Source: Collimonas silvisoli (GTDB lineage Bacteria > Pseudomonadota > Gammaproteobacteria > Burkholderiales > Burkholderiaceae_D). From it: DNA of 64,000 bases. The notes beneath the pieces are model-generated. The model had not been told where the DNA came from, ran no database searches, and worked only from the letters and a program-made list of their open reading frames with translations. Position 1 is the first letter of the stretch. Each line of letters begins with the position of its first letter. Below are positions 1 through 64,000 of this stretch, piece by piece. Position numbers and translations under genes: made by a program. The stretch spans positions 1 through 64,000 of the forward strand of contig NZ_JAGQEG010000006.1 of the NCBI RefSeq assembly GCF_018305005.1. The letters are read 5' to 3'.

Positions 1-126
1 ATTTGCACTATTTTGGAGAAAATAATTGCTGGAAAAGTTAACTGGCATGAAATTCGGCTCATCAAAATTGACCGCTTCCGAGAACAAGAGATGGGAGTCT
101 TCAATGCGACGAAAGGCCAATGTTGA
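1..126 (+). CDS. possible 3' end of an unidentified gene (partial)
   Basis: Reading frame 1 is open from the window edge to a TGA at 124-126 and would give a 41-residue C-terminus rich in Ile, Lys and Glu. The other two forward frames stop within the first 50 bases. The stretch is visibly more AT-rich than the rest of the window. I recognise no family, and 41 codons without a stop is weak evidence in itself. It could be the end of a horizontally acquired gene or simply non-coding DNA. Confidence 0.25.
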   Translation: MCTILEKIIAGKVNWHEIRLIKIDRFREQEMGVFNATKGQC

Positions 127-207
127 GTTTGACCTTGGGGAAATCGACTGCTGACCGAAGGAAAGCTTAATTATTCTTATCCATAACCGAATCTTCGATT
201 CAGAATG

Positions 208-240
208 ACAAAACGCCACGTAATTAGCGTGGCGTTTTGT
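208..240 (-). terminator. bidirectional intrinsic terminator
   Basis: A 13-bp perfect stem (208-220 with 228-240) has a 7-nt loop. An A-tract lies on one side and a T-tract (GGCGTTTTGT) on the other, so it can work in both directions. It lies about 80 bp beyond the stop of the minus-strand GlxA-type regulator, and it would also stop any transcript entering from the left edge. Positions 127-207 and 241-318 hold nothing else I can name. Confidence 0.75.
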
Positions 241-318
241 GAGCTGCTTACGACCGAGTGATTAATTACAAGATCACCGGCGGGCGCCCGTTTCTTCTTC
301 TTCCCCCCTGATTCGCCG

Positions 319-1335
319 CTAAACGAAAGCTGCTGCTTGCTGCTGCATTGGCGCCGCCAGCAAAGCCGCCGGAACCGAAGTCTGTTGCCTGCGCTCGGTA
401 CTCGGCGCAACGCTGAATATTTCACGATAGGTTTTGCTGAAATGACAGGCCGACTGGAAGCCGCAGGCAACCGTGATGCTGAGTATCGACATATCGGTCT
501 GGCGCAGCAGCTCCCTGGCTTTGCGCAGCCGCAGCGTCAGGTAGTAATGGGTGGGCGACATGCCCATATGTTCCTTGAACATGCGCTGCAACTGGCGCGG
601 CGACGAGCTCGACAACTGCGCCAGTTCATCCAGCGACAAGGGCTCTTCTATATTCGCTTCCATCAGCGACACCACCTCCACCATGGCCGGACGGGCCGAC
701 GTCATGCGCACCGTCAGCGGCACGCGCTGCTGGTCTTTGTGGTCGCGTACATGTTCCAGGATAAATTGATCGGCAATCGCTGCAATCGTGGTTTTGCCGA
801 TCTGGCTTGAAATCAGGTTCAGCATCATGTCCAGCGGCGCAATGCCGCCGGTGCAGGTGATGCGGTCGCGGTCCACCACAAACAGATCGGGTGCGAAAGT
901 AATCGCCGGATAAGCGCTTTTTAATGCCGACAGGTTTTCCCAGTGCGTGGCGCAGGTGTAGCCGTCCAGCAGGCCGGCCTTGGCCAGGGCGAAGGCGCCG
1001 GTGCACAAGCTGCCCAAGGCAATTCCCTGCTGCGCCAGATGTTGCAGCACGTCCAGCGTGGCGGGCTTGATCGCGGCGGCGGTGTCGGTGCCGCCGCAGA
1101 CGAACACAACATCGGCTGCGGCGCACTGGTCGGCGCGGACGGTGGTCACAGACAAGCCGTTGCTGGCCATTACCGCACCGCCTTCAGGGCTGACGACGGA
1201 CCAGCGGTACAGGTTTTTCCCTTCCAGGTAATTGGCCATCCTCAACACTTCGATAGCATTTGAAAACGCCAGCATCGTAAAGTTGTTGAGCGGCATGAAA
1301 GCAAAATGGGTGAAGGAAGAAGCGCTTTTAGACAT
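319..1335 (-). CDS. GlxA-family AraC-type transcriptional regulator (betaine cluster)
   Basis: A 338-residue regulator with an N-terminal DJ-1/PfpI (class I glutamine amidotransferase-like) sensor domain (about residues 10-190) and a C-terminal AraC helix-turn-helix pair (about 220-325; LSLDELAQLSSSSPRQLQRMFK, then the ACGFQSACHFSKTYR signature). The start chosen is ATG at 1335, which follows GGAGCAGGTC; an upstream in-frame TTG at 1353 is less likely. It diverges from the glyA-gbc operon. Members of this group (GbdR, CdhR, SouR in Pseudomonas) sense betaine or dimethylglycine, carnitine and sarcosine. It is clearly paralogous to the regulator at 28159-29271, sharing an AIEVLRMANY block and a YRWSV block. 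Which ligand each binds cannot be read from sequence. The C-terminus ends in a short Gln/Ala-rich tail. Confidence 0.9.
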   Translation of the reverse strand: MSKSASSFTHFAFMPLNNFTMLAFSNAIEVLRMANYLEGKNLYRWSVVSPEGGAVMASNGLSVTTVRADQCAAADVVFVCGGTDTAAAIKPATLDVLQHLAQQGIALGSLCTGAFALAKAGLLDGYTCATHWENLSALKSAYPAITFAPDLFVVDRDRITCTGGIAPLDMMLNLISSQIGKTTIAAIADQFILEHVRDHKDQQRVPLTVRMTSARPAMVEVVSLMEANIEEPLSLDELAQLSSSSPRQLQRMFKEHMGMSPTHYYLTLRLRKARELLRQTDMSILSITVACGFQSACHFSKTYREIFSVAPSTERRQQTSVPAALLAAPMQQQAAAFV

Positions 1336-1820
1336 GACCTGCTCCGTTGGCAAACATCAGCGATGGACAATGTAACGTTGAAACGACTGAACAACAAATG
1401 CTTTCGGTTGTGCGTCGCAATAAGCATGCCAAGCTGATCAGATGATTTATTTTCAATGGTTGCGATCTGGAAAATTGGCCGAACAACGGCAGCCATCCCA
1501 GACGGATTTCAATTTTTCTGCACCAGGCAGAACCCTGGCCGAAGCCGCTTTCTGCAGCCACGCCGGCGCCACACCAGAAGCCGGCAGTCCCGCTTTTTGT
1601 GCATGTGATCCATTTCGGCGCAAGCGGCGTCATGGCTGCATGAGTAAGCCGATGGCGGTGCTTGCCTGAAAGTGACAGCAATGTCGCAAATTGAAAGGTT
1701 CCCGTCAGATCAAATCAATAGCGGGCAGGGGCTTGGGACAAGAATGATGTCAACCAGCAGGCCAAGTTCTGATGCCGACTCAAGACGCAATCTCGCATTT
1801 CTTTTACTGGACATATAAAA
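1336..1820. other. divergent intergenic region between regulator and glyA
   Basis: This 485-bp stretch contains no convincing gene. Small open frames here look like chance. It must carry the promoters for the regulator (leftward) and the ten-gene betaine operon (rightward). The only regulatory signal I can support is the direct repeat at 1682-1708. A TTGAAA hexamer (1691-1696) falls between its half-sites, but no good -10 follows at 17 bp. Confidence 0.5.
1682..1708 (+). promoter_or_regulatory. candidate GlxA/AraC-type operator upstream of glyA
   Basis: Half-site TGTCGC (1682-1687) is followed exactly 21 bp later by CGTCAG (1703-1708) in the same orientation. Two-turn direct repeats are what AraC-family dimers bind. 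From memory, Pseudomonas ArgR-type half-sites begin TGTCGC. The same arrangement recurs before cbcV and the serine dehydratase gene, which supports a shared regulator. The motif is short, so chance cannot be excluded for any single site. Confidence 0.45.
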
Positions 1821-3089
1821 ATGACACTTTCCGCATTTTCCCAGTCGCTGGCTGAACGCGACGCCCCGGTCAAAAAAGCCATCGGCCTCGAACTGGAGCG
1901 GCAGCAAAACCAGATCGAAATGATCGCCTCGGAAAACATCGTTTCACGCGCAGTGCTGGAGGCGCAGGGATCGGTGTTGACTAACAAATATGCAGAAGGT
2001 TATCCGGGCAAGCGTTATTACGGCGGTTGCGAATTCGTCGACCAGGTGGAAACCCTGGCGCTGGAAAGAGTCAAGCAATTGTTCGGCGCAAAATACGCTA
2101 ACGTGCAGCCGCATTCCGGCGCCCAGGCTAACGGCGCCGTCATGCTGGCGCTGGTCAAGCCGGGCGATACCGTACTCGGCATGTCGCTTGACGCCGGCGG
2201 CCATCTGACCCACGGCGCGCGGCCGGCGATGTCGGGCAAATGGTTCAATGCGGTGCAGTACGGCGTGAATCGCGATACCTATCTGATCGATTACGACGAA
2301 GTAGAGGCATTGGCTAAACAACACAAGCCGCGCCTGATCATCGCCGGCTATTCGGCCTATCCGCGCCAGCTCGATTTCGCCCGCTTCCGCGCCATTGCCG
2401 ATAGCGTCGACGCCTTGCTGATGGTCGACATGGCGCACATCGCCGGACTGGTGGCAACCGGCCATCATCCAAGCCCGGTGCCGCATGCGCATGTGGTCAC
2501 TTCGACCACCCACAAGACCTTGCGCGGTCCGCGCGGCGGCTTCGTGCTGACTAACGATGAAGACATCGCCAAGAAAATCAATTCGGCGGTTTTCCCGGGA
2601 TTGCAGGGCGGGCCTTTGATGCATGTGATCGCTGGCAAGGCGGTGGCTTTCGGTGAAGCGTTGCAACCGGAGTTCAAGCAATACGTCGCCAACGTGGTAG
2701 CCAACGCTAAAGCCTTGGGCGAAGTGCTGCTGGCGGGCGGGGTCGACCTGGTCACCGGCGGTACTGAAAACCACCTGCTGCTGGTCGATTTGCGGCCGAA
2801 GGGATTGAAAGGCACGCAAGTCGAGCATGCGCTGGAGCGCGCAGGGATTACCTGCAACAAGAACGGCATTCCGTTCGATACCGAAAAGCCGACGGTAACT
2901 TCCGGCATCCGCCTGGGCACGCCGGCCGGCACTGCGCGCGGTTTCGGCGTCGAAGAGTTTCGCACCATCGGCCGTCTGACCGTGGAGATTTTCGATGCGC
3001 TGGCGCGCAAGCCTGAGGGCGACGCCGAAGTCGAGCAAAAAGTGCTGGCCGAAGTGCAAGCGTTGTGCAAACGCTTCCCGATTTATTAA
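1821..3089 (+). CDS. glyA: serine hydroxymethyltransferase
   Basis: A PLP enzyme of 422 residues, normal for the family. It interconverts glycine plus 5,10-methylene-THF and serine plus THF. The PLP lysine is K232 in [13 protein letters not shown]. The N-terminal [11 protein letters not shown] and the [15 protein letters not shown] substrate and folate segments are intact. As first gene of the betaine operon it should serve the pathway rather than housekeeping: it takes glycine and the one-carbon unit released by sarcosine oxidase and makes serine, which the serine dehydratase at 32272-33663 turns into pyruvate. A second housekeeping glyA elsewhere is likely, as in Pseudomonas (glyA1/glyA2), but is not visible here. 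The ribosome-binding site is weak. The next gene starts 10 bp downstream. Confidence 0.96.
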
Positions 3090-3099
3090 GGAGTAGAGC

Positions 3100-4071
3100 A
3101 TGAGCAATCTGCATCAGCAAAGCCTGGTCATCGACGGCTTGAATATCTCCAAGTGGGAGCGGCCGGTATTCGAAGACATGAAGAAGGGCGGCCTGAGCGC
3201 CGTCAACTGCACCATTTCGGTGTGGGAGAATTTTCAGGGCACGGTCGGCAATGTGGTCGACATGAAAAACCTGATCCGCGATAACGCCGATCTGCTGACC
3301 CTGGTGCGCGGCGTCGACGATATCAAGCGGGCGAAAAAAGAAGGCCGCACCGGCGTCATCCTGGGTTTCCAGAACGCCCACGCGTTTGAAGACAATCTCG
3401 GCTATATCGAAGTGTTCGCCGAGCTGGGGGTGCGGGTGGTGCAGCTTTGCTACAACACCCAGAACCTGATCGGCACCGGCTGCTATGAACGCGATGGCGG
3501 CTTGTCCGGCTTTGGCCGCGAGGTGATTGAAGAAATGAACCGGGTCGGCATCATGGTCGATCTGTCGCATGTCGGCGGCAATACCTCGACCGAGGCGATC
3601 CTGGCGTCGAAGAAGCCGGTGTGTTATTCGCACTGCCTGCCGTCCGGCCTGAAACAGCATCCGCGCAACAAGAGCGACGAGCAGTTGAAGTTCATCGCCG
3701 ATCACGGCGGTTTCATCGGCGTCACCATGTTCCCGCCCTTCCTCAAGCGCGGCAGCAACGCCAATGTCGACGACTATGTTGAAGCCTTCGACTACATCAT
3801 CAATCTGGTCGGCGACGATTGCGTCGGCATCGGCACCGATTTCACGCAGGGCTACGGCAAGCCCTTCTTCGAGTGGCTGACGCATGACAAGGGCCGTCAC
3901 CGCCGCCTGACCGATTTCGGCACGGTGATCAATCCGGAAGGCTTCCGCACCATCGGCGATTTCCCTAACCTGACCACTGCCATGGAACGCGCCGGCTGGA
4001 AAGAAAGCCGGATACGCAAAGTGCTGGGCGAGAACTGGCTGCGGGTGTTTGGCGAAGTCTGGAATGCTTGA
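3100..4071 (+). CDS. M19 (renal/membrane) dipeptidase-like protein with altered metal site
   Basis: A 323-residue amidohydrolase-fold protein of peptidase family M19, with AAGGAG 7 bp before the ATG. Family blocks are recognisable: MVDLSHVGG (H157), YSHC (H178), HPRNKSDEQL and GIGTDF. The usual HxD metal pair near the N-terminus is replaced by DGLNI (residues 12-16), and the bridging-Glu position reads GFQN (Q91). The binuclear zinc site therefore looks incomplete and classic dipeptidase activity is doubtful. The orthologous position in Pseudomonas betaine clusters (PA5396, between glyA1 and dgcA) also holds a 'dipeptidase', so the gene is part of the conserved betaine set. Its reaction is unknown; hydrolysis or binding of a betaine-derived compound is only a guess. 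Confidence 0.85.
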   Translation: MSNLHQQSLVIDGLNISKWERPVFEDMKKGGLSAVNCTISVWENFQGTVGNVVDMKNLIRDNADLLTLVRGVDDIKRAKKEGRTGVILGFQNAHAFEDNLGYIEVFAELGVRVVQLCYNTQNLIGTGCYERDGGLSGFGREVIEEMNRVGIMVDLSHVGGNTSTEAILASKKPVCYSHCLPSGLKQHPRNKSDEQLKFIADHGGFIGVTMFPPFLKRGSNANVDDYVEAFDYIINLVGDDCVGIGTDFTQGYGKPFFEWLTHDKGRHRRLTDFGTVINPEGFRTIGDFPNLTTAMERAGWKESRIRKVLGENWLRVFGEVWNA

Positions 4072-4112
4072 AAGCCTTACATAAATACTGAGCAAAATAC
4101 TAAGGAATCGTG

Positions 4113-4637
4113 ATGCAACCCCAATTGCCGATTGAAGTCGACGCCGACACTGGCGTCTGGACCACCGACAAGCTGCCCATGCTGTATGTGCCGCGCCATT
4201 TTTTCACCAACAACCATACAGCGGTAGAAGCTGCGCTGGGGCGTGAAAAATATGCGCAGATCCTGTATCAGGCCGGCCATAAATCCGCCTATTACTGGTG
4301 CGAAAAAGAGGCCAAGCAACACGATATGTCCGGCCTCGACGTCTACAAGCATTATCTGAAACGCTTGTCGCAGCGCGGCTGGGGTTTGTTCTCCTTCTCT
4401 GAAGTGGACGCCGGCAAAGCCAGCGCCAGCATCACGCTGCGCAATTCATCGTTTGTGCTGCAACAGCCGGAAGCGCACGGCAAGCTGTGCTACATGTTCG
4501 CCGGCTGGTTTGCCGGCGCCATGGATTGGGTCTCCGACACCACCGGCAATCCGCTCAAGTCGCAATGCAGCGAAACCCAATGCGGCGGCGAAGGCCACGA
4601 TCATTGTGTGTTCACCGTTACCGCACTTGCCGCTTAG
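4113..4637 (+). CDS. V4R (4-vinyl reductase) domain protein of the betaine cluster
   Basis: A 174-residue soluble protein with no signal peptide or membrane segment. The C-terminal third carries a Cys-rich V4R signature with spaced cysteines around residues 152-167 (SQCSETQCGGEGHDHCVF). V4R domains bind small hydrophobic ligands in several families. The equivalent Pseudomonas gene (PA5397) lies at the same place, just before dgcA, and has no assigned reaction that I know of. ATG 4113 is preferred over GTG 4110 because AAGGA ends 6 bp upstream of it. It is 15 bp from dgcA, so it is probably co-translated with the demethylase. A role in assembly or substrate handling for DgcAB is inference. Confidence 0.8.
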   Translation: MQPQLPIEVDADTGVWTTDKLPMLYVPRHFFTNNHTAVEAALGREKYAQILYQAGHKSAYYWCEKEAKQHDMSGLDVYKHYLKRLSQRGWGLFSFSEVDAGKASASITLRNSSFVLQQPEAHGKLCYMFAGWFAGAMDWVSDTTGNPLKSQCSETQCGGEGHDHCVFTVTALAA

Positions 4638-4652
4638 GGATAGATACAGATC

Positions 4653-6716
4653 ATGCGTTATCCGACTTTGTTTTCGCCCTTGACCTTGAACCAGGTAACC
4701 CTGCGCAACCGGGTGGTCAGCACCGCCCATGCCGAGGTATATGCAGAGGCAGGCGGCTTGCCGGGCGAACGCTACATCCGCTATTACGAAGAAAAGGCCA
4801 AGGGCGGCCTCGGCCTGGCGATTTGCGGCGGCTCCAGCACGGTCTCCATCGATAGCCCGCAAGGCTGGTGGAAATCGGTCAACCTGACTACCGACAAGGT
4901 GATAGAGCCGCTGTCGCGCCTGGCCGAAGCGATGCACCGGCATGGCGCCAAGATCATGATCCAGGCTACCCACATGGGCCGCCGCACCGCCTGGCACGGC
5001 GAAAACTGGCCGCATCTGGTCAGTCCGTCGGGGATCCGCGAGCCGGTTCATCGCGGTAATGCCAAGATCATCGAGATCGAAGAAATCCGCCGCATCGTCG
5101 CCGATTTCGCTGCTGCCGCCAAGCGCGTCAAGCAAGCCGGCATGGACGGCATCGAGATTTCCGCCGCCCACCAGCAATTGATCGACCAGTTCTGGAGTCC
5201 ACGCGTCAACCAGCGCACCGACGAGTACGGCGGCAGCCTGGAAAATCGCATGCGCTTCGGCATCGAGGTATTGACGGCGGTGCGGGAAGCGGTCGGCAGC
5301 GATTTCTGCGTCGGCATGCGCATGTGCGGCGATGAATTCCATGAAGACGGCATCGACCATGAAACCGCCAAACAGATCGCGCAAGCCATGTCCGGCTCCG
5401 GCCTGATCGATTTCCTGAGCGTGGTCGGCTCCGGCGCCGATACTCACAATACGCTGGCCAACTGCATGCCGCCGATGGCCCTGCCGCCGGAACCGTTCGT
5501 GCATCTGGCGGCCGGCATCAAGGCGGTGTCCAAGGTGCCGGTGATGCACGCGCAAAGCATACGCGACGCCGGCCAGGCGGAACGCATACTGTCGTCCGGC
5601 ATGGTCGATCTGGTCGGCATGACGCGTGCGCAGATCGCCGATCCGCACATGGTGATCAAGATTCGCGACGGCCGCGAAGATGAGATCAAGCAATGCGTGG
5701 GCGCCAACTATTGCATCGATCGCCAATACAACGGCCTCGACGTGCTGTGCGTGCAAAACGCCGCGACTTCACGCGAGCAAAGCATGCCGCATCAGATCGC
5801 CAAAAGCCGTGGCCCGAAACGCAAGGTGGTGGTGGTAGGCGCCGGTCCGGCCGGACTGGAGGCGGCACGGGTGGCGCGTGAACGCGGCCACGATGTGGTG
5901 TTGTTCGAGCGCAGCGAGGCGGTGGGCGGCCAGATCAACCTGGCGGCCAAGGCGCCGCAACGCGAGCAAATGGCCGGCATCGTGCGCTGGTTCGATATGG
6001 AAACCAAACGCCTCGGCGTCGACCGCCGCTTGGGCGTGAATGCCGACGAAGCCATGATCCTGGCCGAACAGCCGGATATCGTGGTGCTGGCCACCGGCGG
6101 CAGCAACTACACCAGCCAGGTTGAAGCATGGGGCATCGCCGAAGGTTTGTCGGTCAGCTCCTGGGATATCTTGCAAGGCAAAGTCGCGCCAGAAAAAAAT
6201 GTGCTGGTGTATGACGGCATCAGCACCCACGCCGGTTTCGGCGTGGCGGATTTCCTGGCAAGCCGCGGCAGCCTGGTCGAAATCGTCACGCCCGACGTCA
6301 AGGTGGCCGACGATACCGGCGGCACCACTTTCCCGATTTTCTATCGCCGTCTGTATGCGCAAGGCGTGATCCCGACGCCAAACTACTGGCTGGACCGGGT
6401 CTATGCAGAAGGCGACAAGAAAATCGCCGTGCTGCGCAATGAATATACCGAGCTGCAGGAAGAGCGGGTGGTGGATCAGGTGGTGATTGAAAACGGCATT
6501 CTGCCGAACGACCATCTGTACTGGTCGCTCAAGCCGCAATCGGTCAATCGCGGCCAGATCGATATCAACAAGCTGTTCGCCGCCGAGCCGCAACCGGCCT
6601 TGGCGGAGACGCTGGGCGATGGCCGCTTCCTGCTGTTCCGGGTCGGCGATTGCGTCTCCATGCATAACATCCACGCCGCCATCTACGATGCGCTGCGCCT
6701 GTGCAAAGATTTTTGA
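4653..6716 (+). CDS. dgcA: dimethylglycine demethylase subunit A (OYE/TMADH-type flavoprotein)
   Basis: A 687-residue protein built like trimethylamine dehydrogenase and 2,4-dienoyl-CoA reductase. It has an N-terminal FMN-binding TIM barrel (about 1-340; EISAAHQQLIDQFWSP), an iron-sulfur loop, and a C-terminal dinucleotide-binding region (VVVVGAGPAGLEAARVA near residue 395). It would remove a methyl group from dimethylglycine, giving sarcosine and formaldehyde, with electrons passing to DgcB and the adjacent ETF. The cluster loop reads C348-x2-A351-x2-C354-x11-C366: the second of the four usual cysteines is alanine. A similar loop is, as I recall, present in Pseudomonas DgcA, so this may be a subfamily trait. 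The stop precedes the dgcB ATG by only 2 bp. Confidence 0.92.
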   Translation: MRYPTLFSPLTLNQVTLRNRVVSTAHAEVYAEAGGLPGERYIRYYEEKAKGGLGLAICGGSSTVSIDSPQGWWKSVNLTTDKVIEPLSRLAEAMHRHGAKIMIQATHMGRRTAWHGENWPHLVSPSGIREPVHRGNAKIIEIEEIRRIVADFAAAAKRVKQAGMDGIEISAAHQQLIDQFWSPRVNQRTDEYGGSLENRMRFGIEVLTAVREAVGSDFCVGMRMCGDEFHEDGIDHETAKQIAQAMSGSGLIDFLSVVGSGADTHNTLANCMPPMALPPEPFVHLAAGIKAVSKVPVMHAQSIRDAGQAERILSSGMVDLVGMTRAQIADPHMVIKIRDGREDEIKQCVGANYCIDRQYNGLDVLCVQNAATSREQSMPHQIAKSRGPKRKVVVVGAGPAGLEAARVARERGHDVVLFERSEAVGGQINLAAKAPQREQMAGIVRWFDMETKRLGVDRRLGVNADEAMILAEQPDIVVLATGGSNYTSQVEAWGIAEGLSVSSWDILQGKVAPEKNVLVYDGISTHAGFGVADFLASRGSLVEIVTPDVKVADDTGGTTFPIFYRRLYAQGVIPTPNYWLDRVYAEGDKKIAVLRNEYTELQEERVVDQVVIENGILPNDHLYWSLKPQSVNRGQIDINKLFAAEPQPALAETLGDGRFLLFRVGDCVSMHNIHAAIYDALRLCKDF

Positions 6717-6718
6717 CT

Positions 6719-8629
6719 ATGAACGCCTCGGCTTTTCCTCTCAATCAGGTCATCACCGTATTGTTCTGGCTGTCGGTGGCGGGCTTGTCGGTGGGCTTGC
6801 TGCGCCGTGCTGCACTGTGGCGCGCCGGCCGCGAAGCAGCGGTATCCTGGCTGGGATTGCTGGCTATCCCCAAGCGTTATTTCGTCGACCTGCATCACGT
6901 GGTGGCGCGCGATCCCTATATCGCCCGTACTCACGTGGCGACTGCCGGCGGCGCGATTGCGGCGATGGCGCTGGTGGCGGTCAACTACGGTTTGATGCTG
7001 TACGCATCGTCCCTGAATACGGCGATCGCACTGTTTGCGCTGGTCATGCTGGTTGGCGTGCTGTTCGTCTGGCACCGGCGTCGCACGCCGCCGACGCGTT
7101 TGTCGCGCGGCGCCTGGATGCGTTTGCCCTGGATGCTGGCGGCGTTTGCGCTGGGCTTGCTGGCGCTGGGTTTGATTCCTCTGCAATTCGTCTCGGGCTT
7201 GAGCGCGCTGGTGACCGTGCTGTTGCTGGGCTTGGGCGCCTGGACCTTGACCGTCGGCGCGACCCGCGGCGGGCCGATGAAACATGCGCTGGCCGGTTTG
7301 CTGCATCTGGCGTTTCATCCGCGCCAGGGGCGTTTCAAGCACACCGGTGACGGCACGCCGGCTACCGCACTCAAACCGTTGAAACTGGAGCAGGGCGAAC
7401 TGGGTGTCGGCAAGCCGGTCGAATTCCGCTGGAATCAATTGCTGAGTTTCGACGCCTGCGTCCAGTGCGGAAAATGCGAAGCGGCTTGCCCGGCTTTTGC
7501 CGCCGGCCAGCCTTTGAATCCGAAGAAGCTGATACAAGACATGGTGCTCGGCATGGCCGGCGGCAGCGACGCCAATTTTGCCGGCAGTCCCTATCCTGGA
7601 ATCCCTCTCGGCCGCCATCAAGGCCGGCCGCAAGATGCGATTGTGCCAGGCTTGATTTCCAGCGACACCTTGTGGTCTTGCACCACCTGCCGCGCCTGTG
7701 TGCAGGAATGCCCGATGCTGATCGAGCACGTCGACGCCATCGTCGACATGCGCCGCCACCAGACACTGCAATACGGCGAAGTGCCGGGCAAGGGGCCAGA
7801 GGTGCTGGCGAATTTGCGCGAGACCGGCAGCGCCGGCGGCTTTGACCTGGGCGTGCGCTACAACTGGGCGATCGACCTCGGCGTCCGCCAGATCACTCCC
7901 GGGCAGGCGGTGGACGTGCTGCTGATGGTGGGCGAGGGTGGTTTCGACATGCGTTATCAGCGCAGCCTGCGCGCGCTGGTCAAGGTATTGCAGGCTGCCG
8001 ACGTGGATTTCGCCGTGCTCGGTGCGCTGGAAACCGATACCGGCGACGTCGCTCGCCGCCTGGGTGACGAAGCGACCTTCCAGAGTATGGCGCAGCATCT
8101 GATCACGCAATTGTCGGCCTTCAGTTTCAAACGGATTGTCACTGCCGATCCGCATGTCATGCATTGCCTGCGCAATGAATATCCGGCGTTCGGAGGCCGT
8201 TATGACGTTGTTCATCACACCACTTTCATGGCGGCGCTGGTGAGCTCAAAAAAAATCAAGCTGCAAGCCAATCCTGCCGCAGACAGCAGCCAGCGTTTTA
8301 CCTATCACGATCCTTGCTACCTGGGACGCTACAACGGCGAGATCGAAGCGCCGCGTGAATTGCTCAAGCAGCTTGGCTTGCCGCTGCATGAAATGGAGCG
8401 CAATGGCATGCGCGGCCGTTGCTGCGGCGGCGGCGGCGGCGCGCCCTTGACCGATATCCCCGGCAAACAGCGCATCCCCGACATCCGCATCCACGACGCC
8501 CGCGCCGTGCGCGCCGATACGGTGGTGGTGGCTTGCCCGAATTGCACCGCGATGCTGGAAGGCGTGGTGGGGCCGCGTCCCGAAATACGCGATATCGCCG
8601 AATTGCTGGCCGCAGCATTGGAGAATTGA
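6719..8629 (+). CDS. dgcB: dimethylglycine demethylase subunit B (membrane iron-sulfur protein)
   Basis: A 636-residue protein. The N-terminal 200 residues hold several hydrophobic segments (DUF3483-type). Two ferredoxin-like clusters follow: C247-x2-C-x2-C-x3-CP and C321-x2-C-x2-C-x3-CP. The C-terminal half resembles heterodisulfide reductase/glycolate oxidase CCG modules (YHDPCYLGRYNGE and RCCGGGGGAPL). It probably carries electrons from DgcA/EtfAB to the quinone pool in the inner membrane. I chose ATG 6719 just after the dgcA stop; an upstream in-frame non-ATG start at 6701 would overlap dgcA. The ETF alpha gene starts 2 bp after the stop, indicating tight co-translation. Confidence 0.92.
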   Translation: MNASAFPLNQVITVLFWLSVAGLSVGLLRRAALWRAGREAAVSWLGLLAIPKRYFVDLHHVVARDPYIARTHVATAGGAIAAMALVAVNYGLMLYASSLNTAIALFALVMLVGVLFVWHRRRTPPTRLSRGAWMRLPWMLAAFALGLLALGLIPLQFVSGLSALVTVLLLGLGAWTLTVGATRGGPMKHALAGLLHLAFHPRQGRFKHTGDGTPATALKPLKLEQGELGVGKPVEFRWNQLLSFDACVQCGKCEAACPAFAAGQPLNPKKLIQDMVLGMAGGSDANFAGSPYPGIPLGRHQGRPQDAIVPGLISSDTLWSCTTCRACVQECPMLIEHVDAIVDMRRHQTLQYGEVPGKGPEVLANLRETGSAGGFDLGVRYNWAIDLGVRQITPGQAVDVLLMVGEGGFDMRYQRSLRALVKVLQAADVDFAVLGALETDTGDVARRLGDEATFQSMAQHLITQLSAFSFKRIVTADPHVMHCLRNEYPAFGGRYDVVHHTTFMAALVSSKKIKLQANPAADSSQRFTYHDPCYLGRYNGEIEAPRELLKQLGLPLHEMERNGMRGRCCGGGGGAPLTDIPGKQRIPDIRIHDARAVRADTVVVACPNCTAMLEGVVGPRPEIRDIAELLAAALEN

Positions 8630-8631
8630 AG

Positions 8632-9792
8632 ATGGATATGGCGATAAGCAACGGCATCAGGCGCATCAACCCGCGCCGTCCATTTACCCTCAATGCTGAC
8701 GGGCTCAAACGGATCGTGTTGGGCCAGGCGGGAGATAGCGACAGCAGCCAGGTACAGATCCAACAGCCGTCCCATCAGCCGGCCAAACCTGTGCGTCTGG
8801 CTGTTGGCGCCGTGACGACTCAATCCCTGCTGGCAGTGGCGCATAGCGATCGTGGCGCGCTGGACGAACACGCCCGCCAAACCGTGGCTGCGGCAGCGTT
8901 GCTGGCGGATGGCGCGACCGAAGTAGCGCTGCTGGTGTTCGGCGAACTGCATGACGATGCGGCGCTGCTAGGCGCAGACCGCTGCATCGTCCTACCGCAA
9001 TACGGCGGCAATTTGTTTGCACCCGAAGCGGAGCTGGCGGCGCTGCGCGCCTTGATCGAAGAATTGCAGCCGGCCCATGTGCTTATCCCTGATAACGGCG
9101 TCGCCGCCAGCGATCTGGGGCGGCGTCTGGGTGCGGCCGTGGCTGACGCCAGTATCGCCACCCATGTGGTCGAAATCAGCAAGTCCGGCTTGGCAGCCTA
9201 TCGCCAGCAGCGCAGTTTGCTGGCCCGCCGCAGCCTGTCGCACATCATCTTGCTGGAGCCGGACGCCGTGGATGCGCGCTTGCCTTTCCTTGGGCGTGGC
9301 GAGATTGCAGAGCCGCTGGCCGCGACCCTTGCTGCGGTGGGTGATAAAGCCGCATCGTCCAGTGCATATCTGGACCTTGGCAGCAAAACCATGGCAGCCT
9401 CGCAGATGGAATTGGATGAAGCCGATTTCATCGTCTCGGCGGGCAACGGGGTTGACGATGTCGCCCTGTTCAATTCTCTGGCCAATGCGCTCGATGCAGC
9501 GGTCGGCGCCAGCCGGGTCGCCGTCGACGACGGCAAGTTCAAGCGCGACAAGCAGATCGGCGCTACCGGCAAGACCGTCAGCGCCAGCGCTTATCTGGCC
9601 TTCGGCATTTCAGGCGCGGTCCAGCATCTGCAAGGCATCAAGGATTGCCGCCATGTGATCGCGGTCAACCTGGACGCCAGCGCACCGATGATCAAGCGCG
9701 CCGATCTCAGCATCATCGGCGACGCCCAGGAATTGATGACGGCCTTGCTGGATCAGGTGCGGCAGGCGCGTAGTGCGGAGGTGGCACCATGA
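8632..9792 (+). CDS. etfA: electron transfer flavoprotein alpha subunit (betaine-cluster paralogue)
   Basis: 386 residues. The C-terminal FAD-binding signature of ETF alpha is clear (IGATGKTVSASAYLAFGISGAVQHLQG, interrupted here only by quotation limits; about residues 305-330), followed by VIAVNLDASAPMIKRADLSIIGD. There is an N-terminal extension of about 55 residues before the first recognisable ETF strand, as in the demethylase-linked ETFs. The start ATG 8632 has GGAG 8 bp upstream. The last bases overlap the beta-subunit start (ATGA). The position directly after dgcAB, as in Pseudomonas PA5400-5401, suggests a dedicated carrier for dimethylglycine oxidation rather than the beta-oxidation ETF. 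Confidence 0.93.
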   Translation: MDMAISNGIRRINPRRPFTLNADGLKRIVLGQAGDSDSSQVQIQQPSHQPAKPVRLAVGAVTTQSLLAVAHSDRGALDEHARQTVAAAALLADGATEVALLVFGELHDDAALLGADRCIVLPQYGGNLFAPEAELAALRALIEELQPAHVLIPDNGVAASDLGRRLGAAVADASIATHVVEISKSGLAAYRQQRSLLARRSLSHIILLEPDAVDARLPFLGRGEIAEPLAATLAAVGDKAASSSAYLDLGSKTMAASQMELDEADFIVSAGNGVDDVALFNSLANALDAAVGASRVAVDDGKFKRDKQIGATGKTVSASAYLAFGISGAVQHLQGIKDCRHVIAVNLDASAPMIKRADLSIIGDAQELMTALLDQVRQARSAEVAP

Positions 9793-10625
9793 GTCAAGTT
9801 GTCAATCAAGCTGCCGTCAAGCGGATTGCCGTGCTGGTGTCGATCGGCCGCCATCCGGTCAGCGGCGTGCCGCGTTATAGCCGCAACGACGCCGCCGCCC
9901 TCGGCATGGCGAGCGAGTTGGCGCAGCGCGCAGCAGGAATAAGCATTGATGTGATCCATGCCGCTGATGCTGATCATGTCGACAATTCTGCCTTGTCCGC
10001 GACTTTATCTGAATATCTGGCGTTGGGCGCTGCCAGCGTTACCCTGATCGAAACAGAAAATTCGCAAGATGTATTGCCGGCGCTGCAAGCGCAGCTGCAA
10101 GCGTACGACCTGGTGTTGTGCGGCAGCCGTGCTGAGGGCGGGGCGGGTAGCGGCATGTTGCCCTATCTGCTGGCGGCGCGCCTGAACCTGCCCTTGCTGG
10201 CCGGCGTGATTGGCGTGAAGCCAGGCAAGGACGCCGTCGTCGCCCAGCAATATCTGCCTAAAGGGCGGCGGCGTGAAGTATCACTCAAGCTGCCGGCCAT
10301 GATGACGGTGCATCCCCTGGCGCCATCCAGGCTGCGCTATGCCTACGCCAGATTGCGTCGCGGTGAAATCAGAAAGCAGATTTTCGCCGCACATGCCACA
10401 CATACGGTATCCGTTTGCGAGCCTGTGGAAGAGTGGATTGTCGAGCCTGCCAAAGCCATGCCGCGCAAGCTGGTCGCGCCGGAAAAGCGCTCCGGACACG
10501 CCCGCATGCAAGCCGCCACCGTGACGGAAAGCCGCGGCGGCAAGGTGGTTCAAGACGGCAGCGCTGCCGATAAAGCACAAGTAGTTCTTGCCTATTTACG
10601 TGAGCATCACCTGGTCGATTATTGA
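9789..10625 (+). CDS. etfB: electron transfer flavoprotein beta subunit (betaine-cluster paralogue)
   Basis: A 278-residue ETF beta-type protein that begins within the etfA stop (ATGA overlap). Recognisable features are the internal LCGSRAEGGAGSGMLPYLLAARLNLPLL block, which corresponds to the conserved ETF beta nucleotide-site region (about residues 112-140), and KLPAMMTVHP. It would pair with the upstream alpha subunit to bind FAD and AMP. The C-terminal 40 residues, with the tail LAYLREHHLVDY, are longer than in housekeeping ETF beta. The gene fits the usual cluster order dgcA-dgcB-etfA-etfB. Confidence 0.9.
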   Translation: MSQVVNQAAVKRIAVLVSIGRHPVSGVPRYSRNDAAALGMASELAQRAAGISIDVIHAADADHVDNSALSATLSEYLALGAASVTLIETENSQDVLPALQAQLQAYDLVLCGSRAEGGAGSGMLPYLLAARLNLPLLAGVIGVKPGKDAVVAQQYLPKGRRREVSLKLPAMMTVHPLAPSRLRYAYARLRRGEIRKQIFAAHATHTVSVCEPVEEWIVEPAKAMPRKLVAPEKRSGHARMQAATVTESRGGKVVQDGSAADKAQVVLAYLREHHLVDY

Positions 10626-10647
10626 GGCGGTTCCATAACTGTAATAC

Positions 10648-11952
10648 ATGGAGAAACAATTGAAAGTATCCAAAGAGATTCAATCACTGATCGCCAAGCG
10701 CCTGCCTGGGCATAGCCTGGACGCGCCGTTTTACCTGAGCCAGGAAATTTTCGATCTGGATATCCAGGAGATTTTCAGCAAGCACTGGATCCAGGTCGCG
10801 GTCGAGCCGGATATTCCTGAACCGGGCGATTACGTCACGGTCGAGATCGGTCTTAACTCGATCGTGGTGGTGCGCGACGACGACATGTCGGTGCGCGCTT
10901 ATCACAATGTGTGCCGGCATCGCGGCGCGCGGCTGTGCTCGGAGCACAAGGGCTCGGTGGGCAACCTGGTCTGTCCTTACCACCAGTGGACTTACAACCT
11001 GGGCGGAGAGCTGATCTACGCCGAGCACATGGGCGAGAAGTTCGATCGCTGCAAGCACAGTCTAAAATCGGTGCATGTGGAAAATCTGGCCGGGCTGATA
11101 TTCATCTGCCTGGCCGAGCAGCCGCCGCAGGATTTTGCCGTCATGCGCGAGGCCATGGCGCCGTATCTGCTGCCGCACGGGCTGCAGGATTGCAAGATCG
11201 CCAAGCAGGTCGACCTGATCGAAGAGGGCAACTGGAAGCTGACCATGGAGAATAATCGCGAGTGCTATCACTGTGCGACCAATCATCCGGAGTTGACGGT
11301 TTCCTTGTTTGAATTCGGCTTCGGTTATCAATCCGCGCCTGGCAATGCTGAACAAATCGCGGAGTTCGATCGCCTGGCGGCGCAACGCTGCGCTGACTGG
11401 GAGCAGGGCGGCTTGCCGTCGGCGGAGATCGAGCGGCTGGATGAACTGGTGACCGGGTTCCGCACCCAGCGCCTGCCGTTGGACCGCGCCGGCGAATCGC
11501 AGACGCTGGACGGCAAGGTGGCCTCGGGCAAACTGCTTGGAAATTTCGAGCGCGCCGATCTGGGCGGTCTTTCATTCTGGACCCAGCCCAATTCCTGGCA
11601 CCACTTCATGAGCGATCACATCGTCACTTTTTCAGTCCTGCCTTTGTCGGCGGAGCGTACCCTGGTGCGCACCAAGTGGCTGGTGCATAAAGATGCGCGC
11701 GAAGGCATCGATTATCAACTGGATAATCTGACCGCGGTGTGGAACGCCACCAACGACCAGGACAAGCGGCTGGTCGAGCTGTCGCAGCAGGGCGCGCGCA
11801 GCAGCGCTTATCAGCCCGGCCCCTATTCGCCGTTTACCGAGGGTCTGGTGGAAAAATTCTGCACCTGGTATATCGGCCGTTTGTCAGCCGGCTTATCTGC
11901 CAATTTAACCGCTGGCTCGGCGACTACGATAGCGATCGCTGTGGAGAATTAA
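10648..11952 (+). CDS. gbcA: glycine betaine monooxygenase, Rieske oxygenase subunit
   Basis: A 434-residue Rieske non-haem iron oxygenase. The Rieske [2Fe-2S] ligands are C89, H91, C109 and H112 (CRHRGARLC ... CPYHQW). The mononuclear iron site shows H208 and H213 in NRECYHCATNHPE. It demethylates glycine betaine to dimethylglycine, releasing formaldehyde, using electrons from GbcB. ATG 10648 is the listed start, but it lacks a good Shine-Dalgarno. TTG 10660, preceded by GGAGAAACAA, is a credible alternative and would shorten the protein by four residues. The gene is 22 bp after etfB and in the same run as gbcB, matching the known GbcAB pairing. Confidence 0.95.
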   Translation: MEKQLKVSKEIQSLIAKRLPGHSLDAPFYLSQEIFDLDIQEIFSKHWIQVAVEPDIPEPGDYVTVEIGLNSIVVVRDDDMSVRAYHNVCRHRGARLCSEHKGSVGNLVCPYHQWTYNLGGELIYAEHMGEKFDRCKHSLKSVHVENLAGLIFICLAEQPPQDFAVMREAMAPYLLPHGLQDCKIAKQVDLIEEGNWKLTMENNRECYHCATNHPELTVSLFEFGFGYQSAPGNAEQIAEFDRLAAQRCADWEQGGLPSAEIERLDELVTGFRTQRLPLDRAGESQTLDGKVASGKLLGNFERADLGGLSFWTQPNSWHHFMSDHIVTFSVLPLSAERTLVRTKWLVHKDAREGIDYQLDNLTAVWNATNDQDKRLVELSQQGARSSAYQPGPYSPFTEGLVEKFCTWYIGRLSAGLSANLTAGSATTIAIAVEN

Positions 11953-11982
11953 TTGAAAGCCGAAATCTTGCCAGGACCGGTC

Positions 11983-13083
11983 ATGGATACTTACAAGCTG
12001 AATCGCCGGAATTTCTGGGACAGCATCCCGCCGCTGTGGAACAGCGATAGCGAAGAGACGCTGGTCTGTTGCCAGGTGCGCGCCGAGACGCATGACGTGA
12101 AGAGTTTCTTCTTCGCCGCTCCGGACGGCGGCGCGTTCGTGTTCCAGCCGGGCCAGTTCATCACGCTGGAATTGGAAATCAACGGCGCGCCTATCAACCG
12201 CTGCTACACGATTTCGTCGTCGCCTGCGCGGCCGCATACGATTTCGATTACGGTCAAAAGAGTGCCGGGCGGCCCGGTATCCAACTGGCTGCACGACAAT
12301 CTCAAAGCCGGCGACAAGGTCAAGGTATTGCCTGCGGCGGGTGAATTCACCTGCGCTATCCATCCCGCTGAAAAATACCTGTTCCTGTCGGCCGGTTCAG
12401 GGATTACGCCGTTGATGTCGATGTCGCGCGCGCATCACGATCTATGCGATGACAGAGATATCGTCTTCATTCACAGCGCGCGCACGCCGGACGACATCAT
12501 CTTTGAGCGCGAGTTGAGCCTGATCGCCGCCAGCCAGCAAAACTTCAGGACTCGTTTCATTTGCGAGCGGCTGGGCCAGCGGCGCGACTGGTCGGGACCG
12601 ACCGGCATGCTGTCGCTGGCAGCGTTGAAGCTGATGGCGCCCGATTTCATGGAACGTGAAATTTTCGTGTGCGGCCCGGCGCCCTACATGAAAGCCGTGC
12701 GCAGCATGCTGGACGAAGCAGGTTTTGAGCAAGCCCGCTATCACGAAGAAAGTTTTTCCTTCGAGACTTTGCAGCAAAGTGCCGAGCCGCCGGCAACCGC
12801 CAGCGATATCACAGCGGCGGCCGGTTTCGAAATCAATTTCCAGAAAAGCATGCGCCAGATCATCTGCGGCCCGCAGCAGCATGTGCTGGAAGCCGCCCGC
12901 AGCGCCGGCGTCCGGCTGGCGTCTTCATGCGCCCAAGGCATGTGCGGCACCTGCAAGGTCAAGCTGATTTCCGGCAGCGTCGACATGCAGCACAAGGGCG
13001 GCATCCGGCAACGTGAAATCGACCAGGGCATGGTGCTGCTATGTTGCAGCAAGCCGCTAAGCAATCTGGTAGTAGATAAATGA
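11983..13083 (+). CDS. gbcB: glycine betaine monooxygenase, reductase subunit
   Basis: A 366-residue hybrid-cluster-type oxidoreductase. The FAD motif is RCYTISSS (R73), the pyridine-nucleotide motif is SAGSGITPLMSM, and the C-terminal plant-type [2Fe-2S] ferredoxin domain has C316, C321, C324 and C354. It passes electrons from NAD(P)H to GbcA. ATG 11983 is preceded by AGGACCGGTC. An in-frame TTG at 11953, immediately after the gbcA stop and preceded by GGAG, would add ten residues and cannot be excluded. The gene is followed by an inverted repeat and then the substrate-binding protein gene. Confidence 0.94.
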   Translation: MDTYKLNRRNFWDSIPPLWNSDSEETLVCCQVRAETHDVKSFFFAAPDGGAFVFQPGQFITLELEINGAPINRCYTISSSPARPHTISITVKRVPGGPVSNWLHDNLKAGDKVKVLPAAGEFTCAIHPAEKYLFLSAGSGITPLMSMSRAHHDLCDDRDIVFIHSARTPDDIIFERELSLIAASQQNFRTRFICERLGQRRDWSGPTGMLSLAALKLMAPDFMEREIFVCGPAPYMKAVRSMLDEAGFEQARYHEESFSFETLQQSAEPPATASDITAAAGFEINFQKSMRQIICGPQQHVLEAARSAGVRLASSCAQGMCGTCKVKLISGSVDMQHKGGIRQREIDQGMVLLCCSKPLSNLVVDK

Positions 13084-13093
13084 CAGTCCGAAA

Positions 13094-13149
13094 TAATTGG
13101 GGTCAGAGTGGAATTTATTTCCAGATAAATTTGACTCTGACCCCAATTA
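13094..13149. repeat. inverted repeat, GGGGTCAGAGT class (REP-like)
   Basis: The arms 13094-13117 and 13126-13149 pair at 22 of 24 positions around an 8-nt loop (TTTCCAGA). The arms begin TAATTGGGGTCAGAGT. Palindromes carrying GGGGTCAGAGT/ACTCTGACCCC are, from memory, frequent in many proteobacterial genomes and often lie near REP-associated (Y1) transposase genes. No such transposase is present here. It separates gbcB from the downstream binding-protein gene and may attenuate or stabilise transcript at that point. Confidence 0.8.
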
Positions 13150-13189
13150 AATTATGCAGTATCCATCGCAGTATAAACGGAGGTCGACC

Positions 13190-14047
13190 ATGAACTTGAT
13201 ACGGAAATTATGTTGTTTCGGTGCAGCACTGGCTTGTGTTGCGAGTTCCTGCATGGCCGCCGCGCAGGCCAAGCCGGAGATCAGGATCGGCTACGTCGAA
13301 GGCTGGTCGGACAGCGTCGCGACTACCTATGTGGCGGCGCAGATCATCCGTCAGAATCTGGGATATGAGGTCAAGCTGGTGCCGGTCTCGGCCGGCCTCA
13401 TGTGGCAGGGCGTGGCGCGCGGCGATCTGGACGCTACCATGTCGGCCTGGCTGCCGGTGACGCAAGGTGCGTACTACGAAAAACTGAAAGACAAGGTGGT
13501 CGACCTGGGCGTCAATTATCCGGGCGCCAGGATAGGCTTGATCGTGCCGGCTTATGTCAACGCCAATAGCCTTGCCGATTTGCCGGCCCAGAAGGCGGCG
13601 TTCGAAGGCCGTATCGTCGGCATCGACGCTGGCGCCGGCGTGATGACCAAGACCGAACTGGCGATCAAGGAATACGGCCTGGATTACAAACTGATGCCCA
13701 GTTCCGGCAGCGGTATGGTGGCCGAACTGGAGCGCTCGATCCGCAATAACAAAGCGATCGCGGTGACCGGCTGGGTGCCGCACTGGATGTTCGCCAAGTG
13801 GAAACTCAAGTTCCTGGAAGATCCGAAGAAGGTTTATGGCGAGGCCGAGCACGTCGACAATATCGCCAATCCCGGCCTCGAAGCCAAGGCCAGGCCGGTC
13901 AACGATTTTCTCAGGCATTTCTCATGGCAGCCGGGCGAGATCGATAGCGTCATGCTGGCGGTAGAAAATGGGGCAAAACCCGCGGCGGCGGCAAAAGAAT
14001 GGGTAGACGCCCATCCGCAGCGCATCAGCCAGTGGTTGCAGAAGTAA
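13190..14047 (+). CDS. glycine betaine-type ABC transporter substrate-binding protein (orphan)
   Basis: A 285-residue periplasmic protein of the OpuAC family, with a signal peptide over about residues 1-27 (ending CMAAAQA). The EGWSDSVATTYVAAQII start and Trp-containing segments (SAGLMWQGVARGDLDATMSAWLP; TGWVPHWMFAKWKL) fit an aromatic cage for a quaternary ammonium group. ATG 13190 follows GGAGG. No permease or ATPase lies beside it, so it probably delivers ligand to the CbcVW core encoded at 25994-28073. Pseudomonas is known to serve one such core with several binding proteins (CbcX, CaiX, BetX). Ligand not determinable by eye; betaine is the natural guess from context. Confidence 0.9.
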   Translation: MNLIRKLCCFGAALACVASSCMAAAQAKPEIRIGYVEGWSDSVATTYVAAQIIRQNLGYEVKLVPVSAGLMWQGVARGDLDATMSAWLPVTQGAYYEKLKDKVVDLGVNYPGARIGLIVPAYVNANSLADLPAQKAAFEGRIVGIDAGAGVMTKTELAIKEYGLDYKLMPSSGSGMVAELERSIRNNKAIAVTGWVPHWMFAKWKLKFLEDPKKVYGEAEHVDNIANPGLEAKARPVNDFLRHFSWQPGEIDSVMLAVENGAKPAAAAKEWVDAHPQRISQWLQK

Positions 14048-14091
14048 GTGCTGAAGCAAGTGCATTCTGCAGCGTTTAGCGTGCAGGCAGA

Positions 14092-14979
14092 TCAGCGCTG
14101 GCAGGTTTCCGCCTCGGCCAGCAGCCAGGAACGAAAGGCCATGAGCCTGGGTTTCAACGCCGATGCCTTGGGATATACCAGCCAATAGGAAAAATCATTT
14201 TTCATGCGTTGCCGGTAGGGCGTCAACAGTCGGCCTGCGGCAATGTCGTCGGCGGCCAAAAACAGGCGTCCCAACAACACCCCGTGGCCGTCGATTGCCG
14301 CCTGCAGCGCCAGGCTGCTATCGGTAAAGCCAGCGCCTTTGCGGGCATCCACGACAGGCGCTTTAGCCGATTCCAGCCATCTTGACCAGCCATCGCGCGG
14401 CGTATCGTGCAGCAAGGGATGCAGGCGCAAGTCGGATAGCGTCTGCAACGGCTTGCGCGCGTTCAAAGCCGGACTGCACATCGGCGTGAGCCATTCTTGT
14501 GAAATGAGATCCGCTTGCAGACCGCTCCAGCGACCTTGGCCCAGGCGGATGCCCAGGTCGAAATGCTTGCTCGAAAAATCCCAACTCTCCTCGGTGCTGA
14601 CGAGATCAAGTTCTATCTCCGGGTGCGCAGCATGAAATCGGCTGAGCCGAGGCATGAGCCATTTTGCCGCAAAGGAAGGCAGCACCGTAATACGCAAAGG
14701 GCCGGCCAGTGTCCGGCTCGTCAAGCGTTCGGTGGCGGCAGTCAGGCGATCCAGGGCCTCGGCCACATCCGGCAAATAGGCTTTGCCATCCGGGGTTAAC
14801 GTCAATGCGTGGCCACGGCGCTCAAACAGCTTCATTCCCAGCCATTCTTCCAATTGCTTCACCTGATGGCTGATTGCCGCCTGCGTGACATGGAGTTCTG
14901 CCGCGGCGCGCGTGAAATTCTGGTGGCGGGCTGCGGCTTCAAAGGCTTTCAAAGAGGTAAGGGGAGGGAGTCGGCGCAT
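14092..14979 (-). CDS. LysR-family transcriptional regulator (GcvA-like)
   Basis: A 295-residue regulator. The N-terminal winged helix-turn-helix is typical of the GcvA branch (RRLPPLTSLKAFEAAARHQNFTRAAAELHVTQAAISHQVKQLE), and a substrate-binding domain follows (about 90-290). It is divergent from the LysE-type exporter gene at 15110, separated by 130 bp, the usual arrangement in which a LysR protein controls its neighbouring exporter. Its 3' end faces the convergent orphan binding-protein gene, so it may have no link to the betaine operon. Effector unknown. Confidence 0.9.
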   Translation of the reverse strand: MRRLPPLTSLKAFEAAARHQNFTRAAAELHVTQAAISHQVKQLEEWLGMKLFERRGHALTLTPDGKAYLPDVAEALDRLTAATERLTSRTLAGPLRITVLPSFAAKWLMPRLSRFHAAHPEIELDLVSTEESWDFSSKHFDLGIRLGQGRWSGLQADLISQEWLTPMCSPALNARKPLQTLSDLRLHPLLHDTPRDGWSRWLESAKAPVVDARKGAGFTDSSLALQAAIDGHGVLLGRLFLAADDIAAGRLLTPYRQRMKNDFSYWLVYPKASALKPRLMAFRSWLLAEAETCQR

Positions 14980-15109
14980 GGCTCAATCAATTTTTCTTAT
15001 CGAAGGCATGAGAATACTTCGTTTTGCGGAGATCGGTAAGTACGGTTTAATTTGCTCCGGGAAACAAAGTGTGCTGCAGGGTTCTGGCCGTTGATAAAGG
15101 GAAGAGAAA

Positions 15110-15709
15110 ATGATCGTAATGGAGACATGGATACTCATCCTCGGATTTTCAGTGCCGATGGTGCTTAGCCCAGGGCCCGGCAATACTGTCCTGGCGGCGG
15201 CCGGCGCCAAATTCGGCGTCAGAGGGACGGTTCCGTTCTGGCTGGGGTTCGAGGCGGCAAATCTGTTCTGGTGCCTGGTTTACGGCTTGGGTTTAAGTGA
15301 AATTTTCAGGCAGCACCCTCTACTGAACCAGACGATGAAATGGGCAGGAACCATTTATATCCTGTACCTGGCTTACGGCTTTCTGCGATCATCAGCCTTA
15401 TCTGCCAGAAGTGAAATGAGGCCCTTGGGTATCCTGGACGGGTTTGTATCTGTTTCATTGAACGTGAAAATTCATTCGATGATCCTGGTGATGTTTTCCC
15501 AGTTCCTGAATCCGGCATTGCCGCTGCTTGCCCAGGTTATCCAGATTGCTATCGTGTTTATCCTGGTTTGCCTTGCTTGCCACTTTCCCTGGATTTACGC
15601 CGGACAAATCATTTTTAGCCGATTCAAAACAGCTCGGGCAATGCGGATACAAGGATACCTGTTCGCTGCCTGCCTGGCGCTGGTCGCACTGTTCGCGGCG
15701 CGCTTTTAG
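15110..15709 (+). CDS. LysE/RhtB-family amino-acid exporter
   Basis: A 199-residue inner-membrane protein with about six hydrophobic segments and the family start VLSPGPGNTVLAAAGAKFG (residues 18-36). AAGGGAAGAG precedes the ATG. Members export amino acids or related small metabolites. The divergent LysR gene at 14092-14979 is its likely regulator. The sequence does not indicate the substrate. Codon use and GC are slightly lower than in neighbouring genes. Confidence 0.88.
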   Translation: MIVMETWILILGFSVPMVLSPGPGNTVLAAAGAKFGVRGTVPFWLGFEAANLFWCLVYGLGLSEIFRQHPLLNQTMKWAGTIYILYLAYGFLRSSALSARSEMRPLGILDGFVSVSLNVKIHSMILVMFSQFLNPALPLLAQVIQIAIVFILVCLACHFPWIYAGQIIFSRFKTARAMRIQGYLFAACLALVALFAARF

Positions 15710-15767
15710 CTTGACGCTCGCAGTGCCGCGCAACGGATATCTCTCTAATTCAATTCACGAGCCCGAC

Positions 15768-16046
15768 ATGAGCTGTACATCGACATGCTGTCAAATCGCT
15801 CCCGTATTACCCAGCCGCCCGCAGGCGGCATTGCAGCGTTTGCAGCGATTGCTGGCGGCAATGCTGCACATCGCCAGGCGCGCTGCCGGATGGCGGCGGC
15901 AACGTCTGGCCCCGCATTGTCCAACAACAAGACAGTCAGGACGTTTGCTGACCGCACGTGATCTGAACGATCACATACTGCGTGATATCGGCTTTATCGA
16001 TGTATTACCGCCACGCGATGACACCCGCAGGGACAGGTTCTACTGA
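15768..16046 (+). CDS. small DUF1127-like protein
   Basis: A 92-residue protein with a Cys-rich start (MSCTSTCC) and an Arg-rich middle. It ends in a LTARDLNDHILRDIGF segment typical of DUF1127, the small basic domain found in many alpha-, beta- and gammaproteobacteria. Members have been linked to small-RNA turnover and phosphate or carbon regulation in some species. No strong Shine-Dalgarno precedes ATG 15768. It stands alone between the LysE gene and a convergent outer-membrane protein gene. Function here unknown. Confidence 0.6.
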   Translation: MSCTSTCCQIAPVLPSRPQAALQRLQRLLAAMLHIARRAAGWRRQRLAPHCPTTRQSGRLLTARDLNDHILRDIGFIDVLPPRDDTRRDRFY

Positions 16047-16174
16047 GCCGATGTTTGTCATGTTCTTACCGAAGAAAAGCCGAAGCCGTGCTGCGGCGCA
16101 GACGACTTCAGCAAACGCGCATCGGGTCGCGGGACGGTCCGCATTGGCGATGCGTCAGGGGGAGATGGCGTTGC

Positions 16175-17002
16175 TCAGAATGTCTTGGTCAGTGACAGCA
16201 CCAGGGTGGCGGCGAGCGGATTGGATACCGCTGCCATTCCGGCAGAGTTGAGTGCGCCGGTGGTGTAGTGGTCGTAGACGCCGTTCTTGCCCCAGCCTTT
16301 GGTGACCGCGCCGGTGACCGTCCAGCCGCCGTCGAAAGCCTTGGACAGCGCCACCTTGCCATCCTGAAAACTGTACGCTGAAAAATTCCGCACGCGCTCG
16401 TTACCGTAATGCAGCAACAAGCTGTAGCCGCTGCCCAGATCGAAAGTTCCGTTCAGATCCAGATAGCCCGAGCCGCGGCTGTGCAGGCCGCGGCCGATGC
16501 CGAGCGTGGCGCTGTTATAGCCGAAATAGTCAGGCGTGTAGGTCAGCCAGTATTTGACGTTGAACCATCTATAGGTGAGCGAGGCAACCGCTTCGCCGTA
16601 GTTGTATTTGGTTTTGGCAGAAGAGACTTCCGCGCCCGGGTAGAGGTAGTAGTAAATTTGCCCGGTGTAGGCAATCTCGCCGGCGCTGCCCGAATAGCCG
16701 CCGTACAAATCCCATTCGACCGAATCGTTTTCAATGAAATGATCGCTGACGGTAGACATCCAGGTGCCGGCAAACAAGCCGCTTGGATGGACATAATCAA
16801 GACCGCCCTGGAGCGCCGGTCTGCCCCAGGTCTGGCGGAAACCACGCGACACATATTGCGAGGCGATGGTCGCATTGGCGCTGAAAGCCGGGGCGGCGGC
16901 TCCGCTATCGGCGCTCTGCGCCAGCGCCGGCAATTGATAGATGAGCGCGAAGGCTGCGGCACAGCATGTGCGGGTGGCGGTCTTGCTGAATTTCTGACGC
17001 AT
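16175..17002 (-). CDS. TorF-family putative outer-membrane porin (TIGR02001-like)
   Basis: A 275-residue precursor. The signal peptide covers about residues 1-30 (ending LPALAQ), followed by alternating beta strands with many aromatic and Gly residues and a terminal Phe (LVLSLTKTF), the usual C-terminal signal for the BAM machine. The opening FSANATIASQYVSRGFRQTWGRPALQGGLDY matches the 'SDYRFRG' start of TIGR02001/Gcw_chp proteins. ATG 17002 follows a GAGAGGGGGGAAAT purine run; the in-frame upstream start at 17053 is less likely. Proteins of this group are often associated with uptake of metals or organic ligands, but no substrate can be assigned. Confidence 0.8.
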   Translation of the reverse strand: MRQKFSKTATRTCCAAAFALIYQLPALAQSADSGAAAPAFSANATIASQYVSRGFRQTWGRPALQGGLDYVHPSGLFAGTWMSTVSDHFIENDSVEWDLYGGYSGSAGEIAYTGQIYYYLYPGAEVSSAKTKYNYGEAVASLTYRWFNVKYWLTYTPDYFGYNSATLGIGRGLHSRGSGYLDLNGTFDLGSGYSLLLHYGNERVRNFSAYSFQDGKVALSKAFDGGWTVTGAVTKGWGKNGVYDHYTTGALNSAGMAAVSNPLAATLVLSLTKTF

Positions 17003-17172
17003 CTGGGCAATTTCCCCCCTCTCAATATATTTCCATTTCGATATCGATTGCATGTTTTGTCGATTGCTTTTGCGCGATCTGGTCCATGCAAGCGCTTGCC
17101 GTAGGGCGGAAACAAGGCTTCATCGGCAGGACAATTGCCGAGCAGGGGGGAGCTGGGGGTGATGCGGCGCCG

Positions 17173-18195
17173 TCAAGGTTGCCGCTCAAGGGCCTTATGC
17201 ATCGCGTTCGCGATCAATTGGTGGGTACGCCGCGTCGGATGATATTCGTCCCAGAAATAGTAACTGTCCGGCTTGCTGCAGGCAGGGCGGAAGTTGCCGG
17301 TGGAACCTCCTGGCTGGCATGCATCCGTGAGATTGCGATAGCCGTTCTTTACAGCATTTTCCCGGATAACGGCGCTTGCCGCGAGGTAGTCGAAGTAATA
17401 GATCTGCATCCCAAGGCGATTCGCGCTTGAAGGCAATTCGGAGGCCAGGCGGCGATTGATGCGATCTTGGAAGGTCTTTGATTCATTGACAAAATTTACC
17501 GGGTTTTTCACCAGGCTCTGAAAATTCTGCCCGCGAGCCCACGGCAGCAGACTTAGATCCGGGACGCCAACCACCATCACGCGCCGCGCCCCCAGCTCTT
17601 TCAATGCCTGCAGGGCGGCGCCGATGTTGGCGACGCTTTGGTCTGCCAGCGCCTGCAGCGCCGATGTGGTCAGCGGCACCGTGCCGCTGTCGGCAACATT
17701 GCTATCCACGTAAAGAAATAAGTCGTTGGCTGAAATAAAGATCAGATAGAGCGCATCCGGATCGCCGGCTTTACCGCCCAGGGCTTTCTTGAAGCGTTCA
17801 ATCTGGCCGAGAACGCCTGTCTTGATGAATGGCGTCATCCAGGTGTAATAGTTGCCGGCGTCGCTTTTTGCACCGCCCACAGCATAATCGACCAAGGCAA
17901 TCTTCAAGCGCGCTGCGAGGTACTCCACGGCAGTCTTGCCGTTCGACCAATGGCCCTGCCAGTAATGCACCTGGTCCGGCGCTTCGACCTGGCTGAGCGC
18001 GGCATCCACGGCAACCGGGCCATTCGGTTGCAGCAGCGATCTGGACAGCGCTTGCGAACCATTGGCGTTGCCGGCGTCCGAATAGCTGTCGCCAAACGCA
18101 ACAATCCGGCTAAAAGGGCATGCCGACGCGGCGTTACCGCAAGCCATCAGCATGACGCCGACAATCACAACACATACCGACAGCATTCTGGACAT
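17173..18195 (-). CDS. secreted GDSL/SGNH-family hydrolase
   Basis: A 340-residue esterase/lipase-like protein. Export signal at residues 1-25 contains a possible lipobox (LMAC), so it may be a lipoprotein. Block I is FGDSYSDAGN (nucleophile Ser in GDSY), the block III Asn is in SANDLF, and the C-terminal catalytic pair lies in FWDEYHPTRRTH (D..H). It resembles thermolabile haemolysin and phospholipase/lecithinase homologues. ATG 18195 has GAGGAGAAACG directly upstream. It is 170 bp from the TorF-type gene in the same orientation, so both envelope proteins could be co-expressed. Natural substrate unknown. Confidence 0.88.
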   Translation of the reverse strand: MSRMLSVCVVIVGVMLMACGNAASACPFSRIVAFGDSYSDAGNANGSQALSRSLLQPNGPVAVDAALSQVEAPDQVHYWQGHWSNGKTAVEYLAARLKIALVDYAVGGAKSDAGNYYTWMTPFIKTGVLGQIERFKKALGGKAGDPDALYLIFISANDLFLYVDSNVADSGTVPLTTSALQALADQSVANIGAALQALKELGARRVMVVGVPDLSLLPWARGQNFQSLVKNPVNFVNESKTFQDRINRRLASELPSSANRLGMQIYYFDYLAASAVIRENAVKNGYRNLTDACQPGGSTGNFRPACSKPDSYYFWDEYHPTRRTHQLIANAMHKALERQP

Positions 18196-18657
18196 CGTTT
18201 CTCCTCGTTCTTTTTTTACCACCTGCCCAACATCCTGCCCTGAAGCGGCAACGGTCAATTAGCCGGATGCGACCGGAAACAAGGAGAAAGCGGCATCGCT
18301 ATCGTATCGCATACGGAATGTTCGGCTAAGACGGATTGATGCGGCAACGGACCACCTGCCGCTGTAGTTGTCGGCCTTGCCACGCTATTCCGGGCGTGAC
18401 GCAGGCGGACAATTGCATGTCGCAAAATACCCAAGTTGAGCCCGGCTTAGCGTGTAATTTCTAGGCTGTGCAGTGGTGCACCGTACCTTCTCAATCCGGC
18501 ATGAAAACATGGCGTCTTTTACGTTGACTTGATTCGCACCAGGTTGTTTCGGTCCGAAATGCCGACCTGAAAAGCGCAGCAGAAACTCAAGATCCTTAGC
18601 CGGGTCGAGGGATTTTATAAGACACATCATCTGAAAGTTTGGCGAGGAGCTGGGATC
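18196..18657. other. divergent intergenic region, GDSL hydrolase / DUF1329 operon
   Basis: 462 bp without a convincing gene. It must hold promoters for both directions. A direct repeat at 18397-18424 resembles the sites before the betaine genes. I see no clear -35/-10 pair and no terminator-like hairpin. Confidence 0.5.
18397..18424 (+). promoter_or_regulatory. candidate GlxA/AraC-type operator upstream of the DUF1329 operon
   Basis: TGACGC (18397-18402) and TGTCGC (18419-18424) lie in the same orientation, 22 bp apart. The second half-site context, GCATGTCGCAAAATA, closely resembles that before glyA (CAATGTCGCAAATTG). The 22-bp rather than 21-bp spacing and the shortness of the motif keep this tentative. 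Confidence 0.35.
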
Positions 18658-20040
18658 ATGAAAACAAAACATATTGTGAGGGCATTGGCGGCGCTGGGTC
18701 TGATTGCCGGAAATGCGTGGGCGGTGACAGCGGCGGATGTGACGCGGCTGGGCCAGGATCTGACTGCGGTCGGTGCTGAAAAGGCTGCCAACAAGGACAG
18801 TTCGATTCCGGAATTTTCGGGTACGCAAAGTCCGCTGCCGGGCTGGTCGTACGGCAAGCTGCGCGAAGATTACTGGAAACACAAGGCAGAAAAGCCGCTG
18901 TTTGTCATCGACGCCTCCAACGTCGATAAATATGCCGACAAACTGACGCCGGGCCAGATCCAGATGCTGAAGCAGGTCAAGGGCTACACCATGCCGGTCT
19001 ACACCAGCCACCGTGAATGCGGCTTGCCTGACGCCGTTGAAAAGAACACCAAGGACGGCGCGCTGAAAGCGTCGATCGCCAAGGACGGCTGGTCGCTGGA
19101 GAACGCCACCATGCCGGGCGTGCCTTTCCCGGTGCCGCAAAAGGGCATCGAAGTGATGTGGAACTGGCTCATGCGCTATCAGGGTGTCGCGGCAGAGTGG
19201 CCGGACGGCTATACCGTGGTATCGCCGCGCCCGGGAACCACCACCCCCATCGTCACGCGCTGGAATCAGTTGTCCTATTATCCGTGGGCCAAGAAAGGCC
19301 AGCATTCGCCACAGGATGCCAAAGGCTTGCAAAACGGCTTTTACTACCTGTACTCCGAACCTGCCGCGCTGGCCGGCCAGGGCACGGTCCAGCGTTATTA
19401 CTTCAACAAGGATACGGACACTTACTACTACTTCACCGGACAACGGCGGGTGCGCCGTCTGCCGAGCTATGCCTACGATGCGCCGCTGATCGGTTACGAG
19501 AATCAGTATCCGGCGGACATTTCCTTCGGCTTCTACGGCAACCCGGATCGCTTCGACTGGAAGATCGTCGGCAAGAAGGAAGTCTACGTACCGTATAACA
19601 ACTTTGCGATGCAGCGCTTCAATACCAAGATGGACGACGCGCTGGGACCGAATTTTGTCAAACCTGCACTACGCCGCTATGAGCTGCATCGGGTGTGGGA
19701 GATCGAAGGTACGGTGAAGGCCGGCGTGCGTCATTCGACGCCCAAGAAAACCTTGTATGTCGATGAGGACAGCTGGCTGGTCACCGTCGGCGACGATTAC
19801 GACGCCCAGGGAAAAATCTGGAAGGCCAAGGAAAACTACATCACCGCGCAATCCGAAATCGGCGCCTGCGTGCCGGTGGCTTCGGTCTACAACGATTTGA
19901 TCAGCGGCCGTTACGTGTTTGACGAAACCATTGTCGGCACCGGCAAGGATTTGAAATTTTATCCGCCCGAAGCCAGCGATCCGCGTTTGACCGATAACTT
20001 TTTCACCGGCGAGAACCTGGGCGCGATCAGCGACCGCTGA
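18658..20040 (+). CDS. DUF1329 periplasmic/outer-membrane-associated protein
   Basis: A 460-residue precursor with an N-terminal signal peptide (about 1-22, ending GNAWA). The body is typical DUF1329: many aromatic residues, RDYRRT-like tracts replaced by PRPGTTTP, QRRVRRLPSYAYDAPLIGYENQYP, and a C-terminal DEDSWLVTVGDDYDAQGKIWK segment. The fold is thought to be LolB/LppX-like, fitting a lipid or hydrophobic-ligand carrier; that is family inference. GAGGAGCTGGGATC precedes the ATG. It is the first gene of a four-gene set with DUF1302, an MMPL/RND pump and a YCF48 protein, a grouping common in Pseudomonas and Burkholderiales. Substrate unknown. Confidence 0.88.
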   Translation: MKTKHIVRALAALGLIAGNAWAVTAADVTRLGQDLTAVGAEKAANKDSSIPEFSGTQSPLPGWSYGKLREDYWKHKAEKPLFVIDASNVDKYADKLTPGQIQMLKQVKGYTMPVYTSHRECGLPDAVEKNTKDGALKASIAKDGWSLENATMPGVPFPVPQKGIEVMWNWLMRYQGVAAEWPDGYTVVSPRPGTTTPIVTRWNQLSYYPWAKKGQHSPQDAKGLQNGFYYLYSEPAALAGQGTVQRYYFNKDTDTYYYFTGQRRVRRLPSYAYDAPLIGYENQYPADISFGFYGNPDRFDWKIVGKKEVYVPYNNFAMQRFNTKMDDALGPNFVKPALRRYELHRVWEIEGTVKAGVRHSTPKKTLYVDEDSWLVTVGDDYDAQGKIWKAKENYITAQSEIGACVPVASVYNDLISGRYVFDETIVGTGKDLKFYPPEASDPRLTDNFFTGENLGAISDR

Positions 20041-20055
20041 GTCTGCATAGTCTGC

Positions 20056-20092
20056 AACGGCGGCGGCAGGGAGAGCAGTTGCCGCCGCCGTT
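20056..20092 (+). promoter_or_regulatory. intercistronic hairpin between DUF1329 and DUF1302 genes
   Basis: A 13-bp perfect, very GC-rich stem (20056-20068 with 20080-20092) encloses an 11-nt loop. No T-tract follows, so it is not a classic terminator. A stable 3' hairpin here could protect the DUF1329 message or lower expression of downstream genes. Confidence 0.6.
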
Positions 20093-20196
20093 CATGCAAA
20101 TCGGCTGGCGTTGCGGGCGGGGCGCAACACCGGCCTGGCCGATACCTTTGAAGAGATCGGTCCGTCTGATTTTTTTTGAATTTGGGGATAGAAGAC

Positions 20197-22017
20197 ATGA
20201 AGAAATCAATGACTCGATTGGTTGGTGCGACCGTGTGCGGAGCTCTGGCTTACGGACATGCGCAAGCCTATACCTTCGATACCGGAGTTGGCGACATGCA
20301 GGCGGCGTGGGTCTCGAACATTACGGGCGGACTTGGCGTGCGCACCAAGAACCCGAGTTGCAGCCTGACAGGGGATCCTAACGCACACGGCTGCGGCAGC
20401 GCGGCGAACACCGGCGTCTGGGCCAACGGCGACGACGGCAATCTGAATTACCGCAAAGGACAGGCGTTCACCGGCTACACCAGCTTCACCAGCGAACTGC
20501 TGCTGACGATGCCGAAAGAGGGTTACAAGTTCCTGGTGCGCGGCACCGGCATGTACGATTTTGCCGCCAACAGCACGGAGCGCACGCCGCTGGCGTCGGA
20601 CGTCAAGAGCCAGGCTGTGCAGAGTATTCAACTGCTCGATTTCTGGGGACAGAAAGACTTTAATATCGGCGAGCAGCGCGCCCATGTGCGCCTGGGTAAC
20701 CAGGTGATCAACTGGGGCGAGAGTTATTTCGCCGCAGGCGGGATCAACGCCACCAATTCGGTCGATATCCAGAAATTGCTGATCCCCGGCACCCAGCTCA
20801 AACAGGCCTTGCTGCCGGCGCCGATGCTCAGCTTTGCCAGCAGCCTGCCGTCCGGCTTGTCGACCGAGGCTTATTATCAATTCCAATGGAACGGCAACAA
20901 ATACCCGCCGGTCGGCACTTACTGGTCGGCTTCCGATGTCTTCGGGCGCGGCGCCGGACCGGCGTCGTTCAATTCGCAGAACTTCAACGTCGCCGGCATC
21001 GATGCCGGCACCATCGCCGGATCGAATAGCAAGAACAGCCAGATCCTGAACGGCGTCAACCAGAATCTGCTGAATGGCGTCTATGCCGGCGCACCGTTCA
21101 ACGCCACCGGCGCCCAGTACAACACGGTATTGCCGGGCAATAAGCCGCAGTTCGGGCTGAAGCTCGGCTATAAACCTGACGGCGCCGACATCAATTTCGG
21201 CTTCTACTATGAGAACTACACCGACAAGGCGCCGGTGCTTTCTTATCTGGCCGACGGTTCGTCGCAATGGTCCTATCTGCAGAATCGCAGCCTGCTCGGC
21301 GTCAGCACCAATTTTGCGCTGGGCGAATGGGCCATCGGTTCCGAGTTGTCGTACCGGCCGCACGATGCGGTGGCGATGTCGGGATGCTACCTGGCAGGCG
21401 GCCCGGCCGACGCCAACACCAACCTGCTGAGCGGAGCCAACTGCCGCGCCTGGAAGGATATGAAGAAGGTGCAGTTCGACATCAATGCGCAGTTGAACAT
21501 GACCAAGACCACCCAGCCTCTGCTGAAGCTGATCAACGCCGACCTGGCGGTGTTCACGGCGGAACTGACGATGATCAAATATCCCGGCGTCAACGCCAGC
21601 ACCAAATACACCAGCACCGTGAACGGACAACAGGTGTACCAAATGGCCGATGCCGCATACGGCACCTGGTTGAACAACAACTCCGGGCTCGGCTATCCGA
21701 TTGCCGCCGGGCAGGGCAGCTCGACCTCGCTCGGCGCCACCATCGACTTCAACTGGACCTACGACGGCACCTTGATTCCGGGCTGGCAGGTAACGCCCGG
21801 CATCACCTTCTATGACGCGGTCAAGGGCTACACGCCGACTTTCTCCGCCAACTACGAGGCAGGCGCCAAATCGGTCAATTTCTACCTGCTGTTCAACCAG
21901 AATCCGCAGGTGTGGCAGGCGGGGATCAACTTCACCGCGTTTTACGGCGGCAATGCAGTGTCTCAGCCATACTCCGACCGCAATTTCATCGGCGCATTCT
22001 TGACACGTAATTTTTAA
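20197..22017 (+). CDS. DUF1302 outer-membrane protein
   Basis: A 606-residue precursor with signal peptide 1-24 (ending AYGHAQA), then a long beta-rich body and a C-terminal strand ending in Phe (NFIGAFLTRNF), consistent with a BAM-assembled beta-barrel. The start YTFDTGVGDMQAAWVSNITGGLGVRT and the internal RLGNQVINWGESYFAAGGINATN block are characteristic of DUF1302. ATG 20197 follows GGGGATAGAAGAC; the upstream in-frame TTG at 20176 is less likely. It probably forms the outer-membrane part of the system with DUF1329 and the RND pump. No substrate is indicated by the sequence. Confidence 0.9.
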   Translation: MKKSMTRLVGATVCGALAYGHAQAYTFDTGVGDMQAAWVSNITGGLGVRTKNPSCSLTGDPNAHGCGSAANTGVWANGDDGNLNYRKGQAFTGYTSFTSELLLTMPKEGYKFLVRGTGMYDFAANSTERTPLASDVKSQAVQSIQLLDFWGQKDFNIGEQRAHVRLGNQVINWGESYFAAGGINATNSVDIQKLLIPGTQLKQALLPAPMLSFASSLPSGLSTEAYYQFQWNGNKYPPVGTYWSASDVFGRGAGPASFNSQNFNVAGIDAGTIAGSNSKNSQILNGVNQNLLNGVYAGAPFNATGAQYNTVLPGNKPQFGLKLGYKPDGADINFGFYYENYTDKAPVLSYLADGSSQWSYLQNRSLLGVSTNFALGEWAIGSELSYRPHDAVAMSGCYLAGGPADANTNLLSGANCRAWKDMKKVQFDINAQLNMTKTTQPLLKLINADLAVFTAELTMIKYPGVNASTKYTSTVNGQQVYQMADAAYGTWLNNNSGLGYPIAAGQGSSTSLGATIDFNWTYDGTLIPGWQVTPGITFYDAVKGYTPTFSANYEAGAKSVNFYLLFNQNPQVWQAGINFTAFYGGNAVSQPYSDRNFIGAFLTRNF

Positions 22018-22024
22018 CTCTGCG

Positions 22025-22064
22025 CGCTGGCCTGGTGTGGTGTAGCCCGGTAATCCGGCCAGCG
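22025..22064 (+). promoter_or_regulatory. intercistronic inverted repeat before the RND gene
   Basis: CGCTGGCC (22025-22032) pairs perfectly with GGCCAGCG (22057-22064) across a 24-nt loop, and the flanking CTGC/GCAG may extend it. There is no T-tract. It lies 8 bp after the DUF1302 stop. Like the previous hairpin it may tune expression within the operon. Confidence 0.4.
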
Positions 22065-22109
22065 TGTGCAGAAGCGTGAGCAATGTTACATAGAGAACGA
22101 GGAACGCAC

Positions 22110-24470
22110 GTGTTAAACAGAACCATTCAAAGCCTGGAACATTGGCTCTTCTCCCGCCGCATGCTGGTGCTGGGCGCACTTGGCGCGCTCACTGCGGTGA
22201 TGGCGTTTTTTGCATTGCAGTTGCGGATGGACGCCGGTTTCGAGAAACAGATCCCGATCGGTCACGAATATGTGCAGACCTTCCAGCAATATCGCGCCGA
22301 TCTGTTCGGCGCCAACCGGCTGACCGTCGTGGTCAAGGCCAGGCACGGCACGATCTGGACCAAGGAAGGGCTGGCCCGGCTCTATAACGTGACGCAGGCG
22401 GCGGCTTATCTGCCCAACGTCGACCGCCTCGGCGTGCAGTCCTTGTGGACCCCGAACAGCTTCATCAACGAGATTACCGAAGAAGGATTCCGCTCGCAGC
22501 CGATCATCCCGGGCACAGTCACGCCCGATAGCCTGAACCCGGAGGATATCGCCCGCATCAAGCAGTCGACCGCGGAAGGCGGCTTCGTCGGCTCGCTGGT
22601 GTCGCGCGACCAGAGCAGCGCCATGATCACGGCTGAAATAGGCGAGACCGGCGCCGACGGCAAGAAGATCGATTACATCCAGTACAACCAGCTGCTCGAA
22701 GAAAAACTGCGCAAGCCGTATGAAGACGCCGGCTTCGAGATCCAGATCATCGGCTTCGCCAAGCAGATCGGCGACATCGCCGACGGCGCCAAAGCGGTGC
22801 TGGTGTTCTGCGCCATCGCCTTGCTGCTGACGGCGCTTTCGGTGTACTGGTACTGCCACTCGCTGCGCTTCACGGTGTTGCCGATAGTCTGTTCGCTGAC
22901 CTCGCTGGTATGGCAGTTCGGCACGCTGCGCCTGTTGGGTTTCGGTCTTGACCCGCTCGGCGTGCTGGTGCCGTTCCTGGTGTTTGCCATCGGCGTTTCG
23001 CACGGCGTGCAGCAGATTAATTTCATCACCCGCGAACTGGCGCACGGCAAGTCGTCGATGGATGCGACGCGGCATAGTTTTACCGGGCTGCTGATACCCG
23101 GCACGCTGGCGCTGGTGACGGCTTTCGTCTCGTTCATCACGCTATTGCTGATCCCGATTCCGATGATTCGCGAACTGGCGATCACCGCCTCGCTCGGAGT
23201 CGGCTACAAGATCATCACCAATCTGGTGATGCTGCCGGTGGCCGCGTCCTGTTTCAACTTCACCAAGGCCTACGCCGACAAGGCCATGCTCAAGCGCGAA
23301 CAACGTGCGCGCTGGCTGCGCACCCTGGCGCGGGTGGCCGAGCCGCGCAACGCGGTGATCACGCTGCTGCTGGTGAGCGGCGTATTCGCCACCGCAGTAT
23401 GGCAAAGCCGCGACCGCGTGGTAGGCACCTTGCAGCCCGGGGCGCCGGAATTGCGGCCGGAAGCGCGCTTTAACCGCGACGCCGAATCCATCGCCAACAG
23501 TTTCGACGTCGGCCTCGACTGGTTGTCGGTGGTGATCCAGGCGCCGCCGGAATCCTGCGAAAGTCCAGCGGTCGGCGTGTTCGACGACAACCTCGCCTAT
23601 TCACTGAAAAACCTGCCGGGCATCGTCTCCATCAGTTCGTATGCAGACAACCTGCGCAGCTACAACCAGGGTTACAACGAAGGCAATCCGAAGATGAACG
23701 TGGTGCCTATCGATACCGGCAACTATGCCGGCCTGTCGACCGAGATCGGGCGGGTGCGCGGTTACCTCAACAAGGATTGCAGCATGACCGCGGTGCATCT
23801 GTACTTGTCGGACCACAAGGCGACCACCATCAACCGCGTCATCAATGCGGTCAAAGTGTTCCGCGACAAGCACCCGACGCCGGGCATCACGATCAGGCTG
23901 GCTGCGGGCAACGCCGGCGTGCTGGCCGCGATCAACGACGAGGTGGAAAAAAGCGAGCTGCCGATGATGCTCTATGTTTACGCCGCGATCATGCTGCTGG
24001 TGTTTGTTGTATACCGGGATTTTCGCGCGGTGCTGGCCTGCTGCCTGCCGCTGACGGTCGGCACCTTCATCGGTTACTGGTTCATGAAAGAGTTCGAGAT
24101 CGGACTGACCGTGGCGACCTTGCCGGTGATGGTGCTGGCGGTGGGGATCGGCGTCGATTACGCCTTCTACATCTACAACCGCCTGCAAGGCCATCTGGCG
24201 GCCGGCCAGCCGATCGTCAAGGCGATCGAGCAATCGATTCTCGAAGTCGGCATGGCCACCATTTTCACCGCGATCACGCTGGCTGTCGGGGTGGCCACCT
24301 GGAGTTTCTCGGCGCTCAAGTTCCAGGCCGACATGGGCAAGCTGCTGGCCTTCATGTTCATCGTGAACCTGGTCATGGCGATGACCGCCTTGCCGGCGCT
24401 GGCAGTGGTGCTGGAACGGATTTTCCCACGCCGTAAAGCGGTGCGTGCACCGGGCGTGTTCAGCCATTAG
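22110..24470 (+). CDS. RND-superfamily (MMPL-type) exporter
   Basis: A 786-residue inner-membrane protein with the two-fold RND layout: TM1 (about residues 20-38), a large periplasmic loop, a five-helix bundle (about 230-400), a second periplasmic loop, then a second bundle (about 620-775). VGIGVDYAFYIYNRLQGH near residue 680 and FAIGVSHGVQQINF near 300 are the paired TM4-type motifs of MMPL/HpnN proteins. GTG 22110 has GAGGA at proper spacing; ATG 22083 would add nine residues without a ribosome site. Such proteins move lipids or hydrophobic molecules using the proton gradient. With DUF1329, DUF1302 and YCF48 it probably forms a trans-envelope route. Confidence 0.9.
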   Translation: MLNRTIQSLEHWLFSRRMLVLGALGALTAVMAFFALQLRMDAGFEKQIPIGHEYVQTFQQYRADLFGANRLTVVVKARHGTIWTKEGLARLYNVTQAAAYLPNVDRLGVQSLWTPNSFINEITEEGFRSQPIIPGTVTPDSLNPEDIARIKQSTAEGGFVGSLVSRDQSSAMITAEIGETGADGKKIDYIQYNQLLEEKLRKPYEDAGFEIQIIGFAKQIGDIADGAKAVLVFCAIALLLTALSVYWYCHSLRFTVLPIVCSLTSLVWQFGTLRLLGFGLDPLGVLVPFLVFAIGVSHGVQQINFITRELAHGKSSMDATRHSFTGLLIPGTLALVTAFVSFITLLLIPIPMIRELAITASLGVGYKIITNLVMLPVAASCFNFTKAYADKAMLKREQRARWLRTLARVAEPRNAVITLLLVSGVFATAVWQSRDRVVGTLQPGAPELRPEARFNRDAESIANSFDVGLDWLSVVIQAPPESCESPAVGVFDDNLAYSLKNLPGIVSISSYADNLRSYNQGYNEGNPKMNVVPIDTGNYAGLSTEIGRVRGYLNKDCSMTAVHLYLSDHKATTINRVINAVKVFRDKHPTPGITIRLAAGNAGVLAAINDEVEKSELPMMLYVYAAIMLLVFVVYRDFRAVLACCLPLTVGTFIGYWFMKEFEIGLTVATLPVMVLAVGIGVDYAFYIYNRLQGHLAAGQPIVKAIEQSILEVGMATIFTAITLAVGVATWSFSALKFQADMGKLLAFMFIVNLVMAMTALPALAVVLERIFPRRKAVRAPGVFSH

Positions 24471-24480
24471 GATGCTAAAA

Positions 24481-25488
24481 ATGAAAAAGATCAACGCAAA
24501 GATCAATACAGGCATAAGACGCAGCGCGATGCTCGGCCTGCTGGCCCTTGGCTGCATCGCGCAGGCGGCCGATCAGGCGCCTGCGGCGACTATCAAGCCG
24601 CAATTGCAGATCCTGCCGGCCGAGCATTTCAGCGCCGCCGCCAGCACCCAGATTCTGGCGGCGACGCGGGCCGGGAAGCGCATCGTGACGGTGGGGGATC
24701 ATGGCGTCGTATTGCTCTCGGATGACGATGGAAAAACCTTCCGGCAAGCAAAGACGGTGCCGGTCAGTTCAACCTTGACCGGGGTCTCGTTTGCCGACGC
24801 CAGCACCGGCTGGGCGGTCGGCCATTGGGGGGTGATCCTGAAAACCGGCGACGGCGGCGAATCATGGCAGCTGCAGCGCAGCGACAACAAAGTCGACCAG
24901 CCGCTGTTCTCGCTGTACTTCAAGAATCCGCAAGAAGGCTGGGCGGTGGGTTTGTGGTCGTTAATGCTGCACACTACCGACGGCGGCGCGAGCTGGTCTA
25001 GCGTCAGCCTGCCGACGCCGCCGGGCGCAAAAAAGGCCGATCGTAATTTATATGCGGTCTTCGCCGACGCCAAAGGCGCCTTGTTCGTCGCTTGCGAACA
25101 AGGCCGGGTAATCCGCTCGACCGATGGCGGCAGCAGCTGGACCTATATCGAAACCGGGTATGCCGGCTCGTTCTGGAGCGGGGTCGCGTTGCAGGATGGC
25201 GCCTTGCTGGTGGGCGGACTGCGCGGGACGATTTATCGCAGTGCCGACGGCGGCGACAGCTGGCAGGCGGCCAAGACGTCTTTCAAAAGCTCGGTCACGG
25301 CTATGGTTCAGCAGCCGGACAAGTCGGTGCTCGCGGTCGGTCTCGACGGTGTGACCTTGCTCAGTGTCGACAACGGCGTCAGCTTCACCGGCAAGCAGCG
25401 CGCCGATCGCGCCGCACTGACGGCGGTGGTCGATACGCAGGCGGGTGCGCCTATGCTTTTCTCAAGCAACGGGCCGCTTGCTCAATAA
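24481..25488 (+). CDS. YCF48-like periplasmic beta-propeller protein
   Basis: 335 residues. The signal peptide covers about 1-32 (ending IAQAA). At least four Asp-box/BNR-like repeats follow (DDDGKTFR, GDGGESWQ, TDGGASWS, TDGGSSWT, ADGGDSWQ), spaced 40-45 residues as in a seven-bladed propeller. The family is named from the photosystem II assembly factor YCF48, but in non-phototrophs it is found with DUF1302/DUF1329/RND genes and may act as an assembly or docking factor. ATG 24481 follows AGGATGCTAAAA. The gene starts 10 bp after the RND stop, so it is in the same operon. Confidence 0.87.
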   Translation: MKKINAKINTGIRRSAMLGLLALGCIAQAADQAPAATIKPQLQILPAEHFSAAASTQILAATRAGKRIVTVGDHGVVLLSDDDGKTFRQAKTVPVSSTLTGVSFADASTGWAVGHWGVILKTGDGGESWQLQRSDNKVDQPLFSLYFKNPQEGWAVGLWSLMLHTTDGGASWSSVSLPTPPGAKKADRNLYAVFADAKGALFVACEQGRVIRSTDGGSSWTYIETGYAGSFWSGVALQDGALLVGGLRGTIYRSADGGDSWQAAKTSFKSSVTAMVQQPDKSVLAVGLDGVTLLSVDNGVSFTGKQRADRAALTAVVDTQAGAPMLFSSNGPLAQ

Positions 25489-25608
25489 TAATTGCCTTGC
25501 CGCCCAACGGCGGCGGCATGCAATTACGACATCGGATTTTTCCTGCATTACCCCAATCACCGCGACTTGCCCTGCGGCAGCTATCGCTTTGCCGGTTTTG
25601 AATTCCTG

Positions 25609-25635
25609 GCGACGCAAATCGACTGTATTGCGACA
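25609..25635 (-). promoter_or_regulatory. candidate GlxA/AraC-type operator (minus orientation)
   Basis: Read on the minus strand, TGTCGC (25635-25630) is followed exactly 21 bp later by CGTCGC (25614-25609). The first half-site, ATGTCGCAATA, matches the sites before glyA and DUF1329. It lies 74 bp upstream of the next candidate site, so a looping or cooperative pair is conceivable. Confidence 0.4.
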
Positions 25636-25685
25636 TTCCCATAATCTGCCGGGCTGCTTGCGCCAATGCCAGCGGGGAACAGTCA

Positions 25686-25701
25686 TGGCACGACAAGTGC
25701 T
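25686..25701 (+). promoter_or_regulatory. sigma-54-like promoter sequence
   Basis: TGGCACG, four bases, then GTGCT matches the -24/-12 consensus TGGCACG-N4-TTGCW at all but one fixed position, with GG and GC correctly spaced. It points toward cbcV, 293 bp downstream. Single matches occur by chance, and the overlap with the repeat at 25703-25729 is unusual for an activator-dependent promoter. Confidence 0.35.
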
Positions 25702-25702
25702 T

Positions 25703-25729
25703 CGTCGTTTTTAACTAAGTGCTTGTCGT
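25703..25729 (+). promoter_or_regulatory. candidate GlxA/AraC-type operator upstream of cbcV
   Basis: CGTCGT (25703-25708) and TGTCGT (25724-25729) lie 21 bp apart, inside a longer direct repeat AAGTGCTT(C)GTCGT starting at 25695 and 25717. The extended identity makes this one of the stronger candidates. The half-site CTTGTCG recurs before the serine dehydratase gene (32013-32019 and 32034-32039). Confidence 0.5.
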
Positions 25730-25993
25730 AAATCGTCATCCGGCAAAAAACCTTTATCGCGACTATATAAGCAACTTAGGACAATGATTTCCCGTGAATT
25801 TTCCGCGATCGTGCTGCGTTGCATCGCGCCCGCTGCTTGTGTTCTCCGCTGTACTGCACATACACTCTGCAGCGGTGTCTATCAAACAAGCGGGCCATGC
25901 CATTTACTTAAGACCCGCACGCTAGCGATATGTTGCAGCACGGAACGACCCGCGTGTTGCGATAACGTCGAATGCTAAATCAGGAGACAGGTA

Positions 25994-27184
25994 ATGAAGT
26001 CTGCAAAAGTGGTAGTTGACCGTTTGTACAAGGTCTTCGGCAATAACCCGCAACTGGCGTTAAGCATGCTCGAAAAAGGGCATTCGAAGGATAAGATATT
26101 CGCCGAGACCGGGCAGGTGGTCGGCGTGCAGAATGTCTCGTTCGAAGTCCAGGAAGGCGAGATATTCGTGTTGATGGGCCTGTCCGGCTCGGGCAAATCG
26201 ACCTTGATCCGCCTGATCAACCGCCTGGTCGATCCGAGCGCCGGCAATGTCCTGGTCGACGGCCAGAACGTGGCGCAGATGACGAATTCGCAATTGATCA
26301 AGCTGCGCCGGCGCGACATGAGCATGGTGTTCCAATCGTTTGCACTGATGCCGCACCGGACCGTGTTGTCGAATGCCTCCTTCGGCCTGGAAGTGGCCGG
26401 CGTCGGCAAGAAAGAGCGCGAGCGGCGCACCATGACGGTGCTGGAGCAGGTCGGCCTGGCCGCCTTTGCCAGCAAGCTGCCGTGCGAACTGTCGGGCGGC
26501 ATGCAGCAGCGGGTCGGGCTGGCGCGGGCGCTGGCGGTCAATCCGTCGCTGATGATCATGGATGAAGCCTTCTCGGCGCTCGATCCGCTCAAACGCAAGG
26601 AAATGCAGGACGTGCTGCTGGATTTGCAAAAGGAGCAACGGCGCACCATTATTTTCGTTTCGCACGATCTGGAAGAAGCGCTGCGCATCGGCAGCCGCAT
26701 CGCCATCATGGAGGGCGGCCGCCTGGTGCAGGTCGGCAGCGCTCAGGAAATCATCGATAATCCGGCGGAAGACTACGTGCGCGCATTTTTCGACGGCGTC
26801 GACACCAACCGCTATCTCACCGCCGGCGACCTGATGCAAGCCAATGCGGTGCCGCTGGTGACATCTGCCGGCGAGGTTCATGCGAACGGCGATCTGTACG
26901 AACGCAGCCGCTCCGATTACGCCTTCGTGGTCGACGCCGCGCGCAAGGTGCAGGGCATAGTCGCCACCCGCCTGCATGCCGACGCCAGCGGCAAGGTGCA
27001 GGCAAACGGACTGGACCGGATCGAGGCGATCCATCATCGCAGCAGCCTGGAAGACGTCATGGGCAAGCTGATCGCCAGCCGCAGTCCATTACCGGTGGTG
27101 GACGGCGACGGCTGCTATTGCGGCGCGATCAGCCAGTCCATGGTTCTCCAAGCATTGTCAAAAACACGAGGTTCACATGTCTGA
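25994..27184 (+). CDS. cbcV: glycine betaine/choline ABC transporter, ATPase
   Basis: A 396-residue ProV/OpuAA-type ATPase with Walker A GLSGSGKST (about residues 57-65), signature LSGGMQQRVGLARAL (about 163-177), Walker B LMIMDEAFSALD and switch His FVSHD. The C-terminal 110 residues form a CBS-type module, used in this family for osmotic or ionic control. The N-terminal extension KVVVDRLYKVFGNNPQLALSMLEKG is typical of proline/betaine importers. GGAGACAGGT precedes the ATG, and the end overlaps the permease gene by 8 bp. The order ATPase, permease, regulator, binding protein resembles the Pseudomonas cbcVWX-gbdR neighbourhood. It probably feeds substrate to the catabolic enzymes rather than serving osmoprotection only. 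Confidence 0.93.
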   Translation: MKSAKVVVDRLYKVFGNNPQLALSMLEKGHSKDKIFAETGQVVGVQNVSFEVQEGEIFVLMGLSGSGKSTLIRLINRLVDPSAGNVLVDGQNVAQMTNSQLIKLRRRDMSMVFQSFALMPHRTVLSNASFGLEVAGVGKKERERRTMTVLEQVGLAAFASKLPCELSGGMQQRVGLARALAVNPSLMIMDEAFSALDPLKRKEMQDVLLDLQKEQRRTIIFVSHDLEEALRIGSRIAIMEGGRLVQVGSAQEIIDNPAEDYVRAFFDGVDTNRYLTAGDLMQANAVPLVTSAGEVHANGDLYERSRSDYAFVVDAARKVQGIVATRLHADASGKVQANGLDRIEAIHHRSSLEDVMGKLIASRSPLPVVDGDGCYCGAISQSMVLQALSKTRGSHV

Positions 27185-28073
27185 GCACATACCTTTGGGG
27201 CACTGGGTCGACCAGTTCGTCCATTACATACTCGATAAGCACGGCAATAGTTTCGACAGCTTCGGCAACGCCATCAGCTGGTTTGCCGAGACCATAGAGC
27301 ACGGCTTGCAGATCCTGCCCTTGTGGCTGCTGATGGGATTTTTCATCGTGCTCGGCATCTGGCGCGTCGGCTTCAAATTCGCGCTGTTTACCGTGGTGTC
27401 TTTCTTTGTGATCTACAACACCGGTTTCTGGGATCAGACCATCGTTACGCTGGGGCTCACCATATCGGCGACGCTGATCAGCCTGGTGCTGGGAATTCCG
27501 GTCGGCGTCTGGGCTGCCAAGAGCAAGCGGGTGGCGATGGTAGTGCGGCCGATCCTGGACCTGATGCAGACCATGCCAGCCTTCGTCTACCTGATTCCAG
27601 CCGCCATGATGTTCGGCCTGGGGCGGGTGCCGGGCATCATCTCCACCGTGATTTTTGCGATGCCGCCGGCGGTGCGCCTGACCGCGCTCGGCATCCGCCA
27701 GGTCAACAACGAGATCGTCGAAGCCGGGCAGGCTTTCGGCTGCACCGGCTGGCAGTTGCTGTACAAGGTGCAGTTCCCGAATGCCTTGCCGTCGATCATG
27801 GCCGGCATCAACCAGACCATCATGATGGCGCTATCGATGGTGATTATTGCCTCGATGGTGGGCGCCGGCGGTCTCGGCAATGATGTGCTGGCCAGCATCC
27901 AGCGGCTCGATATCGGCCTGGGGTTCGAGAGCGGCCTGAGCGTGGTGCTGCTGGCGATCATCCTGGACCGGATTACCGAAAGTTTCGGCCGCACGCCGGA
28001 AGCCGGCAAGGTGCAGCGCTTTTTCCGGCTGCGCAAATGGTTCCGCAAGAGCCCCGCGCTGGCCACCAGCTGA
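27177..28073 (+). CDS. cbcW: glycine betaine/choline ABC transporter, permease
   Basis: A 298-residue ProW/OpuAB-type inner-membrane protein with about six to seven hydrophobic helices. The EAA-type cytoplasmic loop is visible as EAGQAFGCTGWQLLYKVQFPNALPSIMAGINQ (about residues 182-213). The N-terminus (about 1-40) is soluble and contains HWVDQFVHYILDKHGNSFDSF, usual in ProW proteins. The start overlaps cbcV by 8 bp with GAGG upstream, so translation is coupled. No binding-protein domain is fused, so it depends on the separate binding proteins at 13190-14047 and 29434-30384. Confidence 0.93.
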   Translation: MSEHIPLGHWVDQFVHYILDKHGNSFDSFGNAISWFAETIEHGLQILPLWLLMGFFIVLGIWRVGFKFALFTVVSFFVIYNTGFWDQTIVTLGLTISATLISLVLGIPVGVWAAKSKRVAMVVRPILDLMQTMPAFVYLIPAAMMFGLGRVPGIISTVIFAMPPAVRLTALGIRQVNNEIVEAGQAFGCTGWQLLYKVQFPNALPSIMAGINQTIMMALSMVIIASMVGAGGLGNDVLASIQRLDIGLGFESGLSVVLLAIILDRITESFGRTPEAGKVQRFFRLRKWFRKSPALATS

Positions 28074-28158
28074 GGGCAGGAAGAAAAGCAACAGCAGATA
28101 GCAGCAACGTGATCCGCGCGCTGGAACGCCAGCGCCGGTAGCCATTGATGGAGGCAAG

Positions 28159-29271
28159 ATGTCTTCGCAACAAGCCGCTTCGAAACCAGCGCCGCAGTCA
28201 GCATCCGCGCTGCCGCAAACCTCGGCGCCTGCGCCGGTAGTCCACTTCGGTTTTCTGACTTTGCCGAATTTTTCGATGATCGCGTTTGCCAGTGCGATCG
28301 AGGTCTTGCGCATGGCTAACTACATCAGCCGCCAGACTTTGTACCGCTGGTCGGTGATCAGCATCGACGGTTCGCCGGCGCTGGCCAGCAACGGCTTGCC
28401 GATCACGCCGACGCTGACACTGGAGCAGGCCGGCACGCCGGACATATTGTTCGTCTGCGGCGGCGTCAAGATCCATGAGGCGGTCAACGATAAGCTGAAC
28501 ACCATGCTGACCCAGCTGGCGCGCCGCAACGTGATGCTGGGCGGGATCTGCACCGGCAGTTATGCCCTGGTCAAAGCCGGTTTGATGAACGGTTATCAGT
28601 GCGCCATCCACTGGGAAAATATTTCTGCCCTGCGCGAAGAGTTTCCACGCGTGCTGTTCACTGAGGGCTTGTTTGCGGTGGACCGCGATCGCCTCACCTG
28701 TTCCGGCGGCACCGCACCGATCGACCTGATGCTGAACCTGACCGCCAACCGCTACGGCAAAACGCTGGCGGCGGAGATTTCCGAGCAGTTCATCCTGGAG
28801 CGGATCCGCGACGGCGCCTATCAGCAACATATCCCGATTGCAGCCCGGCTCGGATTCAGCCGCAAGGAGTTGATCGAAGTGGCCAGGCTGATGGAAACCC
28901 ACATCGAAGAAACCCTATCCTTTGAGGAAATCGCCAGGCTGGTGGGTTTGTCGCAACGCCAGTTGCAGCGCATGTTCAAGTATTACCTGGACGTCACGCC
29001 TACCCATTATTATTTGCAGCTGCGCTTGCGGCGCGCGCGTGAACTGCTGTTGCAGACCACCATGTCGATCATGAGCGTGACCGTCGCCTGCGGCTTCCAG
29101 TCGTCCTGCCATTTCAGCAAAGCCTACCGCAATCAGTTCGGCCGTTCTCCCAGCAGCGAACGGCATCTGCGTCATCCCTACCTGTCTGCGGTCGACGAAT
29201 TGTCGCCTTTGCCGCCCATGCCGAGCTTGCCGCTGGCGGCGGACGAGCTGCTTGACGCCGGCAGGCAATAG
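28159..29271 (+). CDS. gbdR: GlxA-family AraC-type regulator, probable GbdR
   Basis: 370 residues, the usual GbdR size. After a Ser/Ala/Pro-rich 30-residue tail, a DJ-1/PfpI-like sensing domain (about 32-220; VHFGFLTLPNFSMIAFASAIEVLRMANY, then CGGVKIHEAV and GGICTGSYALVKAG) is followed by the AraC DNA-binding domain (about 245-345; EEIARLVGLSQRQLQRMFK, ACGFQSSCHFSKAYRNQFGRSP). GGAGGCAAG precedes the ATG. It sits between the transporter permease and the choline-type binding protein, the same company as gbdR in Pseudomonas. GbdR activates betaine catabolic genes in response to betaine and dimethylglycine. The paralogue at 319-1335 competes for this title, so the symbol is provisional. Confidence 0.85.
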   Translation: MSSQQAASKPAPQSASALPQTSAPAPVVHFGFLTLPNFSMIAFASAIEVLRMANYISRQTLYRWSVISIDGSPALASNGLPITPTLTLEQAGTPDILFVCGGVKIHEAVNDKLNTMLTQLARRNVMLGGICTGSYALVKAGLMNGYQCAIHWENISALREEFPRVLFTEGLFAVDRDRLTCSGGTAPIDLMLNLTANRYGKTLAAEISEQFILERIRDGAYQQHIPIAARLGFSRKELIEVARLMETHIEETLSFEEIARLVGLSQRQLQRMFKYYLDVTPTHYYLQLRLRRARELLLQTTMSIMSVTVACGFQSSCHFSKAYRNQFGRSPSSERHLRHPYLSAVDELSPLPPMPSLPLAADELLDAGRQ

Positions 29272-29433
29272 CATGTCGCCTGCGCTCCAGGCGGCAAGCC
29301 GGATGCGATGTAATTTCTTATTTATACCGGTGCGCATGGTTTGCTGCTGCGAGCTTGGCGCCGGCGTGCAGCTCATTTCATCTTATGCCGATGCAAGCAT
29401 CGGAGTTTCGTCTTTGCCACAGGAGAAAAAACA

Positions 29434-30384
29434 ATGCGTTCATTTAGCTTAATGGTGGCCGGGGTTGGCATGGCGTGCAGCTTGCTGGCGCCGATGCAGA
29501 CCCGGGCGCAGGAACCGAAATCGTGCCAGACGGTGCGCTTCGCCGATGTCGGCTGGACCGATATTGCCGCTACCACCGGCCTGGCTTCAGCCTTGTTCGA
29601 GGGGCTGGGTTACCACACCACCAAAACCATCGCTTCGGTGCCGATCACCTTTGCCGGCGTGAAAAATAAGCAGATCGACCTGTTCCTCGGTTATTGGGCG
29701 CCGACCATGGACCCGATCATCGCGCCCTTCGTCAAGGACAATTCGGTAAAAGTGCTGCCCACGCCGAATCTGGTGGGCGCCAAATACACACTGGCGGTGC
29801 CGACCTACGCCTACGACGCCGGGCTCAAGACTTTTGCCGATATCGCCAAATATGCCAAGGAACTGGACGGCAAGATTTATGGGATTGAACCGGGCAATGA
29901 CGGCAATGCCGTGATTCAGGGCATGATCAGCAAAAACCAGTTCAACCTGAAAAATTTCAAGATGGTCGAATCGAGCGAGGCCGGCATGCTGATCGAGCTG
30001 GGGCGCGCCGTCAAGCAAAAGAAATGGATCGTGATCCTGGGCTGGGAGCCGCATCCGATGAACGTGCAGCAAAAGATCTCTTATCTGAACGGCGGCGACG
30101 ATGTGTTCGGTCCCAATTATGGCGAGGCCAAGGTCTACACCGTGGTAGCCACCGACTACGCGGCGCGCTGTCCGAACGCCGACAAGCTGGCGACCAATTT
30201 GCAGTTCTCGACCGATCTGGAAAACCAGCTGATGGGACGCATCATGGATAAAACCGATCCCAAGACTGCGGCCAAAGAATGGCTGAAAAAGAATCCCGCG
30301 ATCCTGGACAAGCTGCTGGCCGGGGTCAAGACTTTCGATGGCAAGGATGGCTTGCCGGCAGTCAAGGCTTCGCTCGGATTGTGA
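29434..30384 (+). CDS. cbcX: choline/betaine ABC transporter substrate-binding protein
   Basis: A 316-residue periplasmic protein with a signal peptide ending about residue 24 (TRAQ). It is of the ChoX/OpuAC type: CQTVRFADVGWTDIAATTGLASALFEGLGY opens the mature protein, and Trp/Tyr residues of the likely aromatic cage include W in FLGYWAPTMDP and GWEPHPMN. ATG 29434 follows AGGAGAAAAAACA; the longer frame from 29341 has no ribosome site. Sequence style (KQIDLFLGYW, NIEPG) is closer to choline-binding ChoX than to the other binding protein here, so choline is a reasonable guess. Its core partners are cbcVW, one gene upstream. Confidence 0.9.
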   Translation: MRSFSLMVAGVGMACSLLAPMQTRAQEPKSCQTVRFADVGWTDIAATTGLASALFEGLGYHTTKTIASVPITFAGVKNKQIDLFLGYWAPTMDPIIAPFVKDNSVKVLPTPNLVGAKYTLAVPTYAYDAGLKTFADIAKYAKELDGKIYGIEPGNDGNAVIQGMISKNQFNLKNFKMVESSEAGMLIELGRAVKQKKWIVILGWEPHPMNVQQKISYLNGGDDVFGPNYGEAKVYTVVATDYAARCPNADKLATNLQFSTDLENQLMGRIMDKTDPKTAAKEWLKKNPAILDKLLAGVKTFDGKDGLPAVKASLGL

Positions 30385-30427
30385 TGGCACAAGTAATCCG
30401 GCAGGACTGATTTAATGCAATCAACTG

Positions 30428-30495
30428 CGTCGTCCCCGCGAACGCGGGGATCCATTTTAAGTTCAACTTGGATTCCCGCATTCGCGGGAATGACG
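30428..30495. repeat. paired REP-like hairpins (CGTCATTCCCGCG class)
   Basis: Two head-to-head units, 30428-30454 and 30469-30495, are reverse complements at 23 of 27 positions, separated by 14 bp. Each contains its own small palindrome (CCCCGCGAACGCGGGG and TCCCGCATTCGCGGGA). Three of the four differences preserve pairing inside each unit. This C-G-rich class beginning CGTCATTCCCGCG is, from memory, widespread in Burkholderiales and Xanthomonadales genomes. It lies between the binding-protein gene and fdhA. Confidence 0.85.
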
Positions 30496-30578
30496 ATAAT
30501 TTTAAAATTACTTTTGAGGCCTTACTGAGCACTTGTTTCAACTTGAGATTTCATAACATCCTGACAGGAGGAGACCCA

Positions 30579-31781
30579 ATGTCTGAAAATCGTGGCGTGG
30601 TATATATCGAGCAGGGCAAAGTCGAAATACAGTCGATCCCATTCCCCAAACTGGATAATCCGCAAGGCAAGAAAATCGAGCATGGCGTGATTCTGAAAGT
30701 GGTTTCAACCAATATCTGCGGCTCCGACCAGCACATGGTGCGCGGCCGCACCACGGCGCAGGCCGGATTGGTGCTGGGCCATGAAATTACCGGCGAAGTG
30801 ATCGAATGCGGTTCTGACGTCGAAACCATCAAGAAGGGCAATCTGGTGTCAGTGCCGTTCAACGTCGCCTGCGGCCGCTGCCGCACTTGCAAGGAACAAC
30901 ATACCGGCGTTTGCGAAACCGTCAACCCGGCGCGCGCCGGCGGCGCTTACGGTTATGTCGACATGGGCGGCTGGATCGGCGGCCAGGCCGAGTACGTGAT
31001 GGTGCCGTATGCCGATTTCAACCTGCTGCGCTTCCCTGACAAGGAACAGGCGATGAGCAAGATCCGCGACCTGACTTGTCTGTCGGATATCCTGCCGACC
31101 GGTTACCACGGTGCGGTGACGGCCGGCGTCGGCCCCGGCGCCACGGTGTATGTTGCCGGCGCCGGCCCGGTCGGTTTGGCGGCGGCGGCTTCGGCGCGTC
31201 TGCTGGGAGCGGCGGTGGTGATTGTCGGCGACGTTAATCCGCTGCGTCTGATCCACGCGCGCAGCGTCGGTTTCGAAACCGTGGATTTATCCACCGATGC
31301 TTCTCTCAGCGATCAAATCACCCAGATACTGGGCGTGCCAGAAGTCGATTGCGCGATTGATTGCGTCGGCTTCGAAGCACGCGGCCACGGCCATGCCGGA
31401 GCACAAGCGGAAGCGCCGGCAACCGTACTCAATTCGCTGATGGAGGTGACCCGCGTCGCCGGCAAGATCGGCATCCCGGGCTTGTACGTGACCGACGATC
31501 CGGGCGCCGTCGACAGCGCCGCCAAGCGCGGCAGCCTGAGCATCCGCCTCGGGCTGGGCTGGGCCAAATCGCATAGTTTCCATACCGGCCAGACGCCGGT
31601 AATGAAATACAACCGGCAACTGATGCAGGCGATTCTGTGGGATCGGATCAAGATCGCCGACATCGTCGGTGTCGAAGTGATCACTTTGGACAAGGCTCCG
31701 GCCGGCTATCAGCAATTCGACGCCGGCGCCCCCAAGAAATTCGTGATCGATCCCCATCATTTACTGAAACAGGCCGCCTGA
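30579..31781 (+). CDS. fdhA: glutathione-independent formaldehyde dehydrogenase
   Basis: A 400-residue zinc alcohol-dehydrogenase-family protein of the Pseudomonas putida FDH type. The catalytic zinc region is NICGSDQHMVRGRTTAQAGL followed by GHEITGEV, and the structural zinc loop is CGRCRTCKEQHTGVC. The GYVDMGGWIGGQAEYV block marks the glutathione-independent branch, and the NAD motif is YVAGAGPVGLAAAA. It oxidises formaldehyde to formate with NAD+, detoxifying the C1 released by GbcA and DgcA. AGGAGGAGACCCA precedes the ATG. fdhA sits in the betaine cluster in Pseudomonas too. No formate dehydrogenase is in the window. A strong terminator follows. Confidence 0.95.
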   Translation: MSENRGVVYIEQGKVEIQSIPFPKLDNPQGKKIEHGVILKVVSTNICGSDQHMVRGRTTAQAGLVLGHEITGEVIECGSDVETIKKGNLVSVPFNVACGRCRTCKEQHTGVCETVNPARAGGAYGYVDMGGWIGGQAEYVMVPYADFNLLRFPDKEQAMSKIRDLTCLSDILPTGYHGAVTAGVGPGATVYVAGAGPVGLAAAASARLLGAAVVIVGDVNPLRLIHARSVGFETVDLSTDASLSDQITQILGVPEVDCAIDCVGFEARGHGHAGAQAEAPATVLNSLMEVTRVAGKIGIPGLYVTDDPGAVDSAAKRGSLSIRLGLGWAKSHSFHTGQTPVMKYNRQLMQAILWDRIKIADIVGVEVITLDKAPAGYQQFDAGAPKKFVIDPHHLLKQAA

Positions 31782-31837
31782 AAAAACCGGGCAGCCAGTT
31801 TGCGGGCTGCTGATATTGCCGTTGCCTGCAATCGCTG

Positions 31838-31877
31838 AAATAGCCTGATCCTGTGCCTGGGATCAGGCTATTTTTTT
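31838..31877 (+). terminator. intrinsic terminator after fdhA
   Basis: A 14-bp perfect stem (31838-31851 with 31860-31873; AAATAGCCTGATCC arm) with an 8-nt loop runs into seven T's. It closes the fdhA transcription unit and isolates it from the serine dehydratase promoter. Confidence 0.9.
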
Positions 31878-32005
31878 GTAATCCTGGCCTCGACCGGGTT
31901 CTGGGATATGTGCTTATTTGCCATGTTTTAAGAAGGCATGCGAAATAGTCCAGGGTAAAAGAATGTTGTCAGTTTCCAGCCGCCACTTGGTCGTAAAATT
32001 AAAAG

Positions 32006-32041
32006 TGTCGCGCTTGTCGGAAAAGGACAAACACTTGTCAG
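32006..32041 (+). promoter_or_regulatory. candidate GlxA/AraC-type operator upstream of serine dehydratase
   Basis: TGTCGG (32015-32020) and TGTCAG (32036-32041) are exactly 21 bp apart, each preceded by CT, and a further TGTCGC lies at 32006-32011. Downstream half-site contexts both continue to GGAAAA. This is the clearest of the repeated sites, 231 bp before the gene. Confidence 0.5.
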
Positions 32042-32271
32042 CTACGGAAAATAGGCCAGCCTGTGCAAGGACAAAATGATGCCAAGGAATAGCAATGCAA
32101 ATGACTGAAGATAATGGCTTTAATCAGCATCAGGCTATTGCGCTGTACTCTGGCGTTGTCGTGTCCCCGGATTGACTGCTACCTCTGTCCGCCGAGAACC
32201 ACTTCAACCCATCAAGGAATTGCAATGAACGGTTTTATCTTGTTTTGCCAGAATTTCTTATCGAGTTTTCT

Positions 32272-33663
32272 ATGAACATCAGCACATTCGATTTATTCAA
32301 GGTCGGCATCGGCCCCTCCAGCTCGCACACGGTGGGACCGATGATTGCCGCCAATCGGTTCGCTGCCTATCTGGATGACGCCGGTCTGCTGGAGGCAGTG
32401 CATGCGGTCAGGGTCGAGCTATATGGCTCGCTGGGCGCAACCGGCAAGGGGCATGGCAGCGACAAGGCAGTGCTGCTGGGACTGGAAGGCAATCTGCCGG
32501 ACAGCATCGATCCGGATCACGTCGAGCCGCGTCTGGCGGAAATCCGCAGCTCTAAAAAACTGCTGTTGAATGGCAGCCATCCGATCGGCTGCGTGGAAAA
32601 GGAACACGTACTGTTTTTCCGTCGCGAAGCGCTGCCGCAGCATCCGAACGGCATGCGCTTTGTCGCGCTGGATGCTGCTGCCAGCGTGATTGCGGAAAAA
32701 GAATATTACTCGGTCGGCGGCGGTTTCGTGGTCAGCAAGGAAGGCCAGCGCGTCAACCTGGTCCAAGCCGGCAGTGTAGAGGTGGAGGGCGATTTGCCGT
32801 ATCCGTTCCACTCAGGCGACGATTTGTTGCGGATGTGCGCCGAAAGCGGCCTCACCATCGCCGCCCTGATGATGGAAAACGAAAAACACTGGCGTTCCGC
32901 CGAAGAGGTGCGCACCAAGTTGCTGGGCATCTGGGATGTGATGGCGGCGGCGGTAAAGCGCGGCTGCTCGATCGGCGGCGAATTGCCGGGACCGATGCGG
33001 GTCAAGCGCCGTGCTGCCGAGCTGTACCGGCAACTGAAGGATCGTTCCGAGGAATCGCTCACGGATCCTTTGTCGATGCTCGACTGGGTCAACCTGTATG
33101 CGATGGCGGTGAATGAAGAAAATGCGGCAGGCGGGCGGATTGTCACCGCGCCCACCAATGGCGCAGCGGGCGTGTTGCCGGCGGTGCTGCATTACTACAC
33201 CAAGTTCATTCCCGGTTCGAATCTGGACGGCGTCATGACTTTCATGCTGACGGCGGCGGCGATCGGTTTGATCTACAAGGAAAACGCTTCCATCTCCGGC
33301 GCCGAAGTCGGTTGCCAGGGCGAGGTCGGGGTCGCTTGCTCGATGGCGGCGGGGGCGCTGGCGGCGGTGTTGGGCGGCAGTACCGAGCAGATCGAGAACG
33401 CCGCTGAAATCGGCATGGAACACAATCTCGGCATGACCTGCGATCCGGTCGGCGGGCTGGTGCAGATTCCCTGCATAGAACGCAATGCGATGGGCGCGGT
33501 AAAGGCGATCAACGCCGCCCGCATGGCGTTGCGCGGCAACGGTAAACATTATGTGTCGCTGGATAAAGTGATCAAGACCATGATGCAAACCGGCGCCGAC
33601 ATGAAGACCAAATACAAAGAAACATCGCGTGGTGGATTGGCTGTAAATGTTATTGAGTGCTGA
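32272..33663 (+). CDS. sdaB: L-serine dehydratase (iron-sulfur type)
   Basis: A 463-residue single-chain L-serine deaminase converting serine to pyruvate and ammonia. The N-terminal beta domain begins with [19 protein letters not shown] (about 6-24), and the alpha domain carries the cysteines for the [4Fe-4S] cluster ([39 protein letters not shown]). ATG 32272 has only a weak GAG upstream. In the pathway it takes serine made by GlyA to pyruvate, giving net growth on betaine. An sdaB paralogue beside gbdR is standard in Pseudomonas betaine clusters. It could equally be called sdaA; the choice of symbol follows the Pseudomonas locus. Confidence 0.93.
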
Positions 33664-33708
33664 GTTCTAATCGGCGACAACAATGGTTCCGGAAATTTTG
33701 AGGGGTGT

Positions 33709-34953
33709 ATGAGCAATTATTCGATATTCAGCTTGATCCGCAATGGGCTCTCCTACCATGAGAACTGGCAGCGCGCCTGGAAGAGTCCGGAACCGAAAAA
33801 GGAATACGACATCGTCATCGTCGGCGGCGGCGGCCATGGTCTGGCTACCGCCTACTATCTGGCCAAGGTGCATGGCTTGCGCAATATCGCGGTGATCGAA
33901 AAAGGCTGGATCGGCGGCGGCAACACTGCCCGCAACACCACCATCGTGCGCTCGAATTATCTGTGGGACGAGTCGGCCATGTTGTATGAAAAAGCCATGC
34001 AGCTATGGGAAGGCTTGTCGCAGGATTTGAACTACAACGTCATGTTCAGCCAGCGCGGCGTGATGAACCTGGCGCATACCTTGCAGGATGTGCGCGATAC
34101 CGACCGCCGCATCAGCGCCAACCGGCTCAACGGCGTCGACGCCGAATGGCTGACGCCGGCGCAGGTCAAGGAAATCGTTCCCATCATTAATCTCAACAGC
34201 CACTATCCGGTGCTGGGCGCTTCGTTCCAGCGGCGCGGCGGCGTCGCCCGGCATGACGCGGTGGCCTGGGGTTTTGCCCGCGGCGCCGATGAGCGCGGCG
34301 TGGATATCCTCCAGAATTGCGGCGTCACCGGGATCCGGCGCGAGAATGGCGCGGTGACCGGGGTCGATACCGTCAAAGGTTTTATCAAGGCCAAGAAGGT
34401 TGCCGTGGTGGCTGCCGGGCATTCCAGTGTGCTGGCCGAGATGGCAGGCATCCGCCTGCCGCTGGAAAGCCACCCGTTGCAGGCGCTGGTGTCGGAGCCG
34501 ATCAAGCCGATCATCGATACGGTGGTGATGTCGAATGCCGTGCATGCCTATATCAGCCAGTCGGATAAAGGTGACTTGGTGATCGGCGCCGGCGTCGATC
34601 AATACACCGGCTACGGCCAGCGCGGCAGCTATCATGTCATCGAAGGAACCCTGCAGGCGATTGTCGAAATGTTCCCGGTGTTGAGCCGGGTCCGCATGAA
34701 CCGGCAGTGGGGCGGGATTGTCGATGTCTCGCCGGACGCCTGCCCGATTATTTCCAAGACGCCGGTCAAAGGCTTGTACTTCAATTGCGGCTGGGGCACC
34801 GGCGGTTTCAAGGCTACCCCGGGCTCGGGCTGGGTGTTCGCCCACACCATCGCCAATGACAACCCGCATCCCTTGAATGCGCCGTTTGCGTTGGACCGTT
34901 TCTATAACGGCCACCTGATCGATGAACACGGTGCCGCCGCTGTCGCCCACTAA
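33709..34953 (+). CDS. soxB: sarcosine oxidase beta subunit
   Basis: A 414-residue FAD-dependent oxidoreductase (DAO family) with an N-terminal dinucleotide motif [19 protein letters not shown] (about residues 27-45). The [18 protein letters not shown] region is characteristic of the heterotetrameric sarcosine oxidase beta chain, which binds FAD, covalent FMN and the substrate. The late [15 protein letters not shown] motif is intact. The enzyme converts sarcosine to glycine with formation of 5,10-methylene-THF. It is followed by an unusual structured repeat (34956-35072) before soxD, so the soxB-soxD gap of 174 bp is far larger than the overlapping junctions downstream. Confidence 0.96.
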
Positions 34954-34955
34954 TA

Positions 34956-35072
34956 GCGCCACTACAAACCTACTGCGCGGCCCACTGCCAGGTCTGCGAT
35001 GCTCGCTGTACTTTCGTACAGCTGCGCTTCTCAACCAGACAGTGAACCGCTCGCTACGGTTTGTAGAGGCGC
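34956..35072. repeat. structured repeat, copy A (inside the sox operon)
   Basis: A long imperfect hairpin begins 2 bp after the soxB stop. The outer stem 34956-34970 pairs with 35058-35072 at 14 of 15 positions. The interior 34966-35062 aligns without gaps to copy B (43306-43402), both 97 nt, with 79 identities. Identical blocks: AAACCTACTGCGCG (34966-34979) and CCGCTCGCTACGGTTT (35047-35062). The central 37 nt (34996-35032) match at 33 positions and end in a GCTGTAC-TTTC-GTACAGC apical hairpin. The arms between blocks are diverged yet mostly still pair (9 of 15). It encodes no plausible protein. No transposase is nearby. Confidence 0.85.
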
Positions 35073-35127
35073 CTTGGACAGCATTATTGAAGAAGCTAAA
35101 AAATCTGCTTTTTTTGGAGAAATTGCC

Positions 35128-35412
35128 ATGTTATTGATTACCTGCCCTTGGTGCGGGCCGCGCGCCGAGAGTGAATTCCATTGCGGCGGCGAAGCCGATA
35201 TCGCACGTCCGCTGGAAACCGAAAATATCAGCGATGAAGCATGGGGCGACTATCTGTTCATGCGCAAGAACCCGCGCGGCGTGCACCGCGAGCAGTGGCT
35301 GCACAGCCACGGCTGCCGGCGCTGGTTCATGGCCGAGCGCGACACCGTTACCTATGAATTCCTAAGCTACAGCAAGTTTGGCGAAAAGACTGCAAAAGGG
35401 AGTGCCACATGA
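35128..35412 (+). CDS. soxD: sarcosine oxidase delta subunit
   Basis: A 94-residue zinc protein. The four ligands expected from structural work on the heterotetrameric enzyme are all present at the standard positions: C6, C9, H59 and C63 (TCPWCG; LHSHGC). It has a structural role in the SoxBDAG complex. ATG 35128 follows GGAG; the longer open frame from 34999 runs through the repeat and is not coding. Its stop overlaps the soxA start (ATGA). Confidence 0.95.
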   Translation: MLLITCPWCGPRAESEFHCGGEADIARPLETENISDEAWGDYLFMRKNPRGVHREQWLHSHGCRRWFMAERDTVTYEFLSYSKFGEKTAKGSAT

Positions 35413-38400
35413 GCAACAGTCAAACCCATCGCCTCAAGAGCGGCGGCAGGATAGATCGTAACGCTGCGCTCAGTTTTACCTTTAACGGCAAGAGTTATCA
35501 AGGCTACCAGGGCGACACGCTGGCTTCGGCGCTGCTGGCGAATGGCGTGCATTTTGTGGCGCGCAGCTGGAAATATCATCGTCCGCGCGGCATCGTTACC
35601 GCCGGCGTGGAAGAGCCGAATGCGCTGGTGCAGCTGGAAACCGGCGCGTATACGGTGCCTAACGCCCGCGCTACGGAAATCGAGCTGTACCAGGGCTTGA
35701 GCGCAAGCAGCGTCAACGCCAGCCCCAGCATCGAGCATGACCGGATGGCGGTGACCCAGTTGTTTGCCCGTTTCATTCCGGCCGGCTTTTATTACAAGAC
35801 GTTCAAATGGCCGCGCAGCTGGTGGGGCAAGTACGAAGAGGTGATACGCGAAGCGGCCGGCTTCGGCAAGGCGCCGACCGCGCTTGATCCCGACCGCTAC
35901 GAAAAGACCTACGCCCATTGCGATGTGCTGGTTGCAGGCGCCGGCCCGGCCGGCCTGGCGGCAGCCTGGGTCGCCGCCAGCTCTGGCGCACGGGTGGTGC
36001 TGGTCGACGATCAATCGGAACTTGGCGGCAGTCTGTTGTCAGGCCCGGCCGTGATCGACGGTTTGCCGGCCGCAGCCTGGGTCGCCAAGATAGCCGCTGA
36101 TTTGCGGTGCTTGCCGGAGGTGACGATCTTGTCGCGCAGCACGGTGTTCGGCTATCAGGATCACAATCTGCTGACCGTGACCCAGCGCCTGAGCGAGCAC
36201 TTGCCGCTGGCAGCGCGCGGCCCGGTGCGCGAACGGCTGTGGAAGGTACGCGCCAAGCACGTGATACTGGCCACCGGCGCGCATGAGCGGCCGATCGTGT
36301 TCGGCAATAACGATCTGCCCGGCGTCATGCTGGCGTCGGCGGTGTCGACCTATATCCATCGCTACGGCGTGCTGCCGGGGCATAAAGCGGTGATCTTTAC
36401 CAACAACGACGATGCCTACCAGACTGCGCTGGATTTGAAGAGCAACGGCGCCGAGGTGACCGTGGTTGATCCGCGCGCTGTCAATGATAGCAACCACAGT
36501 AGTTTGCCGGCCGCCGCCAACCGGCAGGGCGTCAACATCATCAACGATGCCGTGGTGGTGACCGCCAACGGCGGCCGTCATGTCAAGATGGTGGAAGTGG
36601 CACGCCATCAGGATGGCGTGCCGGGACAGTTCGTTACCTCGATCGCCTGCGATCTGCTGGCTGTATCGGGGGGCTGGAATCCGGTGATTCATCTGTTCGC
36701 GCAATCCGGCGGCAAGGCGCACTGGAATAACGACAAAGCCTGTTTTGTGCCGGGTTCGGCGATGCAAAAGGAAACCAGCGCCGGCGCCGCCAACGGCGAT
36801 TTTAGCCTGAGCGGAGCCTTGCGCGACGGCGCTTTGGCGGCGCAGCAGGCGATGCTTGCGATCGGCTTGAAGCCGGTAGCGCTGCCCAACTGGAAAGTGG
36901 TGGAACTGTCCGAGGCCGCCATCATGCCCTTGTGGCTGGTGGGAGATCGCAAGCACGTGGGCCGTGGCCCCAAGCAGTTCGTCGATTACCAGAATGACGT
37001 GTCGGCGGCGGATATCCATCTGGCGGCGCGCGAGGGTTATCACTCGGTGGAACACGTCAAACGCTATACCGCGCTCGGCTTCGGCACCGATCAAGGCAAG
37101 CTTGGCAACATCAACGGCATGGCGATCCTGGCTGAAGTGCTGGGTAAGACCATCCCCGAAACCGGCACGACCACCTTCCGTCCGAACTACACGCCGGTGA
37201 CTTTCGGCACGGTGGCCGGGCGTGAGCTGGGCGAGTTCCTGACGCCGATCCGCAAGACTTGCATCCATCCCTGGCATCAGGAGCAGGGCGCCTTGTTTGA
37301 AGATGTCGGCAACTGGAAACGGCCCTGGTATTACCCGCGCGGCAAGGAAGATCTGCACGCTGCGGTAGCGCGCGAATGCCTGGCGGCGCGCAACAGCGTC
37401 GGCATCCTGGATGCATCGACCTTGGGCAAGATCGATGTGCAGGGGCCGGATGCGGTCACCTTGCTCAACTGGATCTACACCAATCCGTGGAACAAGCTGG
37501 AAGTCGGCAAGTGCCGCTACGGCCTGATGCTGGATGAAAACGGCATGGTGTTCGACGATGGCGTCACGGTGCGTTTGGCTGAACAGCATTTCCTGATGAG
37601 CACCACCACCGGCGGCGCGGCGCGGGTGCTGGACTGGATGGAGCGCTGGCTGCAAACCGAATGGCCGCATTTGAAAGTCAACCTGACCTCCGTCACCGAT
37701 CACTTCGCGACCTTCGCCGTAGTCGGCCCGAACGCCAGGCGCGTGTTGCAGAAGGTGTGCAAGGACATCGATTTTTCGAATGAAAAATTTCCTTTCATGT
37801 CGTTCCGCGAAGGCAGCATCAACAGCGTGTTCACCCGCATCATGCGGATCAGCTTTTCCGGCGAGCTGTCGTATGAAGTGAACGTGCCGGCCAACATGGG
37901 GCGCGCCATCTGGGATGCGATCATCGAAGCCGGCCAGGAGTTCGATATCACGCCCTACGGCACCGAGACCATGCATGTGCTGCGCGCGGAAAAGGGCTAC
38001 ATCATCGTCGGCCAGGATACCGACGGTTCGGTCACGCCGTTTGATCTGGGCATGGGCGGCCTGGTCGCCAAGTCCAAGGATTTCCTCGGCAAGCGTTCGC
38101 TGACGCGCTCCGATACCGCGCGCGACGACCGCAAGCAACTGGTTGGGCTGCTGAGCGAGGACAAGAATTTCGTCCTGCCTGAAGGCAGCCAGATTTTGGC
38201 AGAGCCTAGCAACGAACCGATTGCCAACATGATCGGCCATGTCACTTCCAGCTATTTCAGCCCGATCCTGCAGCGTTCGATAGCTTTCGCGCTGATCAAG
38301 GGCGGTCTGAACAAGATGGGGCAGGAGGTCAGCATTCCGCTGGCGAATGGACGCAATCTCGCGGCCAAGATCAGCAGCCTGGTGTTTTACGATGCAGAAG

Positions 38401-38423
38401 GAGTCCGTCAACATGTTGAATGA
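35409..38423 (+). CDS. soxA: sarcosine oxidase alpha subunit
   Basis: A 1004-residue protein of normal alpha-chain size. An N-terminal ferredoxin-like Fer2 domain (about 1-110) is followed by an NAD-binding flavoprotein region (VLVAGAGPAGLAAAWVAASSGARVVLVDDQ, about 176-205) and a C-terminal aminomethyltransferase (GCV_T) domain (about 600-1000), which accepts the methylene group onto tetrahydrofolate. It works with SoxB, SoxD and SoxG. The start overlaps soxD by 4 bp and the end overlaps soxG by 11 bp, so translation of the three is coupled. The 873-codon frame on the opposite strand is a shadow. Confidence 0.97.
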   Translation: MSNSQTHRLKSGGRIDRNAALSFTFNGKSYQGYQGDTLASALLANGVHFVARSWKYHRPRGIVTAGVEEPNALVQLETGAYTVPNARATEIELYQGLSASSVNASPSIEHDRMAVTQLFARFIPAGFYYKTFKWPRSWWGKYEEVIREAAGFGKAPTALDPDRYEKTYAHCDVLVAGAGPAGLAAAWVAASSGARVVLVDDQSELGGSLLSGPAVIDGLPAAAWVAKIAADLRCLPEVTILSRSTVFGYQDHNLLTVTQRLSEHLPLAARGPVRERLWKVRAKHVILATGAHERPIVFGNNDLPGVMLASAVSTYIHRYGVLPGHKAVIFTNNDDAYQTALDLKSNGAEVTVVDPRAVNDSNHSSLPAAANRQGVNIINDAVVVTANGGRHVKMVEVARHQDGVPGQFVTSIACDLLAVSGGWNPVIHLFAQSGGKAHWNNDKACFVPGSAMQKETSAGAANGDFSLSGALRDGALAAQQAMLAIGLKPVALPNWKVVELSEAAIMPLWLVGDRKHVGRGPKQFVDYQNDVSAADIHLAAREGYHSVEHVKRYTALGFGTDQGKLGNINGMAILAEVLGKTIPETGTTTFRPNYTPVTFGTVAGRELGEFLTPIRKTCIHPWHQEQGALFEDVGNWKRPWYYPRGKEDLHAAVARECLAARNSVGILDASTLGKIDVQGPDAVTLLNWIYTNPWNKLEVGKCRYGLMLDENGMVFDDGVTVRLAEQHFLMSTTTGGAARVLDWMERWLQTEWPHLKVNLTSVTDHFATFAVVGPNARRVLQKVCKDIDFSNEKFPFMSFREGSINSVFTRIMRISFSGELSYEVNVPANMGRAIWDAIIEAGQEFDITPYGTETMHVLRAEKGYIIVGQDTDGSVTPFDLGMGGLVAKSKDFLGKRSLTRSDTARDDRKQLVGLLSEDKNFVLPEGSQILAEPSNEPIANMIGHVTSSYFSPILQRSIAFALIKGGLNKMGQEVSIPLANGRNLAAKISSLVFYDAEGVRQHVE

Positions 38424-39018
38424 AACCCAGTTGTTCCAGGTGCAGCAAGAATCGCCGTTCATCGAATTGACGCAATCGTTGGCGCCGCTCGCGGCTGGCG
38501 CCAACCGTGCTGTCAGCATGGAAGAAAAACCCTTCCTCGAATTGATCAACATCAAGGGAGAAGCAGAATCCGCGGTGTTGCTGAAAGCGGTTAAAAACCT
38601 CACCGGCGCAGCCTTGCCGCTGCAACCCAACACGCTAGCCGAGAGCGAACAATTCACCATCTACTGGCTGGCGCCCAATGAATGGCTGATCCAGTCGAAA
38701 CAGCCACGCTTACCCGCGCTTTGCGCCGATCTGGCGGGCGCACTGGCAGGGGAGTTTGCCTCGGTGGTGGATGTCAGCAGCGGCAACACCAGCCTGGTGC
38801 TGAGCGGGGCCAAGGCGCGCGAGGTATTGCAGAAAGGCTGCCCGCTGGATTTCCATCCCGCCGTGTTCGCGCCCGGCCAATGCGCCCAGAGCCATTACTT
38901 CAAAGCGGGCGTCTTGCTGCGGCCGCTGGCCGATGGTGCTTATGAGCTGATCGTCCGGCGCAGTTTTGCCGATTATTTCGGGCGCATCCTGCTCGACGCT
39001 TGTCAGGAATATTTCTGA
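38413..39018 (+). CDS. soxG: sarcosine oxidase gamma subunit
   Basis: A 201-residue SoxG-family protein, related in fold to the GCV_T domain, which completes the folate chamber of the complex. Recognisable segments are YWLAPNEWLIQS (about 77-88) and DVSSGNTSLVLSGAKAREVLQKGCPLDFHP (about 118-147). ATG 38413 lies inside the soxA end with AAGGAG 9 bp upstream. The next gene starts at its last base (TGATG junction), so the folB-like protein is in the same translation-coupled unit. Confidence 0.93.
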   Translation: MLNETQLFQVQQESPFIELTQSLAPLAAGANRAVSMEEKPFLELINIKGEAESAVLLKAVKNLTGAALPLQPNTLAESEQFTIYWLAPNEWLIQSKQPRLPALCADLAGALAGEFASVVDVSSGNTSLVLSGAKAREVLQKGCPLDFHPAVFAPGQCAQSHYFKAGVLLRPLADGAYELIVRRSFADYFGRILLDACQEYF

Positions 39019-39461
39019 TGAAAAATGAAAACATCGTCAGCGGCGTACGCTGGCAAATCTTCGTCGAAGGTTTGTCGGTGACGACCCGCATCGGCCTGCA
39101 TCCGCACGAGCATGAGAAGCCGCAGGCGGTCGAGCTCGACATCGAGTTGTCCTACCGCACCGGCGGCAGCGGCCAGCATGACGACGACGCTGCTTCGGTG
39201 ATCGACTACGATCATTACTGCAGCGTGGTCACGGCTTTTCTGCAAGACAAGCCGCATACCCGATTGCTGGAGACGCTGGCGTCCGAGGTTGCCAGCTTGT
39301 CGTTTCGGGAATTCCCGATGCTGGATGAAATCCGTGTGGCGATCCATAAACCGAAGATTCGCCACAACACGGCCCGCCTGGGCGTGGCTTCAAGCTGGAA
39401 CCGCTGGAGTTACGAAACCTTGTTGCTGCAGCAGCCGTTGGAGAGCAGCGTTGCGGCTTGA
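39018..39461 (+). CDS. FolB-like (dihydroneopterin aldolase family) protein of the sox operon
   Basis: A 147-residue tunnelling-fold protein. The family catalytic Glu is kept in RIGLHPHEHEKPQ, as is the later Lys in AIHKPKIRHN, along with VIDYDHYCSVV and LLETLASEVASL. FolB converts dihydroneopterin to 6-hydroxymethyl-dihydropterin in folate synthesis. Here it is the last gene of soxBDAG, whose enzyme uses tetrahydrofolate, and it occupies the place where Pseudomonas carries purU. It may raise folate supply during betaine growth or act on a different pterin. A housekeeping folB is presumably elsewhere. A terminator follows at 39550. Confidence 0.85.
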   Translation: MKNENIVSGVRWQIFVEGLSVTTRIGLHPHEHEKPQAVELDIELSYRTGGSGQHDDDAASVIDYDHYCSVVTAFLQDKPHTRLLETLASEVASLSFREFPMLDEIRVAIHKPKIRHNTARLGVASSWNRWSYETLLLQQPLESSVAA

Positions 39462-39822
39462 GTTGTGAATAGCAACCGCGTTCAAGAAAATCCGATTTGA
39501 TGTTGATGTAAATCAAAATCTCATCCACGACAGTTCTCTACCGATAATCAAGCCCGCAGCCCGCACCTGCGGGCTTTTGGTTTTATGCGGCAGTGCGGCA
39601 TAAATCTGCTTTGTTTTTTTATCGGCAACGCTGCAAATTGCCCTGGATTCGTCTACCATTTGCCATGAGCCGCACTATTCAAACCACAACTTTACAAAAT
39701 AATTTTCTTTCCCAGAAGCATCTTCAATCGCAGAGATATCGGTCACCGAGAAACCGAATCGATGGACATTGTGCTAATGTCGCTGCCAACTAATTTTCAC
39801 TAGCGTACCCAGGAGACCATCA
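39462..39822. other. intergenic region folB-like / maeB
   Basis: 361 bp containing the terminator at 39550-39583 and presumably the maeB promoter. No clear promoter hexamers or operator are visible, and I see no gene. GC is lower than in the flanking genes. Confidence 0.5.
39550..39583 (+). terminator. intrinsic terminator after the sox-folB operon
   Basis: A perfect 10-bp stem AAGCCCGCAG (39550-39559) with CTGCGGGCTT (39567-39576), a 7-nt loop, followed by TTGGTTTT. Confidence 0.85.
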
Positions 39823-42132
39823 ATGAGCAACCCAACCACTCTTTCTGCGGCCGAACAGGCCCTGCGCGACGCTGCGCTCGAATATCATCGCAGCCCGACG
39901 CGCGGCAAGATCGCCGTGGTGCCAACCAAACCATTGTCCAACCAGCGCGACCTGTCGCTGGCTTACTCGCCCGGCGTGGCATACGCCTGCCTGGCGATCC
40001 ATGAAGATCCGGAGCTGGCGGTGGAATACACCTCGCGCGCCAACTTGGTGGGCGTGGTCACCAACGGCACCGCGGTGCTTGGCCTGGGCGACATCGGACC
40101 GCTAGCCGGCAAGCCGGTAATGGAAGGCAAGGGCTGCCTGTTCCATAATTTTGCCGGCATCGATGTGTTCGACATCGAACTGGCCGAGCGCGATCCGGAC
40201 AAGCTGGTCGAAATCATCGCCGCGCTGGAGCCGACGCTGGGCGGCATCAACCTGGAAGACATCAAGGCGCCGGAATGCTTCTATATCGAAAAGAAGCTGC
40301 GCGAGCGCATGAAGATCCCGGTCTTTCACGATGACCAGCACGGTACCGCCATCATTTCCTCGGCAGCCTTGTTGAACGGGCTGGAACTGGTCAACAAGAA
40401 GATCGGCGAAGTCAAGCTGGTGGCCTCTGGCGCCGGAGCGGCGGCGATTGCCTGCCTGGACCTGATGGTCGAGCTGGGCGTCAAGCGCGAAAACATTTTC
40501 GTCTGCGATTCGCGGGGCGTGATTCACGACAAACGCGAAGACAAGCTGGATATCTCCAAGCAGCGCTACCAGCAAACCACCAATGCCCGCACCCTGGCGG
40601 AGGCGATTGTCGACGCCGATGTATTCCTCGGCTGTTCCGCGCCCGGCGTGCTGACCCAGGAAATGGTCAAGACCATGGGTTCGCGGCCTATCATCCTGGC
40701 GCTGGCCAACCCGGAACCGGAAATCCGTCCTGAACTGGCGCTGGAGGCGCGGCCGGATTGCATTATCGCCACCGGCCGTTCGGACTATCCGAACCAGGTC
40801 AACAACGTGCTGTGTTTCCCCTATATTTTCCGCGGCGCGCTGGATTGCGGCGCCACCAGCATCACGGAAGCGATGAAGGTCGCATGCGTGCGCGAGATCG
40901 CCGACTTGACCAAGGCTGAGATCAGCGAAGAAGTGGCCTCCGCCTATGCCGGCCAGGAGCTGCATTTCGGTCCGGAATACATCATTCCGAAACCTTTCGA
41001 TTCACGCCTGATTTTGCGTATCGCGCCGGCGGTTGCACGTGCTGCTGAAGAATCAGGTGTGGCGACGCGCCCGATCAAGGACATGGAGGCCTATCGCCAA
41101 TCGCTGATGCGTTTCGTCAGCCACACCGGCATGTTCATGCGTCCGGTGTTCCTGGCGGCGCGCGGCGAACCGCAACGCATCGTCTACGCCGAGGGTGAAG
41201 ATGAACGGGTGTTGCGTGCGGTGCAGATCGCGCTCGAAGAAAAACTGGTGCGGCCTATCCTGATCGGCCGCCCGGCGGTGATCGAGGCGCGCATCAAGCG
41301 CGCCGGCTTGCGTTTGCAGGCCGGCCGCGATTTCGAACTGGTCAATCCGGAAGACGATGTCCGTTTCCGCCAATACTGGGAAACCTATCACGAGATCAAG
41401 GCGCGCGACGGCGTCACGCCCGAGATGGCGAAATCGACATTGCGCCGTTCGAATACCACCATCGCCTCGCTGCTGGTCAAGCTGGGCGACGCCGACGGCA
41501 TGCTGTGCGGCCTGGTCGGGCGTTTCGATAGTCATCTGGAACATGTGAGCGATATCATCGGCCTGCGCGAAGGCGCCAAGTGCTTCGCCACCATGAACGG
41601 CCTGGTGCTCGACAAGCACACCTTGTTTATCGCCGATACCTTTGTCAACGACGATCCGGACGCCGAGCAACTGGCCGATATCGCAGCGATGGCGGTGGAA
41701 GAAGTAAAACGCTTCGGCGTGCCGCCCAAGGTGGCGTTCCTGTCGCATTCGATGTTCGGCTCCAGCAGCCGGCCGTCGGCCAAGAAAATGCGCGCCGCCC
41801 GCGACTTGTTCGTCAAGCGCAGGCCGGATGTCGAAGCCGATGGCGAAATGCACGGCGATGCCGCCTTGAGTGCAGAGGTGAGGGCGCAGTTCCTGCCGAA
41901 ATCGACCCTGAGCGGCGACGCCAACGTGCTGGTGACACCGAACCTGGATGCCGCCAATATCCTGTTCAACGTGTTGAAGATGACCGGCGGCCAGGGCGTG
42001 ACGGTGGGGCCGGTGCTGCTCGGCGCTGCGGCTCCGGTGCACATCCTGAACCCGTCGGCGACGGTGCGCCGGGTGGTCAACATGACTGCGCTGGTGGTGG
42101 CAAACGCTATTTCTGCCAAGCAGGAAATGTAA
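39823..42132 (+). CDS. maeB: NADP-dependent malic enzyme (MaeB type)
   Basis: A 769-residue two-part enzyme. The N-terminal malic enzyme (about 1-430) has [36 protein letters not shown], the FHDDQHGTA metal site and the nucleotide loop [15 protein letters not shown]. The C-terminal phosphotransacetylase-like domain (about 430-769; [30 protein letters not shown]) is regulatory in this class and binds acetyl-CoA. It makes pyruvate and NADPH from malate. AGGAGACCATCA precedes the ATG. It stands alone behind a terminator, so its link to betaine catabolism is positional only, though NADPH and pyruvate metabolism connect them. Confidence 0.96.
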
Positions 42133-42148
42133 ATAGTTGACGGTAATC

Positions 42149-42194
42149 GGGGACAGAGTTCAGGCGCCGCAGCGCGGCGCATGGCTCTGTCCCC
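42149..42194. repeat. inverted repeat, GGGGACAGAG class (REP-like)
   Basis: The outer arms GGGGACAGAG (42149-42158) and CTCTGTCCCC (42185-42194) pair perfectly. Inside is a second stem, GCGCCGC (42164-42170) with GCGGCGC (42174-42180). It lies 16 bp after the maeB stop, between two converging genes, where it may stop or stabilise transcripts. The arms differ from the GGGGTCAGAGT element at 13094 but share the GGGG-CAGAG pattern, suggesting related families. Confidence 0.8.
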
Positions 42195-42278
42195 ACAGTC
42201 GGGTTTTGTTTTGTTATCGGCGACACATGAGAAGGTTTTTACCCGGGGAGGCTGAAATGTACAGCTGCAATCGGGTTC

Positions 42279-43292
42279 TTACGTTGCCGACAAAGCGCGC
42301 CGATGTTCGCCCGGACTGCTTCCGGTCCATTTCTTGAAGGCCCGATGGAAAGCGCTGGAATCGGCAAAACCAAGGCTGAGCGCAATTTCTTCAATGCTCC
42401 TGGCGGAGCCGCTCAAATAATTGATGGCCAGATCGCGCCGCAGATTGTCCTTGATCGCCTGATACGATTGTCCTTCCTGGCCAAGCTTGCGGCGCAAGGT
42501 CGACGCCGGCGTATGCAGTTGTTTCGACAAACTGTCGAAGTCTGACCATTCGGTCAGCGGCAGCTGGCGCAGATGGCGTCGGATGGTGGCCGCCAGGCTA
42601 TCGTGATTGCTGTATTTCACCAGCAGGTTGCCGGGCGCTTCGCGCAGGAAGGATTGCAGCGAACGCTGGTTTTGCACTATCGGCAACGCCAGGCAAGCCG
42701 CATCGAAAGTGATGGCGGTCTGCTGCTGGCTGAAGCGGGCCTGGTCGCAAAAGCGGATCTTGTAATCGAGGCTGGCCGACGGCTCCTCACAACGAAAATC
42801 TGCCGACAACAATTGAATGCGGCGTCCGATCAGCCAGCTGCCGACGCCATGCACGATCATCAGGAAGGTGCCGTAGGCAAACATGCGGCGCGGGCTGCCG
42901 GTGTCGTTGATGACGATGCGCGCCAGGCCGTCTTGTTCCGAGAGCGTCGCCGACATATCGTCCAGCACCAGCCGCAGGAAATCCAGAGTGCGTGCCAGAG
43001 CCTTGCCGAGATTGGCGCTGTGCAGGGCGCTGCGGCACAGCATGTTGAAACTGCCGACCCGCATCGGATGGCTATCCATGCCGAAAAATTCATCATCCAT
43101 GGCGTGCGCGATCAGATACCACAGCTTGCCGTAGTTGGCGGCGGCGACCCGAGCGTGCGGCGTGCTCAGCCAACGCGGAGAAATACCGGCCTCAAGCAGC
43201 AGCGTTTCAGTATCCATGCCGCGTTGGCGCATGCTGTGCAGCGCTTCATCGACAAAGCTGATAGCGATCGTTCCCTTTTCCCAATCTTCCAT
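42279..43292 (-). CDS. AraC-family transcriptional regulator (OruR/ArgR-like)
   Basis: A 337-residue regulator with an N-terminal arabinose-binding-like domain (PF12625-type, about 10-200) and a C-terminal helix-turn-helix pair (about 235-330) including SIEEIALSLGFADSSAFHRAFKKWTGSSP. The start taken is ATG 43292, preceded by AAGGTGG. The longer frame to 43442 would be translated through the structured repeat and is rejected. It is divergent from the acyl-CoA synthetase/SDR pair, its probable targets. The ribosome site lies inside one arm of repeat copy B, so the leader could fold over it. Confidence 0.88.
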   Translation of the reverse strand: MEDWEKGTIAISFVDEALHSMRQRGMDTETLLLEAGISPRWLSTPHARVAAANYGKLWYLIAHAMDDEFFGMDSHPMRVGSFNMLCRSALHSANLGKALARTLDFLRLVLDDMSATLSEQDGLARIVINDTGSPRRMFAYGTFLMIVHGVGSWLIGRRIQLLSADFRCEEPSASLDYKIRFCDQARFSQQQTAITFDAACLALPIVQNQRSLQSFLREAPGNLLVKYSNHDSLAATIRRHLRQLPLTEWSDFDSLSKQLHTPASTLRRKLGQEGQSYQAIKDNLRRDLAINYLSGSARSIEEIALSLGFADSSAFHRAFKKWTGSSPGEHRRALSAT

Positions 43293-43415
43293 ATGACCAC
43301 CTTTAAAACCTACTGCGCGACTCAATCTCGGGGCGGCGATGCTCACGGTACTTGCGTACGGCTGCGCTTCTCGCCCCGAGATTGAGCCGCTCGCTACGGT
43401 TTTATAGGTGGCCAT
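43293..43415. repeat. structured repeat, copy B (leader of the AraC regulator)
   Basis: A near-perfect long hairpin abuts the regulator's start codon. The outer arms 43293-43310 and 43398-43415 pair at 16 of 18 positions. The inner arms 43321-43335 and 43372-43386 pair perfectly over 15 bp. The core (43336-43372) ends in GTAC-TTGC-GTAC. The conserved blocks AAACCTACTGCGCG (43306-43319) and CCGCTCGCTACGGTTT (43387-43402) are identical to copy A (34956-35072). Compared with copy A the arms differ by whole base pairs (for example A-T to C-G, C-G to G-C, G-C to T-A), which indicates selection on or generation of a folded form. Confidence 0.85.
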
Positions 43416-43577
43416 AAAACCATTAGATAGTAGATATTGCAATTCCGATCAAATTCATTGATCGCTTTTAACATGGTTGTCAGCCACTAATTATCCTAGA
43501 CTTGGCTGCGGCAGTTCCATTTCTCATAAGAACAAGAGCAGATCAAGCCTGCCATTCTAGGTTAGAGGAGAACACTC

Positions 43578-45257
43578 ATGTCATCTGCTTTGCCAGCCGC
43601 AGTTTCAACTGCGGCCGACACCATTCCTGATTATGCCCAGTTTTATGCGGACTTCAGCGCCGACAGTATTGCTGCGGAATTGTCCGGGAATCTGCAAGCC
43701 GGCATCAATGCCTGCGTCGAATGCTGCGACCACCACGCCACGCCCGGCCACGACCATATAGCGCTGTTTTGGGAAGGCAAGGATGGCCGCAGCGCCAGTT
43801 ATACCTTTGCCCAGCTCAAGGAGTTGTCAGGCCGTTTTGCCAATTTTCTGAAGGCGCAGGGCATCCAGCCCGGCGACCGCGTAGCCGGATTGCTGCCGCG
43901 TACGCCGGAACTGCTGATTGCAATTCTTGGCACCTGGCGCGCCGGTGCGGTGTACCAGCCCTTGTTCACCGCCTTCGGTTCGAAATCGATTGAATACCGG
44001 GTTGCCGCCAGCGAAGCGAAATTGATCGTTACCGACGCCGATAACCGTCACAAACTGGCGGAGGTGCCGGCATGTCCGCCGATCGTGACCGTCGCCAGTC
44101 AAACACCAGCCGGCGACTTCGGTTTCTGGGCCGAACTGGAGCGCCAATCCATAGAGTTCGCGCCGGTGATGCGCAAGGCCGATGATGCTTTCATCATGTT
44201 GTTTACCTCGGGCACGACCGGGCCGGCCAAAGGTGTCGCGGTGCCGTTGCGGGCGATGCTGGCGTTTTACGTGTACACGCGTTACGCGATGGACGTGCGG
44301 CCGCAAGATGCGTTCTGGAATATCGCCGATCCCGGCTGGGCTTACGGCTTGTACTACTGCGTCACCGGACCTTTGCTGATGGGGCATGCGATTACCTTCT
44401 ATGAGGGTTCGTTCACGGTGGAGAGCACTTACCGGATTATCGATAAATACAAGATTACCAATCTCGCAGGTTCGCCTACCGCGTACCGGCTGCTGATTGC
44501 CGCCGGCGCAGCGGCGGCGGCGCCGGTCAAGGGCCGTTTGCGCGTCGTCAGCAGCGCCGGTGAACCCTTGAACCCGGAGGTGATTCGCTGGTTCGGCGAA
44601 CATCTGGCTTGCCCGATCAACGATCATTACGGCCAGACCGAGCTAGGCATGGTGTTGTGCAACCACCATGGTTTGCGGCATGAGGTGCGTCTGGGTTCGG
44701 CCGGCCTTGCCATGCCTGGCTATCGCCTGGCGGTGCTGGACGACGATCAACAGGAACTGGCGGCGGGCCAGCCGGGCGTGCTGGCGGTGGATCGGCGCCG
44801 TTCGCCGGTGTATTGGTTCCAGGGCTATTGGCAGCAAGATAACGCGGCTGACAGCGGCGACTATTACATCACCGGCGATACGGTCGAGAAAAACCAGGAT
44901 GGCAGCATCAGCTTCATCGGCCGCGGTGACGATATCATTACTTCTGCCGGTTATCGCATCGGTCCCTTCGATGTCGAAAGCGCGTTGCTGGAGCATCCGG
45001 CGGTGGTTGAGGCGGCAGTGGTTGGCAAGCCGGACCCGGAGCGCACTGAACTGGTCAAGGCTTTTGTCGTCTTGAGCAAGGATTATCATGCCAGTGCCGA
45101 ACTGATCGGCGAGCTGCAGCAATACGTCAAACATCGTCTGGCGGCGCATTCTTATCCGCGTGAAATCGAATTTTTAACAGAACTGCCAAAAACCCCCAGC
45201 GGCAAACTGCAGCGCTTCATCTTGCGCAACCAGGAAATCGCCAAGGCTAACATTTAA
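43578..45257 (+). CDS. AMP-forming acyl-CoA (acetyl-CoA-like) synthetase
   Basis: A 559-residue ANL-superfamily ligase. The P-loop is MLFTSGTTGPAKG (residues 207-219), YGQTELGM follows (Y351), then the hinge region GRGDDIITSAGYRIGPFDVE, and the adenylation lysine is K543 in PKTPSGKLQRF. It activates a carboxylic acid to its CoA thioester. The C-terminal GYRIGPFDVES pattern is that of acetyl-/medium-chain acyl-CoA synthetases; chain length cannot be fixed by reading. GAGGAGAACACTC precedes the ATG. The SDR gene begins 18 bp downstream, and the divergent AraC gene is the likely regulator. Possibly a small operon for a short or branched acid. Confidence 0.9.
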   Translation: MSSALPAAVSTAADTIPDYAQFYADFSADSIAAELSGNLQAGINACVECCDHHATPGHDHIALFWEGKDGRSASYTFAQLKELSGRFANFLKAQGIQPGDRVAGLLPRTPELLIAILGTWRAGAVYQPLFTAFGSKSIEYRVAASEAKLIVTDADNRHKLAEVPACPPIVTVASQTPAGDFGFWAELERQSIEFAPVMRKADDAFIMLFTSGTTGPAKGVAVPLRAMLAFYVYTRYAMDVRPQDAFWNIADPGWAYGLYYCVTGPLLMGHAITFYEGSFTVESTYRIIDKYKITNLAGSPTAYRLLIAAGAAAAAPVKGRLRVVSSAGEPLNPEVIRWFGEHLACPINDHYGQTELGMVLCNHHGLRHEVRLGSAGLAMPGYRLAVLDDDQQELAAGQPGVLAVDRRRSPVYWFQGYWQQDNAADSGDYYITGDTVEKNQDGSISFIGRGDDIITSAGYRIGPFDVESALLEHPAVVEAAVVGKPDPERTELVKAFVVLSKDYHASAELIGELQQYVKHRLAAHSYPREIEFLTELPKTPSGKLQRFILRNQEIAKANI

Positions 45258-45275
45258 AGAGGAAAAGAGAAAAAT

Positions 45276-46043
45276 ATGCAAATTGAAAATAATGTATTTC
45301 TGATCAGCGGCGGCGGTTCCGGCCTGGGTGCGGCAACTGCCGCCATGCTGGTGCAGGGCGGCGCCAAGGTGGTGATCGCCGATATCAACCAGGAAGCCGG
45401 CGCCGCATTGGCGACGCAACTGGGCGCCAATGCCCGTTTTGTGGCAACCGATGTGTGCAGCGAAGCCAGCGCCATGGAGGCGGTCAGCACCGCTCTCACG
45501 GTGTTCGGCGGCTTGCACGGGCTGGTCAGCTGCGCAGGCGTGGCGCCGGCCAAGCGCATAGTCGGCAAGGAGGGGCCGCATGCCCTGGAAGATTTCAGTC
45601 GCGTGGTCCAGATCAATCTGATCGGTACTTTCAACATGATGCGCCTGGCCGCCGATGCGATGAGCAAGGGCCAGCCGAATGCTGAAGGTGAGCGCGGGGT
45701 GATCATCAACACCGCTTCGGTTGCCGCTTTCGATGGCCAGATCGGCCAGGCTGCCTATGCCTCATCCAAGGGCGGGGTAGTGGCTCTGACTTTGCCGGCA
45801 GCGCGCGAACTGGCGCGCCACGGCATCCGTGTGATGACGATTGCGCCGGGCATCATGGAAACGCCGATGCTGCTCGGCATGCCGGAAGAAGTGCAGGACG
45901 CGTTAGGAAAAATGGTGCCGTTCCCGCCGCGCCTGGGCAAACCGGCTGAATTCTCGGCATTGGTGAAGACCATTGTCGAGACGGTCTACCTGAACGGCGA
46001 AGTGATCCGTCTCGACGGCGGGATACGGCTGGCGCCTAAGTAA
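45276..46043 (+). CDS. short-chain dehydrogenase, 3-hydroxyacyl-CoA dehydrogenase (HSD10) type
   Basis: A 255-residue SDR with nucleotide motif [15 protein letters not shown] (about 10-24), the catalytic Ser in [21 protein letters not shown] (Tyr and Lys of YxxxK) and the PGIMETPML loop. The overall pattern matches 17-beta-HSD type 10/3-hydroxy-2-methylbutyryl-CoA dehydrogenases, which oxidise 3-hydroxyacyl-CoAs with NAD+. It is in one transcript with the acyl-CoA synthetase (18-bp gap), suggesting activation followed by beta-oxidation of a short or branched acid. A weak GC hairpin (46073-46100) after the stop may act as terminator. Confidence 0.88.
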
Positions 46044-46090
46044 GCGCGCAGCATTATGGTTGTTGCAAACCGGGGCGGTTGAGCGCAGGC

Positions 46091-46552
46091 TTAGCCGCCC
46101 TGTCTTTTTACGATCTCTTTATTGAAGAAATCGTAGATGCCGTTCTCGCCCATGCGGCGGGCGTCCGCCAGTTCGCCGGCCTTGGTCGAATACAGGATCT
46201 TGTTGTCCGGGCTGAGCAGCACGGCGGCTGGAATACCCTTTTTAATCGGGTTGCCGTAAGACTGGGCGACATTCAGATTCTTGTCGAAATTGCCGACGTC
46301 GACTTTCACCAGAATGAATTTGCCGTCGATCAGCGCCGCGCTTTTGCCATGCAGCGCCTTGTCCAGTTCGCGGCAATCGGTGCACCAGTTGGCGCCGAAT
46401 ACCAATATCACTTGTTTATTGCTGCTCTGCGCCTGGCTCAAGGCCTGGCTCAGGTCGGCTTTGGCGTCGGCCTTCTCATCATAGGGAAGCGGGGCAGCGG
46501 CCACCGCCTGCGCCAATAGCAGGCCGAGGCATAGGGCGAAGAATTTTTTCAT
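46091..46552 (-). CDS. periplasmic thioredoxin-fold protein
   Basis: A 153-residue precursor with signal peptide 1-19 (ending AVAAA). It is a thioredoxin-like domain with redox motif WCTDCREL (about residues 57-64), in the context FGANWCTDC typical of Thioredoxin_7/DUF255-like proteins. The start chosen is ATG 46552, 7 bp after AGGA; the adjacent ATG 46555 is possible. It is convergent with the SDR gene and isolated from other redox genes. The partner is unknown; disulfide repair in the envelope is a general expectation for the family. Confidence 0.82.
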   Translation of the reverse strand: MKKFFALCLGLLLAQAVAAAPLPYDEKADAKADLSQALSQAQSSNKQVILVFGANWCTDCRELDKALHGKSAALIDGKFILVKVDVGNFDKNLNVAQSYGNPIKKGIPAAVLLSPDNKILYSTKAGELADARRMGENGIYDFFNKEIVKRQGG

Positions 46553-46785
46553 CATGCGATCCTGTTCAGATTGGATAGTCATCCGGCATCGGCCCGATGT
46601 TTTATTAATATGGTGTATCCGTTAGTATATTTCGTTTTGGCAATTGGTGGCGCTACCTTGATTTTGACCCGGTCCGGTATTGAACGATAGCGCATTGTCT
46701 GGATCAGATCAGGCGCATTCAGCGGGAAAGCTCCGTGAGTTTGCCAAATTATGGCAAACTGCGGGCTGATTTCGGGAGCCTCCTT

Positions 46786-48051
46786 TTGAGCATCATAAAA
46801 AATTTACCGTTTGAGTGGCTGGTCGGCATACGCTATACCCGCGCGGGCAAGCGTAGCGGCCGCAACAGCTTTATTTCCTTCATTTCGCTGATATCGATGG
46901 CCGGCATCGCCCTCGGGGTGGCGGCGCTGATCGTGGTGCTGTCGGTGATGAACGGCTTCCAGAAAGACGTGCGCGACCGCATGCTGTCGGTGCTGGCCCA
47001 TATCGAAGTGTTCGACGCTTCCGGTTCCATGCAGAACTGGGAAGAGGTCGCCCAGCAGGCCTTCAAGAACAAGGAAGTGGTAGGCGCGGCGCCCTATGTC
47101 GATGCGCAGGCCATGCTGGTGCGCGAAGGCGTCTTGCGCGGCGTGGCGATACGCGGCGTATTGCCGGCCGAGGAGCCCAAGGTGTCGGACGTGGCCAGCA
47201 AGGTCAAGCAAGGCAGCTTCAATGACCTCAAGCCGGGCGAATTCAATATCGTGCTGGGGATAGAGCTGGCGCATGCCTTGAGCGTGGGCATCGGCGATAA
47301 GGTGACATTGATGGCGGCGCAAGGGCAGGTGACGCCGGCCGGCGTGATTCCGCGCTTGCGGCAATTCACCGTGGCCGGGATTTTCGAGGCTGGTCATTTT
47401 GAATACGATTCGACCCTGGCCTTCATTCAATTGGAAGATGCGGAAAAAATGTTCCGCCAGGATTCACCGTCCGGCGTGCGCCTGAAGATCGTCGACATGT
47501 TGCAAGCGCCGCAGGTGGTGCAGCAGCTGGCGACCACGCTGCCGCCCAATTTGTATCTGCGCGACTGGACCCAGCAGAACAGCAACTGGTTCGCCGCCGT
47601 CAAGACTGAAAAACGCATGATGTTCATCATCCTGACCCTGATCATCGCGGTGGCCGCCTTCAACCTGGTGTCGACCTTGGTGATGACGGTGACTGACAAG
47701 CAGGCTGACATTGCGATTCTGCGCACGCTGGGTGCATCGCCGGGATCGATCATGAAGATTTTCATGATCCAGGGTGCGCTGGTGGGGCTGATCGGCACCG
47801 CTATCGGGGTTGGCGGCGGCGTGCTGATAGCCCTGAATATCGATGTCATCGTGCCGTTTATCGAAAATATGCTGCACGTGCAGTTCCTGCCCAAGAGCGT
47901 GTATGTGATTACCGAATTGCCTTCAGACCTGCGCTGGCCGGATGTCTGGACCATCGGCGGCGTCGCCGTGGTGCTGGCTTTCCTGGCGACCTTGTATCCG
48001 AGCTGGTGGGCTGCCCGGGTGAAACCTGCTGAGGCGTTGCGTTATGAATAA
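46786..48051 (+). CDS. lolC: lipoprotein-releasing ABC transporter permease (LolC/E type, single copy)
   Basis: A 421-residue MacB-fold permease with TM1 around residues 32-55 ([29 protein letters not shown]), a periplasmic domain, and three C-terminal helices ([20 protein letters not shown] and later). It extracts lipoproteins from the inner membrane for LolA. The start is uncertain: TTG 46786 has GGGAG at proper spacing and gives the usual N-terminus just before [17 protein letters not shown], while GTG 46735 would add 17 residues. It overlaps lolD by 8 bp. Only one permease gene is present, so it is probably the LolF-type homodimeric form rather than half of a LolC/LolE pair. Confidence 0.92.
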
Positions 48052-48760
48052 TACAAATAAATCCATCGTTCTTTCCTGTCGCAACCTGGGCAAGACTTTT
48101 ACCCAGGGCAGTTATTCGGTCAAGGTCTTGAATGGCATCGATATCGATGTCGCCAAGGGCGAGCAAGTGGCTATTGTCGGTGCTTCCGGCTCAGGCAAAT
48201 CGACCCTGCTGCATCTGCTGGGCGGCCTGGATGCACCGACTGCCGGTAACGTCAGTTTGCTGGGCAAGGATTTTACGACCTTGGGAGAAAAGACCCGTGG
48301 CGACTTGCGCAATAATGCACTCGGTTTCGTCTACCAGTTTCATCATCTGCTGCCGGAATTTTCCGCGCTGGATAACGTCGCCATGCCCTTGATGATCCGC
48401 CGCCTCAAGCGCAGCGATGCGCAACAGCAGGCGCGTGAGATTCTGGCGCGGGTCGGCTTGGCTGAACGTGTAATCCACGTGCCGGGCGAGCTCTCCGGCG
48501 GCGAGCGCCAACGGGTAGCGCTGGCGCGGGCGCTGGTCACTCGGCCGGCTTGCGTGCTGGCCGACGAGCCGACCGGCAATCTCGATCGGGCGACGGCGCA
48601 GATGACTTTCGATCTGATGCTGGAATTGTCGCAAACCTTGGGCACGGCCTTCGTGATCGTGACCCATGATATTGAACTGGCGCGCCGCTGCGGCCGCATT
48701 CTGCGGCTTTCAGATCGCGGGCTGGAGCCTTATCATGATCGACTCGAAGAGGTCGAGTGA
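48044..48760 (+). CDS. lolD: lipoprotein-releasing ABC transporter ATPase
   Basis: A 238-residue ATPase with Walker [10 protein letters not shown] (about 45-53), Q-loop [10 protein letters not shown], signature [15 protein letters not shown] (about 147-161), Walker [12 protein letters not shown] and switch His VTHD. It powers LolC/F. The ATG lies within the end of lolC. The last 28 bp overlap the 3' end of the convergent yihY-type gene (48733-49650), which is unusual and means the two genes share terminal coding sequence on opposite strands. Confidence 0.95.
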
Positions 48761-49650
48761 GCGTCGGCATTCTTGTCGATCTCTTGCAGGCTGCCGAAAA
48801 ACAGGGCGTACTGGCGCGTGAACTGGGCGCCGAAAAAGAAAATCTGCGCCGAGTAGTAAATCCACAGCAGCAGCGCAATCACTGAGCCGGCGGCACCATA
48901 GCTGGAAGCGACGCCGCTATTGCCGAGGTAGATGCCGATCAGGTATTTACCCAGCACGAACAAGGCGGCGGTGCCGATCGAGCCTATCCATACGTCGCGC
49001 CACGGCAATTTGGTCTGCGGCAGCATCTTGTAGATCGAGGCGAACAGGCTGGCAATCACGGCAAATGAAAACAGCTGTGACAGCGGTGAAAAAACCAGCG
49101 TCACGTTGAGCCACATGCCGCCCAGGTATTTTGCCAGCAGCGCCAGCGCCGCGCTGACCACCAGCGAGGTCAGCAGCAGGAAGGCCAGTACCAGTATCAG
49201 TCCGAACGACAGCAGGCGAGTGCGGATCAAGGACATGATGCCGGATTGGCGGGTCTGCTCGACGTACCAGATTTCGTCCAGGCTATCCTTCAGTTCGGAG
49301 AATACGGTGGTGGCGCCGATCAGCAGCACCGCTACCGCGATCAGCGCCGCGATCGGCCCCGAGCGATTGCTGTGGGCCGCCGCCAGCAACAGCTGGATGG
49401 CGTCGGCGCCGGTCGGGCCTATCAAGCCCGACAACTGGCCGAAAATTTCGCCGCGCGCCGCCTGTTCGCCGAATACCGCGCCGGCAATCGCAATCACCAG
49501 TATCAGCATGGGCGCCATCGAGAACAGGGTATAGAAGGCCAGGGCAGCGCCTTTGCTGCCGGAGCGCTGCTTGAACCATTCCTGCAGGGTGCTGGCCAGC
49601 ATGGCCTGGATGCGTTGCCGTTTCGGGAATTTAACTGCAAGTTTAATCAT
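48733..49650 (-). CDS. YihY/virulence-factor BrkB family membrane protein
   Basis: A 305-residue inner-membrane protein with about six hydrophobic helices. The family start [27 protein letters not shown] is at residues 27-53, and [21 protein letters not shown] near 265 is conserved. Formerly called ribonuclease BN by mistake, the family has no settled function. ATG 49650 lacks a good ribosome site, and longer or shorter starts are possible. The C-terminus overlaps lolD on the other strand by 28 bp. The small lipoprotein gene upstream (49688-50185) is in the same orientation, 37 bp away. Confidence 0.85.
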
Positions 49651-49687
49651 GCATGACGCTTTCTGTTCAGCCTGCCTGGCGAAGTTT

Positions 49688-50185
49688 TTACATGCCAAAC
49701 CGGGTATGTTCATAACGCGGATCGGGGCCGTTTTCAAGCTTGCGCACAATCCCGCTGTCGTCGAAGTAGACCGTCATCATCGAGTTCCAGACGCCGCTTT
49801 CCTTGTAACCGTAATTCCAGCCATTCAGTTTTACCCGGCTGTAGTAGATGGTTTCGATCGGCTTGCCGATGGTGCGCAGGACATCGTTCTGGTTGAATTG
49901 ATTGACCTTGATGGTGGCAAATTTCTCCAGGGTCAATACTTGCTCATAGGAAATCAACTTGTGATCCGGGCCGATTTTCGCCATATACGTTGCCTGGCCA
50001 AACGGCCCGCGTGAGTATTCCAATAATACATCATTGCCGTCTTGATAAGTTCCGGTCGGCTTCCCCAGGCGCGCCAGGACTTGCGCCTCGGGTTCGCCGG
50101 GATTGACTGGAGGCGCCAGCAGAGAAGCGCAACCGGTCAGACTCAGCAGTAAACCGGCCAGGAGAATGGGAAAGGGTTGCTTCAT
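49688..50185 (-). CDS. small lipoprotein, SmpA/OmlA-like
   Basis: A 165-residue precursor with a clear lipobox, LTGC (Cys18), after a hydrophobic segment. The mature part, with EAQVLARLGKPTGTYQDGNDVLLEYSRGPFGQ and later QNDVLRTIGKPIETIYYSRVKLNGWNYGY, resembles two SmpA/OmlA (BamE-like) alpha-beta units in tandem, the first and second each containing an 'xVLxxxGKP' turn. No lolD- or bam-linked role is established. It is possibly co-transcribed with the YihY-type gene. Function unknown; export to the outer membrane is expected because no Asp follows the Cys (it reads CAS). Confidence 0.78.
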   Translation of the reverse strand: MKQPFPILLAGLLLSLTGCASLLAPPVNPGEPEAQVLARLGKPTGTYQDGNDVLLEYSRGPFGQATYMAKIGPDHKLISYEQVLTLEKFATIKVNQFNQNDVLRTIGKPIETIYYSRVKLNGWNYGYKESGVWNSMMTVYFDDSGIVRKLENGPDPRYEHTRFGM

Positions 50186-50229
50186 GGCGATACTCCAAAA
50201 TAGATTGTTGTTGACGGCGCGCTAACTGT

Positions 50230-50258
50230 TTGAATTGGCAGGGCTTTTGCTATATACT
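50230..50258 (+). promoter_or_regulatory. sigma-70 promoter of rpsO
   Basis: TTGAAT (50230-50235), exactly 17 bp, then TATACT (50253-50258). This is a near-consensus housekeeping promoter, giving a leader of about 85 nt before rpsO. Confidence 0.75.
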
Positions 50259-50350
50259 GCGCGTCTGGTCAAGTTTGACCGGATTTTTTAATTGTTTGTT
50301 CACGGTGCATAGGGTTACGTACTCTGTACACCGCTTGTGAAAGGTAAAGC

Positions 50351-50620
50351 ATGACTATCGAAAAAACAGCCAAGGCCGCTATTATCACTGATAATGCGCG
50401 CGGTCAAAACGACACCGGCTCCCCAGAAGTGCAAGTTGCGCTGCTGACTGCCCGTATCAACGACCTGAACGGTCACTTCAAAGCCCACGCTAAGGATCAC
50501 CATTCCCGCCGCGGCCTGATCATGATGGTTAACCGTCGTAAAAGCCTGCTGTCCTACCTCAAAGGTAAGGACCTGAACCGTTACCGCTCGCTGATCGAAA
50601 AACTCGGCTTGCGTAAGTAA
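50351..50620 (+). CDS. rpsO: 30S ribosomal protein S15
   Basis: 89 residues, the standard size. [36 protein letters not shown] (about 21-55) and the C-terminal [13 protein letters not shown] are unmistakable S15. It binds 16S rRNA early in 30S assembly. The promoter lies at 50230-50258. rpsO-pnp is a conserved pair, and the hairpin at 50721 between them probably acts as an attenuator or processing site. In E. coli S15 represses its own translation through its leader; I see no obvious pseudoknot here to judge that. Confidence 0.98.
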
Positions 50621-50924
50621 TAGTAAGTGCGCGGCTCATCGTCGACCTCCGGTATTTGCAGCGACATTCTGTTTCGATATTTCGTGACGATGTCCTTGGT
50701 CCGTCGATAAGTTGAAAAAAATGCCTGTATCAGTTTCTGATGCGGGCATTTTTGCTTTTGGCAGCAGCTTTTTTGCGGCTTATCTGCACAAGTATTAAGA
50801 AGTAAGTTCTAAGCAAGGAGACGGCAATTCATTGGTTATCGACACAAACAGCCAGCGATGAATCGTCTGTGGTGAGGTGAACGACAGCGCCTGAAAATCT
50901 GTCGGCAAAATGAAAGGATATATT
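50621..50924. other. intergenic region rpsO / pnp
   Basis: 304 bp with no gene. It contains the terminator-like hairpin at 50715-50757. In E. coli the corresponding region carries the RNase III site controlling pnp; a comparable long stem is not obvious here between 50760 and 50924. Confidence 0.5.
50715..50757 (+). terminator. intrinsic terminator/attenuator after rpsO
   Basis: A 13-bp stem with two G-U pairs (50721-50733 with 50737-50749) and loop TTT, preceded by seven A's and followed by a T-rich run. Confidence 0.8.
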
Positions 50925-53060
50925 GTGTTTAATAAAGTTACGAAGACATTCCAGTATGGTCAGCATCAAGTTACGCTGGAAACCGGCGAGATCGCTCGCC
51001 AAGCCTCCGGCGCCGTGCTGGTGTCGATTGAAGATACCGTTGTGCTGGCTACCGTGGTAGCGCGCAAGGATGCCAAGCCAGGTCAGGATTTTTTCCCGCT
51101 GACCGTTGATTATGTTGAAAAGACTTACGCTGCAGGCCGTATCCCAGGCGGTTTCTTCAAGCGCGAAGGCCGTCCTTCCGAAAAAGAAACCCTGACATCG
51201 CGCCTGATCGATCGTCCGATCCGCCCGCTGTTCCCGGAAGGTTACCTGAATGAAGTGCAAGTCATCATTCACGTGCTGTCGGTCAATCCTGAAATCGATC
51301 CGGACATCGCTGCGATGATCGGTGCTTCGGCTGCCCTGTCGGTCGCCGGTATTCCTTTCGCCGGCCCGGTCGGCGCTGGGCGCGTTGGTTATATCGACGG
51401 TCAATACGTATTGAACCCAACCACATCGCAACTGACCAAGTCCGCCATGGATCTGGTAGTTGCCGGTACTGAAACCGCCGTGCTGATGGTGGAATCCGAA
51501 GCCAAGCAACTGTCGGAAGAAATCATGCTGGGCGCGGTGGTGTTCGGCCACGAGCAATCGAAGGCGGTTATCGACGCGATCCACGAACTGGTACGCGACG
51601 GCGGCAAGCCTGAAGTTGAATGGAGCCCGGCGCCGAAGAATGACGCGCTGATCGCTCGCGTTGCGCATTTCGGCGAAGCCAAGCTGCGTGAAGCCTATCA
51701 GACCAAAGACAAGCAGGCCCGCACCACCAAGCTGAAAGACGCTACTGCCGAAGTCAACGCGGCATTGGCTGCCGAAGCTGCATCGATTGGCGGCACTGCA
51801 CCTGATGCTTCGGAAGTCAGCGGCATCCTGTTTGACCTGGAAGCCAAGATCGTCCGTTCGCAAATCCTCGAAGGCGAACCGCGTATCGACGGCCGCGACA
51901 CTCGCACCGTGCGTCCGATCACGATCCGTACCGGCGTTCTGCCGCGTACCCACGGTTCGGCACTGTTCACCCGTGGCGAGACGCAAGCGCTGGTCGTGGC
52001 CACGCTGGGCACTGCACGCGACGAACAAAAGATCGATGCGTTGATGGGCGAGTATTCGGATCGTTTCATGCTGCACTACAACATGCCACCGTTCGCGACT
52101 GGCGAAACCGGCCGCGTTGGTACCCCGAAGCGCCGCGAAATCGGCCACGGCCGTCTGGCCAAGCGCGCCCTGCAAGCAGCATTGCCGGCGCCGGAAGATT
52201 TCAGCTACTCGGTACGCCTGGTATCGGAAATCACCGAATCCAACGGTTCGTCGTCGATGGCTTCGGTCTGCGGCGGCTGCCTGGCCTTGATGGATGCCGG
52301 CGTGCCGATGCAAGCACACGTTGCCGGTATCGCCATGGGCCTGATCAAGGAAGGCAGCAAGTTTGCCGTCCTGACCGACATCCTGGGCGATGAAGATCAC
52401 CTCGGCGATATGGACTTCAAGGTAGCCGGTACTGCCAACGGTATCACCGCTCTGCAGATGGACATCAAGATCCAGGGCATCACCAAGGAAATCATGCAGG
52501 TCGCATTGGCGCAAGCTAAAGAAGGCCGCGTCCATATCCTCGGCAAAATGCAAGAAGCGGTACCGCACGGTAAAACCGAGCTGTCCGATTTCGCGCCGCG
52601 CCTGATCACCATCAAGATCAATCCGGAAAAAATCCGCGACGTGATCGGCAAGGGCGGCGCTGTGATTCGCGCGCTGACTGAAGAAACCGGCACCCAGATC
52701 GATATCAGCGACGAAGGCGTCGTGACTATCGCTTCGGTAGATGCTGCTGCCGGCCAGGAAGCCAAGCGTCGTATCGAAGAACTGACCGCTTCGGTTGAAG
52801 TGGGCAAGGTCTACGAAGGTACGGTCTTGAAGCTGCTGGACTTCGGTGCAATCGTGCAAGTATTGCCGGGCAAAGACGGTCTGCTGCACATCAGCCAGAT
52901 CGCCAATGAACGCGTGAATGCGGTTGCCGACTACCTGAAAGAAGGCCAGCAAGTGCGCGTCAAGGTTCTCGAAACCGATGACCGCGGCCGTCTGAAACTG
53001 TCGATGAAGGCAGCGCAGGCTGACGAAGGCGGCGAAGCTGCTCCGGCAGCGGCGCAGTAA
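50925..53060 (+). CDS. pnp: polyribonucleotide nucleotidyltransferase (PNPase)
   Basis: A 711-residue exoribonuclease. Two RNase PH-like domains (about 1-220 and 310-540; the second with [19 protein letters not shown]-like TRGETQALV and [20 protein letters not shown]), then a KH domain ([25 protein letters not shown], about 563) and S1 domain ([19 protein letters not shown], about 626). It degrades RNA phosphorolytically from the 3' end. GTG 50925, preceded by AAAGGA, gives the usual [12 protein letters not shown] start; ATG 50910 would add five residues. Codon use is that of a highly expressed gene (many GGT, CGT, GAA). Confidence 0.97.
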
Positions 53061-53083
53061 TCTCGCAGTAACTTAGTTGTATG

Positions 53084-53125
53084 AAAAATGCCCGGGATGC
53101 TGATGCATCCCGGGCATTTTTATTT
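53084..53125 (+). terminator. intrinsic terminator of pnp
   Basis: A long perfect stem AAAAATGCCCGGGATGC (53084-53100) with GCATCCCGGGCATTTTT (53105-53121), loop TGAT, followed by ATTTTT. Confidence 0.92.
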
Positions 53126-53145
53126 TTACGCGATTAAAAATACGG

Positions 53146-53182
53146 TGAAAAAAACCGCCCGGGAGATTGTCTCGCGGGCGGC
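53146..53182 (-). terminator. intrinsic terminator of the ferredoxin reductase gene
   Basis: On the minus strand the stem GCCGCCCGCGAGA / TCTCCCGGGCGGT (53182-53170 with 53166-53154, one internal mismatch) is followed by TTTTTTT (53153-53147). It lies 26 bp beyond the gene's stop, facing the pnp terminator. Confidence 0.85.
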
Positions 53183-53207
53183 TTTTCTTGTGCTGCTGAT
53201 CTGGAGT

Positions 53208-54293
53208 TTAGTCGAACACTGGCGATTCCACGCCCAGGATCTTGTGCAGTTTTGGCGATGTGGTGGTGTATTGCATGTGGATCTTCTTGTCCGGGAAGAT
53301 GTAGGGCGCAGCGCCGAATGCAGCCAGTGCCGCTTCATGGAAGCCCGACAGGATCAGTTTCTTCTTGCCCGGATAAGTGTTGATGTCACCCACCGCAAAA
53401 ATACCCGGCACATTGGTTTCGAACTTCTCGGTATCGACCACTTTCAATTGCTTGCGCTCGATATCCAGGCCCCACTCAGCGATAGGGCCGAGTTTTGGCG
53501 ACAGGCCGAAGAACACCAGCAGGGTATCCAGCGGCAGGCGGCGGGTCACGCCGTCCGGGCCGGTAACCTTGATTTCGCTCAGTTTGCCGTCCTTGGCTTC
53601 GTGGCCGGTGACCTGGCCGACCAGGAATTGCATTTCGTAAGCTTCGCACATGGCTTTCATCTTGGCGACTGAAGCCGGCGCTGCACGGAACTCTTCGCGA
53701 CGATGCAGCAGCACTACCGATTCCGCCTTGCCGACCAGATCCAGCGCCCAGTCCAGCGCCGAATCGCCGCCGCCGCAGATCACCAGGTTTTTGCCGTGGA
53801 ATTGTGCCGGATCCTTGACCCGATAGAACAGCTGCGTATTGTCGTACTGATCGATGCCCTCGACCTTGATGGTGCGCGGCTGGAACGAGCCGACGCCGGC
53901 GGCGATGAAGATGGTTTTGGTAATGAAACGGGTGCCGGCCGAGGTTTCCAGATCGAAGCGATTGTCTTCGCGGCGCGCTACCAGCGTCACTTCCTGATTC
54001 AGGTGGAAGGTCGGCTCGAACGGTTCGATTTGCTTGAGCAGGTTGTCGGTCAGTTCCTGGCCGGTGCAGACCGGCACCGCCGGGATGTCGTAAATCGGCT
54101 TGTCCGGATACAGTTCAACGCACTGGCCGCCGACCACCGGCAGAGAGTCGATGACGTGGGCCTTGATTTCCAGCAGGCCGAGTTCGAAGACCTGGAACAG
54201 GCCGACCGGACCGGCGCCGACGATGATGGCATCGGTCTCGATCGGCGTGTTGTTGGTGGAGTTGGGTGCTGCAAGCTTGACGTTGGTATCCAT
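53208..54293 (-). CDS. ferredoxin/flavodoxin--NADP+ reductase, thioredoxin-reductase-like type
   Basis: A 361-residue FAD/NADPH flavoprotein with an FAD motif [17 protein letters not shown] (about 26-42) and an NADP motif [20 protein letters not shown] (about 168-187). It lacks the CxxC redox pair of thioredoxin reductase at the middle domain (the region reads [18 protein letters not shown]), which places it with the TrxR-like ferredoxin reductases of Bacillus YumC and Chlorobium type. AGGAATCAG precedes the ATG. Gene for FdxA ferredoxin lies just upstream on the same strand (226-bp gap) and is the natural redox partner. Confidence 0.9.
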
Positions 54294-54519
54294 GCGACGT
54301 TCTGATTCCTGTTTCAGTTGGGTCCCCCAAAACGCCGTTGCGGTGTGCTAACGATGGCTGCGACGGCGATTGGATTAAAGTTCTCGCGAATTTCTGTCTG
54401 ACGGCGATAGGTGTTGCGCTGTGGCTGGGGGCAATGGCCTGGCTCAAATTGGCGGCTTAGCGCCGCTACTCCATTGGCCGCCATGCGAAGGCGGCCAGGG
54501 TCTAACTTAACGTTGCAAA

Positions 54520-54843
54520 TTAGCGTTGCAAAAATTCTAATTTTTCTTTCACGTCTTTCCATTCATCGGCGTCCGGCAGCGGCGCGACCGTCTTGGTGAT
54601 CGATGGCCAGTGGCGCGACAGGTCTTCATTGATTTTGATGAATTGCTGTTGGTCCGCAGGCACATCTTCTTCAGCGTAGATGGCGTTGACCGGGCATTCG
54701 GCGACGCAGACTGCGCAATCGATGCACTCGTCGGGGTCGATCGACAGGAAATTCGGGCCTTGGCGGAAACAATCAACCGGGCATACATCCACGCAGTCGG
54801 TATAGCGGCAGCGAATGCAGGATTCGGTCACAACGTGGGTCAT
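54520..54843 (-). CDS. fdxA: FdxA-type seven/eight-iron ferredoxin
   Basis: A 107-residue ferredoxin of the Azotobacter FdI type. The first motif is C9-x2-C12-x4-C17-x3-C21P with C25, and the second is CIDCAVCVAECPV. The extra spacing in the first motif is that of a [3Fe-4S] plus [4Fe-4S] protein. The start is MTHVVTESC at 54843; the longer frame to 54921 adds an unrelated basic stretch. It is essential in several Proteobacteria. Its partner reductase is probably the TrxR-like protein immediately downstream. Confidence 0.95.
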   Translation of the reverse strand: MTHVVTESCIRCRYTDCVDVCPVDCFRQGPNFLSIDPDECIDCAVCVAECPVNAIYAEEDVPADQQQFIKINEDLSRHWPSITKTVAPLPDADEWKDVKEKLEFLQR

Positions 54844-55016
54844 AACAACAGTCCTATCTGTAAATTTAATCTTGAAGCGGGTCCTGAAGCAGCTCTTCAG
54901 GCGGCGGGTGTTTTCCAGCAAGCGGCGCTGTTCTACGCACCCTGTCGCAAAGCCTTGTATTTTAAGGTAATTCCGGCTTTCTCACAAACAGCTGTTATAT
55001 AGAATCCATATAAGCA

Positions 55017-55033
55017 AATGTGAAATTCACATT
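55017..55033. promoter_or_regulatory. palindromic operator-like site upstream of the cation-efflux gene
   Basis: AATGTGA-AAT-TCACATT, a perfect 7-bp dyad with a 3-nt centre, lies between fdxA and the CDF gene in an AT-rich stretch containing TATA-like elements (54996-55011). The TGTGA/TCACA arms recall CRP/FNR sites, but the centre is 3 nt, not 6, so another regulator is likelier. Confidence 0.4.
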
Positions 55034-55161
55034 AGCCGCAAACGCCGGTGTTTGATCAGTTTTACCACATCCGGCCGAGGCGTTTTGAGGCGGCAACGGG
55101 ATTGCTTGCATCCACTTGCCAAAATGGCTATCGTGAACGCCTTTGTTGCTACGGAATAATT

Positions 55162-56100
55162 ATGTCATCTCCCTCGGAAAGCCCCATCAAAGCCATTTTT
55201 TATGCCTTGGGCGCGAATGGCGGGATTGCGCTGGCGAAGTTTGCCGCTTCAATCTACACCGGTTCCGGGGCGATGCTGGCCGAAGCCATCCATTCGCTGG
55301 CCGATTGCACCAACCAGGTATTTCTGCTGATCGGCTTGAAAGAAGCCAGGAAGCCGGCAAACGCGTCCCATCCGATGGGTTATGCGCGTGTGGTTTATTT
55401 CTGGGCGATGATGGTGGCGCTATTGCTGTTTTTTGTCGGCGGCGCGTTTTCGGTGATGGAAGGTATCGAACATTTGCAGCATCCGCAGCCGATCAGCACA
55501 CCGTGGATAGCCTTGGGCGTGTTGGGAGTATCGGTGGTGCTGGAAGCATTTTCCCTGCGCGGCGCGATGGTGGAAATCCGCAAGATCTCGCATGGCAAGC
55601 CATTCATGCAATGGTTTCGCGAAACCAGGCAATCGGAACTGATGGTGGTGGCAGGGGAGGATATCGCCGCGCTGGCGGGGCTGGAGCTGGCGTTTGTTGC
55701 TGTGCTGCTGACGGTAGTCACCGGTAATCCGCTGTGGGATGCCTGGGGCACGATCGCGGTTGGCGTGTTGCTGATGATCGTTGCGGTGATGGTGATCCGC
55801 GAAGTCAAAGCCATGGTCACCGGCGAGTCCGCCGCGCCCGAGGTGCATGCCGCCATCAAGGCGCATATCGAGGCCGACGCCGATGTGGCGAGCATCAGGA
55901 ATCTGATCTCGATGCAATGGGGCGAGCAGGTGATGCTTGCGGTGCAAGCCGTGATGCGGCCGCAGCCTTCCGATATAGCGCTGGTCGATGCGATTAACCG
56001 TATCGAGGCCGGGATCCAGCAGCGCTGGCCCCAGGTGCACTGGTGTTTCTTCGAGCCGGATCATGCGGAGCAGGCGTCGGCTGTCGTAGAGACAGCATAA
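55162..56100 (+). CDS. cation diffusion facilitator family transporter
   Basis: A 312-residue CDF protein with about six helices. TM2 carries AEAIHSLADCTNQVFLLIGL (the HxxxD metal site, His/Asp) and TM5 EDIAALAGLELAFVAVLL (the ExxxxAL-type second half-site is altered relative to Zn exporters, with D-A rather than H-V-xD). A C-terminal cytoplasmic domain (about 225-305) completes the architecture. It resembles SLC30A9/ZitB-like members. ATG 55162 is preceded only by a weak GGAATAA. Zn2+, Fe2+ or Mn2+ are the usual substrates. The palindrome at 55017-55033 may be its control site. Confidence 0.88.
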   Translation: MSSPSESPIKAIFYALGANGGIALAKFAASIYTGSGAMLAEAIHSLADCTNQVFLLIGLKEARKPANASHPMGYARVVYFWAMMVALLLFFVGGAFSVMEGIEHLQHPQPISTPWIALGVLGVSVVLEAFSLRGAMVEIRKISHGKPFMQWFRETRQSELMVVAGEDIAALAGLELAFVAVLLTVVTGNPLWDAWGTIAVGVLLMIVAVMVIREVKAMVTGESAAPEVHAAIKAHIEADADVASIRNLISMQWGEQVMLAVQAVMRPQPSDIALVDAINRIEAGIQQRWPQVHWCFFEPDHAEQASAVVETA

Positions 56101-56271
56101 AAAAAACGGGATGACGCGACGAGTACGAAAACATTGTCATGTTGTCATTTTTGCTAAGATGTTCGCCATAAAAGGCTGCTGCCAAGTCGCTGTTGTAAGA
56201 TGCAAGACCGGTTCAGATAATCTCCCAGGTTTCGCCAGCCATTTTTCATCACCGCCCTGTATTCAAATACC

Positions 56272-57465
56272 ATGATCATTACTTCGCTGCTCGATACCGA
56301 TTTGTATAAATTCACGATGATGCAGGTGGTCTTGCATCATTTTCCCGGAGCTGAAGTCGAGTATCGCTACAAATGCCGCAACCAGGGCGCTGACCTGCGG
56401 CCCTACGTCGATGAAATCCGCGACGAAATTGCCGGCCTGTGCCGTTTACGGTTTCAGGAACAGGAACTGGCTTATATGAGCAGCATGCGCTTCTTCAAAA
56501 GCGATTTCATCGATTTCCTCAGTCTGTTTCATCTGCAGCAAAAGTACATCAGCGTGCAGCCATCGGCGGCCGACAACGGTGAAATCGATATCGTGGTCAA
56601 GGGGCCGTGGCTGCATACCATCCTGTTTGAAGTGCCGGTGCTGGCGATCGTCAACGAAGTCTATTTCCGCGCGACCCAAACCGCGCCGGATCATGCCGAA
56701 GGGCGCCGGCGCTTACAGAGCAAGATGGCTCTGATTCGCGACGATGCCGCCATGGCTGGCTGCAAAATAGCCGACTACGGCACGCGCCGCCGTTTTTCGC
56801 GCAGTTGGCACGAGGAGGTGGTGCAGACTTTGCAGCGCGATTTCGCACAGCATCTGGTCGGCACTTCCAACGTTTATTTCGCCATGAAATACGGCATGAT
56901 GCCGCTCGGCACGATGGCGCACGAGTATTTGCAAGCCTGCCAGTCGCTCGGCCCGCGGCTGCGCGATTCGCAGATTTTCGGATTTGAGATGTGGGCCAAG
57001 GAATATCGCGGCGATCTCGGGATTGCCCTGTCCGACGTCTACGGCATGGCGGCATTCCTGCGCGACTTCGATTTGTATTTCTGCAAATTGTTCGACGGTG
57101 CGCGCCACGATTCCGGCGATCCTGTCGAATGGGGCGAGCGCTTGATCAAGCATTATCAGGACAATCGCGTCGATCCCTCCACCAAAACCCTGGTGTTTTC
57201 CGATAGCCTGGATTTCGGCAAGGTCAATGAACTGTATCTGCGTTTCAAGGACAGGACCCGGGTGGCCTTCGGCGTCGGCACCAACCTGACCAACGATCTG
57301 GGTTACACGCCATTGCAGATCGTCATGAAGATGGTGCGCTGTAACGGCCAGCCGGTCGCCAAATTGTCGGATACGCCGTCCAAGAATATGTGCGACGACC
57401 AGGCCTATCTGAATTACCTGCGCCAGGTTTTCGAAATCGCCGGCCCGCTTGACGCAGCGGTTTAG
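56272..57465 (+). CDS. pncB: nicotinate phosphoribosyltransferase
   Basis: 397 residues, standard for PncB. It makes nicotinate mononucleotide from nicotinate and PRPP in NAD salvage. [32 protein letters not shown] opens the protein, [16 protein letters not shown] holds the phosphorylated His (about residue 182), and [10 protein letters not shown] with [10 protein letters not shown] forms the PRPP site. No regulatory hairpin (NiaR or riboswitch) is evident upstream, only an imperfect TTGTCAT direct repeat around 56134-56147. Confidence 0.96.
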
Positions 57466-57577
57466 CGTGTGGTGTCTTTGTTATTTATCCGATATTGTTT
57501 TCAGAATAAAATAGTGCGCTGTCTTGGTTGCATACCCAGTTGCACACCCAATCGATAACCTTATCCGGAAGATCCCA

Positions 57578-58987
57578 TTGCATAAAAAAGCACTCGCACT
57601 CTTGATCGCCTTCCTGCCTGTAGCGGCGCAGGCCGCAGAACTGGAAGGAGCCCAATTGTCGATCTGGTGGGGCGTGCCTTTTATCGGTTTGCTGCTGTCG
57701 ATTGCGCTTGGCCCCTTGTTGGCGCCTACCTTCTGGCACGATCATTTCGGCAAGATTTCGGTGGCTTGGTCGCTGGCTTTCGTGCTTCCATGTGCGCTGG
57801 AATTTGGTGTGCCGACCGCGGCTGCCGGCGTGGTGCATGCTTTCCTGGCAGAGTATTTCCCCTTCATTATTTTATTGACCGCCTTGTTCGTGGTGGCGGG
57901 CGGGATTTGTCTGCGCGGCCATTTGCGCGGCACGCCTGCCATGAATACCGGCTTGCTGGCGCTGGGCACCGTGCTGGCCAGTCTGATGGGGACCACCGGT
58001 GCGGCAATGCTGCTGATCCGGCCGGTGATCAATGCCAATGAAAATCGCAGGCATACGGTGCACATCATCGTGTTTTTCATTTTCCTGGTGGCCAACGCCG
58101 GCGGCGCATTGACTCCTCTGGGTGATCCGCCGCTTTTTTTAGGCTTCCTGAAAGGTGTCGATTTTTCCTGGACCTTTAAAAATATCTTCGGCCAAACCAT
58201 GTTCATGTGGGGTGCGCTGCTGGTGATTTTCTATTTCCTCGATAATTATTATTTCCATGCAAAAGGCGAAGAATTGCCACCCAGGCCGGAACCGGCGCAA
58301 CCGGGCGTCAAGCTGCATTTCGAAGGCAAATTCAACTTTGTATTGCTGGCGATCGTAGTGTTGCTGGTGCTGATGAGCGGTTTCTGGAAGCCGGGAATCA
58401 GCTATGACATCTACGGCACCAAGGTGGCGTTGCAGGATCTGCTGCGCGATAGCTTGCTGGTCCTGGTGATTCTGGCCTCGCTCTGGCTGACTCCCAAAGC
58501 GGCCCGTGACGGCAATGATTTCAGCTGGGGGCCGATCCTTGAAGTGGCCAAATTGTTTGCCGGGATTTTCGTCACCATCGCGCCGGTGATCGCCATGCTG
58601 CGCGCCGGCGAGCATGGCGCTTTCGGTCTGGTGGTCAGCGCGGTCACCGGCGCCGACGGCCAACCCAACAACGCCATGTATTTCTGGGCCACCGGCGTAC
58701 TCTCGTCTTTCCTCGATAATGCGCCAACCTACCTGGTGTTCTTCAATACGGCATCCGGCGATGCGCTTGAGCTGATGACCAAGCTGGCAGCGACGCTGGC
58801 GGCGATTTCCTGCGGCGCGGTGTTCATGGGCGCCAACAGCTATATCGGCAATGCGCCGAACCTGATGGTGAAAGCCATCGCTGAAGAGCGTGGTATCAAG
58901 ATGCCGTCTTTCTTCGGTTATATGGCGTGGGCCTGCGTGGTGCTGCTGCCTTTGTTTGCTGTGATGACCTTGATTTTTTTCCGCTAA
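57578..58987 (+). CDS. sodium:proton antiporter (NhaD/ArsB-like permease family)
   Basis: A 469-residue membrane protein. A cleavable-looking signal (residues 1-20, ending VAAQAA) is followed by 11-12 hydrophobic helices. LGTVLASLMGTTGAAMLLIRPVINAN (about 128-153) and a late SSFLDNAPTYLVFFN block are the paired re-entrant motifs of IT-superfamily Na+/H+ antiporters. The gap between pncB and it has no other start; TTG 57578, preceded by GGAAGA, gives the best N-terminus. The next gene follows 10 bp later. Ion selectivity cannot be read from the sequence, and citrate-type transport is a remote alternative. Confidence 0.85.
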   Translation: MHKKALALLIAFLPVAAQAAELEGAQLSIWWGVPFIGLLLSIALGPLLAPTFWHDHFGKISVAWSLAFVLPCALEFGVPTAAAGVVHAFLAEYFPFIILLTALFVVAGGICLRGHLRGTPAMNTGLLALGTVLASLMGTTGAAMLLIRPVINANENRRHTVHIIVFFIFLVANAGGALTPLGDPPLFLGFLKGVDFSWTFKNIFGQTMFMWGALLVIFYFLDNYYFHAKGEELPPRPEPAQPGVKLHFEGKFNFVLLAIVVLLVLMSGFWKPGISYDIYGTKVALQDLLRDSLLVLVILASLWLTPKAARDGNDFSWGPILEVAKLFAGIFVTIAPVIAMLRAGEHGAFGLVVSAVTGADGQPNNAMYFWATGVLSSFLDNAPTYLVFFNTASGDALELMTKLAATLAAISCGAVFMGANSYIGNAPNLMVKAIAEERGIKMPSFFGYMAWACVVLLPLFAVMTLIFFR

Positions 58988-58997
58988 GGGTGTGAAT

Positions 58998-60002
58998 ATG
59001 AAACCCAAGATATTGATGGCTAGAGCAGTATTCCCAGAAGTGATCACGAGATTGCAACAGCACTTCGAAGTGGAAAGCAACCAGGAAGACCGCATCTTCA
59101 GCGCTGCCGAACTGGCGGAAAAACTGCGTGACAAGGATGGCGTGATCGCCACCGCCAGCGAACGCATTTCAGCTGAATTACTGCAGGCCAGCCCGCGCCT
59201 GAAGGCAGTGTGCAATCAGGCCGTCGGTTATAACAATATCGATGTTGCCGCGGCCACCAAGGCCGGGGTGATGGTGACCAATACGCCCGACGTATTGAAT
59301 GAGACCACCGCCGATTTCGGCTGGGCCTTGCTGATGGCCACCGCGCGCCGGGTGACGGAAGCCGAGCACTGGCTACGCGCCGGACACTGGAAGCAATGGC
59401 GTTACGATAGTTTTCTCGGCGCCGACGTGCATGGCGCTACGCTGGGCATCATCGGCATGGGACGCATCGGCCAGGCGATTGCGCGGCGTTCCTTGGGATT
59501 CGATATGCAAGTGCTGTATCACAATCGTTCACGCCTGTCGCCCGAGCTGGAAGTGCGCGCCAACCAGGCCCGTTATGTCAGCAAGGAAGAATTGCTGGCA
59601 GCGGCCGATCATGTGATTCTGGTGCTGCCGTATTCGAAAGAATCGCACCATACCATCGCTGCTGCCGAGCTGGCTTTGATGAAACCGGGCGCGACCCTGG
59701 TCAATCTGGCGCGCGGCGGCATCGTTGACGATCTGGCGCTGATCGCCGCATTGCGTGACAAGAAAATCGCCGCTGCCGGACTCGATGTATTCGAGAATGA
59801 ACCGGCGCTGCATCCGGATTTCCTGGGATTGTCGAATGTGGTGCTGACGCCGCATATTGCCAGCGCTTCCGAGCCTACCCGGCGGGCGATGGCCGAGTGC
59901 GCGGCGGATAACCTGCTGGCGGCGTTGCTGCCGACGGCAGAGCGGAAATGGCCGCCGAACCTGCTCAATCCTGAAGTGCTGGGCCGGGTTACCTTAAGTT
60001 AA
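58998..60002 (+). CDS. ghrB: D-2-hydroxyacid dehydrogenase (GhrB/glyoxylate-2-ketogluconate reductase type)
   Basis: A 334-residue NAD(P)-dependent reductase of the D-isomer family. The nucleotide motif is LGIIGMGRIGQAIARR (about 149-164). The catalytic Arg is in NLARGGIVDD (about 236-245), the Glu in DVFENEPALHP, and the His in LTPHIASAS. It reduces glyoxylate, hydroxypyruvate or 2-keto-gluconate. Specificity is not settled by the motifs. ATG 58998 follows AAGGGTG; the upstream GTG at 58992 is less likely. Hydroxypyruvate reduction could connect to the serine and glycine metabolism in this window, but the gene is far from that cluster. Confidence 0.88.
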   Translation: MKPKILMARAVFPEVITRLQQHFEVESNQEDRIFSAAELAEKLRDKDGVIATASERISAELLQASPRLKAVCNQAVGYNNIDVAAATKAGVMVTNTPDVLNETTADFGWALLMATARRVTEAEHWLRAGHWKQWRYDSFLGADVHGATLGIIGMGRIGQAIARRSLGFDMQVLYHNRSRLSPELEVRANQARYVSKEELLAAADHVILVLPYSKESHHTIAAAELALMKPGATLVNLARGGIVDDLALIAALRDKKIAAAGLDVFENEPALHPDFLGLSNVVLTPHIASASEPTRRAMAECAADNLLAALLPTAERKWPPNLLNPEVLGRVTLS

Positions 60003-60020
60003 GCCGGCCCACAATCTGCC

Positions 60021-60275
60021 TTAGTCTTTCAGGCTTTCGACCAGGTCGATGTATTCCTGCTGTGCGGTTTCCTTGGAACTGCCTTTCAATTCGTTCCAGG
60101 CGTCCCATTTGGCGCGGCCGACAAAATCCGTCATGCCTGGGCGCTCGCCTTGCACGTCGCCGCTGCTGCCCTGTTTAAACAGCGCATACATTTTCAACAT
60201 GGTCATGTTGTCGGGACGCTCGCTCAATGTCTTGGAGTCGGCCTGGGCTTGTTCGAATTGGGCTTGGAGGGTCAT
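60021..60275 (-). CDS. acyl-CoA-binding protein
   Basis: An 84-residue ACBP with the complete fold signature: TLQAQFEQAQADSKTLSERPDNMTMLKMYALFKQGSSGDVQGERPG (about 2-47), YALFKQ with KQ of the acyl-CoA phosphate site, and AKWDAWNELKGSSKETAQQEYI. It binds long-chain acyl-CoA esters in the cytoplasm. It is a well-conserved small gene in Burkholderiales. It converges on ghrB with an 18-bp gap. Partner acyl-CoA enzymes in the window are the ligase at 43578 and the SDR at 45276, but they are 15 kb away. Confidence 0.92.
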   Translation of the reverse strand: MTLQAQFEQAQADSKTLSERPDNMTMLKMYALFKQGSSGDVQGERPGMTDFVGRAKWDAWNELKGSSKETAQQEYIDLVESLKD

Positions 60276-60315
60276 CGGAGTCTCGTATAAGTATCAGTAG
60301 ATGGAAAAAAACGAA

Positions 60316-60528
60316 TCAATCGGCAACCGCGCCGACTACCGCCGAACCCGCTTTAACGGTGCCTTCTACCACGGTAGAGGCAACCCCCACCGCGGCGCTG
60401 CCGACGCTGACGCCGGCGCTGACTACACTGCTGGTGACGCTGACGACGGTACAGCCGGCGAACAGCGGCAGCGTCACCAGCAACGACGCCATACGGCGTG
60501 AATACAAGACAAATACAGATAATTTCAT
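60316..60528 (-). CDS. small low-complexity lipoprotein
   Basis: A 70-residue protein with a hydrophobic start and lipobox-like LFAGC (Cys25). The mature 45 residues consist almost only of Val, Ser, Ala, Gly and Thr in short amphipathic repeats (for example VSAGVSVGSAAVGVAS). The pattern is that of the NF038104-like lipoproteins found in many Burkholderiales genomes, an identification from memory. Start choice between 60528 and 60492 is open, as neither has a good ribosome site. It lies between the ACBP and FKBP genes on the same strand. Function unknown. Confidence 0.65.
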   Translation of the reverse strand: MKLSVFVLYSRRMASLLVTLPLFAGCTVVSVTSSVVSAGVSVGSAAVGVASTVVEGTVKAGSAVVGAVAD

Positions 60529-60579
60529 CGGGCGGCCGTTGCGGGTAGGGGGAGCGTAGGGGAGCTTGGCAGGGGCTGC

Positions 60580-60936
60580 TTATACGCCCAGCAGTTCAAC
60601 TTCAAAAATCAGGGTAGCGTTGGGCGGAATCACGCCACCGGCGCCGCGTGGGCCATAACCCAGCGCTGGCGGAATGATCAGCTTGCGCACGCCGCCGATT
60701 TTCATGCCTTGTACGCCTTCGTCCCAGCCTTTGATGACATGGCCTGCGCCCAGCGGGAATTCGAACGGGTCGCCGCGATCCTTGCTGGAATCAAACTTCT
60801 TGCCGGCGCTGCCATCCGAGTTTTGCAACCAACCGGTGTAATGCACGGTCACGTGATCGCCTGCTTTGGCTTCAGCGCCGTTGCCAAGGTTGATATCTTC
60901 AAACTGCAGGCCGGAAACGGTAGTGGTGGTCGACAT
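60580..60936 (-). CDS. FKBP-type peptidyl-prolyl cis-trans isomerase
   Basis: A 118-residue stand-alone cytoplasmic FKBP. Active-site elements are VHYTGWLQNSDGSAGKKFDSSKDRGDPFEFPLGAGHVIKGWDEGVQGMKIGG (about 31-82), with Tyr32, Asp-rich FDSS, the VIKGWDEG segment, and GYGPRGAGGVIPPNATLIFEVELL. It speeds proline isomerisation in protein folding. The size matches FkbP-type short FKBPs in Neisseria and Burkholderia, without a signal peptide. It is monocistronic by appearance. Confidence 0.94.
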   Translation of the reverse strand: MSTTTTVSGLQFEDINLGNGAEAKAGDHVTVHYTGWLQNSDGSAGKKFDSSKDRGDPFEFPLGAGHVIKGWDEGVQGMKIGGVRKLIIPPALGYGPRGAGGVIPPNATLIFEVELLGV

Positions 60937-61168
60937 GGGAGTCCTTTTCTAAATAATCATCAATGTAGGGCAGCGATCGAGAGTCACCGCAGCGTGGCGA
61001 TTTGCTCTGTCCTGCCAGAGTAGTGCAGTGTAAACCAAAAACCGGCCGGCAACCCGTGCTGGAAGGCAATTCCAGCAGTGTTTCGCCATGGCCGGCTAAC
61101 GTCATTTAAATCGATGGTGGCCATTCATGCGCGGTAAAATAGCCGTTTTCGCTTTTCAGAGTTTTGTT

Positions 61169-62185
61169 ATGCCTGTATTTGTTCGCCGTTCCGTTGTGGC
61201 CGCTTGCGGCTTGTTGACTGCATTCTCCACTTTTGCGGCAGAGCCTGGCGCCGTAACGTCTGTTCCGTCTGCCTCTGCCAACGCTAATACAGTGGTTGTA
61301 CTGAATTCGCGCGACGCCACCATTACTTTGCTGGACCAAGCAACTTACAAGGAAATCGGTACTTTCCCGGTCGGCAAGGAGCCGCATCACCTGATGCCGA
61401 CGCCGGACAACAAATCGCTGATCGTGGCCGCCGCTACCGGCGATTCGCTGCTGTTCCTGGACCCGAAAAGCGGCCAGATCCAGAGCCAGGTGAAGGATAT
61501 TGTCGATCCTTATCAAATCGGCTTTTCGCCCAACCAGAAATGGTTTATCGCCAACGGCCTGCGTCTCGACCGCATAGATATCTACGGTTACGACGGCAAG
61601 AACCTGAAACTGGCCAAGCGCCTGCCGCTGCCGGCCATGCCTAGCCACATGGCGTTCACCGCCGACAGCGGGCTGGCTTTCATCAGCCTGCAAGGCAGCG
61701 ATGAACTGGCCGCGGTCGATCTGGCTACGCAACAGGTGAAGTGGACCATGCCGGTCGGCAAGCAGCCGGCCGGCGTATACATGACGCCCGATAACAAGTA
61801 TTTGCTGGTAGGCGTGATGGGTAGCGATTATGTTGCCGTGATTGATTGGCGCACGCAAAAAATCATCAAGAAAATCAAGACCGGCGACGGCGCCCATAAT
61901 TTCCGGCCGCAGGGCGACAATCGCCATCTGTTCGTCTCCAACCGGGTTGCCGGCACCATCAATGTGCTCGATTTGAACACGCTGGAAAGCGTCGGCAGTA
62001 TCGCCGTTCCGGGCGGTCCGGATTGCATGGAAGTGACGGCGGACGGCAAAACCATGTGGGTCACCCAGCGCTGGCTGAAGAGGGTTTCGGTAGTTGATCT
62101 GACGACAGGTAAAGTGATCAAGACGATTCCGGTGGGGCGCTCGCCGCACGGCATCTATTTCAATAATCGCGCTTCTGAATTGTGA
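61169..62185 (+). CDS. YVTN-type periplasmic seven-bladed beta-propeller protein
   Basis: A 338-residue precursor with signal peptide 1-23 (ending FSTFAA). The mature protein is a run of about seven YVTN/NHL-like blades, each with a pattern such as VGKEPHHLMPTPDNKSLIVAA, VGKQPAGVYMTPDNKYLLVG, VPGGPDCMEVTADGKTMWV and VGRSPHGIYFN, spaced about 42-45 residues. ATG 61169 gives the best signal peptide; ATG 61127 would add 14 residues. The stop overlaps the polysaccharide deacetylase start. Proteins of this group accompany surface-polysaccharide or quinoprotein systems; its role with the deacetylase and hydroxylase downstream is unknown. Confidence 0.86.
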   Translation: MPVFVRRSVVAACGLLTAFSTFAAEPGAVTSVPSASANANTVVVLNSRDATITLLDQATYKEIGTFPVGKEPHHLMPTPDNKSLIVAAATGDSLLFLDPKSGQIQSQVKDIVDPYQIGFSPNQKWFIANGLRLDRIDIYGYDGKNLKLAKRLPLPAMPSHMAFTADSGLAFISLQGSDELAAVDLATQQVKWTMPVGKQPAGVYMTPDNKYLLVGVMGSDYVAVIDWRTQKIIKKIKTGDGAHNFRPQGDNRHLFVSNRVAGTINVLDLNTLESVGSIAVPGGPDCMEVTADGKTMWVTQRWLKRVSVVDLTTGKVIKTIPVGRSPHGIYFNNRASEL

Positions 62186-63054
62186 TGCGCATGTTTCCCG
62201 CAAGCAGGCGTAATTTGCTGGCAGCCGCAGTGGCGCTGGCAACGCTGGCGCCGGCGACGCTGGCGTTTGCACAGCCGCAGCCGTCCAAAGCATGCAGCGG
62301 CACCATCTACCTGAGCTTCGATACCGGCAGCCAGTCGCAAGCCGAGTACATCGCCCAAACCCTGAGACGGCATCACATCAAGGCCACTTTTTTCATGGCC
62401 AATGAAAAAACCGTGAATGGCGATTACACCCTGGATCCATCCTGGGCGCCGTTCTGGAAAACCCTGGTGGCTGACGGCCATGCCTTCGGCAGCCATACTT
62501 TCGACCATGTTTACGCCAAGCGCGACCTGGCCGACGGCAAGATCGAAGTGAAGCCGCAGTTCGGCGCCAACGCCGGCAAACTGCTGGCCTGGACGCCGCA
62601 GGAGTATTGCGACGAACTGAATCGGGTTGACCAACGCTTCCAAACCCTGACCGGCGCCCATATCGATCACTTCTGGCGTACGCCCGGCGGCCATCTGACG
62701 CCGCATACGCTGGCAGCAGGAGAAGCTTGCGGCTACCGGCACGTGGCGTGGGCCGCAGCCGGTTTCTCGGGTGACGAGTTGCCCAGCGATAAATGGCCGA
62801 ATCAGATGCTGCTGGAGCGCACGCTGAAAAATCTCAAGGACGGTGATATCGTCATGGCGCATCTGGGGATCTGGTCGCGTAAAGATCCTTGGGCGCCGGC
62901 AGTGCTGGAGCCGCTGATCAGCGGCCTGGAGAAAAAAGGCTTTTGTTTTGCCACGCTGCGCGACCATCCAGCCTACAAAGGCAACTTGAAAGGACCGGTC
63001 GCCGACACGAAGGCAGGAAATAAGACAGGAAATAAGGCTGGAAGCGCGCCATGA
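62185..63054 (+). CDS. polysaccharide deacetylase family (NodB-homology) protein
   Basis: A 289-residue precursor with an N-terminal signal (about 1-30, ending TLAFAQ). Motif 1 reads YLSFDTGSQSQ: the first Asp (D46) of the usual TFDDG is kept but the metal-binding second Asp is Thr (T47). Motif 2 is SHTFDHV (both His present), and the motif 3 equivalent is FWRTPGGHLTPHT. The altered site may change metal use; the form 'SFDTGS' also occurs, as I recall, in related Burkholderiales proteins. It carries a tail with tandem KAGNKTGNKAG. It starts within the stop of the propeller gene, and the hydroxylase gene starts within its stop (ATGA), so the three are translationally coupled. Confidence 0.86.
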   Translation: MRMFPASRRNLLAAAVALATLAPATLAFAQPQPSKACSGTIYLSFDTGSQSQAEYIAQTLRRHHIKATFFMANEKTVNGDYTLDPSWAPFWKTLVADGHAFGSHTFDHVYAKRDLADGKIEVKPQFGANAGKLLAWTPQEYCDELNRVDQRFQTLTGAHIDHFWRTPGGHLTPHTLAAGEACGYRHVAWAAAGFSGDELPSDKWPNQMLLERTLKNLKDGDIVMAHLGIWSRKDPWAPAVLEPLISGLEKKGFCFATLRDHPAYKGNLKGPVADTKAGNKTGNKAGSAP

Positions 63055-64000
63055 CAGATACTTTGGCAGATTGGTTTGCCAGCGTCCAGGCGTGGCTGTT
63101 TCAGTCCCTGGTGCAACCGCTCATGTTCCATGCCGGTTTCAGCGAATATCTGGAAGACGCCTTCGACGGCACCGAATGGTTCTTGATTGGCGTCTGCGAA
63201 TTGATCGTCCTGTTTCTTATCCTGCGGCCGCTGGAAGCCGTGATCCCGGTGCATAGCTTTACCGACCGCCGCGCGCGCTGGACCGATTTCATTTATACCG
63301 TGCTGTATCGCCTCGGCGCTTTTTCGGTGCTGGTGTTTTTCCTGGTCGATCCGCTGACGGCAAAAATCACCGAGCTGTTGCATCTGCAGGGAATCAACCC
63401 GTTCAATCTGGATAACCTGTTGCCCGGGATTACCGACCGGCCGCTGATCACCTTCCTGATGTATCTGCTGGTGCTCGATCTGTGCGAATACTGGTATCAC
63501 CGCGCGCAGCATGGTTTCGGCTGGTTGTGGGGTTTGCACAGCCTGCATCACAGCCAGCAGAACATGAATCTGTGGAGCGACGATCGCAATCACCTGCTCG
63601 ACGGCTTGATCCATGACGTCGTCATGGCCGTGGTGGCGCTGGCGATTGGGGTCGAGCCGGCACAATATGTGCTGCTGGTATCGGTTACCCGCATGCTGCA
63701 AAGCCTGCAACACGCCAATGTGCGGATTCACTTTGGCCGCCTGGGCGACGCCATCGTGGTCTCGCCGCGTTTTCATCGCTGGCACCATGCGATCGGCATC
63801 GGCCATGAGAGCAAGGGCAGGGGTACTCTGGGCGGTCATAATTTCGGCGTGCTGTTTGCGTTCTGGGATATCTTGTTTCGCAGCGCGCATTTCGGCCAGA
63901 CCTTCGAACTTACCGGCGTGCGCGACCAGCTGCCGACAGCAGGCAGGCCGGCGCGCGACTACGGCCGCGGTTTCTGGTCGCAACAGTGGCTGGGCCTGAA
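63051..64000 (+). CDS. sterol desaturase/fatty-acid hydroxylase family membrane protein (partial, right edge)
   Basis: The frame is open from ATG 63051 to the window end (316 codons seen, no stop). There are four to five hydrophobic helices (about 44-62, 82-104, 130-150, 180-205) and the di-iron histidine clusters of this family: HRAQHG (HxxxH), LHSLHHS (HxxHH) and FHRWHH (HxxHH). It introduces a hydroxyl or double bond in a lipid using O2. It is the last visible member of the propeller-deacetylase operon, suggesting modification of a membrane lipid or lipid-linked glycan. C-terminus not seen. Confidence 0.88.
   Translation, partial: MTDTLADWFASVQAWLFQSLVQPLMFHAGFSEYLEDAFDGTEWFLIGVCELIVLFLILRPLEAVIPVHSFTDRRARWTDFIYTVLYRLGAFSVLVFFLVDPLTAKITELLHLQGINPFNLDNLLPGITDRPLITFLMYLLVLDLCEYWYHRAQHGFGWLWGLHSLHHSQQNMNLWSDDRNHLLDGLIHDVVMAVVALAIGVEPAQYVLLVSVTRMLQSLQHANVRIHFGRLGDAIVVSPRFHRWHHAIGIGHESKGRGTLGGHNFGVLFAFWDILFRSAHFGQTFELTGVRDQLPTAGRPARDYGRGFWSQQWLGL

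Follow-up and report, generated by a model that had tools for sequence, protein, structure and literature searches.

Copies A and B in the window

The window, which is the whole stretch of DNA analysed (64,000 nucleotides), carries two copies, A and B, of a structured repeat. The features of both copies and of the adjoining open reading frames (ORFs) are listed below, R2 being one of the covariance models described in the next section.

33709 to 34953, plus strand: soxB-like ORF (gene name from the first-pass annotation), a neighbour outside the element that ends directly before copy A
34954 to 35073, minus strand: copy A, whole element (folded "G-form"; positions 1-120 of model R2; R2 score 117.6 bits; fold z -8.27)
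34954 to 34969: copy A outer stem, arm 1, paired with 35058-35073; starts right after the TAA of the soxB-like ORF
34970 to 34979, minus strand: copy A outer internal-loop box; the minus strand reads CGCGCAGTAG
34980 to 34995: copy A middle stem (stem 2), arm 1, from the A/B comparison; helix 3 of the co-variation analysis
34996 to 35004, minus strand: copy A inner internal-loop box; the minus strand reads GAGCATCGC
35005 to 35022, minus strand: copy A terminal hairpin, with a GTAC stem and a GAAA loop on the minus strand, from the fold
35023 to 35032, minus strand: copy A inner internal-loop box, other side; the minus strand reads GAGAAGCGCA
35033 to 35046: copy A middle stem (stem 2), arm 2, from the A/B comparison
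35047 to 35057, minus strand: copy A outer internal-loop box, other side; the minus strand reads GTAGCGAGCGG
35058 to 35073: copy A outer stem, arm 2, paired with 34954-34969
42279 to 43292, minus strand: ORF read as a putative AraC-type regulator, a neighbour outside the element; its ATG (43292-43290) adjoins copy B
43294 to 43413, minus strand: copy B, whole element (G-form; R2 score 115.7 bits; fold z -11.95)
43306 to 43319, minus strand: copy B block 1, containing the outer internal-loop box
43320 to 43335: copy B middle stem, arm 1 on plus, the 3' arm of the minus fold; GAGATTG, the same in ortholog L059
43336 to 43372, minus strand: copy B inner internal loop and terminal hairpin
43373 to 43386: copy B middle stem, arm 2 on plus, the 5' arm of the minus fold; CAATCTC, the exact complement of GAGATTG
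43387 to 43402, minus strand: copy B block 2, containing the outer internal-loop box; the minus strand reads GTAGCGAGCGG

The 97-nt interiors of the two copies (34966-35062 and 43306-43402) align without gaps, with identities, in order, of 14/14, 8/16, 33/37 (the centre), 8/14 and 16/16, that is, with identical end blocks and arms that match at about half of their positions. These counts, given in the first-pass annotation, were reproduced exactly. The arms are complementary inside each copy and differ between copies, and the same was observed for the outer stem beyond the identical blocks. Both regions folded better than any of 200 dinucleotide shuffles, with z-scores of -6.0 (plus strand) and -8.27 (minus strand) for copy A (34950-35078) and of -10.0 and -11.95, respectively, for copy B (43290-43418). 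The element exceeds the length first given for it, as the paired part reaches further out in the model matches to A and B.

At 43285-43310, copy B reaches as far as the start codon of the regulator-like ORF on the minus strand, whose mechanical call extends to 43442. Within the outer stem of copy B lies a probable Shine-Dalgarno sequence, AAAGGTGG (GGAGGTGG in ortholog L059), which means that folding could mask the ribosome site. The leader of this ORF is absent from the empty B sites read in relatives.

Anatomy and spread of the family

A covariance model built from eight copies of the window genome (R1; double changes in 24 of 46 pairs by RNAalifold) returned 22 rows in that genome, which correspond to 14 copies, two of them degenerate, once seven echoes on the opposite strand and one palindrome lacking the motifs are subtracted. 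The element had been described as a two-copy repeat, and this number has to be corrected. The 15 genomes searched within the genus all gave matches to R1, with at least 2 to at least 24 rows each, these rows including some opposite-strand echoes and the per-genome numbers being lower bounds; genome G019 gave at least 81 rows. Model R2 matched 141 of the 245 genomes of the taxonomic family, representing 32 of 44 genera, and 20 of the 369 genomes of the class, the window genome included. With 9 (class) or 14 (family) candidates scored per genome for R2, and 81 for R1, copy numbers are lower bounds. A pattern scan, in which the pattern fixes GTAGCGAGCGG, yielded at least 120 stretches in Janthinobacterium, Massilia, Telluria, Ralstonia, Cupriavidus, Herbaspirillum, Undibacterium, Uliginosibacterium, Zoogloea, Azoarcus, a Gallionellaceae MAG, a Solimonas MAG, and others. 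Together, 32 copies from model loci and 101 from the scan form the set of 133 copies referred to below.

On the minus strand, the 5' side of the element consists of a variable outer stem (about 13-16 bp), CCGTAGCGAGCGG, a variable middle stem, and GAGAAGCGCAG, followed by the hairpin; the 3' side then presents CGAGCATCGC, the middle stem, CCGCGCAGTAGG, and the outer stem. Four minus-strand boxes are near-constant among the 133 copies, namely GTAGCGAGC (130/133), GAGAAGCGCA (102/133), GAGCATCGC (103/133), and GCGCAGTAG (102/133), where near-consensus boxes were demanded by the pattern. The AAACC/GGTTT ends are not constant across the wider family, and the outer arms vary even between copies of one genome. 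To the eye, a single motif, GAGC facing GCGCA, seems to recur in both internal loops, the two instances being opposed head to head across the middle stem. With 120-140 nt, the element is a long stem-loop that is too short for a transposase gene.

Several variants were observed. Copies L045, L046, and L047 (C45, C235, and C165 of the window genome) have the outer box GTAGCGAGCGG swapped for sequence like GTAGCCTCAGCTGCGCTGACTTGG and carry an additional small hairpin within the internal loop. Three Janthinobacterium copies, L149 (Janthinobacterium sp. LM6), L364, and L365, contain two additional segments, which in L149 are GGCTCGGCGCCCCC and its reverse complement in different arms of one element; they form a repeat nested in the repeat and perhaps pair with each other. 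A shortened copy of the window genome (L056, C110:42378-42469) has the same flanks as the full-length L078 and appears to result from a deletion within the element, between its two GCGAGC repeats.

At the class level, 21 loci were collected, L333 and L334 being left out of the reading and L336, which has no boxes, probably being a chance palindrome; 19 loci were aligned. In 18 of the 21, the outer and middle boxes are accompanied by a third internal loop further in, and these long forms mostly measure about 140 nt. A model built from long-form loci (R3) matched the short form in 8/8 loci (65-78 bits) and a copy in Aeromonas caviae (L370; 74.7 bits), which places short and long forms in one superfamily. 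Copy A had no match in phages and copy B had none in plasmids; one Aeromonas record classed with the plasmids matched a long-form copy.

The proposal that no named family fits held against Rfam, whose 4227 models gave no match at gathering threshold in the window and none at E<=1 in 17 loci holding other copies; at E<=1 in 34850-43520 there was a single weak match, away from A and B. At title level, literature searches, by core sequence strings among others, returned no description of this element family. Copies A and B belong to a large family of putative mobile elements of about 120 bases, present in many proteobacteria and apparently undescribed so far. Sequence is the usual basis for recognising small intergenic repeats, so that a family conserved in shape can spread through many genera unseen.

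Co-variation, folded strand, and position behind stop codons

Among 61 diverse copies (<80% identity), double compensatory changes were observed in 33 of 41 pairs. The proportion of paired cells was 93.7%, compared with 69.4% after shuffling (0/500) and 31-38% after sliding, and the co-variation score was 0.645 compared with 0.182. The outer stem (helix 1) showed double changes in 15/15 pairs, some of which present all six standard pair types. The constant loops with co-varying arms that had been read from two copies were therefore borne out across the family by the search of related genomes and the covariance model that had been proposed for this purpose, and the copies did not prove to be remnants of one known IS or MITE with fixed ends, as far as the tools allowed.

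Comparison of 37 pairs of orthologous copies showed differences at 48 of 1369 box positions (3.5%, the pattern limiting the possible box difference), at 371 of 2758 stem positions (13.5%), and at 1511 of 10656 flank positions (14.2%). Box conservation is partly the result of selection in the 133 copies, for which near-consensus boxes were demanded, and in the at least 120 stretches, for which GTAGCGAGCGG was fixed; the R1 and R2 model searches are free of this bias, and the boxes are kept in most model matches not selected for them.

The suggestion that the arms are re-templated stood in one clear instance. In copy B, two substitutions relative to L059, which carries the common CAAGGTC where copy B has CAATCTC, bring one arm segment into exact complementarity with the other arm, which is unchanged, as would template switching in a hairpin. 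Most of the outer-stem pair differences between orthologs (32 double with pairing kept, 45 single kept, 40 single broken, and 9 double broken) look instead like ordinary stepwise pair evolution. The same instance could be taken as a sign that the whole pattern is a mutational artefact, in which quasi-palindrome arms are copied by template switching and co-vary without selection. This is very improbable, because such copying should erase the unpaired loops too, yet the loops are best conserved, also in the model matches mentioned above, and strand-biased wobble pairs would not be expected.

The two strands of the element are not equivalent. On the minus strand, 307 G-T cells were counted against 72 A-C cells in the 133 copies. 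The register of stem 2 was chosen for maximal pairing, which favours G-T; it was fixed in the outer stem and the hairpin, where the ratios are 121:22 and 28:5, respectively. Four-base loops (n=109) are of GNRA type in 24 cases on the minus strand versus 3 on the other, and folding energies favour the minus form in 129 of 133 copies under RNA parameters and in 133 of 133 under DNA parameters. Selection on the fold acts on the minus strand of the window. These wobble, loop, and stability data identify the strand and not the molecule, DNA or RNA; G-T wobble and GNA-type loops are favourable in DNA too. Exposure of the folded strand on the lagging-strand template was considered and rejected, since 33 of 43 copies in three congeners, many of them orthologous, have it on the leading-strand template, with origin and terminus sampled by GC skew in G008 and G010 and taken as position 0 in G005.

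The position of the copies relative to genes was analysed with simple open-frame rules (frames of at least 100 codons) rather than gene annotation, and stop codons were counted for 119 of 121 pattern matches (L122 and L144, without second box, were left out). On the opposite strand, an open-frame stop codon lies within 80 nt in 94 of 119 copies. A stop codon 12-18 nt away from the outer loop box was found in 67/119 copies on one side versus 8/119 on the other, so that the outer stem usually begins a few nucleotides past the stop; on the other side, stop codons within 80 nt occur in 65/119 copies and are widely scattered. Five of the ten parsable copies of the window genome are 15-16 nt from such a stop, and one more has it on the opposite side. 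By the same rules, 48 of the 133 copies lie between genes co-directional on the opposite strand, 31 between convergent genes, 22 between mirrored co-directional genes, and 16 between divergent genes, 16 being undefined. The selected strand is thus mostly antisense to the adjoining gene.

Two explanations of this placement were rejected. The TA of the stop codon as an insertion target is not supported by codon usage, TGA accounting for 28 of 67 stops beside copies versus 487 of 941 elsewhere (p 0.13). An intrinsic terminator would require a U-tract, which is lacking on the gene-sense strand of the 119 copies (T frequency 0.11-0.39 at positions 16-30 past the outer box).

Because of the stop-codon position, the strongest rival to a mobile element is a 3'-UTR RNA element, in which the sense transcript (plus for copy A) forms a long hairpin after the stop and controls the stability of the mRNA 3' end, termination, or ribosome-coupled cleavage, mobility being secondary. 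Such an element would account for the fixed orientation flush behind stop codons, and the length of the outer stem (about 13-16 nt) is similar to that of the mRNA covered by a terminating ribosome. The same slot can hold terminator-like hairpins or other palindromes in relatives, and ERIC, for which such control is reported in Yersinia, provides a precedent in the orientation-dependent mRNA destabilisation described in the excerpted text of PMC2229807. However, the non-canonical pairs (307:72) and the loops (24:3) favour the opposite strand, the sense strand folds worse in 129/133 copies, and the hairpin is not followed by a U-tract, which leaves this explanation possible but doubtful.

A functional RNA could instead be read from the minus (G-form) strand, as a family of small RNAs, antisense or trans-acting, whose internal loops are conserved. 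The wobble pairs and GNRA loops would fit such an RNA, and at the 31 of 133 copies between convergent genes the minus strand can be a 3' UTR, by the simple ORF calls. On the other hand, 48 of 133 copies lie between two genes that are both antisense to the minus strand, there is no Rfam match at the copies, and DNA folding energies give the same strand preference, and this alternative appears rather unlikely.

A further system with this geometry is the integron attC site, which is a folded single strand of variable sequence whose unpaired positions are conserved and which lies behind the stop of a gene to which it is antisense. An attC-like site, with a bottom strand folded directly behind stops and recognised via unpaired bases while its sequence is otherwise free, would share with the element a folded strand antisense to the preceding gene and beside its stop, and two box pairs around variable stems. 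Some Janthinobacterium outer stems (e.g., L088) contain GTCTAAC/GTTAGAC, strings that resemble integron attC core sites and were not seen in the other genera read. In contrast, A lies beside an operon gene and B beside a regulator, not beside cassettes, the copies are dispersed and orthologous between species, and the boxes are not known to match those of attC, so that an attC-like origin is extremely improbable.

Different hairpins replace each other in one slot behind stop codons. At L372, L388, L389, and L391 in congeners, orthologous slots behind the same stops hold GTAGGGTGGGC...GCCCACCCTAC-like palindromes or terminator-like hairpins; the former resemble RAYT-REPs printed in the excerpt of PMC2817692. 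In Massilia, the frames before copies L109, L153, and L169 end almost identically, with CGCTTTGG(G/A)TAG, perhaps as paralogous genes that took the element along.

Gain and loss, candidate mobilising proteins, and comparison with known systems

Empty sites were searched with the flanks of nine copies against the genus, and the figures refer to the matches listed. As the first-pass annotation had proposed looking for, empty sites were found in congeners for both copies: among these matches, no insertion interrupts site A in nine congeners (L214-L222), and site B, filled in G009, is spanned without a full copy in twelve congeners, ten of which were read. At site B in L232, remnants of the outer stem persist, which indicates a loss, and at site L038 three species retain an apparent single outer arm, so that losses occur too. 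Comparison of the filled and empty B site (CTTCCA-TA-element-TA-AAACC versus CTTCCATAAATCC) fits a short TA-containing duplication, as do L046 and the Janthinobacterium site L201; L041, L045, L097, L114, and L195 have lost or replaced sequence instead, and further sites are ambiguous. TA flanks as a general signature were rejected, TA being raised together with AT, CG, and GC; the test is weak for this reason, the arms being complementary. These comparisons show that copies come and go between species. As many copies are old orthologs and some of the absences reflect losses, presence or absence is no proof of current mobility.

The first-pass annotation had suggested a mobile element that works as one folded strand, with which the strand asymmetry and the presence or absence between species agree. 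Candidate mobilising proteins were searched in six genomes each. A Y1_Tnp (RAYT-type) match was found in every genome, with eight loci in all, and none of the eight had the element within about 1.5 kb. A hairpin of at least 12 pairs with a bare GTAG loop, the expected excision product, was not found in 1.2 Mb. An IS630-type DDE_3 domain (PF13358) occurred in one of the six element-bearing genomes, at a locus without a copy (best score 10.1 bits, L371). Neither the Y1_Tnp nor the DDE_3 search in these genomes identified a partner protein for the element.

These results bear on a REP/BIME-type origin, in which a RAYT mobilises an element with a GTAG head beside an imperfect palindrome. The element has GTAG at the foot of the inner hairpin, enclosed by the outer co-varying stem, Y1_Tnp matches were obtained in 6/6 genomes, and REPs are likewise non-autonomous, palindromic, and intergenic, with GTAG by the hairpin and preserved pairing, in the excerpted account of PMC2817692. 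According to the same excerpt, RAYT genes are always flanked by their REPs and this association defines REPs, whereas here 0/8 Y1_Tnp loci have the element and no bare GTAG-loop hairpin was found in the 1.2 Mb. Moreover, the element is several times longer, a rod of 120-140 nt with two or three conserved internal loops and variable stems. A RAYT/REP origin was rejected on these grounds and is very unlikely.

An IS630-type MITE was also rejected, as the outer arms differ within one genome and PF13358, the only profile run for it, was present in 1/6 bearing genomes with no copy beside it. Correia/NEMIS, RUP, and other TA-target MITEs have terminal inverted repeats recognised by sequence, as the excerpt of PMC2229807 describes them. 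The element resembles them in being small and non-autonomous, with a fit to a short TA-containing duplication at some sites, and differs from them in that its terminal arms vary and co-vary and in the restriction of DDE_3 to 1/6 bearing genomes. YPAL/RU-2 (Yersinia palindromic sequence, 168 bp) is palindromic and intergenic, targets sites near dyad symmetry, and shows irregular duplications (PMC2229807, in excerpt); the likeness of the element to it in these features is one of description.

Among known systems, the element would work most like ERIC/IRU. As described in the excerpts of PMC2229807 and PMC10969869, ERIC (IRU, RU-1) is a dispersed, non-autonomous element of 127 bp forming a long imperfect hairpin, with TA at its ends and target duplication, copies at gene 3' ends, and no known mobilising enzyme. 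The likeness to these partial descriptions thus extends over size, non-autonomy, folded form, position at gene 3' ends, and the lack of a known enzyme; a TA-containing duplication fits three of the sites compared and does not fit five others. With about even confidence, the family of A and B is assigned to non-autonomous mobile elements of ERIC/IRU type (structured MITEs) whose folded strand would be recognised by its shape. The near-constant head-to-head loops, the free stems of near-fixed length, the single preferred strand, and the presence or absence between species together suggest that a symmetric protein recognises the folded strand of a mobile element.

The minus strand of the copies folds into a rod of three variable stems with two near-constant asymmetric internal loops between them. 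In an ERIC/IRU-type mobile element, the head-to-head loop motifs are what a two-fold symmetric protein would be expected to bind if it recognised the shape and spacing of the loops and not stem sequence, and a putative recombinase or transposase would recognise the folded strand and move the element. Recognition by this protein would keep the loops fixed, while the stems would drift in compensated steps, sometimes via intrastrand template switching. Copies often settle directly behind stops, with the folded strand antisense to the gene, in a slot used in relatives by terminators or other palindromes. The data show the family itself, its co-variation and strand asymmetry, its placement at stop codons, and its presence or absence between species; the protein, its use of folded single-stranded DNA and not RNA as a substrate, and the cause of the placement are inferred.

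A stricter form, in which shape is the recognition code, a dedicated protein reading the two head-to-head loop motifs on one folded strand while stems and ends are free, is put forward tentatively; if true, it would amount to a new type of transposition or recombination system, one that either gave rise to ERIC or runs parallel to it. If the ERIC-like reading is real, the family would be searchable with model R2, with the clear prediction of a loop-reading protein, and would offer a test case for how ERIC-like elements move and for why copies come to lie directly behind stops. It would also mean that strong RNA-like co-variation can belong to mobile DNA, on the strand opposite to neighbouring genes, a caution for covariance-based RNA discovery.

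ERIC itself was compared with the models. One E. coli ERIC copy, folded on both strands, gave -58.2 versus -44.0, one strand being clearly better. In the E. coli locus psuT-yeiL, ERIC was the best match to R2 and R3; both loci examined are the same site in two strains and represent one independent ERIC copy. The R2 score (10.1 bits, E 0.34) is at the level of chance matches (10.0 in the same locus and 10.1 in L371), and the R3 score (10.5 bits, E 0.032) is not significant either. As neither model gave ERIC a significant score and the RAYT association failed, the element is placed with structured MITEs, outside any named family. Several three-loop copies among the class-wide loci (L320-L345) and L370 have the inner loop GGAG/TGA, which by eye is like the inner loop of ERIC.
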